NCBI GenBank assembly: GCA_903937385.1
Contig: CAIZZF010000007.1
Location: forward strand, 1-64,000
DNA length: 64,000 nucleotides
Source of the DNA: an uncultured Holophagaceae bacterium
Lineage (GTDB): Bacteria; Acidobacteriota; Holophagae; Holophagales; Holophagaceae
Direction of reading: 5' to 3'
Below, one piece after another: positions 1 to 64,000 of the stretch. Under the pieces are notes generated by a model that was given only the letters and a program-made list of their open reading frames with translations, searched no databases and had not been told where the DNA came from. The position numbers and the translations under genes were made by a program. Every line of letters begins with the position of its first letter. Positions within the stretch are counted from its first letter, which is position 1.

Positions 1-141
1 AACCTCGCGTGCGTCCAACACCTCGGCCCCCAGTTGTCTGGGACCCAGCGTCCTCCATTCCCTATCCACGTCGCCTCCTCGGCGACTCAGGGGGTTAATA
101 GTTCTGTCGCCAGGGGGTCAGTTTTGGCTGTCGCCCGATAA

Positions 142-396
142 CTGGCCCTTGCCACCTCGGGCCTCAGTCCCGAGGAGGCCCAGCGCTACACCTTGCTCAG
201 CGACCGTGAGCGGCAGGTTCTGATCCGCATCGGCCAGGGCCAAAGTTCCCGGGAGATTGGTGAAGCCCTGGGCATCAGCCCGAAAACCGAGCAGGGCCAC
301 CGGGCCCACATCATGCTCAAGCTGGCCCTGCATAACGCCCAGGCCATCGCCACCTTCGCGACTCGGGCTGGCCTGGTGGACCGTGCCAAGCCCTAG
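142..396 (+). pseudogene. Truncated LuxR/NarL-type response regulator (HTH end only)
   Basis: The reading frame encodes a LuxR-type helix-turn-helix: a LSDRERQVL entry, then SSREIGEALGISPKT as the DNA-recognition part. Such domains normally form the C-terminal third of a NarL-family response regulator of about 210 residues. Here an in-frame stop at 139-141 cuts the frame just upstream and no receiver domain is visible in the preceding bases. The only usable starts are TTG at 193 or CTG at 142, and neither has a clear ribosome binding site. The expected VDTYRxR of the recognition helix is altered to EQGHRAH. I read it as a decayed remnant; an expressed stand-alone HTH protein of about 67 residues is the alternative. 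Confidence 0.55.
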
Positions 397-617
397 GAGG
401 CCCAAAGCCCCACAGGGCTGAGGCCTGGGCGGGAACGTCAGGTCCCAGGGTCACTTATGCCTCTTATTACGATAGGGGAAATTCCCTGGGGCAGATTACC
501 TACTATAAGTTTTTTCTATACAATTAATTGCGAAACTAACCAGTACATCCGATAACAGGTTTTGACCCGGTCTCTTTCCCTTGGAGCCTGGCTATCCCAC
601 TGTCAGCGGAGATTGTC

Positions 618-1220
618 GTGCACAGCCAGTTCTTTACCAGCGGGAGTCGGTTACTCCTCACCCTCTTGGCCTGTCAGGTTCCGATGCAGGCTGGAACGAT
701 ACCCTGTTTGGGCTTGGAATTGGGTCTGGCCATCCCCGCCGCCCGCGACCTGAAGCTGACAACAGGCCCAAGCCCGGCCCCTTCCCTGGGGGCTTATGGT
801 GAGTATCCCTTGGGAGAGAGGCAGGCGCTCCGGGCGCGGGTGGAGTGGACCTTCTTCCCCCAGGGGACCCAGGTCAGCGACAACCCGGGGCTGCGCCAGC
901 AACTCGACACCAGCGTGATGTCCGAAAGCCTGGCGGTGGACTACCTCGTTCATCCTTCCTGGCTGAACCGCCGCTGGTCCCTGGGCGTCAGCGCCGGTCT
1001 GGTCCGCTGGACCGTGGACAGCACCAATCGACTTGAGACGCCTGCGGGCGTGTTCGCACCCAGCGGCTCCAGCCACTGGACCCGGGCCCAATGGGGTGTG
1101 CTCTCGAACTACCAGTGGTCGGACCGAGCCGAGCTTGAGTTCAGGTTCATGGCCAGTCATTTCGGCCAGCAGAACCTGCCAGCCCGAGTCGCCTCCCTGA
1201 ACCTGCTGCTGCACTTCTAG
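618..1220 (+). CDS. Predicted outer-membrane beta-barrel protein
   Basis: A 200-residue protein with a GTG start, a hydrophobic signal segment in roughly the first 25 residues, alternating hydrophobic and polar stretches typical of beta strands, and a C-terminal Phe (LNLLLHF), the usual signal for BAM-assisted barrel insertion. It is likely a small 8-stranded barrel of unknown substrate. It lies 10 bases ahead of a lipoprotein gene and is followed by the fibre gene, all on the same strand, so the three probably form one transcript and one surface module. I recognise no named family. Expression, start codon and barrel size are inferred. Confidence 0.7.
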   Translation: MHSQFFTSGSRLLLTLLACQVPMQAGTIPCLGLELGLAIPAARDLKLTTGPSPAPSLGAYGEYPLGERQALRARVEWTFFPQGTQVSDNPGLRQQLDTSVMSESLAVDYLVHPSWLNRRWSLGVSAGLVRWTVDSTNRLETPAGVFAPSGSSHWTRAQWGVLSNYQWSDRAELEFRFMASHFGQQNLPARVASLNLLLHF

Positions 1221-1230
1221 GGGAGCCGCC

Positions 1231-1743
1231 ATGACCCTGCTGCCCCGCCTCGCACTTCTCCCCCTCGCCTTGCTGCTGCTGGGCTGTTCCGGCGGCCACA
1301 ACTCCGGCGACCGTGCTGGAACCATCAACTGGACCCTGACGATCCAGCCCAGCACCCCAAGCCTGGTGGTTGGCCAGTCGATCCGGTTCAGCGCCAGCAC
1401 CCCCTGGGGCAACGAAGCCCAGTGGTCGGTGCTGCCCGCCACGGCGGGCCTCATCACGCCCGGTGGTCTGTTCACCGCAGCGAACACACCAGGCCCTTGC
1501 ACGGTCTACGCCGTGTGGTCGAAGGATGTGCGCTACACCGCAAGTACGATGGTCACCATCCGCCCTCTGCCTGCGGCGGCGGTGATCTCACCCAGCCTTG
1601 TGCAGGCTTTTGGGGCCCAGCAGGCGGTGCCGGGGACCACCACGGCCAACGGTGCGGTGGTGGGCGAATCCGTGCCTGCGACCACGGCCACTACGGCTGA
1701 TCAGGCCACCAAGATCCGCCACGGCTTTGATCCGCCCAAGTGA
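1231..1743 (+). CDS. Lipoprotein with bacterial Ig-like domain
   Basis: A 170-residue protein beginning with a lipoprotein signal peptide: hydrophobic core then lipobox LLGC with Cys19 as the predicted lipidated residue. Residues about 33-110 resemble a BIG2-type Ig-like fold (TIQPSTPSLVVGQSIRF, a central Trp, GLITPGGLFTA, then a YTAS/MVTI strand), a fold used for surface adhesion or as a spacer. The tail after about residue 115 is low-complexity Ala/Thr/Val. ATG 1231 follows GGGGAG about 5 bases upstream, which supports the start. Its position between a barrel gene and a giant fibre gene suggests a periplasmic or surface anchor for the fibre, which is inference from context. Confidence 0.72.
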   Translation: MTLLPRLALLPLALLLLGCSGGHNSGDRAGTINWTLTIQPSTPSLVVGQSIRFSASTPWGNEAQWSVLPATAGLITPGGLFTAANTPGPCTVYAVWSKDVRYTASTMVTIRPLPAAAVISPSLVQAFGAQQAVPGTTTANGAVVGESVPATTATTADQATKIRHGFDPPK

Positions 1744-1803
1744 TGCCGCTGCGCTGACCACCCCCGTTCTGGAATCCGCCACTCTCCTTTTCCGGTGAAT
1801 CTC

Positions 1804-4800
1804 ATGCGACATCCCTTCCTGACCCCCACCACCGCCGCCCTCATCGCCTGCACCGCGCTGCCAGCCCTTCGGGGCCAGGCCACGCCTGCGGCAGCCGATG
1901 TGGCGCCACTGCCGACCATCGCCTACCAAGGGCGGCTCATGGAAGGCGGCGTGGGCGTCACGGGCGTGCGCCAGTTCGTGTTCAGCATCCTCGACAGCAC
2001 TGGCGTCGAGCAGTGGAACTCCACGGCGCAGACTCTCACCGTGACTGAGGGCCTCTACTCGGTGGTGCTCGGCACCACTGGCATGACTGCCCTGCCCATC
2101 GCCCTGCTGGGCAAAGCCGAACTAAAATTGCACGTCACGGTCTCAGGGCAGGTCCTGACGCCGGACGTGGACATCGTGCCCGCCTTCCAGGCCCGCAGCG
2201 CCTGGGAACTGGCGGGTGCCTTCAATGGCGACGTGACCGGGACGCAGAACCAGACCCTGGTGATGAAACTCCAGGGCCTGCCCCTGGACCTGATCACCAC
2301 GCCGCCCAGCGCGGGTCAGGCCCTGGTGTTCAACGGCAGCAAGTGGCTGGCGGGAAGCGTAGCTGGAACCGCAGGTCCGACCGGTCCGCAGGGGCCCGCT
2401 GGTGCCACGGGCGCCCAAGGTCCCATCGGCTCCCAGGGCCTCATGGGGCTCACCGGGGCCATCGGCACGCCCGGCCTCAACGGCCTAGATGGCAAGACCA
2501 TCCTCAGTGGCGCAGGCAGCCCCGTGGCGGCCTCTGCGGCGGGTGCGGCGGGCGACTTCTACCTCGACACCGCCACCAGCCTGCTCTATGGCCCAAAAGT
2601 CGGGCCCACCTGGGTGGGCCTGACGGGCGTGTCCTTGGTTGGCCCCGCAGGCCCGGCAGGTGGTCCTGTGGGCCCCACGGGTCCGGCGGGCCCCGCTGGA
2701 TCACAGGGTGTCGCCGGACCGACGGGCCCAGTCGGCCCCATCGGGCTTGTCGGGCCCCTGGGACCCGTGGGGCCGCAGGGCCTCGTCGGCCCCAGTGGAC
2801 CGCAGGGCATCCAGGGTGTGGCGGGGCAGACCATCATCGCTGGTCAGGCGGTGCTGCACGGCACCAGCGACCCTGACGTGGGCGTGGGTGCCAGCGGGGA
2901 CTTCTACATCAACACGACGACCAACGTGCTGTGGGGACCCAAGGGTTCCAGCACATGGCCGGTGGTGGGTGTCAGCATGGTCGGGCCCGCAGGATCCCAG
3001 GGCATCCAGGGTGTTGCGGGGCTGGTCGGTGCCACGGGTGCCACGGGTGCCCAGGGCGCGGCAGGCATTGCGGGTCCCACGGGATTGACCGGGGCCCAGG
3101 GAGCTCAAGGCATTCAGGGCATTCAGGGCATCCAGGGCCCCATCGGCCTGACGGGCCTCACCGGCACCACAGGTGCGGCGGGCACGAACGGAACCAACGG
3201 CGCGAACGGTTTGGACGGCAAAACCATCCTCAACGGACTGGTGGCCCCCATTGCCAGCCAAGGCGTAGATGGGGACTTCTACCTCAATACCGCCACCAGC
3301 ACGATGTACGGCCCCAAGACCGCCGGGGCTTGGCCCGCAGGCGTCTCCATCGTGGGTGCCACGGGTGCGGCTGGAGCGACTGGTACGACCGGCCCGCAAG
3401 GCAACACCGGCGCCACCGGCGCACAGGGCATCCAGGGCCCCATCGGCCTGACGGGTAACACGGGCGCAACCGGCACAGCAGGTGCCAGTCCCCTCACCCT
3501 CAATGGCGCGGACGCGGTGTTCACCACCGGTTCACTGGGTCTGGGCATCAGCCCACCGGACGCCAGCGCCCTGCTGGACCTCACCAGCACCACCAAGGGC
3601 TTCCTGCCGCCGCGCATGACCGCCGCCAATCGCAGCGCCATCGTCAGCCCCGTGGCGGGCCTGGTGGTTTACCAGACTGATGGCACGGCGGGGCTCTACC
3701 AGTTCAACGGCGCCACCTGGTACCAGGTGGGCAGCGGCTCCGTTACGGGCGTCACCGGCACGGCACCGGTCACAGTGACCGGTGCCACGGCACCGGTCAT
3801 CAGCATGGCCAAGGCCACAGGCAGCGTGGATGGCTACCTGGCCGCCACGGACTTCACGGCCTTCGCCGCCAAGGGTTCCGGCTCCGTCACCAGCGTGGCG
3901 ACCTCCGGCCCGCTCACCGGCGGCACCATCACCGGCACGGGCACCCTCGGCATCACCAAGGCCACGGCCAGCGCGGACGGCTACCTGGCCGCCAGTGACT
4001 TCGCGTCCTTCGCCGCCGGGGGCACCGGGAACCTCAGGGCCGACGGCAGCGTGGCCGCCACCGGGGCGCTGGATCTGGGCAGCCAGAAAATCATTAACCT
4101 CAGCGGCCCGCCCACGCTTGCCACCGACGCCACCAACAAGAGCTACGTCGACAGCATCGCCGCCGGTCTGGCCTGGCAGGCCCCAGTCATCAACATCGTG
4201 GCCGATCCCACGGCGCTCACGCCCGTGAACGGGGACCGCTACATCGTCGGCGCCCCCGCCGCCGGGGCCTGGGTGGGCCAGGACAACAAGATCGCCCAGT
4301 ACGACGGCACCACCCCCTGGGTGTTCACCGCGCCCGCGAACAGCATGTCCGTGTTTGCCACAGTGCCCTCCAACGGCTACGTCTACCTGTCCGGCAGCGC
4401 CCAGTGGGTTCAGTTCGCCGGGTCGAGCTATGCCTTCGGCGGCGGCCTCGCCTTCAATGCGCCCAACGTCAGCATCGCCACAGGCGGTGTCACGGCAGCG
4501 AACCTGGCGACAGGCGCGGTGGATCTCTCTGGCACCAAGGTGACCGGCACTCTGCCCCTGGCCAGCGGCGGCACCGGCGGCACCGACGCGGCGAGCGCCC
4601 GCAGCAGCCTGGGCCTCAGCCCTGCGGCCACCATGACGGCCAGCAGCGGCACCAGCACCTCCACCCTGGTGAGCCGGGACGGCTCGGGCAACTTCACGGC
4701 GGGCACCATCACCGCCAATCTGACAGGCAACGTCGTCGGCGGCTTGACGGGCAACGTGCTGGGCAACGTGAGCGGCACCGCCGCCAACGTGACGGGCACA

Positions 4801-6969
4801 GTGGCCGTGGCCAACGGTGGCACCAGCGCCACGGACGCCGCGGGCGCCCGCAGCAATCTGGGCCTGGGCACGGCGGCGGTGGCGAACACCGGCACGGGCA
4901 ACGGCAACGTGCCCCTGCTGGACGGCAGCGGCAAGATCCCCACGGCCCTGCTGCCCATCAGCGGCCTCACCTACAAGGGCAACCGCAGCTTGACGGGCAA
5001 CCCCACCGTGGCGGTGGAAGCCTCGGGCAACTACTACATCATCAACGTGGCGGGCACCGAGACCGGTAGCGGGCTGGTCTTCGGCGTGGGCGACTGGCTG
5101 ATCTCCAACGGCAGCGCCTGGCAGAAGATCAGCCAGACGGCCACCGTGGCCAGCGTGGCCGGGAAGACCGGCACCGTGGCACTCGCCAGCAGCGATCTCA
5201 CGGACGTGAGCCTGAGTGGCAACGGCGTGGGCAAGGTGCTGGCCTGGGATGGCACGAAGTGGGCGCCCACGGCGGCGGCCACGGGCACCGTCACCAGCGT
5301 CACCGCAGGCACGGGCCTGAGCGGCGGCCCCATCACGGGCAGCGGAACCCTGGCCCTGGCCAACACGGCGGTAGCACCGGGCACCTACCTGCGAGCCAAC
5401 CTCACGGTGGACGCGCAGGGTCGGGTCACCTCCGCCAGCAACGGCAGCACCATCGGTCTGGGCACCGAGGTCAACGGCACCCTGCCCGTGGCCAACGGCG
5501 GCACGGGCGCCACCACCCAGGCGGGCGCGGCAAACGCCATCCTGCCCAGCCAGAGCAGCGCCAACGGCTTGTTCTTGACCTCCAACGGCACCAACGCCTC
5601 TTGGGGCAGCCCTTCAGCCATTCCAGCCAGTGCCCTCACCGGCACCGTGGCGGTGGCCAATGGAGGTACCGGCACCAGCAACGGTTCCATCACTGGCACC
5701 GGGGCGCTGGGCCTGGCGGCGGGCGGCACCAACCAGAACGTCACCCTGACGCCGAGCGGCACGGGCTATACCCTGTTGAACGGCAACGTCGGAATTGGGA
5801 CGACAACACCAGGCCAAAAGTTGCACTTATTCGGAGATGCTTCGCAAAAATTGGTCTACTCCATCTTTGAATCAACGGATGGTACTAACACCGCTGCGGT
5901 CTACCTGGGGACTGACATGAAGGGCACCTCCTCACACGCAGGCATCGCGAAGGCTGCGAAGCTACTGAACATTTCTACGACCGTACCCCTGGTCATTGAT
6001 TCTGTGTATGCCCAACCGATCGTTTTTGGAACAACCGACACTGAGCGTATGCGTATTGATGCCACAGGCAAAGTCGGCATCGGGACAACTTCACCATCCG
6101 GTTTACTTCATCTCAAAAATGGCCCTACATGGAGTAGTTTTAACTATGGTGCCGATCTGGTTGTGGATGGATCAGCACACAATGCCATCGGCCTGCTTGA
6201 TAGCACCTCGTCAAATCCATGGGCAATCGCCAATGTAACAGGGGCTCTGACCTTCGCCCAGATGCCCGCACTTGGTAACACAAGCACTTCCCCAACCAAT
6301 CGCCTGACTATTTCCACTGCAGGCAACGTCGGCATCGGGACGGCGTCACCGACTTATAAACTACATGTATCTGGTGGTACGATTAGAAACGATCTAGGAT
6401 CAAACGGTGTGAGTTTAGGCTTAACTGGTGGTGGGTCTAATTTGCAGATATATCATAATGCAGGTTCTTCAGTTTATTTTTGGAATTCAGCCAGCGGAGT
6501 TTATGAATTTTATAATGCTGCTGGTTCAACTTCAACCGGAACACTTGTCGCTGGAGCCTATACAAGTGGTTCCGACCGCCGCATGAAAAACAATATCGTA
6601 ACCACCCACTTTGGCATTGCCGATCTGATGAAAATACCGGTGCGTGATTATACCTATAAAGCCGATGCCGCCCATACGCTGACCACCGGTTTTATTGCAC
6701 AAGAGCTGTACGAGATTTTCCCCAATGCCGTAACCAAACCAGCCAAAGCCGAAGAAATGTGGAGCGTCGATTACGGCAAGGTAACGCCGCTGCTGACGAA
6801 AGCGATTCAGGATTTGAAGGCCGAGAATGATGCTCTGAAAGCCAGTCTGACGACTGAGCAACAGGCAAGCGCCGCCCAGCAGGCCAGTATCCTCACCCTC
6901 ACCAACGACCTGGACACCCTGAAAGCCCAGGTGGCGGAGATCCTTAGACAGCAGGCGAAGGGCAAGTAG
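1804..6969 (+). CDS. Giant collagen-like fibre protein with C-terminal S74 self-cleaving chaperone domain
   Basis: About 1721 residues from ATG 1804 (GGTGA six bases upstream; GTG 1795 is a longer alternative). Order seen: signal-like N-terminus; a YQGRL-type domain; four Gly-X-Y collagen-like stretches (about 2361-2490, 2637-2820, 2982-3200, 3352-3490) separated by three related GDFYL modules; long Gly/Thr/Ser repeats with [12 protein letters not shown]-type units; three NVGIGTxxP units (5787-6345); then SDRRMK, the signature of the peptidase S74 intramolecular chaperone, with Ser1590 as the predicted self-cleavage residue, and a terminal coiled coil. S74 domains trimerise phage tail fibres and then release themselves. 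Here a signal peptide and surface-gene neighbours suggest a trimeric cell-surface fibre. The last 1.1 kb is much more AT-rich than the rest. Confidence 0.85.
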
Positions 6970-7818
6970 GCCATGCTGGTGACACGGCAACAGGGCTCAG
7001 CCACACCGGCTGCGCCCCGTTTCCGTTACGGCCAAGCGGACGACACGAGCGCCAAGGACAACCTCTCTGACGCCCCCTGAACAGGACTTGCCGCCGATTG
7101 ACAGCCCATGGTCAAAGATTGGCCCCTACGCGGGTCCGTTTGCTCTGGGACCCCACGGCCAATCCCTCTCAGGATCTGGGTACCCGTGGGCTTCTTCGGC
7201 CAGGTGGCAAAAGCTGACCTGCTCGGGGCCGTCATAACGATCGACGACGCTGGAATTCAAGGTTAGGGCCAATGGCGACGTGGGCCCTGGATTCGCCAAG
7301 GCGGCCAATCGATTGAAGGCCGAGAATTAGCATATGTCGGGGAAGAACGGCCAAACGGCCCGCTTGGCGGGGATGAAGAAGGCGCTGGACTACTGGCGTT
7401 TCATCCCCGTGTGGGTGAGCACCGCCGGAGATTCGGACGGCTGGTTGATGACCGCATGAAGGAGCCAGCCACGCGCTTGGACATGAGCAGAGTGAAGGTG
7501 ATCGCCGCAGGCGGGGCAGGGACACCGTCTGGCGCGAGTAAGATCCTTTCTGGTGCACGACAGAAGGGGTCCGAAACCGGCGCGACAGGCTCTATCAACA
7601 AAGCAACCTCGCTCAGCGCTCACGCTCCGGACACGGATTCTGGTGACCCCATTCTTACTTCAGCAGCAGGTGCTGCGAAGGAGATGGAGCATGGTCAACA
7701 TCAACAGAATGCCAATTGCATTGCGCGGGAGCCGAGGGCCACCAGGCTGGGGTGCACAGGCAAGATCCAATGGACAACCGGCGCGGATTTCGATTCGCGC
7801 CGTTTTTAGAGGTAACCC
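6970..7818. other. Gene-poor gap, possible remnants
   Basis: Nearly 850 bases between the fibre gene and the next credible gene. Open frames exist on both strands (for instance 7411-7809 forward and 7232-7558 reverse), but they overlap each other, lack recognisable motifs and have no convincing ribosome binding sites. A 41-codon frame begins at ATG 7334. Short reverse-strand stretches around 7130-7300 have protein-like composition but shift frame. This looks like decayed accessory DNA; I could not assign a parent gene. Confidence 0.4.
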
Positions 7819-8670
7819 ATGAATGACCAATCCGCGGATCTTCGAAAGAAATTCCGAATTTCGACGCTCTGCCAACTCTTCGAAGCCACCCTCCTTCCTT
7901 GCTGGGAGGAGGGTTTTCCCAGGCACCATGTTCATCGCCTAGCGACCCAGGTGGTCATTGAACCCAATGGTCACCTCGGCGTGGATCTTGATCCCCAGAT
8001 GGGTGTGGTCCTCCACATCATGCGACACACGGTCCTTCTTCCCATGGCCAATGACTCCTTGAGTAAGGGGCAACCCGCACCTCCGGAATCCATCTACATC
8101 GCGATGCCCGTGGGTTCACCGCTACTGCTCCAGCGCACGCAACTGCTTCAGGAAGCCTCTCGCTTTTTCATCGACCTTTCGCAAGATGAGACCAGGGTGG
8201 TTCTGGTGACCATTTCGCACCGAAGGTTGATCAATAGGCACCTGGTCATTCGGCACTGCCCCGTGGCCCTGGTGAGTCTCGAAGGCGACCTTCTTTGGCT
8301 GCACCCTGCTGGCCTCAACTATGGCTTGATCAAAGCGCCCTTTCCGAAGAGACAGCGAAGCCGGACTTTGGGGCCGAGACTGCCCCTTAAGCGTGATCCG
8401 GATTTATTCAACGAGATGGATGATGCCACCGGCCTACCCACCATGTACGTCTATGCCAAGGAGTGCCTAAAAGCCGCACAGGAAGCGGATGAGAAGGAAG
8501 AACCTGTGTTTGCGGCGGTACTCGATTTCCAAGCCCAAAGTCTGATTCGAAGATCCATTGCCGAAGACGCCGAGACGGCCATCACGCTTGCGACCCAACA
8601 GTTCCTTAGAGGCTTTGAAAGCTTCTTTGGGATGGGTGGATTGTTGCCCGAACCGGGCCATCTCGACTGA
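7819..8670 (+). CDS. Hypothetical protein, 283 residues
   Basis: I do not recognise this family. The ATG is preceded by GAGGT at the proper distance, and the frame is open for 283 codons. The protein is soluble, with no signal peptide or membrane segment. It contains a strand-rich middle (about residues 40-150, with TRVVLVTISH and VALVSLEGDLLWLHP) and a more helical, acidic C-terminal part (about 190-275). It stands alone between a gene-poor gap and a transposase gene, with codon use and base composition less GC-rich than the housekeeping genes to the right, which fits acquired DNA. Function is unknown. Confidence 0.65.
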   Translation: MNDQSADLRKKFRISTLCQLFEATLLPCWEEGFPRHHVHRLATQVVIEPNGHLGVDLDPQMGVVLHIMRHTVLLPMANDSLSKGQPAPPESIYIAMPVGSPLLLQRTQLLQEASRFFIDLSQDETRVVLVTISHRRLINRHLVIRHCPVALVSLEGDLLWLHPAGLNYGLIKAPFPKRQRSRTLGPRLPLKRDPDLFNEMDDATGLPTMYVYAKECLKAAQEADEKEEPVFAAVLDFQAQSLIRRSIAEDAETAITLATQQFLRGFESFFGMGGLLPEPGHLD

Positions 8671-9078
8671 TCCTGCCGATGTACTTCGAGAAACACTTTG
8701 AGTGTGCCACTTTCCAAAAAGTTCCATCTTCCAACCGGTTGGATTGTCACGAGAATAATCGGTGTGGATGCCATCCGATGGCCCGGATCAATCCAACAAC
8801 ACAGCAACCACGTCATGGCCGATTAGCGCGATAGTTCCCCGCCAATCTTGGCACTGGAAATTCGACCGCACCGGTCGTTGATGGCCTTCGGCCTGTCATG
8901 GAGAACCTATGAAGACCCCAGTAACCGACTCCTCCCATGAGATCTCGTTGGGGCCACCGCCCACCTTCATGCGACAGGGCTAAGCGAATTCAGCCACCAA
9001 GGGGGCATTCCTCAGTCGCGGTTAGAGCCATGGACTCTTTGAGGAAGATCACTCGCGGTCACCTGTGTGAGATTGAAG
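8671..9078. other. Intergenic stretch left of the transposase
   Basis: About 400 bases without a supported gene. It contains a 12-base palindrome CCAACCGGTTGG near 8737 and other short inverted pieces, and should include the left end of the insertion sequence whose transposase starts at 9079. I could not define a terminal inverted repeat or a target duplication by eye. Confidence 0.4.
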
Positions 9079-9921
9079 ATGAATCAACTTAGCCTCGAAA
9101 AACGGTGCGATATCGTTGCCCACCTGGTCGAAGGGGCGTCGGTCAGGACCACCTGTCGACTCTGCAATGTCTCCAAGAACACCGTGCTAAAACTCCTCGT
9201 GGATCTAGGTCACGTCTGCCAAGAACTTCACGATCAACTCGCCGTCAGGCTGCCCAGCAAGATCCTTCAGTGCGACGAAATTTGGGCCTTCATCGGCTGC
9301 AAAAACAAGAACGTCCCTGAGCATCTCCAAGGCACCTTGGGAATAGGCGACGTATGGACCTGGGTTGCCATCGATGCAGACACAAAGCTGGTGGTCTCGT
9401 GGCGCGTTGGGAGCAGGGACCTAGAGGATGCAAAGACTTTCATTGCAGACGTGGAACACAGGCTGACAGGGCGGGTGCAACTCACTACGGATGGTCACAA
9501 GCCCTATCTCGAAGCCGTGGCGGAGTCCTTCGGAAGCTACATTGACTACGCAATGTTGATCAAACAGTTTGCCAAAAAGGAGAAAACGGAGAACAGGAAA
9601 TACAGCCCGTCAAAATGCAAGGACATCCTGAAACTGCGCATCTCCGGACACCCTGACAAAAAGGAAATCTCGACCTCTTACATCGAGCGCCAGAATCTCA
9701 CCATCAGGATGTCCATGCGTCGGTATACGCGTTTGACGAATGCGTTCTCGAAGAAGCTTGAAAACCACAGGGCTGCTGTTGCGCTGCACTTCGTTTACTA
9801 CAACTTCGTGAGGATCCACCAAACCCTTCGGGTGACCCCGGCCATGGAGGCTGGCATCACCGACCACCTTTGGTTGATCTCGGACATCGTGAAGCTGCTC
9901 GACAAATCACAAGGTGGATGA
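9079..9921 (+). mobile_element. IS1-family-type transposase
   Basis: The 280-residue product has an N-terminal helix-turn-helix (VEGASVRTTCRLCNVSKNT, about residues 20-40) that binds element ends, followed by a DDE-type catalytic domain: CDEIWAF (first Asp), a TTDGHKPY block (second Asp) and SYIERQN (Glu). This layout matches single-frame transposases annotated as IS1 family, unlike the frameshifted InsAB' of Escherichia coli IS1. ATG 9079 is preferred over GTG 9067 because related proteins begin near MNxL. The frame is intact, so the element may still be active. Terminal repeats were not resolved, so element limits are unknown; the coordinates are those of the coding frame. Confidence 0.85.
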
Positions 9922-10124
9922 GGCTGCTTAATCTGTTCGATTGGTTTGTCAACCCCCACCCATTTCAAACTGACCCACTACCCTCTGGCCGCACCCTCTG
10001 TATTCCTGTCTGGCGTTGGGCCCTCACAAGGCTGAGGGATGGGAACGCTTCCGCAGGGGCGAATCCCAGGCGCGGAATCAACGCCATGGTTGCCTGCTGA
10101 CCCGCCGGAGGGCCGAGCCGCAGC
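9922..10124. other. Spacer with possible insertion-sequence end, next to tRNA
   Basis: No gene is seen. Bases 9944-9982 (TTTGTCAACCCCCACCC then AAACTGACCCACTA) resemble, from memory, terminal repeats of some IS21-group elements. No IstA/IstB genes are in the window, so this could be a solo end or chance. The stretch ends at the 3' end of tRNA-Arg. Confidence 0.25.
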
Positions 10125-10200
10125 TGGTGGTCCCGGCGGGAATTGAACCCACGACCTACCGCTTAGGAGGCGGTCGCTCTATCCGCTGAGCTACGGGACC
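10125..10200 (-). tRNA. tRNA-Arg (anticodon CCT)
   Basis: Read on the reverse strand, the sequence folds as a standard tRNA. The acceptor stem GGTCCCG pairs with CGGGACC. The anticodon stem ACCGC/GCGGT encloses the loop CTCCTAA, giving anticodon CCT, which reads the Arg codon AGG. The T arm contains GGTTCAATTCC and the 3' CCA is encoded. The 3' end faces the accessory DNA at 1-10124, the orientation in which tRNA genes serve as attachment sites for integrating elements. Confidence 0.95.
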
Positions 10201-10220
10201 TGCACGCTGCAGCGCTCATT

Positions 10221-10787
10221 CTAGCGTGTTATCGGAGCCGTCGCGGCGGGCCGCGCGGGCGGGGGCGGAACCAGGAGCTTCCGCCCGCCCCAGGCCAGGC
10301 CGCCCGCCAGCAGCAGCCAGCCAATGGGTGAGCGCGCGGCGATGCGCAGGTCCTGCCAGGAGGGCAGGGCCGCGAAGAGCAGGTTTGCCAGCAGGAACAC
10401 CACGCCCGCCTCGGGCCAGCCGAACTGGGGCTGCTCGCCCAGCCGCCAGAGAAACAGGCCGTAGGTGAGGGGCAGCAGCAGCAGGGGCGCGAGGCCGATG
10501 AAGAAGGCATTATACCAGCGCAGGTTGCCCAGGGCCACGGAGCCGAGCACATAGCCGCGCCCCTCTCGACGGGGCAGCACTGTGAAGCGGAGGGGCTGGC
10601 CGTTCAGCAGGGTGCCCACCAGCCAGTGGCAGAGCTCGTGGCAGAAGGTCCCCGGCAGGGCCAGCAGCGAGACCAGCCAGAAGGACCGCTTGGTCTGATT
10701 CAGCAGCCAGAGCATCCCGGCCATGGCCGCGAGGTAGCCCAGCGCGACGCGGTGGCTGCCCGCTCCCAGTCCCCAGAGCTGATCCAT
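10221..10787 (-). CDS. Membrane protein with HExxH zinc-protease motif
   Basis: About 188 residues with four or more hydrophobic helices. The motif HELCH (His50, Glu51, His54) lies at the end of the second helix, as in M50-like site-2 proteases, where HExxH binds zinc inside the membrane. A later third metal ligand (NPxxD/LDG in M50) is not obvious, so it may be a diverged or inactive relative. The start at 10787 (MDQLWGLG) is chosen because longer frames run into the divergent deaminase gene; 10811 is also possible. The stop lies about 20 bases from the tRNA. Substrate unknown. Confidence 0.6.
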   Translation of the reverse strand: MDQLWGLGAGSHRVALGYLAAMAGMLWLLNQTKRSFWLVSLLALPGTFCHELCHWLVGTLLNGQPLRFTVLPRREGRGYVLGSVALGNLRWYNAFFIGLAPLLLLPLTYGLFLWRLGEQPQFGWPEAGVVFLLANLLFAALPSWQDLRIAARSPIGWLLLAGGLAWGGRKLLVPPPPARPAATAPITR

Positions 10788-10887
10788 TGGCACCCGGCCT
10801 CCTGGGTCCATTGGAGCATTCCCGCCGCTCTCCTTGCACCTAAAGGGATCCGTTCTTGCGATGATGGAGTCCCCCTCCGAGGTCCCC

Positions 10888-11313
10888 ATGTCCCGTGCGC
10901 AGCTCAAGGATGAAGTCTTCATGAACATGGCGCTGGAGCTGAGCCGCCTCGGCACCTGCTGTCGCCTGAAGGTGGGCTCGGTGCTGCTGCGGGCCGACGG
11001 CGGCATCGCCGCGGCAGGCTTCAACGGCGCCCTGCCGGGCATGGCCCACTGCACGCCCGATACCTGCAAGCCGGGTCAGCGCTGCCTGCACACAAGCCAC
11101 GCCGAGGAGAACGCCCTGGGCTTCTGCGACGGCCCCGTGGCCACGGCCTACGTCACCCACGAGCCCTGTCTCATCTGCTGCCGGGCTCTGGTGCGGCGGG
11201 GCGTGCGGCGGGTGGTGTTCCGCCATCCCTACACCAGCATCGCCGAGCAGGAGCGTGCCGAGCGCCAGCACATCCTCGAGCACTTCGCTGTGGCGTGGGA
11301 ACAGCTGGATTGA
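10888..11313 (+). CDS. dCMP/cytidine deaminase-family zinc enzyme
   Basis: The 141-residue product carries the zinc deaminase signature: HAEE (His zinc ligand and catalytic Glu) followed by PCLICC (PCxxC, two Cys zinc ligands). An extra Cys-rich stretch, CTPDTCKPGQRCLH, just before HAEE is typical of the dCMP deaminase/ComEB group. Likely reaction: hydrolytic deamination of deoxycytidylate to deoxyuridylate, feeding dTMP synthesis, or of a related cytidine compound. ATG 10888 is chosen because GAGGT sits about six bases upstream; ATG 10861 would add nine residues not expected in the family. It is divergent from the membrane protease gene. Confidence 0.8.
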   Translation: MSRAQLKDEVFMNMALELSRLGTCCRLKVGSVLLRADGGIAAAGFNGALPGMAHCTPDTCKPGQRCLHTSHAEENALGFCDGPVATAYVTHEPCLICCRALVRRGVRRVVFRHPYTSIAEQERAERQHILEHFAVAWEQLD

Positions 11314-11345
11314 AGCCAGGCCCCGCCGGTGTCCGTGGAGAATGC

Positions 11346-12305
11346 CTAGATCCCCCCCAGCTCCCAGGCGGCGCCGGGGTCCACGTCGATGGCCACCTCG
11401 GTGCCGTCATCCAGGACCAGCATGGGCGGGTCGCCGGGCCGCAGGTCGACGATGGTGCGGCCCAGCAGCCGCTCCCGGCGGCCGTGGTGCCAGGGGATGC
11501 CCACCGGGTAGGTGCGGCGGTAGGCGTCCAGGGGCCCCTCCAACCGGTGGCATAGGAACCTCAGGGCCGAGTGGAGGGCTGCTTCGAAGCCCTCGGGGGG
11601 CTCCGGATCCATGCCCGCGGCAGCCAGGAAGACCTCCCCGGGGCTCCGGCCCCCGGTGGCCTCCGTGGCCCAGTGCCGGTGTCCCGCAGGAGCCTCGCCC
11701 CGGAGGACCACCGGGCGGTCGTGGTGGATCCCGAGCCACAGCGAGACCAGACCGCAGGGGCCTCTCTCTGCGGGATCTGGCACGGCCTGGGCGTCATCGT
11801 GGAAGACCACCGCCCGCAGGGGCAGCCACTCGAAGGCCTCGGCCACTTTGGCCCCCACCGGACCCGGCAGCTTGTGATGCAGCTCGGCCACGGCCTCGGC
11901 GAAGGTCTGCCGGAGGCCCGCGAGGCTGAGGACGCCCTCCGGGAGACCCAGCCCATTCAGGGCCAGGGGCGGCTCGTGCCAGTCCACGGCCATGGCCGGC
12001 ACCAGCTGCTGAAACAGGATGAGCGCGGGATCCCAGTCCCAGTGCCGGGCGGGTTCGTAGCCGAGCTCGCGACAGAGGTCGAACCAGGCCCGGGCGGGTG
12101 CCGCCATGCCCAGCTGATAGACCGACCTGCCATCGAGGAAGATCTCACTGCCGGGTCCCTGGGGCGTCTCCCGGCGGGTGAGGCCCACTTCGTGCCGGCC
12201 CAGGGTGGCCAGGGTGGTCTCGTGGTAGGGATGATCCTCCTGCCGGAGCACCTTCAGCGGCGCGCCTAGTATCCAGCCCTCCAGAGTCATGCCCGGTCTC
12301 CCCAT
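11346..12305 (-). CDS. Hypothetical protein, about 320 residues
   Basis: I do not recognise this family. The product is soluble and acidic, with several Trp-rich segments and a C-terminal strand-rich part (MLVLDDGTEVAIDVDPG). No signal peptide, membrane helix or catalytic motif was found. Start choice is open: ATG 12305 has GAGG eight bases upstream, ATG 12290 has GGGAG, and ATG 12323 gives the longest form without a clear site. It is the last gene of a reverse-strand run behind the SpoIID-like gene (59-base gap), so it may be co-transcribed with cell-envelope functions. Confidence 0.6.
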   Translation of the reverse strand: MGRPGMTLEGWILGAPLKVLRQEDHPYHETTLATLGRHEVGLTRRETPQGPGSEIFLDGRSVYQLGMAAPARAWFDLCRELGYEPARHWDWDPALILFQQLVPAMAVDWHEPPLALNGLGLPEGVLSLAGLRQTFAEAVAELHHKLPGPVGAKVAEAFEWLPLRAVVFHDDAQAVPDPAERGPCGLVSLWLGIHHDRPVVLRGEAPAGHRHWATEATGGRSPGEVFLAAAGMDPEPPEGFEAALHSALRFLCHRLEGPLDAYRRTYPVGIPWHHGRRERLLGRTIVDLRPGDPPMLVLDDGTEVAIDVDPGAAWELGGI

Positions 12306-12364
12306 GAAGGAAACCTCGGGCATCCCGCCCCGGGCGTCAATGGTCTGAACTGGGGTAGGTTGTT

Positions 12365-14470
12365 TCAATCCACCCGTTGAAGGTTCATGCCCGGGTAGTA
12401 GTGCTGGAGGATCTGCTGGAACGGGGTGCCTTCCAGGGCCATGCCGTAGGCGCCGGTCTGGCACATGCCCAGGCCGTGCCCCCAGCCCCGCCCATAGAAG
12501 ATCCAGTGGCGCTTGGCCCCGTGGCCCACGGTGAGCCAGCGGAAGACGTTGTCCTTGAGGCCCAGTAGGCCCCGGATGTGCATGCCCCGCACCCGGTGGG
12601 CCGCGCCCCGGGTGTCCACCAGGGTCAGGTCCAGCACCCGGCCCTCCTCGTTGTAGTCCGCCTTGAGCTCGCGGATTCCCGGCACCTTGATGCGGCGGCT
12701 CACGTTGGCGAGCAGCTCCGACTCGCTGTATTCCACGCGCCAGTGGGCCGTGGGGTTGTAGCGGTCCCAGGCGGCACCATCCGGGTCCAGGCGGCGCACC
12801 AGCACCTGGGCGGGGCCGGCTTCGCTGGTGATCCACTTGAGCCGGTCGCCCACCTGGATGTCGGCCTTGGGCAGCAGGCGGAGGCTGCCATCCGGACCCT
12901 CTTCCGCGAGGAGCAGCGTCGTCGCCAGCGGCAGGGGTTCCGGTCCCCCGCGCTTGCGTCGGACCTGTCCGTCGAGCAGCAGGGAGCCTTCGTTGGGGGT
13001 GAAGGGCTCTAGCTCCAGCCAGAGGCGCCCCAGGACCTGGAGGGCCTGACGCAGGGTGATGGGCTCCTCGGCGGCCCAGGCGGCGGCGGGCACCACGCCC
13101 CGCCGGGTCAGGAAGGCGGCCAGCAGGCGATCCTGGGGCAGGCTGGCGGGCAGGAAGTAGGCCGCATCCTGGGGCCGCTCCTGGCCCTCCACCAGCCGCT
13201 GGAAGCCGAAGGCCCGGGCCAGGGCCAGGAAGAGGTGTCCCTGCCCCGCCAGGGGGCTTAGGTCCAGGGCCAGCCGCTGCTGGAGCAGCCGCACGGGCTG
13301 GGCGAGCTCTGCCAGGGTGGCGGGCCGGGCCAGCCGCTCCCCGGCCAACCACCCGGGTGGCAGCCCCGCGGAGGCCAGGCGCAGCAGCTCCCAGGTGAGC
13401 CAGGGCTGCTGGATTTCCGGGGTGATGGGGAGGCCCGAGGCAAAGGGCAGGGTCAGGGGTCGCTCGGGGTAGCAGGAGGCCGCCCGGAGGTAGGGGGCGT
13501 TGCCGCCGAAGACGTGGGCCACGTCGGTGGTGTGGCCGCCGCAGTTGGCCATGAAGAGGGCCTGGATGGGCTTGCCGCCATAGGTGGCGAACAGCCCTTC
13601 GGTCTCCTGGATGGCGCGGTCCGTGAGGGCCTGCTCTCCGTCCCGGCCGCCATAGACCTGGTCGGAGACGGTGTCGCCCATGTCGAAGCCGTCCGCGGCC
13701 CGCTTGCCGCGGTTGGCCACCGCATAGGTCCGGGCTGCCACGGCCTGGGCTTTGAGGGCCTCCAGGGCCGGGAACTCCCAGGCGCCCATCTCCTTGGGCA
13801 CCACGCCGCGCAGGTAGGTCTCCAGGTCCAGGGTGTTCACCACGGTCAGGCGCCCCTGGGCGTTCGGCAGGATCTCCATCTTGCCCCGGTAGCGGCCCTT
13901 GCCCTGAAGGCTGGTCAGCTCGCCGGCGGGCTTCAACCAGACGCCTGCCTGGGGCAGCGGCCGGCGCTCGTAGCGGTCCGTGATGGCATACAGGGCGCGA
14001 CCCTTCCGGGGCGAGCCGGGGCGCTGCTCCGAGGCCACCCACAGCTCGTCGAAGCCCAGGTCCTGCAGCTTCTGCAGTACCGGCTCGGCCTCCCGCACCT
14101 CGGGGAAGTGCCCCGTGACCACGCGCCAAGTCTCGGCATCCGGAACCTTGACCTGGTCGGGTGCCTCGCCCAGGCTCCTCAGGCGCTTCATCAGGGCCTG
14201 GGCCTCAGAGGCATCGAGAGGGCGGCCCACCTGGATGCGGTATTCGGTGGTGGCATCGGAGACACCCCGGCTGTCCCACCAGATGCGCAGTTTCTCCTCT
14301 GGCGCCAGGCTGAACAGGCGCTTCCCGGCCCGGTCACAGACCTGACCGCCCCCTTCCAGGGACACGATCCACTCGACCGCCTGGGTGTCGAGCCCGATGC
14401 GCAGCGGCGGCTGGGCCGCGCTCAGGGGCGAGAGGGACAGGACCAGGGCGGGAACGAGGAGGGCCTTCAT
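12365..14470 (-). CDS. SpoIID/LytB-domain secreted protein
   Basis: A 701-residue exported protein with a signal peptide over residues 1-19 and a region at about 75-150 that resembles a SPOR-type repeat (peptidoglycan binding). The SpoIID fold starts near residue 190 with RYRGKMEI, LDLETYLRGVVPKEM and LKAQAVAARTYA, and closes far downstream with the hallmark GRGWGHGLGMCQTGAYGMA near the C-terminus. Between these two halves lies an extra segment of about 250 residues. SpoIID enzymes are lytic transglycosylases acting on denuded glycan strands; homologues outside spore formers are thought to remodel the cell wall. Its ATG overlaps the stop of the serine hydrolase gene by four bases, so the two are translationally coupled. 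Confidence 0.85.
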   Translation of the reverse strand: MKALLVPALVLSLSPLSAAQPPLRIGLDTQAVEWIVSLEGGGQVCDRAGKRLFSLAPEEKLRIWWDSRGVSDATTEYRIQVGRPLDASEAQALMKRLRSLGEAPDQVKVPDAETWRVVTGHFPEVREAEPVLQKLQDLGFDELWVASEQRPGSPRKGRALYAITDRYERRPLPQAGVWLKPAGELTSLQGKGRYRGKMEILPNAQGRLTVVNTLDLETYLRGVVPKEMGAWEFPALEALKAQAVAARTYAVANRGKRAADGFDMGDTVSDQVYGGRDGEQALTDRAIQETEGLFATYGGKPIQALFMANCGGHTTDVAHVFGGNAPYLRAASCYPERPLTLPFASGLPITPEIQQPWLTWELLRLASAGLPPGWLAGERLARPATLAELAQPVRLLQQRLALDLSPLAGQGHLFLALARAFGFQRLVEGQERPQDAAYFLPASLPQDRLLAAFLTRRGVVPAAAWAAEEPITLRQALQVLGRLWLELEPFTPNEGSLLLDGQVRRKRGGPEPLPLATTLLLAEEGPDGSLRLLPKADIQVGDRLKWITSEAGPAQVLVRRLDPDGAAWDRYNPTAHWRVEYSESELLANVSRRIKVPGIRELKADYNEEGRVLDLTLVDTRGAAHRVRGMHIRGLLGLKDNVFRWLTVGHGAKRHWIFYGRGWGHGLGMCQTGAYGMALEGTPFQQILQHYYPGMNLQRVD

Positions 14471-15423
14471 GGGCGGAATTGTCCCACGAAACGGGCGAGG
14501 GCCTGCCAGCGGCGGGCCCGCAGGAGCTCCGCGCCGAGCAGCTCCCCCCCCGGGCCCCGGCGGTGCGCGAGCAGGGCGAGGCAAGCCTGGTCCGCGGGAC
14601 GGAAGAAGAGGGCGGGGCCTGTGTAGCCCAGGTGGTACCACCAGCCCGAGGGCCGTCCGGGCTCGGGTGCTGTCGGGGGCGCGGTGGGAGCCGTGGCCTC
14701 GGTGGGCTCCTCGAGGATCTCCAGGCCGAAACCCAGGGGCAAATGGGACAGCAGCTGTCCAAAAGACCCCGGATCCCCGGGGAGCACCTGCAGGCCCAGG
14801 CCCCAGCGGGCGCCCTGCTCGCCGGGGGCGGTCGCCACGGCCATGCGGCGCGGCCAGCCCGCCGCGACCCAGCGGGCCAGGGCGGCGCGCAGCTGGGGGG
14901 CTGTGGTGCCGAAGCCCGCGTGGCCGCGCATGCCGGCTCGGGCATTGGCATCGTGGGGCAGGTGCAGGCCGCGCGGTGGCGGGGCCATGCCCGTGGCGAG
15001 GGCCCAGGCCTCGGCATCGGGGGCGTCGGGAACCTCGGTGGGGGCCGTCGTCCACGGGGCCGGACTCAGCCCGGTGGCCGCGCCCAGCCGAGAGAAGGGC
15101 ACGCCGGTCTCGGCCTCCAGCAGCTCGCCGAGCAGGCGGTAGTTGAGGTCTGAGTAGCTGGCCAGCCCGGGCGTAGCGGCCCGGAGGAGAGGATGCTCAG
15201 GCACCGGCCGGCGCAGCTGCAGGGCGACGGCCTCGCCGGTATAGGGCCGCCAGGGCGGGAGTCCCGAGCTATGCGACAGCAGCTGGCGGACCGTCAGGGG
15301 CTCGGGCCGGTCGTGGAAGCCCAGGGACCAGCGCCGGTCCGCATCCAGGTCCAGGAAGGCCAGCGCCAGCGGCGCCGTCACCAGGGGCTTGGTGAGGGAG
15401 GCGAGGTCGTAGAACCGGCTCAC
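14467..15423 (-). CDS. Beta-lactamase-fold serine hydrolase, short N-terminus
   Basis: A class C beta-lactamase/penicillin-binding-type protein of 318 residues. SLTK close to the N-terminus supplies the nucleophilic Ser and general-base Lys; YSDLNY is the second (YxN-like) motif; LLSHSSGLP is the family landmark between them. The usual 50 or so residues before SxxK are missing, because translation starts at a GTG overlapping the stop of the upstream gene and the frame further upstream codes for nothing similar. No signal peptide is left, so it would be cytoplasmic unless the true start differs. Position before SpoIID suggests a role with cell-wall peptides; substrate unknown. Confidence 0.75.
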   Translation of the reverse strand: MSRFYDLASLTKPLVTAPLALAFLDLDADRRWSLGFHDRPEPLTVRQLLSHSSGLPPWRPYTGEAVALQLRRPVPEHPLLRAATPGLASYSDLNYRLLGELLEAETGVPFSRLGAATGLSPAPWTTAPTEVPDAPDAEAWALATGMAPPPRGLHLPHDANARAGMRGHAGFGTTAPQLRAALARWVAAGWPRRMAVATAPGEQGARWGLGLQVLPGDPGSFGQLLSHLPLGFGLEILEEPTEATAPTAPPTAPEPGRPSGWWYHLGYTGPALFFRPADQACLALLAHRRGPGGELLGAELLRARRWQALARFVGQFRP

Positions 15424-16385
15424 GCCCGGCCCAGCTCCGCGAGACTTTTGGCGACGGCCTTCTGGACCTGGTCGGCCACGCGCATGGCCTCCTGGCCTTC
15501 TTCCCAGGTGACGCCGTCGGTGCCGAGGCCCAGGCAGGCGGCGTGGAAGGCCTCGATCTCCAGGCGCAGGGGCTCGCCCTCCTCGATGGTGGCGGTCTCA
15601 GGGCGCACCTCGGGGCCGTCCGGTCCCATGACGAGGCGCAGCAGCTCCAGCGTCTGGGAGGCGAAGTCCAGGCTGGCGTATTCCTTGTCGCCGAAGGCCC
15701 GGAGGGTGCGCTCCTTCTTGCGGGCCACGCGGCTGGCCGTGACTGTGGCGAAGGCGCCGCCCTCGAACTTCAGGCGGGCGTTCACCAGATCCGCGTAGGG
15801 CGTCAGGACGGGGATGCCCACGGCCTCCACATCGATCACAGGGCGCCCCACCAGGGCGCGGAGCAGGTCCAGGTCATGGATCATCACGTCCATCACCACA
15901 TCGACCTCCAGGCTGCGGGCGGGGAAGGGCGACACCCGCACGGCCTCCAGGAAGCGGGGCTTGAAGCCGCGCTCCCGCAGGGCGGTGACGGCGGGGTTGA
16001 AGCGCTCCAGGTGTCCGACCTGGGCGATGAGGGCAGGGTTGGCCGCGCGGGCCTGGGCCAGGGCCGCCAGCAGCGCCACGCCCTCGGCAAGGGTGGCGGC
16101 CAGGGGCTTCTCCATGAGCACGTGCTTCCCGGCCTTGAGGGCCTGGATGCCGAGGACGTGGTGGAAGCCCGTGGGTGCAGCTATCTGCACGGCATCCACA
16201 TCGGCGAGCACCTGCTCCAGGCTGGGGGCCCAGGGCGCGCCAAACTTGGCGGCGATCTCCGGCCCGCGGGCGGGATCGGGATCCACGACCGCCACCAGCA
16301 GCGCCTCTGGCGCCGAGGCGGCGATGCGGGCGTGGTGCTGCCCCAGGTGTCCTACTCCGACGACGGCGACTCTCAGCTTGGTCAT
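15420..16385 (-). CDS. Gfo/Idh/MocA-family NAD(P)-dependent oxidoreductase
   Basis: The 321-residue product opens with a Rossmann nucleotide-binding motif (VAVVGVGHLGQHHA, GxGxxG), continues with VDPDPAR and has the family EKP signature (VLMEKPLAAT, Lys catalytic). The second half is the alpha/beta substrate domain, with a DVMIHDLDLL stretch. Members oxidise or reduce sugars, often nucleotide-linked amino sugars; one branch is the UDP-GlcNAc 3-dehydrogenase used for lipid A, but nothing here proves the substrate. ATG 16385 is the natural start, as longer frames lack similarity. It is first in a reverse-strand run with the serine hydrolase and SpoIID genes, overlapping the next by four bases. 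Confidence 0.85.
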   Translation of the reverse strand: MTKLRVAVVGVGHLGQHHARIAASAPEALLVAVVDPDPARGPEIAAKFGAPWAPSLEQVLADVDAVQIAAPTGFHHVLGIQALKAGKHVLMEKPLAATLAEGVALLAALAQARAANPALIAQVGHLERFNPAVTALRERGFKPRFLEAVRVSPFPARSLEVDVVMDVMIHDLDLLRALVGRPVIDVEAVGIPVLTPYADLVNARLKFEGGAFATVTASRVARKKERTLRAFGDKEYASLDFASQTLELLRLVMGPDGPEVRPETATIEEGEPLRLEIEAFHAACLGLGTDGVTWEEGQEAMRVADQVQKAVAKSLAELGRA

Positions 16386-16451
16386 GACCCTCTCCAGACC
16401 AGACCAGCCTATCAGGGCTGCTAAGCTGGGGTTTCTCTCTGGAAGGTGACT

Positions 16452-16916
16452 ATGAATCTCAAGATCGAAGCTGTGAACCTGGTCCGCTGGCTGCACTTTC
16501 TCTCCCTGGGCGTAGGTCTTGGCGGAGCTGTGGTGGTGCTGTTGCTCTCGGGCTTCGAGGAGGGCCGGGAAGACCTGCAGGGCCTCGCGGCCACCGTCTG
16601 GGCCAAGGTGGTGGCCTGGGCCTTCCGCCTGGCGCTGGTGGCTGGCGCCGCCCTGCTGGTGATGCTCATGCAGGAGGGGCAGAACCCCCTGAAGAACGGC
16701 CACTACTTCCACATCAAGCTGCTGCTGGTGTTCATCCTCGTGGGCCTGTCCGAGATGACGCCCAAGGCCCTGGCGGCCAGCAGGCGGGGCTCGGCCCTCC
16801 TGGTGCTGGTGCTCTTCCTGGCGACCAGCTTCACGGTGTTCAACAAGGGGCTGTTCGGCGCCCGCGCCAAGACCGCCCCCGCGGGTACGGTGGAGACCCT
16901 CCGCCCCGCCAACTGA
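16452..16916 (+). CDS. Small integral membrane protein, unknown function
   Basis: About 154 residues with four predicted transmembrane helices (near residues 10-33, 55-78, 86-105, 115-135) and His residues at helix ends (WLHFLSLG, GHYFHIK), an arrangement seen in CopD-like and other heme- or copper-related membrane families. No firm match is made. ATG 16452 is preceded by GGAAGG at good spacing, so it is chosen over GTG 16446. It stands alone, divergent from the oxidoreductase gene and convergent with yebC, with a strong shared terminator downstream. Confidence 0.65.
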   Translation: MNLKIEAVNLVRWLHFLSLGVGLGGAVVVLLLSGFEEGREDLQGLAATVWAKVVAWAFRLALVAGAALLVMLMQEGQNPLKNGHYFHIKLLLVFILVGLSEMTPKALAASRRGSALLVLVLFLATSFTVFNKGLFGARAKTAPAGTVETLRPAN

Positions 16917-16924
16917 GAATGCCT

Positions 16925-16969
16925 CCAGAAACAGAAGCAGCCGTCGCGGACGGCTGCTTCTGTTTCTGG
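16925..16969. terminator. Bidirectional hairpin terminator
   Basis: A perfect 21-base-pair inverted repeat with a three-base loop (arms CCAGAAACAGAAGCAGCCGTC and its complement). It lies exactly between two convergent genes, the membrane protein and yebC; the A/T-rich outer arms give U-runs in both directions. Confidence 0.9.
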
Positions 16970-16986
16970 CTGGCGTGTGGCGGAAC

Positions 16987-17718
16987 CTAGTCCTCGGGCT
17001 CGTCGTAGTCGCCATTGTGCCACACGTTCTGCACGTCGTCGTTGTCCTCGAGGAGGTCCACCAGCTTCAGGAAGCTGGTGAGCTTGTTGCCTTCGAGGGC
17101 CGTGCTGGTGCTGGGGGCCATGATGATCTTGGCCTCGATGACCGGCAGCTTGGCTGCGTCCACGGCATCCTTCACAGCCTGGTAGGACTCGGGGCTGGTC
17201 TTGATGACCCAGGCGCCGCCCTCGTCGACGACGTCATCGGCGCCAGCCTCCAGGGCCACCTCCATGACCTTGTCCTCGGAGACCTCGGCTTCGACCACGA
17301 TCTGGCCCTGCTTGGTGAAGAGGTAGGCCACGGAGCCCTGGGCGCCCAGCTCGCCGCCGAACTTGGTGAAGTAGCTGCGGACCTCGGGGGTGGTGCGGTT
17401 CTTGTTGTCGGTCATGGCCTCGACCAGGATGGCGACGCCGCCAGGACCGTAGGCCTCGTAGGTGACTTCCTCGTAGGTCACGCCCTCGAGCTCGCCGGTG
17501 CCCTTCTTGATGGCGCGCTCCCAGTTGTCCTTGGGCATGTTGCTGCCCTTGGCCGTGTCCACAGCCAGGCGCAGGCGGGGGTTGGCCGCCACATCGCCAC
17601 CGCCGAGGCGGGCGGCCACGGTGATCTCCTTGAGGATCCGGGTGAAGACCTTGCCGCGCTTGGCGTCAGCGGCGCCCTTCTTGTGCTTGATGGTGGACCA
17701 TTTGCTGTGGCCGGACAT
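16987..17718 (-). CDS. yebC: YebC/PmpR-family protein
   Basis: The 243-residue protein starts [20 protein letters not shown], the unmistakable YebC signature, and has the PGGVAILVE and [10 protein letters not shown] blocks; its length is normal for the family. YebC proteins were first described as transcription regulators (PmpR); more recent work links the family to relief of ribosome stalling, especially on proline-rich stretches. Either role fits a conserved cytoplasmic housekeeping protein. ATG 17718 has GGAG upstream. It lies downstream of a TPR membrane protein gene with a hairpin element in the 98-base gap, so it may have its own promoter. Confidence 0.95.
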
Positions 17719-17768
17719 GGGGACTCCAGGAAAGGACAGGATGGAACGAATCAGACGTGGGGTTTCCA

Positions 17769-17810
17769 GGGGGGGCCTCGCGAGCGCAGCGAGCAGGCGG
17801 TCCCCCCCGG
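17769..17810. repeat. G-run/C-run hairpin element with CTCGCTGCGC core
   Basis: A run of G and a run of C flank a core containing CTCGCGAGCGCAGCGAG, able to form nested hairpins. The reverse-complement core CTCGCTGCGC between G5 and C5 runs recurs at 34659-34691, suggesting a dispersed intergenic element. Here it sits between the TPR gene and yebC. Confidence 0.5.
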
Positions 17811-17816
17811 ATCATG

Positions 17817-18536
17817 TCAGCCGCGCAGGGCCCGGCGGGAGACGCGGGCGAAGGACGGAGCTTCCTGGCGGATCATGGGCCGCTCAAGGAGGAACTGGTA
17901 CCACTGCTCGCCGTAGACCTTCATCTTGAGGGCCTTGCCGTTCTGGAGCAGGTTGCGGTTGGTGATGAGGCGCTCGTCGCCCTTGCAGATCTCGAGGCCC
18001 TTGTTGAGGATCTCGATGGCCTTGTCGCGCTCGCTCATTTCCATGAGCACGTAGGCATAGACTGCATAGAGCAGGCTCTCCTTCTTGCCGCTCTTGAGGG
18101 CCAGGTTGAAGGTCTCCTTGGCCTTCTTCTTCTCGCCGCGCTTCCACTGGATGATGCCCAGCATGGCCTTGGCGATGTAGTGCTGCATGGAGGCAGCGGC
18201 CAGCAGGGGTTCGGCCTCGTCGTTCTTCTTGCGGAGGTACTGGACGACGCCAATCTGGCCGTCGATGCTGCCCTTCACGAGGAACTGACGGGTGGAGAAC
18301 TGATAGCCCTCCTTCATCACCTCGATGGCCTTGTCGAACTGCTGCTTCTTCATCAGGTCCCCGGCCCGGGTGAAGATCTTCTCGAGGTCCTGCTGGATCT
18401 TCCGACCCTGCCAGATGAAGAGACCCGCCCCGGCAAGCAGGCCGAGGGGCACGCTGATCCAGAGCTTGATGCTCAGCAGGGTGGAGAGCAGGATCACGGC
18501 GAGGGCGGCGCCCAGGCCGAGCAGGAGATTGATCAC
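17817..18536 (-). CDS. TPR-type membrane-anchored protein
   Basis: About 239 residues from GTG 18536, with GGAG about six bases upstream. Two hydrophobic helices (about residues 1-24 and 25-42) are followed by a soluble helical domain with tetratricopeptide-like repeats (FDKAIEVMKEGY, AKAMLGIIQWKRGEKKKAKETFNLAL, DKAIEILNKGLEI). Such proteins scaffold complexes at the membrane. The C-terminus is basic. Neighbours are ybeY upstream and yebC downstream on the same strand. No specific partner can be named. Confidence 0.75.
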   Translation of the reverse strand: MINLLLGLGAALAVILLSTLLSIKLWISVPLGLLAGAGLFIWQGRKIQQDLEKIFTRAGDLMKKQQFDKAIEVMKEGYQFSTRQFLVKGSIDGQIGVVQYLRKKNDEAEPLLAAASMQHYIAKAMLGIIQWKRGEKKKAKETFNLALKSGKKESLLYAVYAYVLMEMSERDKAIEILNKGLEICKGDERLITNRNLLQNGKALKMKVYGEQWYQFLLERPMIRQEAPSFARVSRRALRG

Positions 18537-18650
18537 GGAGACTCCGCATGGCGCGGCCCGAAGGCGGGCCAAAGGGCTATTTTATCGGCCCTTGACTCCA
18601 TTTGCCATCCGGATTGCTGGGGGCAATGGTTATTCCGTTCCAGGTGCCAC

Positions 18651-19379
18651 CTAGCCCAGGACGCCGCTGCGGGAGGTCGCGACTCGGCGGCGGCGTACCG
18701 GGCGCTTGGTGGCGACGGGTACCGCCTCCTTCCGCGGCCGCCCAGGGCCCCGCTTGGGAGCTTCATCCTTTGGCTTCGCGACCTTGCGGACCTTCAGCGG
18801 CTTCTCTTTCTTCACCCGCTCCCGCCGGACCAGGGCGGCCGCGGCACGGCCGGTCACGACTACGCGGCTGCCATCCTTCAGCTTCTTCACCTTGCTGCCG
18901 GGCTTCCGCCCACGCTTGAGGCTCATGGCCAGCGGCTCCTCGTCCAGGAGCTCCCGCTCGAGCTGGGCCTGGAGTTCCATCATCTCGCCGCCATCCGTCT
19001 CGTGATCCTGGCCGCAGAGGTGCAGGAAAGCGTGGATCACCAGCATCTCGACCTCGCGCCGTCGGCTCACTCCGAATTTCTTGGCCATTTTCTCTGCGGT
19101 CGGGAGGCTGATGACGATGTCGCCGAGGTGCGGAAAGGCGCCCTTCTCGACGCCCGAAGGGAAACTGAGTACATCCGTCGTCATGTTTTTCCCGCGATGT
19201 TCCCGGTTGAGTTTTCTCATGCCGCGATCATCTACATAAGTCAGCGACATCCCCTGAGCTTCAGGTGCCAGTCGATCTCTGAGCCCCCGCAGGAGTTTCC
19301 CGAGGGACTGCTCACCGGGACCGCGTAATTTGCTGCGGCTAGACCAATCGACCGTGAAGGGTTTTGATGTCTCAGTCAT
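18651..19379 (-). CDS. ybeY: YbeY endoribonuclease with AT-hook-like C-terminal tail
   Basis: Residues 1-150 are a complete YbeY: HAFLHLCGQDH supplies the zinc ligands His116, His120 and His126, preceded by TTDVLSFP and LGDIVIS. YbeY is a metal-dependent RNase needed for 16S rRNA 3'-end maturation and ribosome quality control. The usual length is about 150-170 residues; this one has 242. The extra 90 residues (about 153-242) are strongly basic and hold two AT-hook-like motifs, KRGRKPG and RGPGRPRK, which bind the minor groove of AT-rich DNA or may bind RNA. ATG 19379 has GGAGAAGG upstream and is preferred over GTG 19391. Confidence 0.93.
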   Translation of the reverse strand: MTETSKPFTVDWSSRSKLRGPGEQSLGKLLRGLRDRLAPEAQGMSLTYVDDRGMRKLNREHRGKNMTTDVLSFPSGVEKGAFPHLGDIVISLPTAEKMAKKFGVSRRREVEMLVIHAFLHLCGQDHETDGGEMMELQAQLERELLDEEPLAMSLKRGRKPGSKVKKLKDGSRVVVTGRAAAALVRRERVKKEKPLKVRKVAKPKDEAPKRGPGRPRKEAVPVATKRPVRRRRVATSRSGVLG

Positions 19380-19415
19380 GGCCTTCTCCACTACAAAATC
19401 AATGAAAGGGGACTA

Positions 19416-19444
19416 ATGATGCTTGCTATTGGGCCTTCTGTCAA
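19416..19444 (-). promoter_or_regulatory. Candidate promoter of ybeY
   Basis: On the reverse strand TTGACA (19444-19439), a 17-base spacer and CATCAT (19421-19416) lie about 40 bases from the ybeY start, in an unusually AT-rich spacer. The -35 is a perfect match, the -10 is weak. Confidence 0.45.
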
Positions 19445-19496
19445 TCTGAGATTTATAGGTGCATGAATTGAATCAATGTTTTTCAAGCTGGTAGAG

Positions 19497-19526
19497 TTGA
19501 AATTTTAGCATAGAATTTTTTATTAA
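19497..19526 (+). promoter_or_regulatory. Candidate promoter of rsmG
   Basis: TTGAAA, an 18-base spacer and TATTAA lie 80 bases before the preferred rsmG start. The 19380-19605 spacer is far more AT-rich than its surroundings, as expected for divergent promoters in GC-rich DNA; other AT matches nearby make the exact choice uncertain. Confidence 0.4.
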
Positions 19527-19605
19527 ATTTTAAGATAAAAACTATAAATGAATGACTAATGAATATTCTCACAGAAATAGTGGGAACCTCTGGCATCCTG
19601 GTGGC

Positions 19606-20184
19606 ATGAACCCCGCCCTTCCCCGAAACCTGGCGGACCCCCTCGGCCGCTTCCTGACCCTGCTTGACCGCTGGAACCGGACCCATGCCCTGACGGCCCT
19701 ACCCATCTCCGAACGGAGAGAGGAATTGCTGCTGGATGCCTCGGCCCTGTTGCCCTTTCTGGCTCCGCTTGGGGCGGGAAGCCGAGTGGTGGACCTGGGT
19801 ACTGGGATGGGCATCCCCTCGGTCCTGCTGGCCCTGGCGCGGCCGGACCTGGAAGTGATCGGAGTGGACGCCTCAACGAAGAAACTGGCCTTCCTCCGGC
19901 AAGCCGCGCTGGAATTGCCCGTGCCAAACCTTAAAGCGCTGCACGGACGCCTGGAGGCGCTTCCTCCCCTCCAGGCAGACTGGGGCACGGCGAAGGCCCT
20001 TGGCTCCCTCGAGCAGCTGCTGGGCTGGTGGGCTCGTCATGGTCGGCCGGGGGCGCCCTTCTTCGCGCTCAAGGGCTTGGACTGGGAGCGGGAGGACCTG
20101 CCCGCAGGATGGACTGCCACCCCGCATCCCTACGAGCTCCCCACCCGGGGCCGGCGGGTGGTCCTGGAACTGCGTCCGTTCTGA
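19606..20184 (+). CDS. rsmG: 16S rRNA (guanine527-N7)-methyltransferase RsmG
   Basis: About 192 residues with the RsmG/GidB layout: a helical N-terminus (FLTLLDRWNRTHALTAL), the SAM-binding motif VVDLGTGMGIPSVLLAL, the acidic loop VIGVDASTKKLAFLR and a C-terminal strand set ending in VVLELRPF. The enzyme methylates G527 of 16S rRNA using S-adenosylmethionine; loss gives low-level streptomycin resistance in other bacteria. ATG 19606 is the family-like start, with only a weak GGTGG before it; ATG 19552 would add 18 residues. It is divergent from ybeY, another 16S rRNA maturation factor, and followed by a strong hairpin. Confidence 0.88.
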   Translation: MNPALPRNLADPLGRFLTLLDRWNRTHALTALPISERREELLLDASALLPFLAPLGAGSRVVDLGTGMGIPSVLLALARPDLEVIGVDASTKKLAFLRQAALELPVPNLKALHGRLEALPPLQADWGTAKALGSLEQLLGWWARHGRPGAPFFALKGLDWEREDLPAGWTATPHPYELPTRGRRVVLELRPF

Positions 20185-20190
20185 CAACGA

Positions 20191-20214
20191 CAAGGGCCCC
20201 GATCGGGGCCCTTG
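20191..20214. terminator. Hairpin terminator between rsmG and the LysM gene
   Basis: A perfect 10-base-pair stem CAAGGGCCCC/GGGGCCCTTG with a GATC loop, placed between two convergent genes, so it probably serves both. Confidence 0.75.
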
Positions 20215-20230
20215 GTCTTGCGCACCGGAC

Positions 20231-21400
20231 TTAGCGTGTGATGGTGTCGCCGTTCCGGATTTCCTCGATGGTGCGCAGCACGCGGCAGGTGGCCGTCCCC
20301 GCATCTGAACGCACCACCAGCACCTGGCCGAGGTAGTGGTTCACTGCCTCCATGGGGGGCTTCTTCTCATTCTCGGAGCCCACCGGGAAGGTCCGGGCTC
20401 GCAGGGCGAGGAGCACATCCCCGACCTTGAGGCCGCTCGAGGCGCCCTTGTCGATGACGATCATGTCGCCGCTCGCCGAAAACTGCTTGGCGTCCCGGAT
20501 GTAGACCACGACTCCGGCTTCGGGATCGGCCTTGACGGGATCACTGATGTCCGTCCTGACCTGCAGGGGGAGATTGGCGGGTTCCGTGAACCGGACGAGC
20601 CGATCGCCGATCTCCACCGAGTCCAGGCAGCGCTCGATCACGGCTACAGAGCCCTTGGCCTGGGCCGTGGTGATCCGGACCACGCCGGCCTGCTTCACGA
20701 CGTCGCCCAGCTTCTTCTTGGTGCCGAACGGGTGCGCCAGCTTGCGGGCCACGGTCTTCAGGATCAGGAACCGGTCGCCGACCTTCACGCCCTGGTCGGT
20801 TCCGCCGTTCAGGTAGATGGGCTCACCCTCGCCAAGGTACTGGCGGTCGTCGCGCTTGTTGCCCGTGATCCGGAAAGCGCCCAGGCTCTTGTAGTGGGCC
20901 TCGGCGCCCTCGGGCACCAGGTAGGGCAGCTGGATGAAGTCCTGGAAGGCGAAGCCGAGCTCGGCTCGCCGGACAGCTGCGGGATCGAAACGCCGCTGGT
21001 CGGGCTTGAGGTTCGCGACGGCCTCGGGGACGGACCCTGCCGTGGCCACGGCCCGGGCCAGGTCGATGACAAGGGGGTCGCCGGGGTAGATCCAGTGCGG
21101 ATCCTTGACCCACTGGTTCAGCTCCCAGATCTGGGGCCAGGCATAGGGATTGCCAAGGTATTTTCCGGCCAGGTCCCAGAGCGTGTCGCCCTTCTGGACC
21201 AGATGAGTCTTGGACCCCTCGGGAACGGTGAGTTCCTTCGGGTAGTCCCACTTCGACGCGTGGGCCTCCACCTTGACCGGGCCAGGCGCTGCTTCCTGGG
21301 CCTCGAGTCCCGGCGCGACCAGCGCTAAGGCCAGCAAGAGCCCCGGTGCCCCCACAGAGGCGCAGATCCGTCTGGCATTCAGGCGAGTGGGCAAGCGCAT
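20231..21400 (-). CDS. LysM-domain exported protein
   Basis: A 389-residue protein with a signal peptide ending around residue 35. A LysM domain follows at about 65-115 (HLVQKGDTLWDLAGKYLGNPY, then WIYPGDPLVI), a fold that binds N-acetylglucosamine in peptidoglycan. The rest is strand-rich with repeated VGDRFLIL/VGDVLLAL-type units, probably small beta domains of a periplasmic or outer-membrane-associated factor. The ATG is preceded by GGGGGA. It is last in the reverse-strand run Smr-like, sugar kinase, LysM, with a 33-base gap from the kinase gene. Confidence 0.85.
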   Translation of the reverse strand: MRLPTRLNARRICASVGAPGLLLALALVAPGLEAQEAAPGPVKVEAHASKWDYPKELTVPEGSKTHLVQKGDTLWDLAGKYLGNPYAWPQIWELNQWVKDPHWIYPGDPLVIDLARAVATAGSVPEAVANLKPDQRRFDPAAVRRAELGFAFQDFIQLPYLVPEGAEAHYKSLGAFRITGNKRDDRQYLGEGEPIYLNGGTDQGVKVGDRFLILKTVARKLAHPFGTKKKLGDVVKQAGVVRITTAQAKGSVAVIERCLDSVEIGDRLVRFTEPANLPLQVRTDISDPVKADPEAGVVVYIRDAKQFSASGDMIVIDKGASSGLKVGDVLLALRARTFPVGSENEKKPPMEAVNHYLGQVLVVRSDAGTATCRVLRTIEEIRNGDTITR

Positions 21401-21433
21401 CGGAATCCCCCAGTGAATAATGGATAGTGGTAA

Positions 21434-22345
21434 TTATAGGTCTTCGACGCGGATCATATCTGAAAATAATGATAAGCGGTTGCGAACTTCGTCCTGGGAA
21501 ATCTGCTCGAGCCGTTCTGTGGAAAACTGCTCCACGGTGAAGCTGGCCATGACTGAGCCCACCAGAGTGGCGTGCTTGAGTGCCGTCACATCCATCCGAT
21601 CCATCCAGGCAAGATAGCCTAAGAACCCTCCCGCGAACGTGTCCCCCGCCCCGGTGGGATCGAAGACCTCCTCCAGGGGGTAGGCCGGGGCTGCGAAGAT
21701 GCCTTCAGGAGTGAAGATGGCGACGCCGTATTCCCCGCGTTTCACCACCAGGATCCGGGGGCCCATGGCCTGGACCTTGCGGTAGGCCTTGATCAGGCTG
21801 TTGTCCTGGGTGAGTTCCCGGATCTCCGCGTCATTCACCAGGAGGATGTCCACTTCCTTGAGCACGGCCTCCAGGGCTGGCCGGGCTCCCCGGATCCAGT
21901 AGTTCATGGTGTCCAGGGCGATCCACTTGGGGCGGGTCGTCATCTGGCGGACGACCTCGAGCTGGAGCACGGGGTCGATGTTTCCGAGGAAGAGGTATTC
22001 GGACTCCCGGTAGCCGGCCGGAAGGACCGGGCGGAAGTCCGCGAAGACATTCAGGTCCGTGGCCAGGGTCTTGGCCTCGTTCAGGTCGTAGCCGTATTCC
22101 CCCTTCCAGTGGAAGCTGAGGCCCTTGACCTTCGAGAGCCCTTTCAGGTCGATGGGGCGGTGATCGAAAACGCGCAGCTGCTCCGGGCCGAAGTCGTCGC
22201 CGACCACAGCCACGATGCGCACTGGATGGAAGCGGCTGGCGCTGAGGGAGAAGTAGGTCGCGGAACCCCCGAGGGCATGCTCGCGCCGCCCGAAGGGGGT
22301 GGTCAGGTCATCGAAGGCCACACTGCCGACTACCAGCAAACTCAT
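21434..22345 (-). CDS. PfkB-family carbohydrate kinase
   Basis: A 303-residue ribokinase-like enzyme. Its N-terminal signature includes LGGSATYFSLSASRF, and the C-terminal PfkB motif DPTGAGDTFAGGFLGYL contains the catalytic Asp of GAGD. Family members phosphorylate sugars or nucleosides with ATP. Proteins with this N-terminal variant (GGSATYFS) are widespread and generally of unknown substrate. The start has GGAG upstream. It sits between the Smr-like and LysM genes with 21- and 33-base gaps, so a common transcript is likely although the functions look unrelated. Confidence 0.88.
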   Translation of the reverse strand: MSLLVVGSVAFDDLTTPFGRREHALGGSATYFSLSASRFHPVRIVAVVGDDFGPEQLRVFDHRPIDLKGLSKVKGLSFHWKGEYGYDLNEAKTLATDLNVFADFRPVLPAGYRESEYLFLGNIDPVLQLEVVRQMTTRPKWIALDTMNYWIRGARPALEAVLKEVDILLVNDAEIRELTQDNSLIKAYRKVQAMGPRILVVKRGEYGVAIFTPEGIFAAPAYPLEEVFDPTGAGDTFAGGFLGYLAWMDRMDVTALKHATLVGSVMASFTVEQFSTERLEQISQDEVRNRLSLFSDMIRVEDL

Positions 22346-22366
22346 GGAAGGAGCTCCTTGTTCGGT

Positions 22367-23128
22367 TCAGGGATGGGTCGGGCTAGGCCCAAAATAGAGG
22401 AGCCAGGCCTGGTTGCCCCCCATGGGAACGGGGGCCTGGGCGAAGCGGGCGACCATGGGCACCTGCCCCGAGGCCAGCAGATCCAGCAGGCCCTGGTGGA
22501 GGATCGGATCCGGACCCAGGTTCACGAGCAGGCTTCGCCACCCCAGGACCAACCCATCCCCCAGGCGATCCTGGAGCCGGTGGAGAGCGTCGCTCAGGGT
22601 GTGGCCCCGGAGATCCAGGGTTCCGTCCACCTCCAGGGCCATGCCGGCAGCGAGCTGAAAGCGCACGGGCATCAGTGCGGGCGCAGGGGCTTCCAGCGCG
22701 GCCAGCGGCGGAGGTGGGGCCTGGACTTCCGGTACGGGAGGGGCCACCTCGGCGGGCGGGATTGCGGCAAGGGGGGCAGGCGGCTGCGCCGGGACGCTCT
22801 TGGTAGGGGCCTTGGCGGGCTTCGCCGAGTGCTGGATGCCCTTGGGCAGGGCCTTGAGCCCCTTGAGCTCCTTCACGGCTTCCTGGAAGGTCTCAGGGGG
22901 GGCCTGCTCCACCGGGGCCGCTGCCTCGGGAACCGCAGGCTCATCGGCTGGCTTGGGAGCGCGCACTTTGGCGGTGGCCTTCAGGCCCATGGCGGAGAGG
23001 AACATGGCGTCCTCGTCGTCCAGAGTGCCTGCGGGCTTGAGGGCAGGGCGGGGCGGAGGCTTCGGGGCCACGGGCGCCTCGGGGCCGAGCTGTTGTTTGA
23101 GTTTCGCCAGATCCTGCTTCCAAGCCAT
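22367..23128 (-). CDS. Smr-like domain protein with proline-rich linker
   Basis: A 253-residue protein. The N-terminus has a short LKQQL helix and a DDEDAMFLSAMGLK segment as in YdaL/Smr proteins, followed by a long Ala/Pro linker (about 115-165). The C-terminal 85 residues (LDLRGHTLSDALHRLQDRL onward) match the Smr fold, a nuclease domain also found at the end of MutS2. The usual HGxG catalytic loop is replaced by VNLGP, so nuclease activity may be lost or altered. The ATG has GAGGA upstream. It leads a reverse-strand run with the sugar kinase and LysM genes. Confidence 0.7.
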   Translation of the reverse strand: MAWKQDLAKLKQQLGPEAPVAPKPPPRPALKPAGTLDDEDAMFLSAMGLKATAKVRAPKPADEPAVPEAAAPVEQAPPETFQEAVKELKGLKALPKGIQHSAKPAKAPTKSVPAQPPAPLAAIPPAEVAPPVPEVQAPPPPLAALEAPAPALMPVRFQLAAGMALEVDGTLDLRGHTLSDALHRLQDRLGDGLVLGWRSLLVNLGPDPILHQGLLDLLASGQVPMVARFAQAPVPMGGNQAWLLYFGPSPTHP

Positions 23129-23359
23129 GCATCGTCCTCATTCCGTCAAGAGTAGGCCATCCCTCGCGCAGGCATGGCTGCAATTTGACCGGGGGGCCAG
23201 GACCCGCCGTTGCAGCCTCGCACCCGCGAGAGGCAAAATGCCGCAGTCAACTAGCGGATTCAACCGCAGGGTAGTGGCTGGCATCCAAGGAATGACGGCC
23301 TTCTGCGTAACCTGGCACAGCCTTCGCTCGTAGCCTCAGTGTTCAACCTGGAGGACTCC

Positions 23360-24013
23360 ATGCGCCACGCCTCGTCCTTGCTCCTGCTTCCCCTGGTGCT
23401 CGCCTCGGGATCGGCCTTGCTGGCCCAGAGCCCGCACATGGGCTTCAGCCTCAACCTGATCTCCCCCACGGGGGCCTTTGCCTCCACCAGCTATCCGGCC
23501 TACTACAGCCCCTCGGCGGCCCGGACGATCCCGACCCAGAAGGAGACCTACGACGTGGGCCTCGGGGGCAGCTTTACGGTCAGCTTCCCCATGGATCGGA
23601 ACCTGGCCATCCGCTTGAACCTCAGCGGGTCTGCCGAGAACGGCACCAACCGGGCTGCGGGCGAGACCTCCATCAACCTGCGCCACTCCCAGTTCAACCT
23701 CGGGGGGGACCTGCAGATCTTCCCGCAGGGCACCGCCTTCCGGCACCGCGGTCTCTACTTCGTGGCGGGTCTCTCCGCTGACTTCGAGCAGTTCGACCGC
23801 AGCTTCGGCGATCCGCTCTACGACTACACGGACACCACCCGCAAGAGCCGCCTGGGTGCCAATGCGGGGATCGGTCACAGCTTCGGCTATGACTCGGGCA
23901 TGCGGTTCACCCTGGAGGCCACCTTCCACAAGACCATCACTGGCAACAGCGCCAGCGCCGGTGATCCGCCCAGCACGGACTTCCTGAAAGTCGGGTTCGG
24001 GTGGGTGTTCTGA
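23360..24013 (+). CDS. Outer-membrane beta-barrel protein
   Basis: About 217 residues from ATG 23360, preceded by GGAGG. A signal peptide (LLLLPLVLASGSALLAQ) is followed by repeated amphipathic strands rich in Gly, Phe and Tyr and a terminal GFGWVF, the C-terminal Phe signature of BAM substrates. It probably folds as an 8- to 10-stranded OmpW/OmpX-like barrel. It is a single-gene unit, divergent from the Smr-like gene and ended by a strong hairpin. Function unknown. Confidence 0.75.
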   Translation: MRHASSLLLLPLVLASGSALLAQSPHMGFSLNLISPTGAFASTSYPAYYSPSAARTIPTQKETYDVGLGGSFTVSFPMDRNLAIRLNLSGSAENGTNRAAGETSINLRHSQFNLGGDLQIFPQGTAFRHRGLYFVAGLSADFEQFDRSFGDPLYDYTDTTRKSRLGANAGIGHSFGYDSGMRFTLEATFHKTITGNSASAGDPPSTDFLKVGFGWVF

Positions 24014-24033
24014 CCTAGCTCCAAGGCTGAAGG

Positions 24034-24059
24034 GAAACGGCCCCCGCGGGGGCCGTTTC
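24034..24059. terminator. Bidirectional hairpin terminator
   Basis: A perfect 12-base-pair stem GAAACGGCCCCC/GGGGGCCGTTTC with a two-base GC loop, followed by TCTCTG, between two convergent genes. Confidence 0.88.
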
Positions 24060-24084
24060 TCTGTCCCGGGAAGCAGGGGCGGGC

Positions 24085-24936
24085 CTACTTCTTCGAGGGA
24101 GCTTTCTTCTTGGCGGGCTTGGGGGCGGCGGGCTCCTCCTCTTTGCCCAGGAGTCCGTTCACGAGCCGGAGGACGTCCTTGTTGGCGGGGTCCAGCTTCT
24201 GCAGGCGGCGGGCATAGGCCAGCCGGTCCTGCCGGGGACGGGCGTCATCCCCCTTTACCTGCTCCAGCTTCTCGGTCACGTAGCGGGTGGTGCCCCCCGT
24301 CTCGGCCATTTCCGCCTTCTCGGCGGCGAGGAAAGCCTGCCAGTCAGCCGCGGCCCTTGAGGTGGTCTCCTTGGCCTGGCGCAGGCGGGTGAGGATGTTC
24401 TCGATGTCCTTCAGAGCCCGCTCACTGTGGGCAATGGCAGCCTGCTGCTCGTCCATGAAGATCTTGAGCTGCTGGCGGAGCTTCAGCTGGTCCGCGGTGA
24501 GGCCGGGGGCTTCGTCGAGCTCCCTCAGCCGGGGCGCCTGTTTGGCCATGGCCTCCCGGAACTCGTGGAGCTTCAGCTCATGCTCCATGCGGGTCTTCGC
24601 CAGCAGGGGCTCGGCGGTGGCCAGGTTCTCTTCGGCGGCGGACCGAGCTTTCTGGAAGTGGGCCACGGCCTCTTCCCAGCTGCCCTCGGAGACGCAGGCC
24701 CGGGCAGCCAGGCCGCGCAGGGCCACCAGGGCGTGCATGTCGTTGTAGTCCGAGGGATTCACCGTGAGGCCCTCGCGACCGAGCAAGGCTTCTACGCCGC
24801 GGCGGACAGCGGCGGCGTCCCCCCGCTCCAGCTGGAGCTCCCAGGGTCCCCGGACCTCCTTGAAGCGGTCCGTGAGGCTCTGAGCGCTCAGGCTCGTGGC
24901 AAGGGCGCAGACGAGCAGGAATGCGAAGCGGCTCAT
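24085..24936 (-). CDS. Exported coiled-coil protein A with lysine-rich tail
   Basis: A 283-residue protein with a signal peptide (cut expected after SLSAQS), a long helical and coiled-coil body (about 70-220, rich in Ala, Glu, Leu) and a C-terminal tail KPAKKKAPSKK. Its architecture matches the adjacent upstream gene: signal peptide, helical body, a LDPANKDVLRLVNGLL block equivalent to the neighbour's LDPGNPGAQKAVENLV, then a Lys-rich end. The two look like tandem paralogues. AGAGGAG precedes the ATG. No enzyme motif is seen; a periplasmic structural role is a guess. Confidence 0.72.
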   Translation of the reverse strand: MSRFAFLLVCALATSLSAQSLTDRFKEVRGPWELQLERGDAAAVRRGVEALLGREGLTVNPSDYNDMHALVALRGLAARACVSEGSWEEAVAHFQKARSAAEENLATAEPLLAKTRMEHELKLHEFREAMAKQAPRLRELDEAPGLTADQLKLRQQLKIFMDEQQAAIAHSERALKDIENILTRLRQAKETTSRAAADWQAFLAAEKAEMAETGGTTRYVTEKLEQVKGDDARPRQDRLAYARRLQKLDPANKDVLRLVNGLLGKEEEPAAPKPAKKKAPSKK

Positions 24937-24968
24937 GGGCGCTCCTCTCAGCGGTAGGGGTGGACCAG

Positions 24969-25976
24969 CTACTTCTTCTTGCCGCCGCTCTTCTTCGCAG
25001 GCTTGGCTTCTTTGACGAAGGCGTCCTTGCCGGCGACCAGGTTCTCAACCGCCTTCTGCGCCCCCGGGTTGCCGGGATCCAGCACCAGCAGGCGGTTGAG
25101 GAAGGCGGCCTGAGCCTGGGCGTTGCCCAGCTGGGTTACGTTGTCGTGGTTGCGGAGCACTGCGTCCACCCAGTTCTTCTTGCCGACGATCTTCACCTTC
25201 TTCAGCATCTGGTCGGTGTTGAACTTGGTGATCTCCTCGTTCTGGTCTGCCACGGACTTCCGGGCCTTGGCCAGGGCTTCGTCGGCCGCCTTGATCATGC
25301 CTTCGACTTCCTTGCGGTTGTCGCCGAGCATCTTGGCCACCTTCGGGGCATTGCCCACATTCTGCTTGTGGACGGGCAGGGCGGCCAGGATCTGGTCGGT
25401 TTCCTGCTGGTCGGCGGGGGCGTTGGCGATGCGAACTTTGAGTTCCTCGACCCCCTTGGCATCCAGCTTCTTCTGCTTGGAGTTCACGGCCGCCACATCC
25501 TCCTGCAGGACCTTCAGGCTGGCCTGGAGCTCCTGGAGCCGGGGCGTGTTCTTGGCCACGTAGTCGCTGGACTCCTGGGCGACTTTCCGCCACTGGGCCG
25601 CGATGGGCGACTGGGCCTTCTCCAGGTCTTCCAGGGTGCCACGGGCATCCTTCGCGCGCCGCTCCTGGACTTCCACGGCCTTCTCCCAGAGGCCCGCCTC
25701 GGAGTAGACGTTGGCCCAGAGCCGGTAGAGCGACATCAGCCCCTGGGCGTTGTCCAGGCTCTGGCCGATGGCCTGGGCGCTGGAGGCGTTGAAGGCGGGG
25801 CGCTGGGCGGGGACCAGGCCCTGCATCTTGGTCAGGGCCTCATTGGCCTTGAGCTCCTTCAGCATCTGGGTGATCCCGGGCAGCTCGGTATTGAACTTCT
25901 GGGCGAGATCCGCAGCGGCAGGGGCCTGGGCCACGAGGGCAACCGTGGAAAAAAGCATGAGAGACAGCGGGCGCAT
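24969..25976 (-). CDS. Exported coiled-coil protein B with lysine-rich tail
   Basis: A 335-residue protein with a signal peptide (MRPLSLMLFSTVALVAQA), an extended helical body with predicted coiled coil (about 90-250), the LDPGNPGAQKAVENLV block near the end and a tail KPAKKSGGKKK. ATG 25976 is chosen (GGAG six bases upstream) over GTG 25982. It is 32 bases upstream of its probable paralogue and should be co-transcribed. No known family was recognised; the paired basic tails may contact anionic surfaces such as LPS, peptidoglycan or nucleic acid. Confidence 0.72.
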   Translation of the reverse strand: MRPLSLMLFSTVALVAQAPAAADLAQKFNTELPGITQMLKELKANEALTKMQGLVPAQRPAFNASSAQAIGQSLDNAQGLMSLYRLWANVYSEAGLWEKAVEVQERRAKDARGTLEDLEKAQSPIAAQWRKVAQESSDYVAKNTPRLQELQASLKVLQEDVAAVNSKQKKLDAKGVEELKVRIANAPADQQETDQILAALPVHKQNVGNAPKVAKMLGDNRKEVEGMIKAADEALAKARKSVADQNEEITKFNTDQMLKKVKIVGKKNWVDAVLRNHDNVTQLGNAQAQAAFLNRLLVLDPGNPGAQKAVENLVAGKDAFVKEAKPAKKSGGKKK

Positions 25977-26056
25977 GGGCACTCCAAAATTAGGTCAGGT
26001 TCCAGGGTAGCGAAAAGGCCGGGGCTGAGGAGTCCCCCCCGTGAAGTTGTGACGGG

Positions 26057-27985
26057 TCAGGGCTCCGCCCGCTTCCCTTCGAGTTCCAGCCACTCCAGCT
26101 CAAGGTCTCCCGATTCAGAGAGCAAGGTCTCCCGGGTCCGGAGGGCTGCGTGGCCCGGACTCTCGGGGCGCAAGAAGGCCGTGGGATCGGCCAGGACCCG
26201 GTCCAGCTCGGCGATCCGCTCGGCCAGCTCCGCAAGGGTCCGCTCGACCTCGTCCAGGCGGCGCTGCTCTTTTTGCGAGAGGCCGGGTTTCCGGGGCTTG
26301 GCCGCCTCGGTCCGGGCGGCCAGGCGGGAGGGCTCGGCGCGGACCGGGGCCTGGGCGGCCGCCCGCGCCTCCCGCAGGCTGCGCACGGTGGAGGGCGGGC
26401 CCTCGTAGAGCTCCCAGCGGGGCGTGGCCGCGCCATTCCAGGCCAGCGTATGGGTGGCGACCTGATCCAGGAAGAATCGGTCGTGGCTCACCAGGAGCAG
26501 GGTGCCGGTGAAGCCCAGCAGGGCCTCCTCCAGGTTCTGGAGGGTGGGGATGTCCAGGTCATTGGTCGGCTCGTCGAGGACCAGCAGGTCCGCGGGGCTG
26601 AGCATGGCCTTGGCCAGCAGCAGGCGGTTCCGCTCCCCCCCGCTGAGGGTCGAGGCCGAGCGGTTCTGCTGGTCCACGGGGAAGCCGAAGCGGGTGAGGT
26701 AGACATGGGCGAGCACCGCCCCATTGCCGGTATCCACGAGGGCGGCCCGGTCAGCGAGGTTGTCCAGGATGCTGCGCGTGCCGTCGAGCTCCCCGCGCCC
26801 CTGGGAGATGGCCGTGATCGCCAGCTTGGGATGGCGCATGACCTCGCCCCCCGTCGGCTCCAGCTCGCCCAGCAGCACCTTCAGGAAGGTGGACTTGCCG
26901 CAGCCGTTGGGGCCCAGCAGGGCGATGCGCATGCCGCGCTGCAGGCTGAGGTCGATCCCCTCCAGCAGCTCCGCGCCACCCGGATACGCGAAGCAGACCC
27001 CCTCAGCCCGGATCAGCGCGTCGCTGCGGTTGCCGCCGGTGGCGAAGGCAAGGCCCTGGCGCGACTCCAGGCGGGTCCGGTCGTCCACGTTGTCCTTCAG
27101 GTCCAGGACCTCCTGGATGCGCAGCTTGGACTTCCGGGTGCGGGCTTTGGCGCCGCGGCGGAGCCAGGCCATCTCCCGGCGCAGGCGGTTCTGCATGTGC
27201 TCGGTGAGGCGGGACTCACGAAACTCACGGTCGGACTTCTCCAACAGGTAGTCGCTGTAGCCGCCCTCGTAGCTGCGGAGGGCGCCGTCTTCCAGCTCCA
27301 GCATCCGGGTGGCGACGGCATCCAGCAGGTGGCGGTCGTGGGTGATCAGCAGCAGGGCGCCCTCGAAGGCCTGGAGCCAGGCTTCCAGGCGCTCCACCTG
27401 GTCGGGGTCAAGATGGTTGGTGGGCTCGTCCAGCACCAGGACGTCCGGCTCCTTGAGCCAGGCCTGGGCCAGCGCCACGCGCTTCCGCCAGCCTCCAGAG
27501 AGGGATTCCACTTCGGCGTCCAGGTCCAGGAGGCCCCAAGTGCTGGCCGCAGCCTTGAGCCGGGGCTGGAGATCCCAGCCCCAGTGGTCCAGGTGGTGCT
27601 CGATGGTCTGCAGCTCGTCATGCAGCCGGACTTCGGCCTCCGGGGTGCTACCGTGCAGGTCTGCGTGGATCTCCTGGTGGCGGGCGAGGAAGGCGGCGTG
27701 ATCCGCCAGGGCGGCCTCCAGAGCCTGCTGCACCGTGGCGCCCGGGGCGAAGTGCGGCTCCTGGCTGAGCCGGGCGATGCGCTGGCCCTGGGTGACCACG
27801 ACCTCGCCGGTATCCGGACTCTCGTCCCCGGACAGGAGGCGGAAGAGGGTGCTCTTCCCCGCTCCGTTCTTGCCGATGAGGCCCACCTTCTCGCCCTGAA
27901 AGAGACCGAGGCTCAGTCCATCCAAAATGGGTGTCGCGCCATATCGTTTCGTGACATTGATCAAACTCAGGGCGATGGACGGCAA
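26057..27985 (-). CDS. uup: ABC-F ATPase (Uup-like)
   Basis: A 642-residue soluble protein with two ABC ATPase cassettes and no membrane segments. The first has GKNGAGKST (Walker A), LSGGWRKRVALA (signature) and VLVLDEPTNHLD (Walker B); the second has GPNGCGKST, LSGGERNRLLLA and LLVLDEPTNDLD. A charged C-terminal helix pair (about 540-640) is the DNA/RNA-binding coiled coil typical of Uup. ABC-F proteins act on the ribosome or, for Uup, also affect transposon excision and replication forks. The start is TTG 27985, with GAGGAG seven bases upstream. It is divergent from a MarR gene. Confidence 0.85.
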   Translation of the reverse strand: MPSIALSLINVTKRYGATPILDGLSLGLFQGEKVGLIGKNGAGKSTLFRLLSGDESPDTGEVVVTQGQRIARLSQEPHFAPGATVQQALEAALADHAAFLARHQEIHADLHGSTPEAEVRLHDELQTIEHHLDHWGWDLQPRLKAAASTWGLLDLDAEVESLSGGWRKRVALAQAWLKEPDVLVLDEPTNHLDPDQVERLEAWLQAFEGALLLITHDRHLLDAVATRMLELEDGALRSYEGGYSDYLLEKSDREFRESRLTEHMQNRLRREMAWLRRGAKARTRKSKLRIQEVLDLKDNVDDRTRLESRQGLAFATGGNRSDALIRAEGVCFAYPGGAELLEGIDLSLQRGMRIALLGPNGCGKSTFLKVLLGELEPTGGEVMRHPKLAITAISQGRGELDGTRSILDNLADRAALVDTGNGAVLAHVYLTRFGFPVDQQNRSASTLSGGERNRLLLAKAMLSPADLLVLDEPTNDLDIPTLQNLEEALLGFTGTLLLVSHDRFFLDQVATHTLAWNGAATPRWELYEGPPSTVRSLREARAAAQAPVRAEPSRLAARTEAAKPRKPGLSQKEQRRLDEVERTLAELAERIAELDRVLADPTAFLRPESPGHAALRTRETLLSESGDLELEWLELEGKRAEP

Positions 27986-28057
27986 GAATGGCTCCTCAGA
28001 CCTTCCAGAATCCCACGGAAGTGGAGATGCTTGCCCCCAAAGTGTCTCGAGGTGCGC

Positions 28058-28561
28058 ATGTCCCTACAGGAAGAACTCCAGATGTCCCGGCTCCCCGCTC
28101 CGGGGGTGCAGCTGATGCTCCAGCTGATGCTCACCCGGGAGGCGGTGGTGCGGGTCCAGGAGCGGCTCTTCGAGGCGCACGGCCTCACCATTCAGCAGTA
28201 CAATGTCCTGCGCATCGTGCGGGGCGGACCGACCAAGGGCCACCCGATCTACGAGATCGAGCGGCGCATGATCTACCGCTTTGCGAACGTGACGCGCCTG
28301 GTGGATCGCTTGGAGGTCCAGGGCCTGCTCAAACGGGTGGCGGACCCCAAGGACCGGCGGGTGAGCCGGGTCGTGATCAGTCCCAAGGGGCGCCGCCTCA
28401 TGGAGCGCCTGGACGAGCCGGTGCACGACATGGCCGTGCGTCTCACCAGCTGCTGCGACGAAGCCGAGTGCCTGGCCATGGCCGAGCAACTCGAGCGACT
28501 GCGGGAGCACTGCGGACGGCAGGGGGGGCTTCAGGGGGAACTGACCGGCACCAGCAGCTGA
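28058..28561 (+). CDS. MarR-family transcriptional regulator
   Basis: A 167-residue winged-helix regulator. The N-terminal dimerisation helix is followed by LTIQQYNVLRIV, a recognition helix FANVTRLVDRLEVQGLL and the wing DPKDRRVSRVVISPKG, all standard for MarR. These dimers usually repress nearby genes and are released by phenolic or other small ligands. ATG 28058 has GAGG upstream. The target is not evident; the divergent ABC-F gene is one candidate. Its 3' end overlaps the convergent transglutaminase-like gene by 31 bases. Confidence 0.88.
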   Translation: MSLQEELQMSRLPAPGVQLMLQLMLTREAVVRVQERLFEAHGLTIQQYNVLRIVRGGPTKGHPIYEIERRMIYRFANVTRLVDRLEVQGLLKRVADPKDRRVSRVVISPKGRRLMERLDEPVHDMAVRLTSCCDEAECLAMAEQLERLREHCGRQGGLQGELTGTSS

Positions 28562-30297
28562 TCCAGCAGGTCAAAGGCCTCGGTCTCTGAGACACCCTCA
28601 AGCTGCAGCCAGCGGCCCTCGCCAAGGTCCATCCACAGGAGCCTCCGGCTGGGATGCCACCAGCCCGACCGCTGAGAGTGCGCCCCTGCCAGGTGTCTGA
28701 ATGGCCGGGTCTGGGCTTCGCCTGGATGGGTCACGGCCTGGGCCTGCCAGGGACCCCCGGTTCCAGTGCGCAGCTGGAGCTGGCCAGCCTTGAACGTCCA
28801 GCGCCCGCCTGGCAGCCGCAGCTGCATCCCGGCGGCACCGGAGACCAGGTCGCCCTTGGCGGTGATGCCCTCGCCATAGGGCCGATTGCCTTCCCGTTCG
28901 GGAATCCACCGCGCCCCCGAGAAGGCCGAGGCGGCGCTCTCCCAGCCGACACTGCCCAGGTCGGCCAGATCCGTGTCCCCCAGCTTGATGCGGAAGGCCG
29001 AGGCGGGGGCCTGGTCGAAGGTGGGATCCAGGGGGACCCAGCGCTCTCTCAGCCGCACCTCCACCCAGAAGTGGAGCCCCAGGGTCTCCCCCAGCCCCAC
29101 CCAGCCGGTGACGCCCCGCGCGGGGACGCCGAGCCGCCGCAGCAGGGCCACGGCCAGGACGCCGTGTTCGGTGCAGTCGCCCCGGGGGTGATGGCAAACC
29201 TCCAGGGCCGAGGCGAAGCCCACCGTGAAGTCCTTCTCCACGATCCAGTCGAAGACGAAGGTGTTCACCCGCTGGGCCAGCTCCCAGCGCGAGAGGCCTG
29301 CGGGCAGGGCCAGGCGGTGCAGCAGGCCGTCGAAGGCGGGGTCGTGGAAGGGCACCAGGGAGCTCGGGCTCAGATAGCGGGCCTCGCCGGCGGACGGGAG
29401 GCCTCGGACGGGAGGCTGGGTCGCCTCCAGGCGGGTGGGGGCCTGGGCCCGACGCAGCCGCCAGCGGGACTTGCCGAGCCGGGTCTGCTGGGCGTCTTCC
29501 GGCAGGTCCTGGGGCTTTCCCTCCAGCCGCAGGGTCAGCTCCGGCAGCCAGGGCTGGAAGGGGTGGGGCGGGAGCTTCTGCAGGCTGCGCTCGAAGAAGC
29601 CCTGTGTCTCCTCCTTGGCGAAGACGGGGGCGGGCAGCTCGGCCCGCTGGCTGAGCATGCGGAGGCCGCCCAGCTCGGCTTGATGCCGCACCTCGCCGGC
29701 CGTGGGCGAGATCCAGACCTCCACGGAGGTACTGGCCGCGCCCTGGCGTTCCTCACCGGTGAAGCGAACGGCATCGGGGAATCCGGGCAGGGGCGCCTTG
29801 CCCTGGGGTCGCAAGTGGAGCTCACTCCACTGCTGAATCGGGAAGGAGAAGGTGGTGGCCCGCAAGGGCTGGACAGTCCGCGCGGCCTCCTTCAGGCGGG
29901 ACTCCAGCTCCTCGGGCCAGAGGATCGCCCCCGCCGGGATGTCCTTTTTCAGGGCCGGGCTGTTGGCCGCGTGGATGGCCAGCACTGCGGGCTCCCGGGG
30001 GGACCACTCGGCCCGGCCTTCGAAGGGCTCCGCGGAGAGCTGCAGCCGCCAAGTGAAGGACATGGAGCCATCCCGCGCCCTGCGGGCGGTCTCACTCAGG
30101 TCCTGCTTGATCTCCTGGCCCAGCCGGGAGAGGGCCATCCACTCGTGGGAACGCAGCTCGCGGACGGGGCCATCCTGGCGCTGCTCCTGCTTTGAGCCGC
30201 CCACTTCCAGGTCGCCCAGCCACTGGCGGAAGCTCCGAGGGGGGGCCTCCTGGCCCAGCAGGGTCAGGCACACCAGGAGAAGGGGGGATGCGCGCAT
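28531..30297 (-). CDS. Exported transglutaminase-like domain protein
   Basis: A 588-residue protein with a short signal peptide (SPLLLVCLTLLGQ). The C-terminal half carries a transglutaminase-like (papain-fold) core: GDCTEHG gives the catalytic Cys, LHFWVEV the His and LDPTFDQ the Asp. In bacteria such domains act as proteases, peptide N-glycanases or crosslinkers; the sequence does not settle which. The N-terminal 300 residues are strand-rich and unassigned. It is followed on the same strand only by its 3' overlap with marR; upstream is a Spy-like gene 35 bases away, so co-transcription is possible. Confidence 0.85.
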   Translation of the reverse strand: MRASPLLLVCLTLLGQEAPPRSFRQWLGDLEVGGSKQEQRQDGPVRELRSHEWMALSRLGQEIKQDLSETARRARDGSMSFTWRLQLSAEPFEGRAEWSPREPAVLAIHAANSPALKKDIPAGAILWPEELESRLKEAARTVQPLRATTFSFPIQQWSELHLRPQGKAPLPGFPDAVRFTGEERQGAASTSVEVWISPTAGEVRHQAELGGLRMLSQRAELPAPVFAKEETQGFFERSLQKLPPHPFQPWLPELTLRLEGKPQDLPEDAQQTRLGKSRWRLRRAQAPTRLEATQPPVRGLPSAGEARYLSPSSLVPFHDPAFDGLLHRLALPAGLSRWELAQRVNTFVFDWIVEKDFTVGFASALEVCHHPRGDCTEHGVLAVALLRRLGVPARGVTGWVGLGETLGLHFWVEVRLRERWVPLDPTFDQAPASAFRIKLGDTDLADLGSVGWESAASAFSGARWIPEREGNRPYGEGITAKGDLVSGAAGMQLRLPGGRWTFKAGQLQLRTGTGGPWQAQAVTHPGEAQTRPFRHLAGAHSQRSGWWHPSRRLLWMDLGEGRWLQLEGVSETEAFDLLDQLLVPVSSP

Positions 30298-30332
30298 CCC
30301 CCCAGTCTATCGCCCGGTGGCTCCGGGTCGGA

Positions 30333-30779
30333 TCAGTTGGTCGGGCCTTGGCGCAGTCCGCGCAGGCGCTCGCGCAGCTGCCCCTGGGCAAAGCCACGCA
30401 GCTCCGCAGCCTTGAGGCGCTGCTCGGGCGTCAGGAGGGCCTGGGTCTCCTTCTGCAGGGTGCGCCGGGCCAGCAGCAGGTCAAAGCGCGCGGCCGCGGC
30501 CTTGTCGTAGAGGGGGCGCAGCTGAGCCTCGGGGGCGGCCGCATCCTGGAGGGCCATCCGGAGCGCCTGCTGGGCCTGCTGGACCGCCTCGCGGTGACGG
30601 AGCAGGTCGGGCTGGTGCTTCTGGCGGAGGGCCTTGATGCTGGCCTTCTGGGCGTCCGTCAGGTGGAGCGCCTGGGCGATGCGCTCGGTGCGGGGCCCCT
30701 CCCGGCGGGGACCCGCCTGGGCTCCCAGGGGCAGGGCGGCGAGGGTCAGGGTCAGGGCGGTCCAGAGCAGGGACTTCAT
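30333..30779 (-). CDS. Spy/CpxP-like periplasmic protein
   Basis: A 148-residue exported protein with a signal peptide (SLLWTALTLTLAALPLGAQA) and an all-helical mature part containing LTDAQKASIKALRQKH and LLTPEQRLKAAEL, the two LTxxQ-type repeats that mark the Spy/CpxP/ZraP group. These proteins are periplasmic chaperones or metal-responsive stress sensors. GAGGAG precedes the ATG. It is divergent from recO and upstream of the transglutaminase-like gene. Confidence 0.8.
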   Translation of the reverse strand: MKSLLWTALTLTLAALPLGAQAGPRREGPRTERIAQALHLTDAQKASIKALRQKHQPDLLRHREAVQQAQQALRMALQDAAAPEAQLRPLYDKAAAARFDLLLARRTLQKETQALLTPEQRLKAAELRGFAQGQLRERLRGLRQGPTN

Positions 30780-30864
30780 GGGTTCTCCTCGAGTGGGCGG
30801 GGGCGGCTACCAAACAAACAGACCCGGTCCCGGCGGCAGGGTTGAATCCGGGCAAACTGGAGGG

Positions 30865-31602
30865 GTGATCCGAACCTATGCGGCCATCGTCTTGAAAGCC
30901 GTGCCCTACGCCGAGGGCGGGGCCGTGGTGTCCTTCCTCTCGGAGCACGGGGAGCGGATGGCCGGGGTGGCCAAGGGCGTCAAGAAACCCACCGCCAAGT
31001 GGGTGGCGGCCTTCGAACCCCTGGGCATGGTCCGGGTGAGCTTCTTCGGCAAGGAACACGCTGAGCTGAAACGGATCACCCGCTGCGAGCTGGCCTTCAG
31101 CCCCCTGACCCTGGGCCACCTGGAGAGCAGCCTGGTCATGGCCTGCCTCGCGGACCTGTTCGACCGCGTGTCCCGGGAGGGCGTGGAGGACGACCGTCTC
31201 TACCGCCTGCTCAGCGCCTGCGGGCGAGCCCTGAAGGCCGACCCGGACAATGCCCTCGGCATCCTGGCCTATGCCGAGCACTGGCTCCTCCACTGCATGG
31301 GTCTGCTGCCGCACCCCCGGGTCTGTGGACGCTGCGGCAACGACACCGCCCCGCTGGCGCTGCTGAGCCCGGACCAGGGCTGGTGCTGCACGGCCTGCAC
31401 CCCGGTGGATCCCCAGGAGGCCCTCCCCGCTGGCAGCCGGGAGCACCTGCGGCGCCTGCGGACCGGTGGCGCGGAGGTAGCCCCCCGGGTCAACCCCGCG
31501 GACGATGCCCAGCAGGCGGTGACTGCGCTGCTGCGGGCCCGCCTCCTCCAGGAGCTGGGCGGCGGACTGCGCAGCTACGACGTGCTGTGGCGCTCCGTCT
31601 GA
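30865..31602 (+). CDS. recO: DNA repair protein RecO
   Basis: A 245-residue protein with the RecO plan: N-terminal OB fold (VIRTYAAIVLKAVPYAEGGAV), central helices and a zinc-ribbon-type Cys cluster (CGRCGN ... CCTAC) in the second half. RecO loads RecA onto SSB-coated gaps together with RecR. The start is probably GTG 30865, which fits the family N-terminus exactly, although the purine-rich GGAGG is unusually close to it. It is the first gene right of the spy-like divergent promoter region and is followed by a small hairpin. Confidence 0.88.
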   Translation: MIRTYAAIVLKAVPYAEGGAVVSFLSEHGERMAGVAKGVKKPTAKWVAAFEPLGMVRVSFFGKEHAELKRITRCELAFSPLTLGHLESSLVMACLADLFDRVSREGVEDDRLYRLLSACGRALKADPDNALGILAYAEHWLLHCMGLLPHPRVCGRCGNDTAPLALLSPDQGWCCTACTPVDPQEALPAGSREHLRRLRTGGAEVAPRVNPADDAQQAVTALLRARLLQELGGGLRSYDVLWRSV

Positions 31603-31618
31603 GCCTGGGTCCAGGCTC
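31601..31618 (+). terminator. Small hairpin after recO
   Basis: GAGCCTGG/CCAGGCTC stem of eight pairs with a GT loop, overlapping the recO stop codon. It lacks a clear T-run, so termination is uncertain. Confidence 0.4.
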
Positions 31619-31665
31619 AGGGCTCTGATTCTTGCCTCTGGCCCCGGGCTGGCCGATGGGTTTCC

Positions 31666-34233
31666 ATGGCCGAGGATCGGAAGGAAGCTCTCTGGAAGCA
31701 CGCTGTGGTGGCCCGGATCCTGATGGATCTGGCACTGCTGCCTCTGCTCGCGGGGGTTGCCTACCTCCTCTTCCGATCCGGCAGCGCCCTCCAGCCTCTG
31801 GAAGCCACCCTGCTGATGAGCCTGGCGGTGGCCCTGGCCGGCCTCGGGCGGCACTGGTGGGAGTGGCAGCAGGGGCTGCGGGTGGAGGGCCTGCTGGGCG
31901 ACTGGGTCCGGCGGATCCTGCAGGGGGAGCGGGAGCCCTCGGAGTCTTCAACCGGGTTGGGGGCCTCGGACGGCAGGATCTCCGCGGCCCTGAATCTCAT
32001 CCTGCTTGACTCCCAGCACACCCAGGCGGCGCTGGCCCGGCTGGACCAGGCCGTGGGTCGCGACTGGATCGAACTGGACGAGCTGCTCGAAGGCCTGGCG
32101 CAGAGCCACGGGGTCGAGCGGAACGACCGCGCCCAGGGGCTGGCCCGCCTGGAGGCCCTCGGCCGGGAACTCAAGGCAGCCCTGGAAGGCGGCGCCCACC
32201 CTGATCACGTCGAGCTCAATCAGCGGCTCAGGGCCGACCAGCACCGGCTGCAGGGGCAGGCCTTCCGCGCCACCCTGGGGCAGGTCTGCGCGAGCCTGGA
32301 GCACTTCGAGGTGCACCTGGAAGAGCTCCGGGACACCTTCCCGCGGCTGCGGCGGGAAGAGGATGCCTTGGGGAGCCTTGCCGACACCGGGCTTCGCCAG
32401 GGGGCACACCTGACTCTGGCCATGCGGGGTCTGGTGGCCCACACCCCCCGGCTGCTGGAGGAGACCCAGGCCCGCCAGGAGTCCTTCGTGCGGTTCCGGC
32501 AGGCCGCAGACGGGGTCCGGGACCAGACCGAGGCGCTGAGCCGCCGGATCGAGACCTTCCGGGAGGAGGCCCAGCAGCGTATCCGCGCCTTCAGCGGGGC
32601 CCAGGCGAACCTGAAGGGACTCGACCAGGTGGCTCATCAGACGGGTCTGCTGGCGGTGAACGCGGCGATCCTGGCCCAGCAGGGCGGAGGCAGCGCCGGG
32701 TTGGCTGCCATCGGGACTCGGCTCCGGTCTTTGGCAGATCAGACGGCACAGGGCGCCTCCGAGCTCGAGCAGTCCCTGAACCGCCATCAGCAGGGACTCG
32801 AGCGGGAGACCATGAGCCTCTGGGATCTCCAGGAAGTCACGGTAAAGATGCTCGCCTGCACCCACGAGCTCCTCCGCATGGCGAGCCACCTGGATACGCA
32901 GAGCCATGACCTGGAGCGCTCCCTGGAGAATCACCTCGGGCTGGTGGATCAGGTCCGGCAGGCCAGTGAGCGCGCGGAGCTGTCCCTCCGCGAGGTCGGC
33001 GAGCGCGCTGCAGCTCTGGAATCGGCCCACGGCCGCCAGTGGGGGGTGGAGGCCAAGCTTGTTCCGGAGCAGAAGCGGCTGGCGCGGGCGGGCAGCCATC
33101 TGGGCGGGGTCGGCGAGGAGCTGGCGCGCATCAGCGAAGCGAACATGGACGAGATCTGGGCCATCCTCGCCCGGCACCAGACGGTCCGCCGCAGCGAGGC
33201 CTACCAACGGCTCACCTCCGAGGGACTGGCGCGCGGAATCCTCTGCCGGGAGGCGTCCGACACGGTCTGGCATCGGGTTGCCTGGGCGCGGGCGCAGCGG
33301 CGGGTTCGCCTGGCGAGGGCCAAGCGGGTCGCGCCAGGTCCTGCGGGGCGCAGGGATGCAGAGGGAAGGCCCTGGCTCCTGCTCCTGGAGCAGGATGCCC
33401 TGGGTCGGGCCGAGCCTTCGGCGCTGGAAGCCTGGTCCTGCGATGCGGTCGGCCAGGTCTGGCAGTTCCAGTTGCAGCGGTCCCTGCAGAAGGAAGGTCA
33501 CCGGCTCACCTTGCTGGAGACCCTGAAGGCTGGGCCCCTGCCAGCCTGCTTCCCGGGGCTGGCCATTCGCCTCACGCCGGAAGGGGTGGCGCTGCGGCTG
33601 CCTTCTCCCTATCCCGCGCTGCCTCACTTCCTGGCGGGACTGGGGACAGAACTTGAGGTGGAGGCCGCGTCCTGGGAGAAGGGCCTCCGCGAGCCCGCCA
33701 GCCATCGTCAGGAGGTCCAGTGTCTGCTGTGGGTGGGGCCCGGCGCGGGCCTGCACCATCCCTGCTTGAATCTGCTGCATCACTGGGTGCGAAACGACCC
33801 CGACCATGAGCGGTTCCTCCCCTGGCTGCCCCACGAGGGACCTCGCCTCCTCTGCCCCCAGGCCAAGGAAGGTCTGGTGCCGGATCGGCTGCCTGCGCCG
33901 GTGGCCGTGCGCTGCCTGGGACTTGGGGCGGATGCCGCTCTGCTGGAGCCCTATCGGGATCGACTGCAGGCGGCGGGAGCCGGGGAAGGCGAGGATGGCG
34001 TCGCCCTCTGCGTCGTGGGCATCGGCCATGCCCACCCCGAAACGCTGCTCCTGCGCCTCTTTCAGGAGGATGCGGGCCTCGCTGGCGCCTTCCACCCGGA
34101 CCTCATCCCCTACCAGGCCCGGCTGCGGGATGAGGTCCTGAAGGGCGACTCCGGGGATCCCTACCAGGCGGCCTGGACCCTCCTGGAAGACCTCCAGCGG
34201 GAAGGCTGGGTGATGCCGCTGCCCAACCCCTGA
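31666..34233 (+). CDS. Degenerate chemoreceptor-like membrane protein
   Basis: An 855-residue protein with two hydrophobic helices near the N-terminus (about 14-36 and 47-66) and a long cytoplasmic helical rod. Residues about 318-365 (QVAHQTGLLAVNAAILAQQ, then GLAAIGTRLRSLADQ) clearly correspond to the signalling hairpin tip of methyl-accepting chemotaxis proteins. Key contact positions are altered: the usual NLLALNAAIEAARAGE has lost its Glu and Arg. No sensory domain lies between the two helices. After about residue 500 the protein continues into a 350-residue mixed alpha/beta region I cannot assign. It is probably a scaffold or stress sensor derived from a chemoreceptor. Located between recO and rnpB. 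Confidence 0.7.
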   Translation: MAEDRKEALWKHAVVARILMDLALLPLLAGVAYLLFRSGSALQPLEATLLMSLAVALAGLGRHWWEWQQGLRVEGLLGDWVRRILQGEREPSESSTGLGASDGRISAALNLILLDSQHTQAALARLDQAVGRDWIELDELLEGLAQSHGVERNDRAQGLARLEALGRELKAALEGGAHPDHVELNQRLRADQHRLQGQAFRATLGQVCASLEHFEVHLEELRDTFPRLRREEDALGSLADTGLRQGAHLTLAMRGLVAHTPRLLEETQARQESFVRFRQAADGVRDQTEALSRRIETFREEAQQRIRAFSGAQANLKGLDQVAHQTGLLAVNAAILAQQGGGSAGLAAIGTRLRSLADQTAQGASELEQSLNRHQQGLERETMSLWDLQEVTVKMLACTHELLRMASHLDTQSHDLERSLENHLGLVDQVRQASERAELSLREVGERAAALESAHGRQWGVEAKLVPEQKRLARAGSHLGGVGEELARISEANMDEIWAILARHQTVRRSEAYQRLTSEGLARGILCREASDTVWHRVAWARAQRRVRLARAKRVAPGPAGRRDAEGRPWLLLLEQDALGRAEPSALEAWSCDAVGQVWQFQLQRSLQKEGHRLTLLETLKAGPLPACFPGLAIRLTPEGVALRLPSPYPALPHFLAGLGTELEVEAASWEKGLREPASHRQEVQCLLWVGPGAGLHHPCLNLLHHWVRNDPDHERFLPWLPHEGPRLLCPQAKEGLVPDRLPAPVAVRCLGLGADAALLEPYRDRLQAAGAGEGEDGVALCVVGIGHAHPETLLLRLFQEDAGLAGAFHPDLIPYQARLRDEVLKGDSGDPYQAAWTLLEDLQREGWVMPLPNP

Positions 34234-34260
34234 GCGCCGGGTGCTGGGCGCCGCGTGCTA

Positions 34261-34630
34261 CCGTGGTCGGGTGGATCAGGGCGTCGCTGGCCGCAAGACC
34301 AGAGGAAAGTCCGGGCTCCATAGGGTGCTGGGCCTGGTAACACCAGGGCGGGGTGACCCGACGGAAAGTGCAACAGAGAACAAACCGCCGATGGCCGCGC
34401 AAGCGGATCAGGTAAGGGTGAAACGGTGGGGTAAGAGCCCACCGCCGGACTGGCAACAGGACGGGCATGGCAAACCCCCCAGGGAGCAAGACCAAATAGG
34501 CCGGCGCACCGCGCAAGCGGCGAGGGTTGACCCGACCGAGCCGGCGGGTAGGTCGCACGAGGTGGGTGGTGACATTCATCCCAGAGGAATGACGCTCCAC
34601 GACAGAACCCGGCTTACCGATCCACCACGG
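34261..34630 (+). ncRNA. rnpB: RNase P RNA (class A)
   Basis: The sequence contains the universal RNase P landmarks in order: GAGGAAAGTCCGGGCTCC (P4 5' strand) near 34300, ACAGAGAACAAACCGCC near 34372, GGTAAGGGTGAAACGGTGG, GTAAGAGCCCACCG and, at the end, ACAGAACCCGGCTTACCGAT (P4 3' strand). The ends pair as P1: GTGGATC at 34271 with GATCCAC at 34619. RNase P RNA is the catalytic subunit that trims the 5' ends of pre-tRNAs. Exact ends are estimated from the P1 helix. Confidence 0.95.
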
Positions 34631-34649
34631 CCTCCGCAAGGGGGCCGTG
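34626..34649 (+). terminator. Terminator of rnpB
   Basis: CACGGCC and GGCCGTG pair around a ten-base loop directly after the mature RNase P RNA; CTTATGCTCT follows. Confidence 0.65.
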
Positions 34650-34658
34650 CTTATGCTC

Positions 34659-34726
34659 TCCGGGGGTTCCTCGCTGCGCGAATACCCCCGGACCCCCGCG
34701 CGCACTCCGGCGGAGCCGGAGTGCGC
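34659..34726. repeat. Two hairpins between rnpB and the MFS gene
   Basis: The first (34659-34691) has TCCGGGGG/CCCCCGGA arms around a CTCGCTGCGC core, resembling the element at 17769-17810. The second (34700-34726) is a perfect 11-pair stem GCGCACTCCGG/CCGGAGTGCGC with a five-base loop. The remaining bases to 34842 show no gene. Confidence 0.5.
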
Positions 34727-34842
34727 TTGCTCCATCGTAATGAGGGCCGCTCCGCTGCGCGTCTCCAGGTATCGCCACGTCTCGCGTGGCTCCGACTCTC
34801 TGAGGCTGCTGAAGTCCACCCGGGACTGCCGCATAGTAAGGG

Positions 34843-35997
34843 ATGCGCCGCCCCTCGTCCCAGACTGCCGCCCTGCTGGTGACGGCGCTCGCGTTCCATG
34901 TGGACATGCTCCTCTACTACCTGCTGGTGCCGCTGTTGCCGCGCTACGCGCGGGACCTGCACCTCAACCCGATGCAGGTCGGGGTGCTCTTCGGCAGCTA
35001 CGCAGTGGCCCTGCTGCTGGCCACCTTCCCCGTGGCGGTGCTCACGGACCGCTACGGCCGGCGGCTGCCCATGCTCTGGGGCCTGGCAGGTCTGGCCGTG
35101 ACCACGCTGGTGTTCGCGGTGTCGAACCAGTACTGGCTGCTGGTGCTGGCGCGGTTCTGCCAGGGGGTCGCGGGCGCGGCCACCTGGCTGCCGGGCATGG
35201 CGCTGCTGGCGGACCACTTCCCGGCCGAATCCAGGGGACGCGCCATGGGCACGGCCTTCGCCGCCGCCAACCTGGGCGTGCTGATCGGGCCGCCCCTCTC
35301 GGGCTTCCTCGCCCAGCACGCGGGACCTGCGGCGCCCTTCCTCCTGGGGGCAGGGCTGGTGGCCCTGGACGCTGCGGGCCGGGCCTTCCTGCTGCCCGAG
35401 GTCGAGCCTGACCGGGGTGAGCGCCTGCCCTTTCGCCAGCTGCTGGCCAATCCGGTGATCCGGGTCTTTGCCGGGGCCATGGCCCTGGGCTCGTGCCTGT
35501 GGGGTCTGCTGGAGTCGACGGTCCCGCTGGACATGGACCACCGGCTGGGCCTCGGCCCTTCGGGCATCGGGCTCTGCTTCGCGGCCATGGCCCTCGCACA
35601 CACCTTCACGTCGCCCCTGATGGGACGCCTGTCCGACCGCATCGGCCGGGCCAAGGTCCTGCGCATGGGGCTGGTGCTGACCCCGCTGCTTCTGCCCCTG
35701 CCGGCCCTGCTGCCGAAGCTCTGGATGGTGGTGCTGGCGATGATGGGGCTGGGCAGCACGGCGAGCTTCATCATGAGTCCCTGTAGCCCGGCGGTGGCCG
35801 ATCAGGTGGAGCAGCAGGGCAGCCAGAGCTTCGCCTCGGCCTTCTCCATCCTGAACCTCGCCTACTCCGTGGGCCTGATGATCGGACCCCTGGTGGGCGG
35901 GGTCCTGGTGCAGACCCTGGGCCTGCCCCTCGCCCTGGGGCTCTGCGGGCTGGGCTTCGCCGCCTACCTGCTGGCCGTGGGTCGCGTCAGCGCTTGA
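34843..35997 (+). CDS. MFS transporter
   Basis: A 384-residue protein with 12 predicted transmembrane helices. The MFS motif A variants appear after helix 2 (LTDRYGRRLP) and after helix 8 (GRLSDRIGRAKVL), marking the two six-helix halves. This is the layout of drug/H+ antiporters and other small-molecule exporters; the substrate is not readable. The start is taken at ATG 34843, as later starts would remove helix 1; its AAGGG is very close to the ATG. The 3' end overlaps a convergent methyltransferase gene by 11 bases. Confidence 0.87.
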   Translation: MRRPSSQTAALLVTALAFHVDMLLYYLLVPLLPRYARDLHLNPMQVGVLFGSYAVALLLATFPVAVLTDRYGRRLPMLWGLAGLAVTTLVFAVSNQYWLLVLARFCQGVAGAATWLPGMALLADHFPAESRGRAMGTAFAAANLGVLIGPPLSGFLAQHAGPAAPFLLGAGLVALDAAGRAFLLPEVEPDRGERLPFRQLLANPVIRVFAGAMALGSCLWGLLESTVPLDMDHRLGLGPSGIGLCFAAMALAHTFTSPLMGRLSDRIGRAKVLRMGLVLTPLLLPLPALLPKLWMVVLAMMGLGSTASFIMSPCSPAVADQVEQQGSQSFASAFSILNLAYSVGLMIGPLVGGVLVQTLGLPLALGLCGLGFAAYLLAVGRVSA

Positions 35998-36700
35998 TTG
36001 CCCGGTAGATCCAGCGGTCCGCCGCCTCGTCCCAGGGCCGCCCGTCCAGGCCCCCGCAGGCCTGCGCCACCTGGAAGCCCGCCGTCTTCAGGGCGAATCG
36101 CACTTCCAGGTCCGTCGGGATCCAGATGTCGTGGCAGAAGCGCTCCCCCTGGCAGAGCCGCTCGGTGAGGATGCGGCGACCGTCGGGACTCCAGGTGACC
36201 CGTTCCTGGTAGCCCTCCTGGTAGTCCATCCAGTACCCATCGACCTCAACCACGCTCGCCTGGAGGCGGGAGCGCCCCGCCAGATCCAGGAGCAGCGCAC
36301 CGCCGGGCCGCAGCACCCGGGCAAACTCGGTCAGCTGCTGCAGGTTCTCGGCCTCGGTGGCAAAGTAGCCCCAGCTGGTGTAGGCGCAGAACACGCCGTC
36401 GGCAGCGGCGTCCTTGAAGGGCAGGGCCCGGAGGTCCAGCCGGACCAGGGGCGTCGGCTGGCTGGTGTGGTGCCGGGCCAGGTTCAGGGGGCTCAGGTCG
36501 CCACCGATGACCTGCAGGCCCCGGTCTCTCAGGTAGGGGTTCAGCCGCCCCCACCCACAGGGGAGATCCAGCACCCGGCAACCGGCTGGAAGGTCCAGCA
36601 GGGCGGCCAAGGCAGGGCCCTCCTGAGCCGCCTCCTCAGCCTTGTCCGCGTAGATGGTGAAGTAGGCGGGATGGTCGAAATCCCGGACGAACCAGTCCAT
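35987..36700 (-). CDS. Class I SAM-dependent methyltransferase
   Basis: A 237-residue protein with the Rossmann-like methyltransferase core: motif I VLDLPCGWGRLNPYL, motif II acidic residue in VIGGDLSPLN, then ADGVFCAYTSWGYF and LRPGGALLLDL. Such enzymes transfer methyl from S-adenosylmethionine to small molecules or quinones; the substrate is unknown. It lies just downstream of the tautomerase/winged-helix gene on the same strand (27-base gap), so both may share a transcript. Confidence 0.82.
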   Translation of the reverse strand: MDWFVRDFDHPAYFTIYADKAEEAAQEGPALAALLDLPAGCRVLDLPCGWGRLNPYLRDRGLQVIGGDLSPLNLARHHTSQPTPLVRLDLRALPFKDAAADGVFCAYTSWGYFATEAENLQQLTEFARVLRPGGALLLDLAGRSRLQASVVEVDGYWMDYQEGYQERVTWSPDGRRILTERLCQGERFCHDIWIPTDLEVRFALKTAGFQVAQACGGLDGRPWDEAADRWIYRAIKR

Positions 36701-36727
36701 GGGCCCAGTCTGGCAGACGCCTGGGGT

Positions 36728-37273
36728 TCAGGCCTCCTCGGCCTTCACGAGCTTGACCTGGGGCACGCTCTGGGGGCTGGGAACACCCTTCCAGACGTAG
36801 CGGGTCCCGCGCTTCTGGCCGCTCTTGGCGATCTGCTCGGACTCTTCCAGTTCTGTGAACAGGCGCCGCAGGGTGGCCGGAGCCCAGTCGCATTCCTTCA
36901 GGCCCAGGGCCTCCTGGGCCTCGAAGCTGCTCAGGGATCCCTTGTCCTGCAGGGCCTGGCTCAGCTTGTTCTTCAGGTCCTCAAGCTCGGGCTTGGAGCG
37001 CCGGGCCTTGGTCTTGAAGGCGGGGGTGGCGTCGGCGATCGGAGCGGCCACGGGTGCCTTGGGGGCAGGGGCCTGGGGCTGGGTGGCGGCAGGAGCGCTC
37101 TGGGCCTCGACGAGCAGGCCATCCAGGTACATGTCGCCACGCTCGGCCTGGAAGAACACCACCACAGAGCCTGGGGTCAGACCTTCATTCTGGAGGGCGG
37201 TGATGATTCGCTCGCCAATCCGTGACTTCTGGTCGGAAGAAAGATAGGGGGATTTAATCGTAACAACGGCCAT
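36728..37273 (-). CDS. Tautomerase-fold and winged-helix fusion protein
   Basis: About 181 residues from ATG 37273 (GGAGC six bases upstream). Residues 1-55 (AVVTIKSPYLSSDQKSRIGE, then VVVFFQAERGDMYLDG) resemble the beta-alpha-beta unit of 4-oxalocrotonate tautomerase, but the catalytic N-terminal Pro is replaced by Ala, so classical tautomerase chemistry is unlikely. A Pro/Ala linker (about 60-90) leads to a helical domain (about 95-165) that resembles a winged helix (LKNKLSQALQDKGSLSSFEAQ, then WAPATLRRLFTELEES) followed by a basic strand. It may be a DNA-binding regulator with a ligand or oligomerisation head. It is divergent from the fur gene. Confidence 0.6.
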   Translation of the reverse strand: MAVVTIKSPYLSSDQKSRIGERIITALQNEGLTPGSVVVFFQAERGDMYLDGLLVEAQSAPAATQPQAPAPKAPVAAPIADATPAFKTKARRSKPELEDLKNKLSQALQDKGSLSSFEAQEALGLKECDWAPATLRRLFTELEESEQIAKSGQKRGTRYVWKGVPSPQSVPQVKLVKAEEA

Positions 37274-37301
37274 GGGTGCTCCACTATGTTTAAGCAATCT
37301 A

Positions 37302-37339
37302 TATAATATCCCACTAAGAAAATTCTGATAAATATTTAT
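37302..37339. promoter_or_regulatory. Divergent AT-rich control region upstream of fur
   Basis: TATAAT at 37302-37307 reads forward toward fur as a -10 box without a good -35. ATAAATATTTAT (37328-37339) is a perfect 12-base palindrome between that box and the fur start, a possible operator for either divergent gene. Confidence 0.4.
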
Positions 37340-37377
37340 TTTATGACTAATCGGGTAGACTTCCCGGCGAGGGCCTC

Positions 37378-37878
37378 ATGCGCAAGCCAAAGATCGAACG
37401 ACCCGAGGAACAGCAACGCTTCGAGACCTTTCTGCGCTCCCGCCAGCTGAAGCTGACCGGCGAGCGGCTCGAACTGGTCGAGGAAGTCTTTGGCCAGCCC
37501 CACCACTTCGACGCCGACCAGCTGCACATGGCGCTCAAGCAGAAGAGCAAGGCCATCAGCCGGGCCACGGTCTACCGGACGCTGGACTTGCTGGTGCAAT
37601 GTGGTCTCGTTCGCAAGAGCACCCTCGGGGATCAGCACGCGCACTATGAGGCGGTCCGCAGCGACGAGCACCATGACCACCTGATCTGCCTGAACTGCGA
37701 TGCCATCATCGAGTTCTACCGCCCTGACCTGGAGGCCCTACAGGACCAGATCTGCACCGAGTTCGCCTTCCGGCCCATGCACCACAGCCACCACATCTTC
37801 GGGCTCTGCAAGGCCTGTCAGGGCCGGGCCACGGACGACTCGGTGCTGGCCCACCGCATGAGCCAGCTGAATACTTAG
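37378..37878 (+). CDS. fur: Fur-family metal-responsive regulator
   Basis: A 166-residue protein with the Fur plan: N-terminal winged helix (LKLTGERLELVEEVF, HFDADQLHMALKQ, SRATVYRTLDLLVQCGLV) and a metal-binding dimerisation half with DEHHDHLICLNCDAIIEF and CKAC, giving the two CxxC structural zinc sites. This could be Fur proper, or a Zur/PerR relative; the HHDH cluster fits Fur or PerR. GCGAGGG precedes the ATG. It probably controls iron genes such as the feo operon 5.6 kb away, although no clear Fur box was found there. Confidence 0.88.
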   Translation: MRKPKIERPEEQQRFETFLRSRQLKLTGERLELVEEVFGQPHHFDADQLHMALKQKSKAISRATVYRTLDLLVQCGLVRKSTLGDQHAHYEAVRSDEHHDHLICLNCDAIIEFYRPDLEALQDQICTEFAFRPMHHSHHIFGLCKACQGRATDDSVLAHRMSQLNT

Positions 37879-37976
37879 CTGTTGGCTGTCGGCTGTCGGC
37901 TCAAGAGGGGCTCGGCGGAGTGGGGGGGGCGCGACCGAGTGGGTCGGCGCTGGCTGATTGCTGCTAGCTGATAGCC
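37877..37976. repeat. Heptad repeat array, copy 1 (fur-add spacer)
   Basis: The left end reads GCTGTTGGCTGTCGGCTGTC, a seven-base GGCTGTC unit in tandem; the right end at 37951 reads GGCTGATTGCTGCTAGCTGA then TAGCC, related units in the opposite sense. Together they can form an imperfect stem-loop around a G-rich centre. The same unit family occurs at 40879-41066. Confidence 0.6.
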
Positions 37977-38030
37977 CGCCGCCCGCGGCGTGCGGTGGCC
38001 ACGGACCCAGCGTTGGCGGTAGTCTGGACC

Positions 38031-39098
38031 ATGGCAAAACTCACGATCCAGGATCTCCAGCGGCTCCCCAAGACGGACCTTCACGTCCACCTGGACGGGA
38101 GTCTGCGCATCCCGACCATCCTCGAGCTGGCTGAAGAGCAGAAGGTGAAGCTCCCTGCCAACTCGGTCGACGGCCTGCGGCCCTTCGTGGAGGTGGGCGA
38201 CGACTGCAAGTCCCTGGTGGAATACCTCCGGGCCTTCGACGTCACCCTCTCGGTGATGCAGACCTACGACAGCCTGGTCCGCACGGCCTTCGAGCTGGCC
38301 GAGGATGCGGCGCTGGAGAACGTCCGCTACATGGAGGTGCGCTACAGCCCCATCCTCCACCAGCAAAAGGGCCTGACCATGCACGCCATCGTGCAGGCCG
38401 TGCTGGAGGGCCTGGCCAAGGCCGAGCGGCAATACAACATCAAGACCGGTGTCATCCTCTGCGGCATGCGGCACATCTCCCCGGACATCTCGCTGCGGCT
38501 GGCGGACCTGACCGTGGCCTTCAAGAACAAGGGCGTGGTGGGCTACGACCTGGCTGGCGCCGAGGAGAACTTCCCCGCCAAGCGCCACAAGGACGCCTTC
38601 GGCCGAGTGCTCCAGAACAACATCAACTGCACCCTCCATGCGGGTGAGGCCTACGGGCCCGAGAGCATCCACCAGGCGATCCACCTCTGTGGCGCCCACC
38701 GCATCGGCCACGGCGTGCGGCTCATCGAGGACGGCGACCTGCTGAACTACGTCAACGACCACCGCATTCCGCTGGAGTGCTGCCCCTCCAGCAACGTGCA
38801 GACCAAGGCCGTGAAGAAGATGGCCGATCATCCCATCCGGCTGTTCTACGACCTGGGCCTGCGGGTCACGGTGAACACGGACAACCGCATGGTCACGGGC
38901 ACCACCGTCAGCCGCGAGTTCCAGGTCATCCACGACGAGCTCGGGTTCAACCTTGAGGAGATCAAGGAGCTCATCCTCATGGGCTTCAAGAGCGCCTTCC
39001 TGCCCTACGCCCTGAAGCGGGCGATACTGGCGGAAGTGGTGCACGAGCTCAAGGCCTTCAAGCCCGAGAGCCTCGAGAGCAAGCGGGAACACCTGTAG
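38031..39098 (+). CDS. add: Adenosine deaminase
   Basis: A 355-residue metal-dependent hydrolase. TDLHVHLDGSL gives two zinc ligands (His18, His20); LHAGEAYGP holds a further His and the catalytic Glu region; RIGHGVRL and SSNVQT follow; and VNTDNRMVTGT holds the final Asp ligand. The enzyme converts adenosine to inosine in purine salvage. ATG 38031 gives the family-typical N-terminus, whereas a GTG at 37995 would run into the upstream repeat. The 3' neighbour, a DHH phosphoesterase, follows after 26 bases and may be co-transcribed, joining two steps of nucleotide recycling. Confidence 0.9.
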   Translation: MAKLTIQDLQRLPKTDLHVHLDGSLRIPTILELAEEQKVKLPANSVDGLRPFVEVGDDCKSLVEYLRAFDVTLSVMQTYDSLVRTAFELAEDAALENVRYMEVRYSPILHQQKGLTMHAIVQAVLEGLAKAERQYNIKTGVILCGMRHISPDISLRLADLTVAFKNKGVVGYDLAGAEENFPAKRHKDAFGRVLQNNINCTLHAGEAYGPESIHQAIHLCGAHRIGHGVRLIEDGDLLNYVNDHRIPLECCPSSNVQTKAVKKMADHPIRLFYDLGLRVTVNTDNRMVTGTTVSREFQVIHDELGFNLEEIKELILMGFKSAFLPYALKRAILAEVVHELKAFKPESLESKREHL

Positions 39099-39124
39099 TA
39101 TCCTGACTTGTGAGGTCAAGATTC

Positions 39125-40120
39125 ATGCTGGACCGCTTCGCCGCCTTTCTCGACAGCCACGCCAAGATTCTCCTCACCACCCATGAGAATCCTGACGGGG
39201 ACGGGGTGGGTGCGGCCGTGGCGCTGGCCGCCTACCTGAAGGCCCAGGGCACCGAGGTCCGGATCGTGCTGACCCCCTCGCTGCCGGAGAACCTGCGCTT
39301 CCTGGATCCCCTCGGCTGGGCGGAGGTCTACGAGCCCGCCGGTCGCCATGCGGACCTGGCCCAGTGGCCCGATGCCTGGCTGCTGGTGGATGCCTCCGAA
39401 CCCCAGCGCATGGGGCCCCTGACGTCAGCCTTCCTGGCGACTGGCGCGGTCCGGGCCTGCCTCGATCACCACCTGAAGGACGCCCCGGAAGGCTTCCACG
39501 CTGAGTTCACGGACAGCACCGCCAGCGCCAGCGCCGAGCTGGTCTACGACCTCGTCCGGCCGCGCGTCGGGGGTGAGCTGCCGCCGGTCATGGTCCAGGC
39601 GCTCTATGCCGGTCTGGTGAGTGACACGGGCAACTTCCGGCACTCCAACAGCACGCCGAAGGTGCACCAGGCCGCAGCGGACCTGATCGCCCAGGGCGCC
39701 CATCCCTCCCGCACTTTCAACGCCCTCTACCAGACCGCCACCCCCGCCAAGCTCAAGCTCTTCGGCCGGGCCATGGGGGGGCTGCAGCTGCGCGGTGAGG
39801 GCACCTTCGCCTACGTGGCGGTCACCCAGGCAGACCTCGTGGCCTGCGGCGCGACCCCCGAAGATCTTGACGACCTGGTCGAGGAACCCCGCAAGCTCAA
39901 GGGCGTGGAGGTGGCCGCCCTGTTCTCGGAGACGGCCGATGGCCGCGCCAAGGTCAGCCTCCGGTCCCGGGAGCGGGTGGATGTGAATGCGGTCTGTCGC
40001 CAGTTCGGCGGCGGGGGACACCGGCTGGCTTCCGGCGCCAAGGTCGCCCTGGCTCTGCCGACGTTCATCGCCCAGGTGGAGGCCGCGGTCCTGGCCCAGA
40101 TGGGACAAAGTATTGTCTGA
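39125..40120 (+). CDS. nrnA: DHH/DHHA1 phosphoesterase (NrnA-like)
   Basis: A 331-residue protein with HENPDGDGVGA (metal-binding motif I), a LVDAS motif, CLDHHLKD (the DHH motif) and a C-terminal DHHA1 domain ending GGGGHRLASGAKV. This is the layout of NrnA/MgpA, which degrade nanoRNAs and pAp or c-di-AMP products with manganese. ATG 39125 has GAGG upstream and is chosen over GTG 39110. It follows adenosine deaminase closely, so both may recycle nucleotides. Confidence 0.85.
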   Translation: MLDRFAAFLDSHAKILLTTHENPDGDGVGAAVALAAYLKAQGTEVRIVLTPSLPENLRFLDPLGWAEVYEPAGRHADLAQWPDAWLLVDASEPQRMGPLTSAFLATGAVRACLDHHLKDAPEGFHAEFTDSTASASAELVYDLVRPRVGGELPPVMVQALYAGLVSDTGNFRHSNSTPKVHQAAADLIAQGAHPSRTFNALYQTATPAKLKLFGRAMGGLQLRGEGTFAYVAVTQADLVACGATPEDLDDLVEEPRKLKGVEVAALFSETADGRAKVSLRSRERVDVNAVCRQFGGGGHRLASGAKVALALPTFIAQVEAAVLAQMGQSIV

Positions 40121-40218
40121 TACAATAATCTTCAAATGAGATCGATTCTAAAAATCGACGATCCTTTTTCCCCGTTGTGGCATCCAAGACGTTGAACCAA
40201 CTTCCCTGGACTCCCCCC

Positions 40219-40878
40219 ATGTCTCCCACCGATCCCAGCAGCGCCCCGAAGCTTGAGCTCTTCTGCAAGCTCCAGGCAGACAAAGTCCCCTTCATCGCCA
40301 AGGCGAACGTCCCCTCCGTCTTCGGCAAGTTCACAGTCTATGGCTTCCTCGAGCACGCCACCGGCAAGGAGCACCTGGCCATCGTCAGCGGCGAGATCGA
40401 TGCCCGCCGCCGGATCGCGGTGCGCGTCCACTCTGAGTGCTGGACCGGGGATGTGCTGGGCAGCCTGAAGTGCGACTGCCGTCAGCAGCTGGAAGAGGGG
40501 CTGCGCCACGTGGCCGAGCATGGCGGCATGGTGCTCTACCTGCGCCAGGAGGGCCGCGGCATCGGGCTGCTCAACAAGCTCAAGGCCTACACCCTCCAGG
40601 AGCAGGGGCTGGACACGGTCGAGGCGAACCACTCGCTGGGCTTCCCGGATGACCTGCGCACCTACGACTGCGCGGTGGAGATGCTCAAGTTCTTCGGCAT
40701 CACGAAGGTGAAGCTGCTCACCAACAACCCCCGCAAGATCGGGGCACTGGAGTCCGCCGGCATTGATGTGGACCGTGAGCGCCACCAGCAGGCCTCGAAC
40801 CCTCACAACCTCCGCTACCTCAAGACCAAGGCCCGCAAGAGTGGGCACATGCTGGACTTCGAGGAAGAGGCGCTCTAG
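40219..40878 (+). CDS. ribA: GTP cyclohydrolase II
   Basis: About 219 residues. HSECWTGDVLGSLKCDC carries the three zinc Cys, and RQEGRGIGL, NHSLGFPDDLRTY and LLTNNPRKI complete the family pattern. The enzyme opens GTP to 2,5-diamino-6-ribosylaminopyrimidinone phosphate, the first step of riboflavin synthesis. It is a stand-alone RibA, not fused to RibB. Start choice is uncertain: ATG 40219 has a poor ribosome site, and a GTG at 40177 would add 14 residues. No FMN riboswitch is evident in the 98-base upstream gap. Confidence 0.9.
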   Translation: MSPTDPSSAPKLELFCKLQADKVPFIAKANVPSVFGKFTVYGFLEHATGKEHLAIVSGEIDARRRIAVRVHSECWTGDVLGSLKCDCRQQLEEGLRHVAEHGGMVLYLRQEGRGIGLLNKLKAYTLQEQGLDTVEANHSLGFPDDLRTYDCAVEMLKFFGITKVKLLTNNPRKIGALESAGIDVDRERHQQASNPHNLRYLKTKARKSGHMLDFEEEAL

Positions 40879-41066
40879 GGCTGTCGGGTATCAGCTGTCA
40901 GCTGTCAGCTGTCGGTTAAAGAAGGACCTGGCTGGGCTTTGGGTGCATTGCCGAAACCTGCAGTTGATAGCCGAGGGCTGACAGCTGAGAGCCTAGTCCT
41001 GACCACACGCTGAGCCTGGAGCGGCCATCTTTTCCTGACAGCTGAGAGCCGATAGCTGATAGCTAT
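40879..41066. repeat. Heptad repeat array, copy 2 (ribA-DUF2721 spacer)
   Basis: The left arm 40879-40915 holds tandem seven-base units (TATCAGCTGTCAGCTGTCAG, then CTGTCGG). A middle piece (40961-40993, CAGTTGATAGCC and GGCTGACAGCTGAGAGCC) and a right arm (41035-41066, CTGACAGCTGAGAGCC then GATAGCTGATAGCTA) contain the same unit inverted. The arms can pair into a long hairpin filling almost the whole spacer. Confidence 0.65.
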
Positions 41067-41071
41067 ATCCC

Positions 41072-41515
41072 ATGTCCATCCCCGTTTCCGACCAGACCAT
41101 CTCCGACATCTCTCACGTCATCCAGCTGTCGGTGGCTCCAGTCTTCCTGCTGACGGCCATCGGCACGATCCTCGGGGTGCTCTCCACCCGGCTGGCCCGG
41201 ATCGTGGATCGTGCCAGGGCGCTGAACGACCGGCTCGAGACCGTCACGGAAGACCGGATGCCGGCCATCCACCAGGAGATGCAGAGCCTGGCTGCTCGGC
41301 GGCGCTTCGTGAACTTCGCGATCACCTCCGGGACCATCTCGGCGCTGCTGGTGTGCGTCAGCATCGCCACGGTGTTCCTGGGAGCTGTCCTGAAGGCCAG
41401 CATCGCCATTCCCGTGGCGACGCTGTTCATCCTCGCGATGGGTGCCTTCGTGGCCGCGCTGGTGTTCTTCCTGCGGGAGATCTTCCTCGCGGTGAGGAGT
41501 CTCCACCTGGGCTGA
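41072..41515 (+). CDS. DUF2721-family membrane protein
   Basis: A 147-residue protein with an N-terminal helix (VAPVFLLTAIGTILGVLSTRL), a charged loop (RIVDRARALNDRLE) and two further membrane helices at about 75-100 and 105-130. The ISHVIQLSVAPVFLLTAIG start is typical of the DUF2721 family, whose function is unknown. It is bounded on the left by a heptad repeat array that ends only a few bases before the ATG, so no normal ribosome binding site is evident. It is convergent with the pseudouridine synthase gene. Confidence 0.8.
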   Translation: MSIPVSDQTISDISHVIQLSVAPVFLLTAIGTILGVLSTRLARIVDRARALNDRLETVTEDRMPAIHQEMQSLAARRRFVNFAITSGTISALLVCVSIATVFLGAVLKASIAIPVATLFILAMGAFVAALVFFLREIFLAVRSLHLG

Positions 41516-41519
41516 GTGC

Positions 41520-42830
41520 CTACAGGCTCTTGATCGCCGCGATCTCCTGGGGGCTGAGGAAGCGCCAGGTGCCGGGCTTGAGCAGCGGGTCCGCCAGGGG
41601 GCCGAACTGGACCCGGCGCAGCTTGCTGACGGGGTGCCCCACGGCGGCGAACATGCGACGGATCTGCTGATTCTTGCCCTCGGTGAGGGTCACCTTGAGC
41701 CAGGGGTTGTCGCCCTTCTCGGCGACCTCGATGTGGCAGGGCTTCAGGCGCTGGCCGCTGAGGAGGAAGCCCTCCTGGAACTCCTTGATCAGCTCGTTGG
41801 TCGGGTTCCGGTGGACCTTGACGAGGTAGACCTTGGGGATCTCGTGCTCGGGACCCATGAGCACCTTGGCCAGGGCGCCGTCGTTGGTCATGAGCAGCAG
41901 GCCCTCGGAGTTGAAATCGAGGCGGCCCACGGGATAGAGACGGCCCTCCACACCATTCAACAGGGCCATCACCGTGGGCCGGCCGCGGTCGTCCTTCACA
42001 GTGGTGACGTAGCCCTTGGGCTTGTTCATCAGGATGTAGACCGGGTCCTCCCGCTGGATGGGCTGCAGGTCCACGGTGATGACGTCCCGGCGGGGATCGG
42101 CCAGGGTGCCCAGCTCGGTGATGGTCACGCCATTCACCTGGACGTGGCCCCCGAGGATGATGGTCTCGCAGGCCCGGCGGCTGGCGATGCCCGCGGCGGC
42201 GAGGATCTTCTGGAGGCGCTCCTGGCCGGCCTTCACGATCCGGGGCGCGGCCTTGCGGACGGGCGTGGGCTTCGGGGCCGGTGCGACCGGAGCGGCGGGC
42301 CGCCGGCCCGGGCGGCTCCCGGCGGCAGGTTTGGCACCGGGGCGGCTTGCGGGTCTGGCATCTGTGCGAGACGTCCTCGGGGCTTCGGAGCGGGTGGCGG
42401 GCCTGGAGGTGCGTCCGGCTGGCCGGGTCTCGGAACGGCCGTCTGCCGGGGCTTCAGCGTAAGCGGTGGGTCGGATGCCGGGACGGGACGCCGGGCGGGA
42501 AGCCCTCGGCGCTTCGGAGCGGGCGGCGGGTCTGGACCCGCGTGCAGCGGGCCGGGTCTCAGAGTGGCCGTCCGCCGGGGTCTCCGCGTGGGCGGTGGAC
42601 CGGGCGCCGGGGCGGGCTGCTGGCCGGGTGTCCGGGCGCGGTGACCTGGGGGCCGTGGAGCGGGTGGCAGGCCTGGAGGTGCGCCCCGCCGACCGGGTCT
42701 CGGTGCGGGCGTCTGCCGGGGCTTCAGCGCGGGCGGCGGGTCGGGTGCCCGGACGGGCCGCGGGCCGGCTGGTGCTGGATCGCTTGGTGGCGGGCGCAGT
42801 CCTGGACCCCTTCGGGGCGGGTGTTCTCAT
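41520..42830 (-). CDS. rluB: RluB-type pseudouridine synthase with repetitive basic arm
   Basis: The 436-residue product has a conserved C-terminal half: an S4 RNA-binding domain (RLQKILAAAGIASRRACE) and the RsuA/RluB catalytic core with GRLDFNSEGLLL (catalytic Asp) and KNQQIRRMFAAVGHPV. This fits 23S rRNA U2605-type modification. The N-terminal 195 residues are not part of the family: they are Arg/Ala/Pro/Ser/Thr-rich and contain about three imperfect copies of a 40-odd-residue unit with AEAPADxRxETR and SRPATRSEAPR. The arm is very basic and presumably disordered, likely strengthening RNA binding. AGGAGA precedes the ATG. Confidence 0.87.
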   Translation of the reverse strand: MRTPAPKGSRTAPATKRSSTSRPAARPGTRPAARAEAPADARTETRSAGRTSRPATRSTAPRSPRPDTRPAARPGARSTAHAETPADGHSETRPAARGSRPAARSEAPRASRPASRPGIRPTAYAEAPADGRSETRPAGRTSRPATRSEAPRTSRTDARPASRPGAKPAAGSRPGRRPAAPVAPAPKPTPVRKAAPRIVKAGQERLQKILAAAGIASRRACETIILGGHVQVNGVTITELGTLADPRRDVITVDLQPIQREDPVYILMNKPKGYVTTVKDDRGRPTVMALLNGVEGRLYPVGRLDFNSEGLLLMTNDGALAKVLMGPEHEIPKVYLVKVHRNPTNELIKEFQEGFLLSGQRLKPCHIEVAEKGDNPWLKVTLTEGKNQQIRRMFAAVGHPVSKLRRVQFGPLADPLLKPGTWRFLSPQEIAAIKSL

Positions 42831-42872
42831 GGCGTCTCCTTCGGCGTCTCCCGACGCGGATGTTCCAGTCTA

Positions 42873-43442
42873 TCAGGCCAGTGCCGACCGCGTCGCCCGC
42901 AGGAAGTAGTGGATGCCCGAAGCCAGCACCAGGCCAGCCACCACCCAGTACATCTCCGGCAGGAAGGGGTCCATCCAGGGCCGGTAGCCCAGGGCGTTGA
43001 AGAACAGGCCGAGGGAGACGGCGATGAGCTGCATGGCCGTGCTGAGCTTGCCCAGGAAGCTTGGATGGAACTTGCTGTCGCTCAGGCGGTCCACGGAGGC
43101 GAAGGCGTAGAATGAGATCACCAGGTCCCGGGTGATGGCCAGGATTGCCACCCAGACCGGGATGGGCGCGGTCATGCCCTGGGTGCGCCAGGCCAGGAGA
43201 ATGAAGGCCGTGGTCATCAGGAACTTGTCCGCCGCCGGGTCCAGGACGGCGCCCAGGTCGGAGCGCTGGTCGAAGGTCCGGGCGATGTAGCCGTCCAGAA
43301 GGTCCGTCAGGCCCGCGGCGGCGAAGATGACGAAGGCCTGCCAGTGATGGCCGTACCACAGCGCGATGGCGAAGAAAGGGACCGCAAGGATCCTGAGCAG
43401 CGTGAGGGCGTTGGGCAGGGTTAGAGGGCTGGAGGGGTTCAT
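42873..43442 (-). CDS. pgsA: CDP-diacylglycerol-glycerol-3-phosphate 3-phosphatidyltransferase
   Basis: A 189-residue membrane enzyme with the CDP-alcohol phosphotransferase signature DGYIARTFDQRSDLGAVLD, continuing PAAD (D-G-x2-A-R-x8-G-x3-D-x3-D), and five to six hydrophobic helices. It makes phosphatidylglycerol phosphate, the first committed step to phosphatidylglycerol and cardiolipin. The NALTLLRI start is family-typical and GAAGGGA precedes the ATG. It is divergent from the feo operon and 42 bases upstream of rluB. Confidence 0.88.
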   Translation of the reverse strand: MNPSSPLTLPNALTLLRILAVPFFAIALWYGHHWQAFVIFAAAGLTDLLDGYIARTFDQRSDLGAVLDPAADKFLMTTAFILLAWRTQGMTAPIPVWVAILAITRDLVISFYAFASVDRLSDSKFHPSFLGKLSTAMQLIAVSLGLFFNALGYRPWMDPFLPEMYWVVAGLVLASGIHYFLRATRSALA

Positions 43443-43484
43443 TCCCTTCAGTCTAGACGCAGATCACACCGGACTGTCCGGACC

Positions 43485-43512
43485 TTGTTAAGCCCCGGTT
43501 CTGGGCTACACT
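43485..43512 (+). promoter_or_regulatory. Promoter of the feo operon
   Basis: TTGTTA (43485-43490), a 16-base spacer and TACACT (43507-43512) precede feoA; AGGAG at 43519 is eight bases from its ATG. TTGAG/CTCAA arms (43524-43540) span the start codon and might bind a regulator. No convincing Fur box was seen. Confidence 0.6.
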
Positions 43513-43531
43513 TAGGTCAGGAGTTGAGACA

Positions 43532-43777
43532 ATGACTCAAAATCCCCCCATCCCCCTGAGCCTTCTCCAGCCTGGAGATCAGGGAGAGGTTGTCCAGGTG
43601 TATGCCCAGGGCCAGGTGCGTCAGCGCCTGCTGGAGATGGGCTTCATCCGGGGAGCGCAGCTGCGGGTCGAGAAGCTCGCGCCGCTGGGGGATCCCATGG
43701 AGCTGGTGATCAAGGGCTACCACCTGTCCCTGCGCCGGGATGAGAGTTCCTGCATTCTTGTCCAACGGATGGTGTGA
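43532..43777 (+). CDS. feoA: FeoA ferrous iron transport accessory protein
   Basis: An 81-residue SH3-like protein: PLSLLQPGDQGEVVQV, then QRLLEMGFIRGAQL and a final GYHLSLRRDESSCILV, all classic FeoA. It is thought to bind FeoB at the membrane and support Fe(II) uptake. It has a strong AGGAG. Its stop codon overlaps the feoB start (TGATG), so translation is coupled. Confidence 0.93.
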   Translation: MTQNPPIPLSLLQPGDQGEVVQVYAQGQVRQRLLEMGFIRGAQLRVEKLAPLGDPMELVIKGYHLSLRRDESSCILVQRMV

Positions 43778-45948
43778 TGGCACTTACCATCGCCCTGGCG
43801 GGCAATCCCAACTGCGGGAAGACCACGCTGTTCAACGCCCTGACGGGCTCGCGGCACCACGTGGGCAACTGGCCCGGGGTCACGGTGGAGCGGCGCAGCG
43901 GCACCTTCGAGCACGAGGGGAGCACCCTAGAGGTGGTGGACCTGCCAGGCACCTACTCGCTGTCCGCGCGCAGCGAGGATGAGCGGGTGGCTTCTCAGTA
44001 TCTGGCCTCCCCCGAAGTGGATCTGGTGCTGAACGTGCTCGACGCCTCCAACCTGGAGCGCAACCTCTACCTCAGCACGCAGCTGCTGGAGCTCGGCAAG
44101 CCCGTGGCCTTCGTGCTGAACATGGTGGACGACGCCGAGAACCGGGGCATCCACATCGACGTGCCGGCCCTGGAGATCCTGCTGGGCGGGCCAGTCATCC
44201 CCACGGTGGGCAACCGGGAGCAGGGCATCACGGAGCTGAAGACCCTGCTGGCCGCCATGGCCCGCGGCGAGTCCAACCGCTGCCGGCGGATCACCGTCGA
44301 CTATGGCCATGACATTGAGGGCGAGTTGCGGCTGCTGGAAGCGGAGATCTGCCGGGACGAGCGCCTGGAGGCGGCCATGCCGCCCCGCTGGCTGGCGCTG
44401 CAGCTGCTGGAGAACAACGTCGAGGCCAAGCGGCAGGTGGCCGAGAGCCACGCCAGCGAGGCGATCGGACAGCAGCTGAGCAAGTCCTTCGGCTTCCTGG
44501 AGCCGCACCTGGGCGCGGACGGCGCCACCCTGGTGGCCGAGCGCCGCTACGGCTTCGCTCACGGCCTGGTGAAGGAGGTGGCCACGGCCGCCGACGACAA
44601 GGCCACGCCCACCTCCCGCCTGGACGCGGTGCTCACCCACCGGGTCTTCGGCATCCCCATCTTCATCGCCGTGCTGATCCTGACCTACTCGCTGTCCTTC
44701 GTCCTGGGGAAGATCCCCCAGGACTGGATCTCCGATGGCTTCAAGGCCCTGGCGGCCTTCGCGGGAGCGCGCCTCCCCGCCGGTGAGCTCACCAGCCTGC
44801 TGGTGGACGGGGTCATCCCTGGCGTGAGCGCCGTGATCGTCTTCGTGCCCGTGATCATGATCCTCATGGGCTGCATCGCCTTCATGGAGGACACGGGCTA
44901 CATGGCCCGGGCGGCCTTCATCATGGACCGGGTCATGCACGTCATGGGCCTCCACGGAAAGAGCTTCATCCCGCTCATCATGGGCAGCGGCTGCAACGTC
45001 CCCGCCATCCAGGCCGCCCGCACCATCGAGAGCCGCCAGGACCGCCTCATCACCATGCTCGTCACCCCGCTGGTGAGCTGCTCAGCGCGCCTGCAGGTCT
45101 ACATCGTCATCGCCGGCACCTTCTTCACTCCACTCTGGGCGGCCGTGGTCATCATCGCCATGCACTTCCTCGGCCTTTTGCTGGCGGTTCTGGTGGGCCG
45201 CCTGCTCCGCAGCGCGCTGTTCCAGGGGCCCAGCACGCCCTTCGTCATGGAGCTGCCGCCCTACCGGCTGCCCGTGCTGAAGGCCACGCTCATCCACATG
45301 TGGGAGAAGGGCTCGGTCTTCCTCACCCGCGCCGGCACCACCATCTTTGCCGGCGCCACGCTGATCTGGTTCCTGTCCCGCTACCCGGGCATCGCCAACC
45401 GGCAGTGGACCCTGGAATACCAGCAGCAGCGCCAGGCCGTCACCACCTTGAACCTCCCCGCTGCTGAATCCGAGGAGCGCCTCCGGGTCCTGCAGCTCGC
45501 CCACGAAAGCCGCATCGTGAACACCAGCCTGGCCGCGCGCCTGGGCCAGAAGGTGGAGCCGGTGCTGCGCCCCATCCTGGATCCGGACCGCAAGCGTCCC
45601 GAGGCCTGGAAGGATGTCATCGCCCTCACGGCGGGCTTCGTGGCCAAGGAGATCGTGGTCTCCACCATGGCCGTGATCCATCAAGCCAGCGAGGAACCGA
45701 AGGCCGGCGAGCGCCTGAGCCCCTTGCAGGTGGCCCTGCGGGATGGGTCGGGGCTGAGCCCGCTCACCGCCCTGGCCTTCATGGTGTTCACGCTCATCTA
45801 CACCCCCTGCCTTGGCACCATCGCCATGATCCGGCGCGAGGCCGGCAGCTGGGGCTGGGCCGCTTTCACGGTGGCCTACGGTCTGGTCCTTGGCTGGGGC
45901 ATGGCCTGGATCACGGTCATCGCAGGCCGCTGGCTGGGGTTCGCATGA
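43777..45948 (+). CDS. feoB: FeoB ferrous iron transporter
   Basis: A 723-residue protein. The N-terminal G domain has GNPNCGKTT (G1), DLPGTYSL (G3) and NMVD (G4), followed by a helical spacer. The membrane part (from about residue 290) has 8 or more helices, including the repeated gate elements GCNVPAIQAARTIE and PLVSCSARLQVY with the conserved Cys, and PCLGTIAMIRRE near the end. FeoB imports Fe(II), typical of anaerobic or microaerobic life, consistent with the Nap genes nearby. The start is ATG 43777; GTG 43774 is one codon further out. Confidence 0.95.
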   Translation: MALTIALAGNPNCGKTTLFNALTGSRHHVGNWPGVTVERRSGTFEHEGSTLEVVDLPGTYSLSARSEDERVASQYLASPEVDLVLNVLDASNLERNLYLSTQLLELGKPVAFVLNMVDDAENRGIHIDVPALEILLGGPVIPTVGNREQGITELKTLLAAMARGESNRCRRITVDYGHDIEGELRLLEAEICRDERLEAAMPPRWLALQLLENNVEAKRQVAESHASEAIGQQLSKSFGFLEPHLGADGATLVAERRYGFAHGLVKEVATAADDKATPTSRLDAVLTHRVFGIPIFIAVLILTYSLSFVLGKIPQDWISDGFKALAAFAGARLPAGELTSLLVDGVIPGVSAVIVFVPVIMILMGCIAFMEDTGYMARAAFIMDRVMHVMGLHGKSFIPLIMGSGCNVPAIQAARTIESRQDRLITMLVTPLVSCSARLQVYIVIAGTFFTPLWAAVVIIAMHFLGLLLAVLVGRLLRSALFQGPSTPFVMELPPYRLPVLKATLIHMWEKGSVFLTRAGTTIFAGATLIWFLSRYPGIANRQWTLEYQQQRQAVTTLNLPAAESEERLRVLQLAHESRIVNTSLAARLGQKVEPVLRPILDPDRKRPEAWKDVIALTAGFVAKEIVVSTMAVIHQASEEPKAGERLSPLQVALRDGSGLSPLTALAFMVFTLIYTPCLGTIAMIRREAGSWGWAAFTVAYGLVLGWGMAWITVIAGRWLGFA

Positions 45949-46139
45949 GCTTCCAGTCCGTTGCCGCCCTGGCGCTCTCGGCTGCCGCCGCCCTCTGGTT
46001 CCTGCGGGGCCTCCTCCGCGAGCTCCGCCCAGCGGAGGACTGCGCCTCCGGCTGCGGCACCTGCGCCAGCGGGTGTCCTCTCCAGGCGCCGGCGCCGCCC
46101 CCGGAGGGCAAGCGGCTCAGGATCAGTTCAGGGGCTTGA
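45945..46139 (+). CDS. FeoB-associated Cys-rich membrane protein
   Basis: A 64-residue protein with one N-terminal membrane helix (SVAALALSAAAALWFLRGLL) and a Cys cluster CASGCGTCASGC (C-x3-C-x2-C-x3-C). Small proteins of this kind are encoded after feoB in many bacteria and are grouped as FeoB-associated Cys-rich membrane proteins; they may hand over or sense Fe(II). Its ATG overlaps the feoB stop (ATGA), which confirms it as a third operon gene. The end overlaps the convergent protease gene by 17 bases. Confidence 0.8.
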   Translation: MSFQSVAALALSAAAALWFLRGLLRELRPAEDCASGCGTCASGCPLQAPAPPPEGKRLRISSGA

Positions 46140-47601
46140 GGGTCAGGGCGTCCCGAAGAGGGAGCCGGACCAGGGGCAGCTTGGCGACTTCGGCCAGACG
46201 GACGGGATGGTCCGGATCACCGGGCTCCATCTCCGAGCCCTTGCCCACCGCCAGGATGACGAGGCGCTCCGGCACGAGCAGCTGCTTGGCCAGCCGCTGG
46301 ACCTCCGCGGGGGTGATGGCCTGGACCTTCTCGCGGAAGTCCACCCACCAGTCTTCACGGGCACCCAGGAGGACCTCCTCCGTCAGGCGTCCGGCCACGG
46401 CCTGCCGGCTGCCCCACTGGCTGGGGAAGGCCTCGACGAGGTTGTCCTTGATGACCTGCAGCTCCTCCGCTGGAACGGCCACCTCCCGGAGCTTCTGCAT
46501 CTCCACCATGGCCAGGCGCAGGGCGTAGGCCACGGAGCGGTTCTTGGTCTGCATGCTGCCGGTAAGGTCGCCCTGCCAGTGGGGGCCGGGGCCGAGGGTG
46601 GTGCGGACGCCGTAGGTGAGGCCCTCGTCTGAGCGGATCTTCTTCATGAGCCGGCTGGTGAAGCCCGAGGCGCCCAGCACCTGGTTCATGACCAGGGCGG
46701 CGTGCCAGTCGGGATCACTGCGGCGCAGGCCCGGAAAGGCCCACTGCACCATGGCCTGGGGGGCGTCCTTGTCGCTCACGTAGATGCCGGGCTTGCGCGT
46801 GAAACCAGGCGCCGGTACGACTGGACTTACCTGGGCCTGGGCACTGGCCTTCAGGGCGCCGAGGCCTGCATTCAGCTGGTCGAGGATGCCCTTGCGGTCG
46901 ACCTGACCGGACACGGTCACCACCAGGTTGGTCGGGTGGAGGAGGCGCCCGTGGAAGGCCTTCAGGTCCTCGCGGGTGATGGACTCCAGGCTGGGGGCGG
47001 TGGTGTCCGCGCTGGCGAAGTGGCTGTCTCCGAAGAGCAGGTAGCTCATCTGGTAGGCGGCGATGGAGGTCACCGCGTCGTTGCGTCGGCTCAGGGCCTG
47101 CCGCTGCTGGCGCTTGGCCAGGTCCAGCCGGTCCTGGCTGAAGGCGGGCTCCTGGAAGACCTGTAGCAGCAGGCTCAGGCCCGCTTCCAGATCCCGGCTC
47201 AGCACCTGGAGGGAGAGGCTGCCGGTGGTCTCGCCACAGGCGCTGCTGAGGGTGGCGGCCAGGGTCTCCAGCCGGTCGTCGAGCTTCGCGGGGTCCAGGC
47301 TTGCGGTGCCCCCGCGGGCGAGCTGGGCGCCGAAGAGCTGGGCCAGGCCCTCCTTGCCCTTGGGATCCAGGTAGGCGCCGCCCCGCCAGGAGACGGTGAC
47401 GCGCACCAGGGGCGAGGACTCCTTCTCCGAGACCGAGAGCACGACGGGAATGCCGTTCTTCAGCTTGGCCCTGTGCTCCTTGGCCCGGGGCACTTGGAAG
47501 GCCAGGGGGGCGAAGGTGAGCTGCTCGGGGCGGCTGGGGATGGCCTGAGGGAAGGCGCAGGGGGCGCAGAGGGCGAGGATGAGTGCGGTGCGGCTGAGCA
47601 T
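46123..47601 (-). CDS. M16 peptidase-like protein, inactive subunit
   Basis: A 492-residue exported protein (signal peptide SRTALILALCAPCAFPQA) with the two-lobed M16 fold. The inverted zinc motif HxxEH expected early on is replaced: the aligned sequence reads GLAQLFGAQLARGG, with no His. The C-terminal lobe has DEGLTYGVRTTL, the substrate-binding R/Y region. In heterodimeric M16 enzymes one subunit carries zinc and the other is inactive but needed; the neighbour upstream is the active type. The ATG overlaps that gene's stop (TGATG), so the pair is translationally coupled. Confidence 0.87.
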   Translation of the reverse strand: MLSRTALILALCAPCAFPQAIPSRPEQLTFAPLAFQVPRAKEHRAKLKNGIPVVLSVSEKESSPLVRVTVSWRGGAYLDPKGKEGLAQLFGAQLARGGTASLDPAKLDDRLETLAATLSSACGETTGSLSLQVLSRDLEAGLSLLLQVFQEPAFSQDRLDLAKRQQRQALSRRNDAVTSIAAYQMSYLLFGDSHFASADTTAPSLESITREDLKAFHGRLLHPTNLVVTVSGQVDRKGILDQLNAGLGALKASAQAQVSPVVPAPGFTRKPGIYVSDKDAPQAMVQWAFPGLRRSDPDWHAALVMNQVLGASGFTSRLMKKIRSDEGLTYGVRTTLGPGPHWQGDLTGSMQTKNRSVAYALRLAMVEMQKLREVAVPAEELQVIKDNLVEAFPSQWGSRQAVAGRLTEEVLLGAREDWWVDFREKVQAITPAEVQRLAKQLLVPERLVILAVGKGSEMEPGDPDHPVRLAEVAKLPLVRLPLRDALTLKPLN

Positions 47602-49223
47602 CACTTGCCCTCCATCTTCTTCATGCGTTCAGGGCCTTTTTTCAGCGGGTCATCGACCGTGGCCTTGGCTTCCTTGCGGGTCGTGAGCAGCACGTTGCGG
47701 CCCTCCCTGGGGAAGCAGGTGCGGGCGACCCGCTGCACATCCTCGCGGGTGACGGCCAGAGTGCGGTCCTGGGCGGCCTGGAAGTCAGCCACGGTGCCTA
47801 CGGCCAGGTACTGGGCCAGGGTTTCCCGGATGCCGGCGTTGGTCTCGAGGCGGCTGGCGAGGCCCACCTGGGTGGCCTTCTTGTACCGCTGCAGCTCTTC
47901 TTCGGTGACGCCGTCCTTGGCCACCCGTGCCAGCTCCGCGTGGAGCAGGGGCTCCAGGTCCGCGGGGCTCTTGCCCGGTGCCGGGGTGGCCCGCAGCGAG
48001 AAGGTGCCGCCCAGCTTCTGGCCGCGGAAGCTGGCGCTCGCCTGGGTGGCGACCTTCTGATCCAGCACGAGGGCCTTGTTCAGGCGGCCAGAGGGCGGCC
48101 GCCCGCCGCCCGCGCCGGGCCGGCTCATGAAGGCGGGCGCGCCGCCCAGGATGCCTGCCAGGGCCTGCAGGGCCGCCGCGTCCTTGTGCACCGCGGACAC
48201 GGTCTTGAACTCCACCTGGATCGAGGGGGTGGTCTCCACCTCGGCCAGCATGCGCTGTTCTGCGGGCTGGGCGGGCTCGAGCGTGATGAGCTCCGGCACG
48301 CCCTTCGGGTTGGCGGGAATGCGGCCGAAGTAGCGCTCGGCCAGGGCTGTGGCCTGGGCCGGGTTGAAGTCGCCGACCAGCACCGCCGTGATGTTGTTGG
48401 GGGCGTAGTAGGTCGCGAAGAAGGTGTTGGCCTGCTCCCGGGTGACCTGGGCGATGTCGCTGGGCCAGCCGATGACCTCCCAGTGGTAGGTGTTGGCGGC
48501 CCAGGTCATGGCATTGAAGGCCTCGCCCACGATGCCTCCGGGCCGACTCTCCAGCGTCTGGCGGCGCTCTTCGAGGATCACGTCCCGCTCGCTGTAGAAC
48601 TCCCGGAACACGGGGTTGGCCAGGCGGTCGGACTCCAGCCACATCCAGAGTTCCAGCTTGTTGGAGGGCAGGCTGGTGATGTAGAAGGTGCGGTCCTGGC
48701 TGGTGCTGGCGTTGAGGCCGGTGCCGCCGGCCTGGCTGTAGATCTTGTCCATCTCGTCCTTGACGACGAGGCCCCGCTGCTCCTCCACCAGGCGGTCGAA
48801 GGCCTTGATCAGCTCCTGAAGCCGGGGCGTCCGGGCCTTGGGGTCCATCATGTTGGTGATCTCGCCCCGACGCTGCCGCTCCCGCAGGATGGCCATCTCC
48901 TCGCGGATGCCGACCTGGATCTGGTCCTGCAGGTCGTTCAGCTCCCCGTCCCGCTTCGCATCCCGGGTGCCGATGGTGCGCGTGCCCTTGAACATCATGT
49001 GCTCGAACAGGTGGGCGATGCCGGTCATGCCCGGGCGCTCGTCGGCGCTGCCCACCCGGGCCATCCAGCCCAGGGAGATGGTCGGCTGGTCATGGCGTTC
49101 CACCATCACCAGCCGCATGCCGTTCGAGAGGGTCTTCTCCACGATGGGCAGGGTCTGGGCCGCCAGTGGCGCCGCGGCCAGAGAGACTGCCAGCCAGGTG
49201 CGGCAGGCGAGGGGGGTGCGCAT
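47601..49223 (-). CDS. M16 zinc peptidase, active subunit
   Basis: A 540-residue exported protein. The inverted zinc motif is complete: His71-x-x-Glu74-His75 in GIAHLFEHMMFKGT, with a downstream Glu-rich helix (VILEERRQ). An inserted helical segment of about 90 residues (about 85-165) separates the motif from the usual next block. The family degrades peptides in the periplasm, working as a dimer; here the partner is the inactive subunit encoded immediately downstream. ATG 49223 follows GGAGG; the longer frame to 49334 adds a non-conserved stretch before the signal peptide. Confidence 0.9.
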   Translation of the reverse strand: MRTPLACRTWLAVSLAAAPLAAQTLPIVEKTLSNGMRLVMVERHDQPTISLGWMARVGSADERPGMTGIAHLFEHMMFKGTRTIGTRDAKRDGELNDLQDQIQVGIREEMAILRERQRRGEITNMMDPKARTPRLQELIKAFDRLVEEQRGLVVKDEMDKIYSQAGGTGLNASTSQDRTFYITSLPSNKLELWMWLESDRLANPVFREFYSERDVILEERRQTLESRPGGIVGEAFNAMTWAANTYHWEVIGWPSDIAQVTREQANTFFATYYAPNNITAVLVGDFNPAQATALAERYFGRIPANPKGVPELITLEPAQPAEQRMLAEVETTPSIQVEFKTVSAVHKDAAALQALAGILGGAPAFMSRPGAGGGRPPSGRLNKALVLDQKVATQASASFRGQKLGGTFSLRATPAPGKSPADLEPLLHAELARVAKDGVTEEELQRYKKATQVGLASRLETNAGIRETLAQYLAVGTVADFQAAQDRTLAVTREDVQRVARTCFPREGRNVLLTTRKEAKATVDDPLKKGPERMKKMEGK

Positions 49224-49315
49224 GGGTCCTCCAGCGGGGCGTGGGTCACCGACCCCCGAGGACCCACTATAGCCAGCTCCCGACCTTGAGGTGGGCTTTG
49301 AAGGGGGGCAGGGTC

Positions 49316-50188
49316 CTAGAGGCCCCGGCTCCACTCGGGCCGGAGCGGCACCTGGCCGGCGAGCGCCGCATCGATGGCGGCAAGGATCGCCTCCCGGTCC
49401 CGGGGCAGGCGGCCCCCGATGGGCAGGTAGTTGGAGGCGTGGTTGGAGCGAAAGATGGCCGCGGTGGGGTGGGCTTCCTCGATGAACCAGCGCAGCTCCG
49501 TCAGCAGGCCCTGCACATCCGGCAGCTCGAAGCGGCCCTGCTCGGCCAGCCGGGCCAGGGGCGTGCCCGGCACCACCGTGAGGGTCAGCGTCGAGAGGAA
49601 CTTGGGGTCCATGGTCGTGGCCAGACGCCCGGAGGCGCGGGCATGGGCCTCGCTGCGCTCGCGGCCCCCAGCGCCGAGCAGGAAGATCAGCGACTGTTCC
49701 ATGCCTGCGGCTCGGGCCCGGCGGGCGGCCTCCTCATGCTCGGCGGCGGTGGCGCCCTTGGCCAGGCGCTGCAGGGTCAGATCATCTCCGGACTCGGGGC
49801 CGATGTAGACCAGCGCAAGGCCCAGCTCCCGAAGGCGGCGCAGTTCCTCCGGTGTCTTCTCGAGAAGGTTCCGTGCGGTGGCGTAGGTGCTGACGCGCCG
49901 GAGCCGGGGGAAGGCTGCGGCGAGCGCGCGGAGGAGGGGCTCCCAGTGGTCCAGCGCCATGGCCAGCGGGTCGCCGTCCGCCACGAAGACGTGCCTCACC
50001 TCGTCTGCAAAGCGGACTCCGGCCTCGGTGATGTCTGCGAGAACCTCGTCCAGTGGTCGCACCTGGAAAGTCTTGGTGCGATACATGGCGCAGTAGGTGC
50101 AGGCGTTCCAGGAGCACCCCAGCGTGGCCTGGAGGATGAAGGACTCGGCCTCGCTGGGCGGCCGGAAGAGGGGCTCGGCGTAGCGCAT
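49316..50188 (-). CDS. Radical SAM protein
   Basis: A 290-residue protein with LGCSWNACTYCAMYRTKTF near the N-terminus: the three Cys of the [4Fe-4S] cluster in the spacing C-x4-C-x2-C, seen in a specific radical SAM branch with xxGCSxNxCTFC. Further blocks (VADGDPLAMALDHW, VYIGPESGDD) are typical of the same branch. It generates a 5'-deoxyadenosyl radical; the substrate is unknown. It lies eight bases downstream of the CvfB-like gene on the same strand, so the two are probably co-transcribed. Confidence 0.85.
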   Translation of the reverse strand: MRYAEPLFRPPSEAESFILQATLGCSWNACTYCAMYRTKTFQVRPLDEVLADITEAGVRFADEVRHVFVADGDPLAMALDHWEPLLRALAAAFPRLRRVSTYATARNLLEKTPEELRRLRELGLALVYIGPESGDDLTLQRLAKGATAAEHEEAARRARAAGMEQSLIFLLGAGGRERSEAHARASGRLATTMDPKFLSTLTLTVVPGTPLARLAEQGRFELPDVQGLLTELRWFIEEAHPTAAIFRSNHASNYLPIGGRLPRDREAILAAIDAALAGQVPLRPEWSRGL

Positions 50189-50195
50189 CCGGGGC

Positions 50196-51044
50196 CTAGG
50201 GCGCGGCGATGAGCCGGATGCCCTCCGGCTCGATGGCGATGCGGCGGCTCTTGTAGAGCGAGCCGATGGTCTGCTTGAACACCTTCTTGCTGATGCCGAG
50301 GGACTCGTAGATGGCTTCGGGCTGGCTCTTGTCCGTGAGGGGCAGGAACCCGCCGCGGCGCTTCAGCACGTCCAGGACGCCCTGGGCGATGCTGTCGATC
50401 TTGGCGTAGCCAGGCGCCGTGAGGGCGATGTTGAGCTTGTGGTCGGCGCGCAGCGCCTTGATCCAGCCGTCGCGAACCTCGCCCCGGGTCAACTCACTGA
50501 AGACGTCGCTGTTGTGCACCATGCCCCAGTGGCGGTGGTTGACCACCACGCGCACGCCGATCTCCGTGAACTCCGCGACCATCACCGAGACCTTGTCGCC
50601 CTCGCGATAGTCCTGGGCCTCGTCGCCGAGGAAGTCGTCCAGGCGGCCCGAAGCGGCCAGGCGGCCCTGGTCATCCAGCACGACCGCCACCAGCACCTTC
50701 TGGCCTTCTTTGAGCCGGTGCCGCTGCTCGTGCTTCACTTCCTTCCAGGGCAGCAGCAGGTCCTTGGGCATGCCCCAGCCCAGGAAGGCGCCGGACTTGT
50801 TCACAGCCACCACCTTCAGGCAGGCCACCTGGCCCCGCTGGCAGAGGGGCTGGCGGGTGGAGGCAACGACTTGGCCCTCGCCATCCTTGGCGACGAAGAC
50901 GTTGAGCACCTGGCCGGCCACGCAGCCCTTGGGCACCTGGGCCATGGGCAACAGGATCTCGCCGGTGGCGCCACCGTCCAGCAGAGCCCCCTCCGGCGTC
51001 AGACGCAGGATCGACAGGGCATTCAGGATTCCAAGCTCAGCCAT
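50196..51044 (-). CDS. cvfB: CvfB/YitL-like S1-domain RNA-binding protein
   Basis: A 282-residue protein with three S1-like OB folds in the order seen in CvfB: GEILLPMAQVPKGCVAGQVL, then FLGWGMPKDLLLPWKEV, then GVRVVVNHRHWGMVHNSDVF, and a C-terminal winged helix (GISKKVFKQTIGSLYKSRRI). CvfB proteins bind RNA and influence virulence and gene expression in Firmicutes; here the role is likely general RNA metabolism. The start at 51044 (GGTGG upstream) is preferred over the longer frame to 51140. It heads a two-gene unit with the radical SAM protein. Confidence 0.83.
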   Translation of the reverse strand: MAELGILNALSILRLTPEGALLDGGATGEILLPMAQVPKGCVAGQVLNVFVAKDGEGQVVASTRQPLCQRGQVACLKVVAVNKSGAFLGWGMPKDLLLPWKEVKHEQRHRLKEGQKVLVAVVLDDQGRLAASGRLDDFLGDEAQDYREGDKVSVMVAEFTEIGVRVVVNHRHWGMVHNSDVFSELTRGEVRDGWIKALRADHKLNIALTAPGYAKIDSIAQGVLDVLKRRGGFLPLTDKSQPEAIYESLGISKKVFKQTIGSLYKSRRIAIEPEGIRLIAAP

Positions 51045-51114
51045 CGGACCACCAGAAACAGGGCCTCTCCAGCATAGGGCCAATCCGGGTCCCGCCGCGG
51101 GAGCCGCAGAGCTG

Positions 51115-52518
51115 CTAGGGCTTGGCGGCCCGGAAGTCATCCTGCAGGCGCCAGCCTCCGCCGAGGGCCTTGTAGAGCTGCACCATGGTCAGCAGGCGGG
51201 AGAGGCGGGCCTGGGAGAGGGCGTTCTCCGCGGGAAACAGCTGCTGCTGGGCGTCCAGCACTTCCAGGTAGCTGGACAGGCCCGCGGTGTAGCGCAGGGT
51301 CGCCAGGCGCACGGACTCCTTGTTGGCTGCCACAGCCTTGGCCTGCCGCTGCTCGACCTCCGCCAGCTTCGCGTAGGCGGTGAGGGCGGTGGAGACCTCG
51401 CCGAAGGCGCTGGTGACCGTGGCCTCGTAGCGGGTCTTGGCCTGCTCCCACTGGGCGACGCGGACCTCTTTCTGGTGCTTCAGGCGCAGGCCCTGCAGCG
51501 TGGGCCCCGAGAGGGACGGCGCAATGGCCCAGGCCTTGCCGGGACCGAAGAGATCCACCACCTGGGGCGCGAGCCCGCCGAAGAGGCCCGTGAGGCTCAG
51601 GGTCGGGAAGTAGCTGGCCTGGGCCAGGCCGATGCCCGCGTTGGCCGCGACCAGGTCCTGCTCGGCGGTCTTGATGTCGGGGCGCCGCTCCAGCAGGGCC
51701 GACGGCAGGCCACCGGGAATGGCGGGCGGCAGGGGCTGGTCCGTCAGGGCTGCGCCACGGGGGATGGGGCTGGGATTGCGGCCCACCAGGAAGGAGAGCA
51801 GGTTCTCCTGGGCCTGGATCTGGCGCTCGAGGTTCGGGACGGTGGCCGAGGCCGAGGCCAGGGCGGCCTCCGCGCGGGCGGTCTCCAGGGCTGAGGCAGC
51901 GCCGCCGGTGAGTCGACGGGCGAAGAGATCGCGGGTCTCCTGGAAGGCGGCGGTGGTGGCCTTGGCGATCTGCAGCCGGGCATCCAGCTCCCGCAGCTCG
52001 AAGTAGGCCTGTGCCACCTGGGCCACGGCGGAGAGATAGACCCCGCGGCGCTGCTCCTGGGCACCCAGATACTGGGCCCGGGAGGCCTCATTCAGTCGCC
52101 GGACGCGGCCCCACAGGTCGAGCTCCCAGGACAGCGACGCGCGCACATCCCAGATGGCGCCGGTCTTGCCGCCGTTGGGCGCGAAGTCCGACTGCCGGCC
52201 CCGCTGCCACTGGACCCCGGGGGTGACGGAGGGCAGCCAGGCGGACTGGTCGATGCCGGCCCGGGCCCGGTATTCCTCCACGCGCCACACGGCGGTGCGC
52301 ACGTCGAAGTTGTTCTCCAGGCTCTGGGCGATCAGGGCCTTCAGCGTCTGGTCGCCGAAGACCTCCCACCAGGGCTGGTCCGCGAGCGAGGCGGCCTCGG
52401 CCTTGGCCTGGCCGCGGTAGCCCTCCAGGACCGAGAGGGTGGGCCGCCGGTAGTTCGGGCCCAGCGCACAGCCGGTGGCCAGCAGCAGCGCGAGGAGGGG
52501 CAACGCAAAGGCGCGCAT
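51115..52518 (-). CDS. Outer-membrane efflux channel lipoprotein (NodT/OprM type)
   Basis: A 467-residue TolC-family protein with a lipoprotein signal (LLATGC lipobox, lipid Cys about 17) followed by GPNYRRP, the classic NodT/OprM start, and two repeats of long helices and strands. It forms the trimeric channel that lets pump substrates cross the outer membrane. Last gene of the adaptor-pump-channel operon; its start abuts the stop of the pump gene. Confidence 0.93.
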   Translation of the reverse strand: MRAFALPLLALLLATGCALGPNYRRPTLSVLEGYRGQAKAEAASLADQPWWEVFGDQTLKALIAQSLENNFDVRTAVWRVEEYRARAGIDQSAWLPSVTPGVQWQRGRQSDFAPNGGKTGAIWDVRASLSWELDLWGRVRRLNEASRAQYLGAQEQRRGVYLSAVAQVAQAYFELRELDARLQIAKATTAAFQETRDLFARRLTGGAASALETARAEAALASASATVPNLERQIQAQENLLSFLVGRNPSPIPRGAALTDQPLPPAIPGGLPSALLERRPDIKTAEQDLVAANAGIGLAQASYFPTLSLTGLFGGLAPQVVDLFGPGKAWAIAPSLSGPTLQGLRLKHQKEVRVAQWEQAKTRYEATVTSAFGEVSTALTAYAKLAEVEQRQAKAVAANKESVRLATLRYTAGLSSYLEVLDAQQQLFPAENALSQARLSRLLTMVQLYKALGGGWRLQDDFRAAKP

Positions 52519-55500
52519 CTAGGCCCCCCCTTCATTCTCGACGGACTCGGCAGAGGGCGGTTCCTTGGTGCCCGCCAGCCGCTCCACCACCACGAACAGC
52601 ACCGGGATGACGAAGATGGCGATGAGGGTGGCGCCGAGCATGCCCACGATCACCACGGTGCCCAGGATGCGCCGGGCCACGGCGCCGGAGCCTGAGGCGG
52701 TCCAGAGCGGCACGCAGCCCAGGATGAACGCGAAGCTGGTCATGAGGATGGGCCGCAGGCGGAGCCGCGCGCCTTCAAGTGCCGCATCCACCAGGTCGCG
52801 GCCCTTCTCCAGCTCATCCTTGGCGAACTCCACGATGAGGATGGCGTTCTTGGCCGAGAGGCCCACCAGCATGATCAGGCCAATCTGGGCGAAGACCCCG
52901 AAGTCGAACTTCCGCAGCCAGAGGCCCAGGAAGGCCCCGAAGATGGCGATGGGCACCGACAGGAGCACCGAGAAGGGCAGGGACCAGCTCTCGTAGAGGG
53001 CGGCGAGGATGAGGAACACGAAGATGAGAGAGAGCCCGAACAGCAGGCCGGTGGTGCCTTCGGCCTTCTTCTCCTGGTAGCTGAGGTCGGCCCAGTCGTA
53101 GCTCATGTCCTGGGGCAGGACCTCCTTGGCCACCTGCTCGAGGGCAGTCAAGGCCTGGCCGGAGCTGTAGCCCGGAGCTGCCGAGCCCAGCACCTGCGCT
53201 GCACGCATGAGGTTGAAGCGGTTGGTGTACTCGGGCCCCTGGATGCTGCGGGGAGTGACCAGGGCCGAGAGCGGCAGCATGGTGCCCTCGGCGTTGCGCA
53301 AGTGGAAGCGGCCGATGTCGTCGACGCTGCGGCGCTCATCGCCCTCGGCCTGCAGGTAGACGCGCCACTGCCGGCCGAAGCGGTTGAACTGGTTCAGGTA
53401 GAGACCACCGAGGTAGGCCTGGAGGGTCTGGTAGACATCGCCCACGGCCACGCCCTGCTTCAGGGCCTTGTCCCGGTCCACGTCCGCAAAGATCTGGGGG
53501 GTGCCTGTGTTGTAGAGCGACGTGACGCCAGCCAGCTCCGGGCGCTTGCGGGCCGCGGCCAGGAAGGTCTTGAGGTGCTTGTCCAGGTACTCCGGACTGC
53601 CGCCGCTGCGGTCCTGCAGCCAGAGCGAGAAGCCGTTGGAGGTGCCCAGGCCAGGTATGGCGCTGGGGAGGAACCCGAAGACGTTGGCCTCGGGGATCTC
53701 CCGGGCGAGGCGCCCGTTGAGCCGCTTCAGGATCTCGCCGGCCTCCAGGTGGGCTTCCTTCCGGTCATCCCAGGGGTTCAGGGCCACGTAGCAGAACCCG
53801 AAATAGGGCGCGGACACACGGTTGAGGAGGCTGAAGCCCTCGATGTTGGTGATGTAGCGCACGCCCTCGGTCTCCGAGAGGATCTTCTCCACCTTCTTGC
53901 CCACCTCGTCCGTGCGCTGCAGGCTGGCTGCGGGAGGAAGCTGCATGTTGAGGAAGAAGTAGCCGTTGTCCTCCGTGGGCACGAAGCTGCTGGGCAGGGT
54001 CTTGCCGAGCACGCCGTCCAGGAGGGCGAAGGCCAGGAGGATCACGAGCGGAATGGCGGCCTTGCGGATGAGCCGGTGGGACAGGGTCACGTAGCCGTGG
54101 GTGGCCCGGTGCAGGTAGTGGTTGAAGCCGTCGAAGAAGCGGGCCATGCGGCCGTACATCTGCTCCCGGGGCTTGAGGATGAGCGCGGCCAGCGCCGGCG
54201 AGAGGGTCAGGGCGTTGAAGGCCGAGATGAGCACCGAGACGGCGATGGTGACCGCGAACTGCTTGTTGAGGCGACCCTGGATGCCGCCCAGGAAGGCCAC
54301 GGGCAGGAACACCGAGGACAGCACCAGCGCGATGCCCACGACCGGACCGGCCACCTCCCGCATGGCCTGGAGCGTGGCCTCCCGCGGCGACATGCCCTGC
54401 TCGATGTGGTGCTCGACGGCCTCGACGACCACGATGGCGTCGTCCACCACCAGGCCGATGGCCAGCACCAGGCCGAAGAGGGACAGCGTGTTGATGGAGA
54501 AGCCCAGCAGGGGGAACACGGCGAAGGTGCCGATGAGGGACACAGGCACCGCGATCATGGGAATCAAGGTGGCGCGCCAGTTCTGCAGGAAGATGTAGAC
54601 CACGAAGATCACCAGCAGCATGGCCTCACCGAGGGTCCAGAGGATCTCCTTGATGCCCTCCCGCACCGGGAGCGTGGTGTCCACGGCCACGGTGGTCTGC
54701 AGGTCCGTGGGGAAGCGCAGCTTCAGGTTCTCCAGCTCCTTCTTGACGGCATCTCCAACGGCCAGGGAGTTGGAGCCTGGGGCCTGGAAGATGGCAATGA
54801 CACAGGCCGGCTGCTGGTTGAAGCGGCTGATCTGCTTGTAGCTCATGGCGCCGAGCTCGATGCGGGCCACATCGCCCAGGCGGACCACGGACCCGTCTGG
54901 ATTGGCGCGCACCACGATGCGGGCGAACTCTTCCGGCGTCTGGAGGCGGCCCTGGGAGCGGACCGTGTAGGTCATCTCCTGGCCCTTGGGCAGGGGCTCA
55001 GCCCCGATCTGCCCCGAGGGGTTCACGGAGCTCTGCTGCTGTACGGCCCGGTTGATGTCGGGCACCGTGATGCCCAGCTTGGCCAGGATGTCGGGCTTCA
55101 CCCAGATCCGCATGGCGTAGTCGCCCGCGCCGAAGATGATCACCTGGCCCACGCCGGGGATGCGGTAGAGCGGATCGACGATGTTGATGGTGGCGTAGTT
55201 GGCCAGGAACAGGGAGTCGTAGGTGGCCTTGGGCGAGTAGACGGTGATCAGCATCAGCGCCATGCCCGTGGACTTCCGGATCACCATGCCGTTCTGGGTC
55301 ACGTCCGTCGGCAGGAAGGGCTGGGCCTGGGCCGTGCGGTTCTGGGCGTTGACCTGGTCGAGGCTCACGTCCGTCTGCACATCGAAGGTGACCGTCTCGC
55401 TCATGGTGCCGTCGTTGGCGTTGGTGGACTGCATGTAGAGCATGTTGTCCACGCCGTTGAGCTGCTGCTCCAGGGGCGCGGCCACGGACTGCTCGATGGT

Positions 55501-55665
55501 CACGGCGTCGGCGCCGGTGTAGTTGGTCGAGATCTGGATCTGCGGCGGGACGATCTCCGGAAACTGGGCCACCGGCAGGCCGCGCATGCAGACCAGGCCC
55601 GCGATCAGGGTGATGATCGCGATGACCATGGCCACGATGGGACGGTTGATGAAGAACTTGACCAT
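52519..55665 (-). CDS. RND multidrug efflux pump (AcrB/HAE1 type)
   Basis: A 1048-residue inner-membrane transporter with 12 helices and two large periplasmic loops. Hallmarks are the N-terminal FINRPIVAMVIAIITLIAG, GLVVDDAIVVVEAVEH (the two Asp of the proton relay) and GLSAKNAILIVEFAKD (relay Lys). It drives export of hydrophobic compounds with proton motive force. The operon order adaptor, pump, channel with gaps of 3 and 0 bases indicates one transcript. The C-terminus PSAESVENEGG is variable as usual. Confidence 0.96.
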   Translation of the reverse strand: MVKFFINRPIVAMVIAIITLIAGLVCMRGLPVAQFPEIVPPQIQISTNYTGADAVTIEQSVAAPLEQQLNGVDNMLYMQSTNANDGTMSETVTFDVQTDVSLDQVNAQNRTAQAQPFLPTDVTQNGMVIRKSTGMALMLITVYSPKATYDSLFLANYATINIVDPLYRIPGVGQVIIFGAGDYAMRIWVKPDILAKLGITVPDINRAVQQQSSVNPSGQIGAEPLPKGQEMTYTVRSQGRLQTPEEFARIVVRANPDGSVVRLGDVARIELGAMSYKQISRFNQQPACVIAIFQAPGSNSLAVGDAVKKELENLKLRFPTDLQTTVAVDTTLPVREGIKEILWTLGEAMLLVIFVVYIFLQNWRATLIPMIAVPVSLIGTFAVFPLLGFSINTLSLFGLVLAIGLVVDDAIVVVEAVEHHIEQGMSPREATLQAMREVAGPVVGIALVLSSVFLPVAFLGGIQGRLNKQFAVTIAVSVLISAFNALTLSPALAALILKPREQMYGRMARFFDGFNHYLHRATHGYVTLSHRLIRKAAIPLVILLAFALLDGVLGKTLPSSFVPTEDNGYFFLNMQLPPAASLQRTDEVGKKVEKILSETEGVRYITNIEGFSLLNRVSAPYFGFCYVALNPWDDRKEAHLEAGEILKRLNGRLAREIPEANVFGFLPSAIPGLGTSNGFSLWLQDRSGGSPEYLDKHLKTFLAAARKRPELAGVTSLYNTGTPQIFADVDRDKALKQGVAVGDVYQTLQAYLGGLYLNQFNRFGRQWRVYLQAEGDERRSVDDIGRFHLRNAEGTMLPLSALVTPRSIQGPEYTNRFNLMRAAQVLGSAAPGYSSGQALTALEQVAKEVLPQDMSYDWADLSYQEKKAEGTTGLLFGLSLIFVFLILAALYESWSLPFSVLLSVPIAIFGAFLGLWLRKFDFGVFAQIGLIMLVGLSAKNAILIVEFAKDELEKGRDLVDAALEGARLRLRPILMTSFAFILGCVPLWTASGSGAVARRILGTVVIVGMLGATLIAIFVIPVLFVVVERLAGTKEPPSAESVENEGGA

Positions 55666-55668
55666 GCG

Positions 55669-56829
55669 CTAGCGGCCCGGAGCCGAGGCTGGTGGGGTGG
55701 CGGGAACGGGCTTCACCACCTGGCCGGCGCTGACCTTCTGGGTGCCCTCCACCACGACCTTGTCGCCGAGGGCGAGGCCTTTCTCCACCACCACCTGGGT
55801 GCCCAGGCGCGGCCCGATCTGGATGGGGCGGATCTCCACCTTGTTGTCGGCGCCCACCACGGCGACCTGGGAGTTGCCTTGCACTTCCCAGACGGCCCGC
55901 TGGGGCACCAGGATGGCGCCCTTCCGCAGGCCCACGTCTGCGGCGACCTTGGCGAACTGACCGGGACGCAGGAGGCGCTCGGGGTTCGGGAAGAGCCCGG
56001 CCAGCATGATGGTGCCCGTCTTCACGTCCACGTTGCGGTCCGCCATGAAGGGGTCGCCGTGGAAGGGATAGGTCGTACCGTCAGACAGCACCAGGGTGAG
56101 CGTGCCCTTGCCGCCACCCTTGGCGGCCCACTGACGGGCCCAGCCCATGTATTCCTGCTCGTTGGCGCTGAAGTACACCTTGATGGGGTCCACCGTGGAC
56201 ACCGTGGTCATGACCTTCTGGGGATTCACCAGATCGCCCACCTGCACCTTGGCCATGCCGGCGATGCCGTCGATGGGCGAGGTGACGCGGGTCCACTGCA
56301 GGCTCAGCAGGGCCCGGTCATGAGCGGCCTTGGAAGCGTCCACATTGGCCTGGGCCTGACGCAGCGAGGCGCGGGCGTTGTCGAGCTCCTGCTGGGAGAT
56401 GGCCCGCTCGGCCACCAGGGGGGCAAAGCGCGCCACGTCGAGGCTGGTCTTGTCGAGGGTGGCCTGGTCCCGGGCCAGGGCGGCCCTGGTCTGGTCCGCG
56501 GCGGCGGCGAGCTGCCGGGCATCAATCTCGAAGAGGACATCACCCTTGCGCAGGGCCGAGCCCTCCCGGTAGACCTGGCGGAGCAGGTAGCCCTCCACCT
56601 GGGGGCGGATCTCGGCGTTCACGAAGCCGTCCAGCGTCCCCACCCACTCATGGGTCAGCGGCACGTCCATCTGCACGGCTGGCTGCACGCCCACCTGCAG
56701 CGGGGCTGCCGGGGGACGGCTCTTGCCGCCGCAGGCCAGGGCGAGGGCCACGGTGAGCACCGGCAGGGCCAGGGACAGGCCCCGGCGAGTCGTTCTGTCG
56801 AAGCTGAATCGAGTATAGGTTGAGGGCAT
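55669..56829 (-). CDS. RND periplasmic adaptor (membrane fusion protein)
   Basis: A 386-residue lipoprotein-type adaptor (lipobox LALAC, signal from residue 17) with the standard order: barrel-sandwich start (GFVNAEIRPQVEGYLLRQVY), a helical hairpin (about 100-165), the lipoyl return (TRVTSPIDGIAGMAKVQVGD) and beta-barrel and proximal domains. It links the AcrB-type pump to the outer-membrane channel. GGAGGG precedes the ATG. First gene of the operon, divergent from the nitroreductase; no dedicated regulator gene is adjacent. Confidence 0.93.
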   Translation of the reverse strand: MPSTYTRFSFDRTTRRGLSLALPVLTVALALACGGKSRPPAAPLQVGVQPAVQMDVPLTHEWVGTLDGFVNAEIRPQVEGYLLRQVYREGSALRKGDVLFEIDARQLAAAADQTRAALARDQATLDKTSLDVARFAPLVAERAISQQELDNARASLRQAQANVDASKAAHDRALLSLQWTRVTSPIDGIAGMAKVQVGDLVNPQKVMTTVSTVDPIKVYFSANEQEYMGWARQWAAKGGGKGTLTLVLSDGTTYPFHGDPFMADRNVDVKTGTIMLAGLFPNPERLLRPGQFAKVAADVGLRKGAILVPQRAVWEVQGNSQVAVVGADNKVEIRPIQIGPRLGTQVVVEKGLALGDKVVVEGTQKVSAGQVVKPVPATPPASAPGR

Positions 56830-56888
56830 AATCCCTCCATCCTACAGCCCCGCTTCGCTCCCGCCCCAAGCCAATTGCAGAACCTCAG

Positions 56889-56938
56889 GGTTGTTGGCAA
56901 AGGCAACCTTTACGGAAAGTGCGCGCGGCGGGTATAAC
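56889..56938 (+). promoter_or_regulatory. Promoter and inverted repeat upstream of nitroreductase
   Basis: TTTACG (56909-56914), an 18-base spacer and TATAAC (56933-56938) form a likely promoter reading toward the nitroreductase. GGTTG/CAACC arms (56889-56908) just upstream could be an operator shared with the divergent efflux operon. Confidence 0.5.
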
Positions 56939-57031
56939 CATCTCCCTAGGCCCACGCGGCGCTCGTGGCCGTCTTGCTTCCCTCGACCGACGGCCTCCCT
57001 GCGCACTGCAAGCCCAGAAAGGACCGGCCCC

Positions 57032-57745
57032 ATGAACCTGTTCGACCTGCCCACCGAGACCGAGACCGCCGCCATCGACGCCGCCATCACCACCCGCCAG
57101 TCCATGCGGGCCTACCTGCCCACGCCGGTGTCCAAGGGCACCGTGGCCGAGATCCTCCGGGTCGCCTCCCGGGCGCCCTCCGGCACCAACACGCAGCCCT
57201 GGCAGGTCCACGTGCTCATGGGCGCCGCCCGGCAGCGGGTCTCCGATCGCATCTGCGCCATCTTTGAGGATCCCGCCGAGCTCGCCCAGCACACGGACGA
57301 GTACGACTACTACCCCAAGGAGTGGGTCTCGCCCTACGTCGATCGCCGCCGCAAGATCGGCTGGGACCTCTACCGGCTGCTGGACATCGCCAAGGGCGAC
57401 AAGGACCGCATCCACCAGCAGCACGCCCGCAACTACCGGTTCTTCGACGCGCCCGTGGGTCTGATCTTCACCATCGACCGGATCATGCAGCAGGGCAGCT
57501 GGCTGGACTACGGGATGTTCCTGGAGAACGTCATGGTGGCGGCCCGGGCCCGCGGCCTGCACACCTGCCCCCAGGCCGCCTTCACGCAGTTCCACCGCGT
57601 GCTCGCGGAGGAACTGGCCCTGAAGCCCGAGCAGATGGTGGTCTGCGGCATGGCCCTGGGCCACGCAGACCCCGCGGCGGTGGCGAACACGCTGGTCACC
57701 GACCGCGTCCCCGTGGAGGAGTTTGCCCAGTTCCACGAGGACTGA
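57032..57745 (+). CDS. Nitroreductase-family FMN enzyme
   Basis: A 237-residue protein with the nitroreductase fold: AAITTRQSMRAYLPTPV (FMN-binding Arg/Ser), SRAPSGTNTQPWQVHV and a C-terminal VVCGMALGHADP. Such dimeric flavoenzymes reduce nitro groups, quinones or flavins with NAD(P)H. The long insert YYPKEWVSPYVDRRRKIGW is seen in a subgroup of the family. ATG 57032 with AAGGA upstream is preferred over a distant upstream frame. Divergence from an efflux operon suggests a shared detoxification response, which is inference. Confidence 0.88.
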   Translation: MNLFDLPTETETAAIDAAITTRQSMRAYLPTPVSKGTVAEILRVASRAPSGTNTQPWQVHVLMGAARQRVSDRICAIFEDPAELAQHTDEYDYYPKEWVSPYVDRRRKIGWDLYRLLDIAKGDKDRIHQQHARNYRFFDAPVGLIFTIDRIMQQGSWLDYGMFLENVMVAARARGLHTCPQAAFTQFHRVLAEELALKPEQMVVCGMALGHADPAAVANTLVTDRVPVEEFAQFHED

Positions 57746-57759
57746 GAGGGCGGCAACCG

Positions 57760-58212
57760 CTAGGGCCGGAAGCTGCTCTTCACCAGGGGCGGGGCGTCGG
57801 TCCGCGGGACATGGCATGAGATGCAGACGTAGCGGGCTCCCACGAGAGCTTCCCCCTTGACCTCGGGGGCTCGGCGTAGGTCCACGTAGTGGCTGGCGGG
57901 GATCGGTGTGGCCTCGCCCTTCTGCTTGGGCCCCGGGAGGGCGTGGCAGTCCACGCAGCCGTTGGCGCTCCGGGTGATGGGGAGGACGTCCGCCACGCCA
58001 TGGGGGATCACCGGCGGGTAGTCCCTGTTGATGCGCTTCGGCAGGGGCTTCTCGCCGGGCGCGGAGGCCTCGTCGTGGAACAGGGGCGGTGCGGGCACCT
58101 CGAAGACCGAGGTGCGGGACAAGCCCAGGTTCCGGTCAGGGACGGGCTTGGCCGGGGGATCCGCCAGCAGGGGGGCGGCGCAGAGGGTGAGGAGCAGGAT
58201 GGAATGGCGCAC
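57760..58212 (-). CDS. napB: NapB, di-heme cytochrome c subunit of periplasmic nitrate reductase
   Basis: A 150-residue exported cytochrome (signal peptide ILLLTLCAAPLLA) with two heme-binding motifs, CVDCH and CISCH, spaced as in NapB, plus HxLPG-type sequences carrying axial His ligands. NapB feeds electrons from a quinol dehydrogenase to NapA. The start is GTG 58212, with GGGGGT upstream, ten bases after napA. No other nap genes follow; the convergent neighbour is the nitroreductase. Confidence 0.92.
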   Translation of the reverse strand: MRHSILLLTLCAAPLLADPPAKPVPDRNLGLSRTSVFEVPAPPLFHDEASAPGEKPLPKRINRDYPPVIPHGVADVLPITRSANGCVDCHALPGPKQKGEATPIPASHYVDLRRAPEVKGEALVGARYVCISCHVPRTDAPPLVKSSFRP

Positions 58213-58222
58213 AGTGGACCCC

Positions 58223-60964
58223 CTAGACGACCTTGGTGATGCGGACGGCGCACTTCTTGAAGTCGGTTTCCTTGGAGATGGGGCAGGTGGCGTCGAGGGT
58301 GACCTTGTTGATGAAGACCCCCTCGTCGAACCAGGGCACGTAGACCAGCCCGCGCGGCACCTTGTTACGCCCGCCCACGGTGACCCGCGCCTGGATCTTG
58401 CCCCGGCGGGACTCGATCCAGGCCAGCTCGCCGACCTTCAGCCCGCGCTGCTCGGCATCCTTGGCGTGCATGAACAGCAGGGCCTCGGGCACCGCGGCAT
58501 GCAGCTGGGGCACGCGCCGGGTCATGCTGCCGGAGTGCCAGTGCTCCAGAACCCGCCCCGTGCAGAGCCAGAGGTCAAAGTTGACGTCGGGCGATTCGGG
58601 CGGTTCCTGCCAGGGGCGGAAGAAGATCTTGGCCCGGCCGGGCAGGGCTTTGGCCTCGCCGGGCTTGGGTCCCGCGAGGTCGCCGGAGGGCAGCTTCTTC
58701 ATGGCCTTGCCGTAGAAGTCGATGCCCGAGCCCTTCCTGGCGTAGGGGTCGTATTCGTCGTTGAAGCGCCAGCGAGTCTCCTTGCCTTCCACCACGGGCC
58801 ACCGCAGGCCTGCCACGTCGCGCTGGAAGTAGGTGTCGAAGGGCGCCAGGTCATGGCCGTGGCCCAGGCCGAAGCGGCGGTATTCCTCGAAGAGGGCCTT
58901 CTCCGGGAACCAGTGGATCTTGGCGTGGGTCACCGTGGAGTTGGGCTTGTCGAAGGCCACCGGATCGGGCCAGACCGCGGCCTTGGCGGCCTTGGTGGCG
59001 AAGAGCACGTCGTAGAGGGTGGCCTCGGGCTTGAAGCCATGGTCCGCCGCCGCAGGCAGCACGTCCGGAAGCTTCCCCTTCTCGTAGCCGGGAGCATCCA
59101 GGCCTGGCACGGGCTGGGGTCCCCAGACCTCGGCGAGGGTGAAGCGCTTGGCGAACTCCATCATCTGCCAGACGTCGCTGCGGGCCTCACCCGGCGGCAG
59201 GACGACCTGGCGCCAGAGCTGGGTGCGGCGCTCGGCGTTGCCGTAGCCGCCCCACTTCTCGTAGATCATCGCCGAGGGCAGGATGAGGTCAGCCACCTTC
59301 GCCGAGAGCGTCGGGTAGACATCCGAGACCACGATGAAGTTGTCGAGCTTCCGCGCCGCCTCGATGGTGTGGTTGGCGTTGGCCGAGGACTGGAAGGGGT
59401 TCGTGACCTGGACCCAGAGCCAGCGGATCTTGCCGTCTTCGAGATCCCGCATCATCTGAACGATGTGGCTGCCGACCTTGGGATTGATCGTGTTTGGCGG
59501 CAGGTTCCAGATCTCCTCCGCCTGCTTGCGGTGGGCGGGATCGTCCACGGTCATGTCCGCAGGCAGGCGGTGGGCGAAGGTGCCCACCTCACGGGCGGTG
59601 CCGCAGGCGGAGGGCTGCCCCGTCAGCGAGAAGGCCCCCGCGCCGGGGCGGGCCTGCTTGCCCGTGAGCAGGTGCACCATGTAGGCCTGCTCGTTCACCC
59701 AGGTGCCGCGGGTGTGCTGGTTGAAGCCCATGGTCCAGAAGGAGACCTGCTTGCGCTTGGGGTTCGCATACTCGTCGGCCAGCTGCACGAGCTTGGCCTT
59801 GAAGGCCTCCAGGGACTCGTCCGGATCGCCCTTGGCGACCCTGGCCACGAAGTCCAACGTGTAGGGCTCCAGACCTTTCTGGAACTCCTCGTAGGTGATG
59901 AGCCAGTGCTGCTGCGGGGTGGCGCTGGCCGTCTGGGCCCGCTCGTGGCGGGCCTCGGGATCCAGGCCCCGGGCGATGGCCTCGTCCCGGGTCAGCACCA
60001 CGGATTTCTGCCGGGCCAGGGTGTCCTTCTCGGCCGGGTAGGCCTTCAGGGTGTCCTCCCGGAGCCCGAAGCCGATGTCCGTGGCGCCCGCGGCGAACAC
60101 ACAGTGCTTCGTCACATAGTCCTGGTCCACCGCGCCGCGCTTGACGATCTCCCGGGCCAGGTAGTTCCAGATCGCGAGGTCCGTATTTGGCTTGAACACA
60201 ATCTCCAGGTCCGCGCCCTCGGAGGTGGCGTTGGCATAGGTGGTGAGGTTGATGATCCGGTAGTCCGGCCGCCGGAGCCGCTCATCCATCACCCGGGCCC
60301 AGAGCATGGGGTGCATCTCCGCCATGTTGGCGCCCCAGGTGACGACGGCGTCCGTGAGTTCGATGTCGTCGTAGCAGCCGGAGGGCTCGTCGATGCCGAA
60401 GGTCTGCATGAAGGCGGTCACCGCCGAGGCCATGCAGTGCCGGGCGTTGGGGTCCAGGTTGTTGGAGCGCCAGCCGGCCTTGACCAGCTTCACCGCCGCG
60501 TAGCCCTCCATGATCGTGTACTGGCCCGAGCCCATGACCGCCACGCCCGTGGGTCCCAGCGCCTGGTGGGCCTTGGTCCACTGTGTCTTCATGACGTCAA
60601 AGGCCTCCTTCCAGGAGACCTCCTCGAAGTCACCCTGCTTGTCGAACACGCCGTTCTTCTTGCGCAGGAGCGGCCGCTTCAGCCGGTCGGCGCCGTAGAG
60701 GATCTGGGCGCAGGCATAGCCCTTGGCGCAGAGCAGGCCTCGGTTCACGGGGTTCTGGGGGTCGCCCTTCACGGCCACGACCCGGCCCTCCTTGGAGGCG
60801 ATGCGGATGCCGCAGCCGGTGCCGCAGAAGCGGCAGACGCCGCGCTCCCAGTTCCAGCCCTTGGCTTCGGCCGGCAGCGCCTCGAGGGGCAGGCCGGTGG
60901 CGCCGACGGCGGCCGTGGTGAACCCGGCCTTGAGGAAAGTCCGCCTGGTGAGCTGCAGCGACAT
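58223..60964 (-). CDS. napA: NapA, molybdopterin catalytic subunit of periplasmic nitrate reductase
   Basis: A 913-residue protein with a Tat signal ([12 protein letters not shown]), so it is exported folded. CRFCGTGCG and LLCAKG hold the [4Fe-4S] cluster Cys, and NARHCMASA supplies the Cys ligand of molybdenum, distinguishing NapA from formate dehydrogenases (selenocysteine or Cys in another context). Typical guanine-dinucleotide-binding blocks follow ([23 protein letters not shown]). It reduces nitrate to nitrite in the periplasm. GGAGG precedes the ATG. NapD (Tat proofreading) and a quinol-oxidising NapC/NapGH are absent nearby. Confidence 0.96.
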
Positions 60965-60983
60965 GAGGGCCTCCTTGGGGGGA

Positions 60984-60989
60984 AGTATA
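60984..60989 (-). promoter_or_regulatory. Candidate -10 box of napAB
   Basis: TATACT reads toward napA about 20 bases before its start; the bases 17 upstream (ATTTCA) are a weak -35, so an activator is likely. A TGTGA/TCATA pair further out has the wrong spacing for a CRP/FNR site. Confidence 0.4.
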
Positions 60990-61164
60990 TCTAGGATGCG
61001 ACGGTCTGAAATATGAATAAATCGTCACAAACCCGTCAGGCCAAAGATCCCTTCCCCCAGCCACCCAAGTATGGGTCGCCGCCCCGCTTCGCGCCTCGGC
61101 GAGACAGGCCGGTCACCTCGGACCGCGAGTGGCTCCCTGGGGGGGCGGGGGGCGGACGGGCCTC

Positions 61165-62217
61165 CTAGGCTTTGGCGGGCAGGAATGGCTTCGGCCGGCG
61201 GGTGCCCCCCTGTCGTTCGAGCATCCAGCCCGGATACTCCGAGTGCAGGGCGCTGACCTCGTCCAGGCGGGTCAGCTCCTCCGCAGTCAGCACCAGGTCC
61301 GCTGCGGCGAGGTTGTCTTCCAGCTGGGCCAGGGACTTGGCCCCGATGATGATGCTCATGACCTGGGGCTTGGCCAGCAGCCAGGCCAGGGCCACCTGGG
61401 CCACGGACACCCCGTGGGCCGCCGCGACCTCGCGCATGACCGCCACGCAGGCCCAGGCCCGGGTCGTGTCCACGGGCGGGAAGTCGAAGGCGGTGCGGCG
61501 GGCGCCCTCGGGGGTGGGAGCGCCGGGGCCGAACTTGCCCGACAACAGGCCGCCCGCCAGGGGGGACCAGACCATCAGGCCGAGCTTCTCCTCGGTGAGC
61601 ATGGGCGCCAGCTCCCGCTCCAGGTCCCGGCCGGCGATGGAGTAGTAGGCCTGCAGGGTCTCGAAGCGCGCGTAGCCCTTGGCCTCGCTGATCCCCAGCG
61701 CCCGGGCGATCTTCCAGGCGGCCCAGTTGGAGACGCCCACGTAGCGCACCAGCCCCTGGCGGACGAGGTCGTCCAGGGCCCGCAGGGTCTCCTCGAGGGG
61801 GGTGACGCTGTCGTTGCCGTGGATCTGGTAGAGGTCGATGTGATCGGTCTGCAGGCGCTCAAGGCTGGCCTGGACCGAGTCCATGATGTGGCCCCGGGAG
61901 GCGCCCCGGTCGTTGGGGCCGGGACCCATATCTCCAAACACCTTGGTGGCGATGATCACGTCCTTGCGGGCCACCCCCAGGTTCTTGAAGGCCTGACCCA
62001 GCAGCCGCTCGGACTGGCCGAAGGAGTAGACGTCGGCGGTGTCGAAGAAGTTCACGCCCGCCGCCAGCGACCGGGCGATGAGGCTGTCCACCTCGGCCTG
62101 GCCCAGCTGGCCGATGGCCTTCCAGAAGCCGGCATCGGGATTGCCCCCGAAGGTCATGGCGCCCAGGCAGATCTCCGAGACGAACAGACCGGTGCGGCCA
62201 AACTGATTGTATTTCAT
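61165..62217 (-). CDS. Aldo/keto reductase
   Basis: A 350-residue TIM-barrel oxidoreductase with the catalytic tetrad in place: Asp in FFDTADVY, Tyr of the same motif, Lys in IIATKVFG and His in LYQIHGND. NADPH-binding contacts appear near the end (SIIIGAKSLAQLEDNL). Members reduce aldehydes and ketones. AGGAG precedes the ATG. It is a single-gene unit between napA and the YbaK-type gene; substrate unknown. Confidence 0.9.
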   Translation of the reverse strand: MKYNQFGRTGLFVSEICLGAMTFGGNPDAGFWKAIGQLGQAEVDSLIARSLAAGVNFFDTADVYSFGQSERLLGQAFKNLGVARKDVIIATKVFGDMGPGPNDRGASRGHIMDSVQASLERLQTDHIDLYQIHGNDSVTPLEETLRALDDLVRQGLVRYVGVSNWAAWKIARALGISEAKGYARFETLQAYYSIAGRDLERELAPMLTEEKLGLMVWSPLAGGLLSGKFGPGAPTPEGARRTAFDFPPVDTTRAWACVAVMREVAAAHGVSVAQVALAWLLAKPQVMSIIIGAKSLAQLEDNLAAADLVLTAEELTRLDEVSALHSEYPGWMLERQGGTRRPKPFLPAKA

Positions 62218-62397
62218 GGTGGGACTCCTGGAGGCGACGGAAGGGAATGGTCGCGGGGCCGATGTCCAGTGTCAAACCTCGGCTACCATCCGCCGCTGAG
62301 TGTAGACCCGACCATCCTTCGCGGGGGAAGGTGATCGGGCCTGCTCTTTCGGATCTGGTCGCTCATGCGTCAGGGGGAATCGTGGCCCCCCATCCGC

Positions 62398-62853
62398 TTA
62401 CATCTCCATGAGCCGGGGCTGCACCAGGCGCGCGAAGTCCTGGTAGGACATCCGCACGGCCTCGGTGTGGTCGCCGCCGTTGAAGACGATCTCCTTGTCC
62501 TCCGCCAGCTGCGGGTCCACCAGCACCTCCATGTTGAAGAGGTTGCCGAAGGGCGGCATGGCACCCACTTCGCAGTCGGGGAAGTCGAAGCGGAACTCCC
62601 CTTCATGGGCGATGCGGGCGTGCTGGGCACCGGTGGACTGCTCGAGCTTGGCGAGGCTGACGTGGCGCGTGCCCGGGATGACGGCCATGGCAAGGCGACC
62701 GTCCAGGTCCACGATCACGGTCTTGGCCATCTCCTGCCCCGGTACGTGCAGGGATTGGGCCACTTCCATGGCCGTGTAGGCGGGGCGGTGGGGCATGGCA
62801 CTGTAGGCCACGTGGTGGTTCTCCAGGAATGCTTTCAGGCGGGGGGTGAGCAT
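62398..62853 (-). CDS. YbaK/EbsC-type aminoacyl-tRNA deacylase
   Basis: A 151-residue YbaK/ProX-fold protein: HVPGQEMAKTVIVDLDG with the key Lys, VIPGTRHVSLAKLEQ and a C-terminal GGDHTEAVRMSYQDFARL. The family hydrolyses mischarged tRNAs such as Cys-tRNAPro or Ala-tRNAPro; this branch (GAMPPFGNLF) is often annotated as YbaK/prolyl-tRNA synthetase-associated. ATG 62853 follows GGAGG and replaces the longer frame to 62994. Monocistronic, divergent from the hydrolase. Confidence 0.87.
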   Translation of the reverse strand: MLTPRLKAFLENHHVAYSAMPHRPAYTAMEVAQSLHVPGQEMAKTVIVDLDGRLAMAVIPGTRHVSLAKLEQSTGAQHARIAHEGEFRFDFPDCEVGAMPPFGNLFNMEVLVDPQLAEDKEIVFNGGDHTEAVRMSYQDFARLVQPRLMEM

Positions 62854-63011
62854 CGCTGCCTCCTTCGGGGAAAGGGCAGGACCAATGTCGGTTCGGACGG
62901 CCCTCTCCACAATCCATTCGCGGAGGTTTCCGGCGGACCCTTCGGCAAAGCGTTCTTTCTCCTGCTTTGAGCAGCGCCGAGGGGAGAGAATCACTCCTCA
63001 GAGGTCTTGGC

Positions 63012-63929
63012 ATGGTTGTGGGCGATCCAACGCTTTTTCCGGGGTTCGAGTCGCTGTCCGTGCCGACGGACGAAGGTGTGAGCATCCACGCCCTCACGGG
63101 GGGCTCGGGGCCGCCCCTGCTGCTGCTCCACGGCCACCCGGAGACCCATGCCATCTGGCACAAGGTGGCTCCCGAGCTGGCCAAGCGCTTCAGCCTGGTG
63201 CTCCCTGATCTGCGGGGGTATGGCGACTCCTCCAGGCCCCCTGGCGACAGCCAGCACCTCGCCTACAGCAAGCGGGTCATGGCCCGGGATCAGGTCAGAT
63301 TGATGCAGGCCCTCGGCTTCGACCGCTTCGCCGTGCTGGCCCATGACCGCGGTGCCCGGGTGGCGCACCGGCTCGCCCTGGACTTTGAGACCGCCGTGAG
63401 CCATCTGGTCCTGCTGGACATCGCCCCCACCCTGGCCATGTACGAGCAGACCACGGAGGCCTTCGCCCGGGCCTACTGGCACTGGTTCTTCCTCATCCAG
63501 CCGGCCCCGCTGCCTGAGCGGCTCATCGAGGCGGATCCCGAGGCCTACATCCGCGAGGTCATGGGTCGCCGCAGCGCCGGCCTGGCCCCCTTCGATCCCC
63601 GGGCCCTGGCCGAGTACATCCGCTGCCTGAGCGCGCCTGGAAGTGCGCACGGCCTCTGCGAAGACTACCGCGCCTCGGCCTCGGTGGACCTCGACCACGA
63701 CCGGGCGGACCGCGCCCTGGGCCATCGGGTGGCCGCGCCTCTGCTGGCCCTCTGGGGCACCCAGGGGGCCGTCCAGCGCTGCTTCGAGCCTCTGGCGGAG
63801 TGGCACAAGGCCGCGCTGGATGTGCGGGGTGGACCCCTCGCCTGTGGCCACTATCTGCCCGAGGAAGTCCCGGAGGACCTGCTGGCGGCGGTCCTGCCCT
63901 TCCTGGCGGGGGACACGGCGATTCCTTGA
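63012..63929 (+). CDS. Alpha/beta hydrolase, fluoroacetate dehalogenase-like
   Basis: A 305-residue alpha/beta hydrolase. LLLHGHPETHAIWHKVAPEL holds the oxyanion region, HDRGARVAHRLALD gives the nucleophilic Asp (HDRGA instead of the Ser elbow), WHWFFLIQPAPLPE is a hallmark of haloacetate dehalogenases, and GHYLPEE supplies the catalytic His. Asp-nucleophile members include fluoroacetate/haloacetate dehalogenases and epoxide hydrolases. ATG 63012 has GAGG upstream. Nothing follows to the window end (63930-64000) except non-coding bases. Confidence 0.85.
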   Translation: MVVGDPTLFPGFESLSVPTDEGVSIHALTGGSGPPLLLLHGHPETHAIWHKVAPELAKRFSLVLPDLRGYGDSSRPPGDSQHLAYSKRVMARDQVRLMQALGFDRFAVLAHDRGARVAHRLALDFETAVSHLVLLDIAPTLAMYEQTTEAFARAYWHWFFLIQPAPLPERLIEADPEAYIREVMGRRSAGLAPFDPRALAEYIRCLSAPGSAHGLCEDYRASASVDLDHDRADRALGHRVAAPLLALWGTQGAVQRCFEPLAEWHKAALDVRGGPLACGHYLPEEVPEDLLAAVLPFLAGDTAIP

Positions 63930-64000
63930 CGCGCTCGGGACCTTGACCAGATCCTGAGACCAACCCCTCACGATCCTGGCTCCCATGGTGGGATCCCGCT

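Follow-up and report, generated by a model that had tools for sequence, protein, structure and literature searches.

A collagen-bearing MAT-type fibre operon as the probable passenger of an IS1-family transposon in Holophagaceae

The predatory bacterium Bdellovibrio uses fibres with swappable tips for prey recognition. Such mosaic adhesive trimer (MAT) fibres of Bdellovibrio bacteriovorus are trimeric and surface-displayed, and they are built from a signal peptide, a conserved β-rich N-terminal domain of ~130 aa, β-helical segments that bear capping loops, and a tip that is either S74 or of another kind (Caulton et al., 2024; PMC10769870). A second described system of relevance is that of the transporter ISs (tIS), a term used for insertion sequences that carry passenger genes (PMC9330008). 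Here, we analyzed a stretch of 64,000 nucleotides, hereafter the window, from an uncultured Holophagaceae bacterium (GenBank assembly GCA_903937385.1, contig CAIZZF010000007.1, positions 1 to 64,000 of the forward strand). It contains a giant fibre gene preceded by genes for a lipoprotein and a predicted outer-membrane barrel (Table 1). We conclude that this MAT-type surface-fibre operon is probably the passenger of an IS1-family transposon of an estimated ~12.2 kb, i.e., of a transporter IS. An earlier sequence-only reading of the fibre gene mentioned neither the MAT kind, described in 2024, nor carriage by a mobile element.

Table 1. Coordinates of the features of the element and its surroundings in the window
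Feature	Position	Strand	Basis or remark
Contig end, foreign to the element	1..139	.	Homology to the element of relatives starts at base 140
Response regulator, C-terminal LuxR-type part	140..396	+	DNA match to the complete copy in G016 (L084:5781-6422)
Predicted 8-strand outer-membrane barrel, OmpA transmembrane-domain-like	618..1220	+	Model, Foldseek, alignment
Lipoprotein, candidate anchor partner	1231..1743	+	Lipobox Cys19, C-terminal RHGF module; alignments, adjacency, co-occurrence
Fibre	1804..6969	+	1721 aa; translation could also start at GTG 1795
Probable signal peptide	1804..1881	+	Residues ~1-26; sequence features kept in paralogues
Conserved N-terminal YQGRL domain	1906..2196	+	Residues ~35-131; predicted Ig-like β-sandwich; homologous to the MAT N-terminal domain
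Collagen block 1	2365..2499	+	15 triplets, residues 188-232
Collagen block 2	2662..2832	+	19 triplets, residues 287-343
Collagen block 3	2983..3225	+	27 triplets, residues 394-474
Collagen block 4	3355..3489	+	15 triplets, residues 518-562
Three NVGIGTxxPxxxL loops	5785..6357	+	Residues 1328, 1423 and 1508; like MAT β-helix capping loops
S74 chaperone-protease (putative)	6571..6735	+	Dyad Ser1590/Lys1595
283-aa ORF inside the element	7819..8670	+	Matches no family; 88% identity to the G016 copy
IS1-family-like DDE transposase	9067..9921	+	Close to the right end, inside the element
Right terminal inverted repeat GGTAGTGGGTCAGTTTGAAAT	9962..9982	-	Same sequence as at the left end of the element in G016 and in G003
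tRNA-Arg(CCT) adjoining the right end of the element	10125..10200	-	Homology to relatives stops just past its 3′ end

The reading frame of the fibre is open from either GTG 1795 or ATG 1804 through the stop at 6969, and the ATG was preferred because the MRHPFLTPT start is seen again across relatives in the genus. The short basic start, hydrophobic core and A-x-A-like end of the product, which are alike in the paralogues, make up a probable export signal by sequence, as the sequence-only reading had held. The conserved domain that follows is predicted to fold as an Ig-like β-sandwich without a specific PDB relative: its model found only generic Ig-like matches (Z <8) in a fold search and its sequence gave no significant match in the PDB, in agreement with the report that the MAT N-terminal domain likewise has no PDB homologue (PMC10769870). 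The same reading had noticed four Gly-X-Y stretches, NVGIGTxxP repeats and a C-terminal S74 domain with Ser1590 as the putative cleavage residue, and all of these were recovered. The longest Gly-X-Y run in 200 shuffled controls was six triplets, the Pfam matches to Collagen (E 1e-30) and Peptidase_S74 (E 8e-11) exceed their curated cut-offs, and the SDRRMK motif begins at Ser1590 in the numbering from the ATG. Behind the S74 domain lies a tail with a sequence suggestive of a coiled coil, and no YadA-type C-terminal membrane anchor, the hallmark of trimeric autotransporter adhesins, was detected by Pfam. As in bacterial collagen-like surface proteins, the several Gly-X-Y blocks are split by a short recurring non-collagen module; unlike those proteins, the fibre is not anchored through an LPXTG signal and has S74 at its C-terminus.

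The closest known kind of fibre is the MAT fibre of Bdellovibrio, and sequence profiles place the N-terminal domains of the two as homologous via intermediates. With hhalign, the N-terminal profile of the genus matched that of an intermediate family from the same phylum at 98.8% (E 1e-16), which in turn matched the Bdellovibrio MAT N-termini at 98.1% (E 1e-13); the direct comparison of the genus with Bdellovibrio reached 82% (E 1e-5), and three unrelated control profiles gave 0.1-0.4%. The Bdellovibrio loci used are real genome records, found with a Bdellovibrio-like query sequence. Furthermore, the best PDB matches of the NVGIGT region were the MAT crystal structures Bd2133 (E 3e-11) and Bd3182 (E 4e-8), named as in PMC10769870. 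The fibre shares with MAT fibres a signal, as judged from sequence, and a β-rich N-terminal domain, VGxG..PxxxL loops, and an S74 SDxxxK motif with tips that vary between paralogues; both kinds also have many paralogues, show tip swapping, and end in S74 with its Ser/Lys motif or in other tips. In contrast, long collagen blocks occur here, while the word 'collagen' is absent from the main text of PMC10769870. The operon described here also includes a lipoprotein gene and in many cases one for a barrel, predation is not known, and this copy lies on a transposon; inspection by eye of the fetched Bdellovibrio loci revealed no lipoprotein neighbour as in the genus. What is new in this MAT-type operon is the collagen stalk, the conserved lipoprotein partner and the status as mobile cargo.

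With phage S74 tail fibres and tailspikes, the protein appears to share shaft modules and a C-terminal chaperone of the self-cleaving type; it differs from them by its export signal, its cellular N-terminal domain, its chromosomal or transposon setting and the lack of virion genes. That the fibre belongs to a prophage, a tailocin or an extracellular contractile injection system, as a relict or still in use, would fit with the many PHROG tail-fibre families that match it and with the resemblance of its C-terminal third to 130 phage records, all at <60% identity. However, neither the export signal nor the N-terminal domain was found in phage records, viral contigs were the source of no relative of the fibre, and Baseplate_J had no match in the window's genome, whereas the same search was positive in three control genomes. 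Within the operon it is accompanied by a lipoprotein and by what is predicted to be an outer-membrane barrel, and no virion or baseplate genes stand beside it. The flanks are chromosomal in the window, where the neighbours are YebC, SpoIID, dCMP deaminase and tRNA-Arg, in line with the statement of the sequence-only reading that phage structural genes are lacking nearby. Because the window starts at a contig end, we turned to relatives for the left side. It holds hrcA, grpE and dnaK in the relative G016 and none of the phage genes that the same reading had set in advance as evidence against it. On the grounds of the chromosomal flanks, the lack of Baseplate_J and an N-terminus that is not of phage type, we rejected this explanation as highly improbable. 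Since the C-terminal third is phage-like and the N-terminal end is not, the protein is read as a fusion in which a cellular export end precedes shaft and tip modules of phage type. The idea of a domesticated tail-fibre domain holds insofar as this appears to be an exported, non-phage fibre with a phage-type S74 chaperone; it falls short in that the operon rides a mobile IS1-family element and was not simply domesticated in place.

The genes directly preceding the fibre offer clues to how it may be held at the cell. The lipoprotein has an invariant lipobox cysteine and a C-terminal RHG(F)xP motif. When full fibre N-terminal genes with enough upstream sequence were considered (36 genes, with one N-terminal fragment excluded), 30 sat directly after the lipoprotein; of the six that did not, four were second fibres in tandem. 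In a phylum sample of 297 genomes, the C-terminal module of the lipoprotein occurred in 16, all of this genus and all 16 with the fibre N-terminal domain; it was found in none of the six genus genomes that lack that domain and in none outside the genus. A homologue of the lipoprotein also stands before the fibres of another genus in the family, and in 16 loci the barrel gene lies further upstream than the lipoprotein. The barrel was modeled with eight long strands at a pLDDT of 86.8 and matched OmpA by Foldseek (E 1.6e-8), and a PDB sequence search with it gave no significant match. Although the divergence of the N-terminal domain correlates with that of the lipoprotein (r = 0.64 when all loci are taken together; 0.89 and 0.90 inside the two types), these values were not taken as proof of contact, because linkage alone yields them and the tips correlate too. 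The conserved gene pairing leads us to infer that the fibre may be anchored by the lipoprotein, possibly also by the barrel. MAT fibres are known from a predator; in the present genus, whose fibres share their architecture, the near-constant lipoprotein partner is a direct candidate for what holds the N-terminal domain at the surface. No route by which the fibre could cross the outer membrane was identified, and a barrel as small as this one, with its eight strands, is an improbable secretion pore. As a further possibility, the exported trimer could end up as a collagen-like fibre of the biofilm, freed into the matrix, with the lipoprotein and barrel serving other ends or aiding export. The long collagen blocks do resemble bacterial collagen-like proteins, as NCBIfam matches to the collagen parts indicate, and the fibre itself has no membrane anchor, but the near-constant lipoprotein neighbour and an N-terminal domain homologous to that of surface-displayed MAT fibres speak against release, which we consider unlikely.

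The operon lies within an element whose ends are perfect 21-bp inverted repeats, GGTAGTGGGTCAGTTTGAAAT. G016 shows both copies, the window the one on the right and G003 the one on the left. The transposase matched Pfam DDE_Tnp_IS1 (E 7e-7) over its cut-off and NCBIfam transpos_IS1 (E 2e-19) under the equivalog cut-off, and its frame is intact in both genomes in which it was seen. In G016, an 8-bp target duplication, TCATTTTG, lies on either side of the element; the two halves are on two contigs there and were joined by the matching duplications and the collinear flanks. When these flanks were joined with one copy of TCATTTTG removed, they aligned straight over the junction in G002 and G020, which represent the empty site. 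The site between hrcA and 'prfB' is likewise closed in the window's own genome (G000), with hrcA and prfB-like matches 32 bp apart. The right side of the window's copy shows the 8 bases CTCTGGCC, its left end being beyond the contig. This copy adjoins tRNA-Arg(CCT), and relatives have other sequence at that place; the names 'prfB' (on the right-hand side in G016) and 'TatD' (next to the tRNA in relatives) were read from the sequence of these genes and do not come from profile searches. A copied tRNA end was sought within the element and not found. With the left end in G003 at a third site, there are three insertion sites, each in a different species. We rejected descent of the window's and the G016 copy from one ancestral chromosomal locus, since the flanks differ and empty sites exist. 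The cargo comprises a histidine kinase, a LuxR-type response regulator, the barrel, the lipoprotein, the fibre and the 283-aa ORF; the complete regulator of G016, preceded by the kinase, has the Pfam domains Response_reg and GerE. In the window, the response-regulator gene may have been cut by another insertion sequence, whose end would then make up bases 1-139. As no other fibre cassette fetched has the inverted ends GGTAGTGGGTCAGTTTGAAAT, carriage by a transposon is shown for this operon lineage only. The element resembles tIS with an IS1-family transposase in having one transposase, short terminal inverted repeats, a target-site duplication and passengers between the ends, and it differs from them in that the passenger is a giant surface-fibre operon with its own two-component system. 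Our literature search met no giant-fibre operon as tIS cargo, and such cargo may still be known.

Between species, the element is more alike than core DNA. The window is 95.4% identical to G016 over positions 140-2808 and 82% over 7046-9982, compared with 77-78% for core DNA of G000 and G016, and the elements of G003 and G016 are 98.2% identical over 5,016 bp, compared with 78% for hrcA of the same pair. The contigs in the G000-G016 comparison are 94 and 56 kb long, and 22 kb for the right half, and also carry core genes; G003 and G016 are drafts, each with ~4% estimated contamination. This excess identity suggests that the element moved between species. It is conceivable that the inverted repeats are real and the element is nevertheless dead or trapped, the operon now spreading mainly via homologous recombination between fibre genes. 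The cut response regulator and foreign left end of the window's copy fit with this, as do the different ages of the left and right halves relative to G016 (95 vs. 82%). Given the intact transposase frame in both genomes, the three different insertion sites and the perfect 8-bp duplication in G016, we regard such an inactive state as quite improbable, and carriage by the transposon as the preferred reading.

Several steps can be proposed for how the carried operon works. The two-component system of the element, complete in the relative, would control the operon, and the barrel, lipoprotein and fibre would be exported by Sec, as their signal sequences imply. The S74 domain may gather three C-termini, template the β-helix tip and then cut itself at Ser1590, by analogy with Bd3182 and in keeping with the conserved dyad. 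The collagen blocks would form a rigid triple-helical stalk, and the lipoprotein, possibly together with the OmpA-like barrel, would keep the YQGRL domain on the cell surface, a role to which the conserved gene pairing points, while the exposed tip could bind a surface or another cell. Export, cleavage, trimer formation and adhesion are all predicted here from sequence features. The transposon would carry the whole kit between species, and recombination within the repetitive fibre would swap the tips. With a simple IS1-type transposon bearing a fibre operon, adhesive specificity could spread between species as a mobile kit; our observations suggest that adhesive fibres can travel between species as mobile cargo, and if this is true their specificity would then diversify by tip exchange. 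More tentatively, and with somewhat more doubt than confidence, we put forward that this is an 'adhesin transposon', an IS1-family element spreading a self-regulated, self-anchoring and tip-swappable fibre, in which the MAT-type fibres of this lineage would have the RHGF-ended lipoprotein as the receptor of their N-terminal domain.

Variation of the tips is seen throughout the fibre family. The N-terminal domain defines a multigene family present in 21 of 25 genus genomes with up to six copies each, whose C-terminal ends are S74 domains of several types or other folds, including BclA-like (under the family cut-off), ALK/LTK-type Gly-rich, phage tail collar and β-propeller ends as well as types without a Pfam match. 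The S74 Ser/Lys dyad is present in 29 of 30 S74 domains of the class, the single exception having neither residue. Shaft modules are common to paralogues: the window's gene matches its paralogue from contig C3 at 92% identity along 1.8 kb of shaft DNA, compared with 74-76% in the stretches aligned near both ends. Between the fibres of the window and G016, the last residues are nearly identical and the preceding tip and S74 core are far less alike, so that a different tip sits in an otherwise closely similar operon; the DNA flanking the differing stretch is close on both sides. Most likely, the tip was exchanged. A second case is the first fibre copy of G023 (L092), whose N-terminal domain groups with that of the window and whose S74 tip groups with the other clade. 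Distances between N-terminal domains and between S74 tips correlate with r = 0.75 (n = 11).

The 21-bp inverted repeats that bound the transposon were absent from L005, L094 and the other barrel-type cassettes among the loci fetched, and either origin of its cargo is therefore possible: a chromosomal cassette may have been taken up by the transposon, or the chromosomal cassettes may themselves be old insertions. At the left contig end, positions 1-139 of the window consist of DNA foreign to the element, in which AGGGGGTCAGTTTTGG is flanked by two copies of CTGTCGCC. Judged from its sequence, this segment looks like the end of a second insertion sequence, which, if so, would explain both the contig break and the truncated response regulator. 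The tRNA-Arg(CCT) gene that adjoins the right end of the element may be an insertion hot spot, and a putative recombinase ORF was read beside it in a relative that carries the element (G016; see table).

Features in the window and in the loci fetched for comparison
Feature	Location	Context	Remarks
Fibre with the same N-terminal domain	L092:991-12936 (-)		One open frame, 3,982 codons
Putative tyrosine recombinase ORF	L159:3192-4223 (G016)	Adjoins same tRNA-Arg(CCT) as in window	Reading of sequence
198-aa protein	Window 62398-62994 (-)		Homologues 53-57% identical near fibres elsewhere

Several fibres, including the tabulated L092 frame, exceed 3,000 aa. Assemblies break within or next to fibre genes in L004, L075, L084, L085, L086 and L088, probably owing to shaft modules repeated among paralogues; fibre gene counts in draft genomes are thus lower bounds. 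The 198-aa protein lies without a nearby fibre in the window, and its homologues sit close to fibres in another five of the fetched loci. The C-terminal module of the lipoprotein (window 1576-1740) may be similar to the ends, of the form 'TIGQP...GFW', that other surface proteins of bacteria carry.
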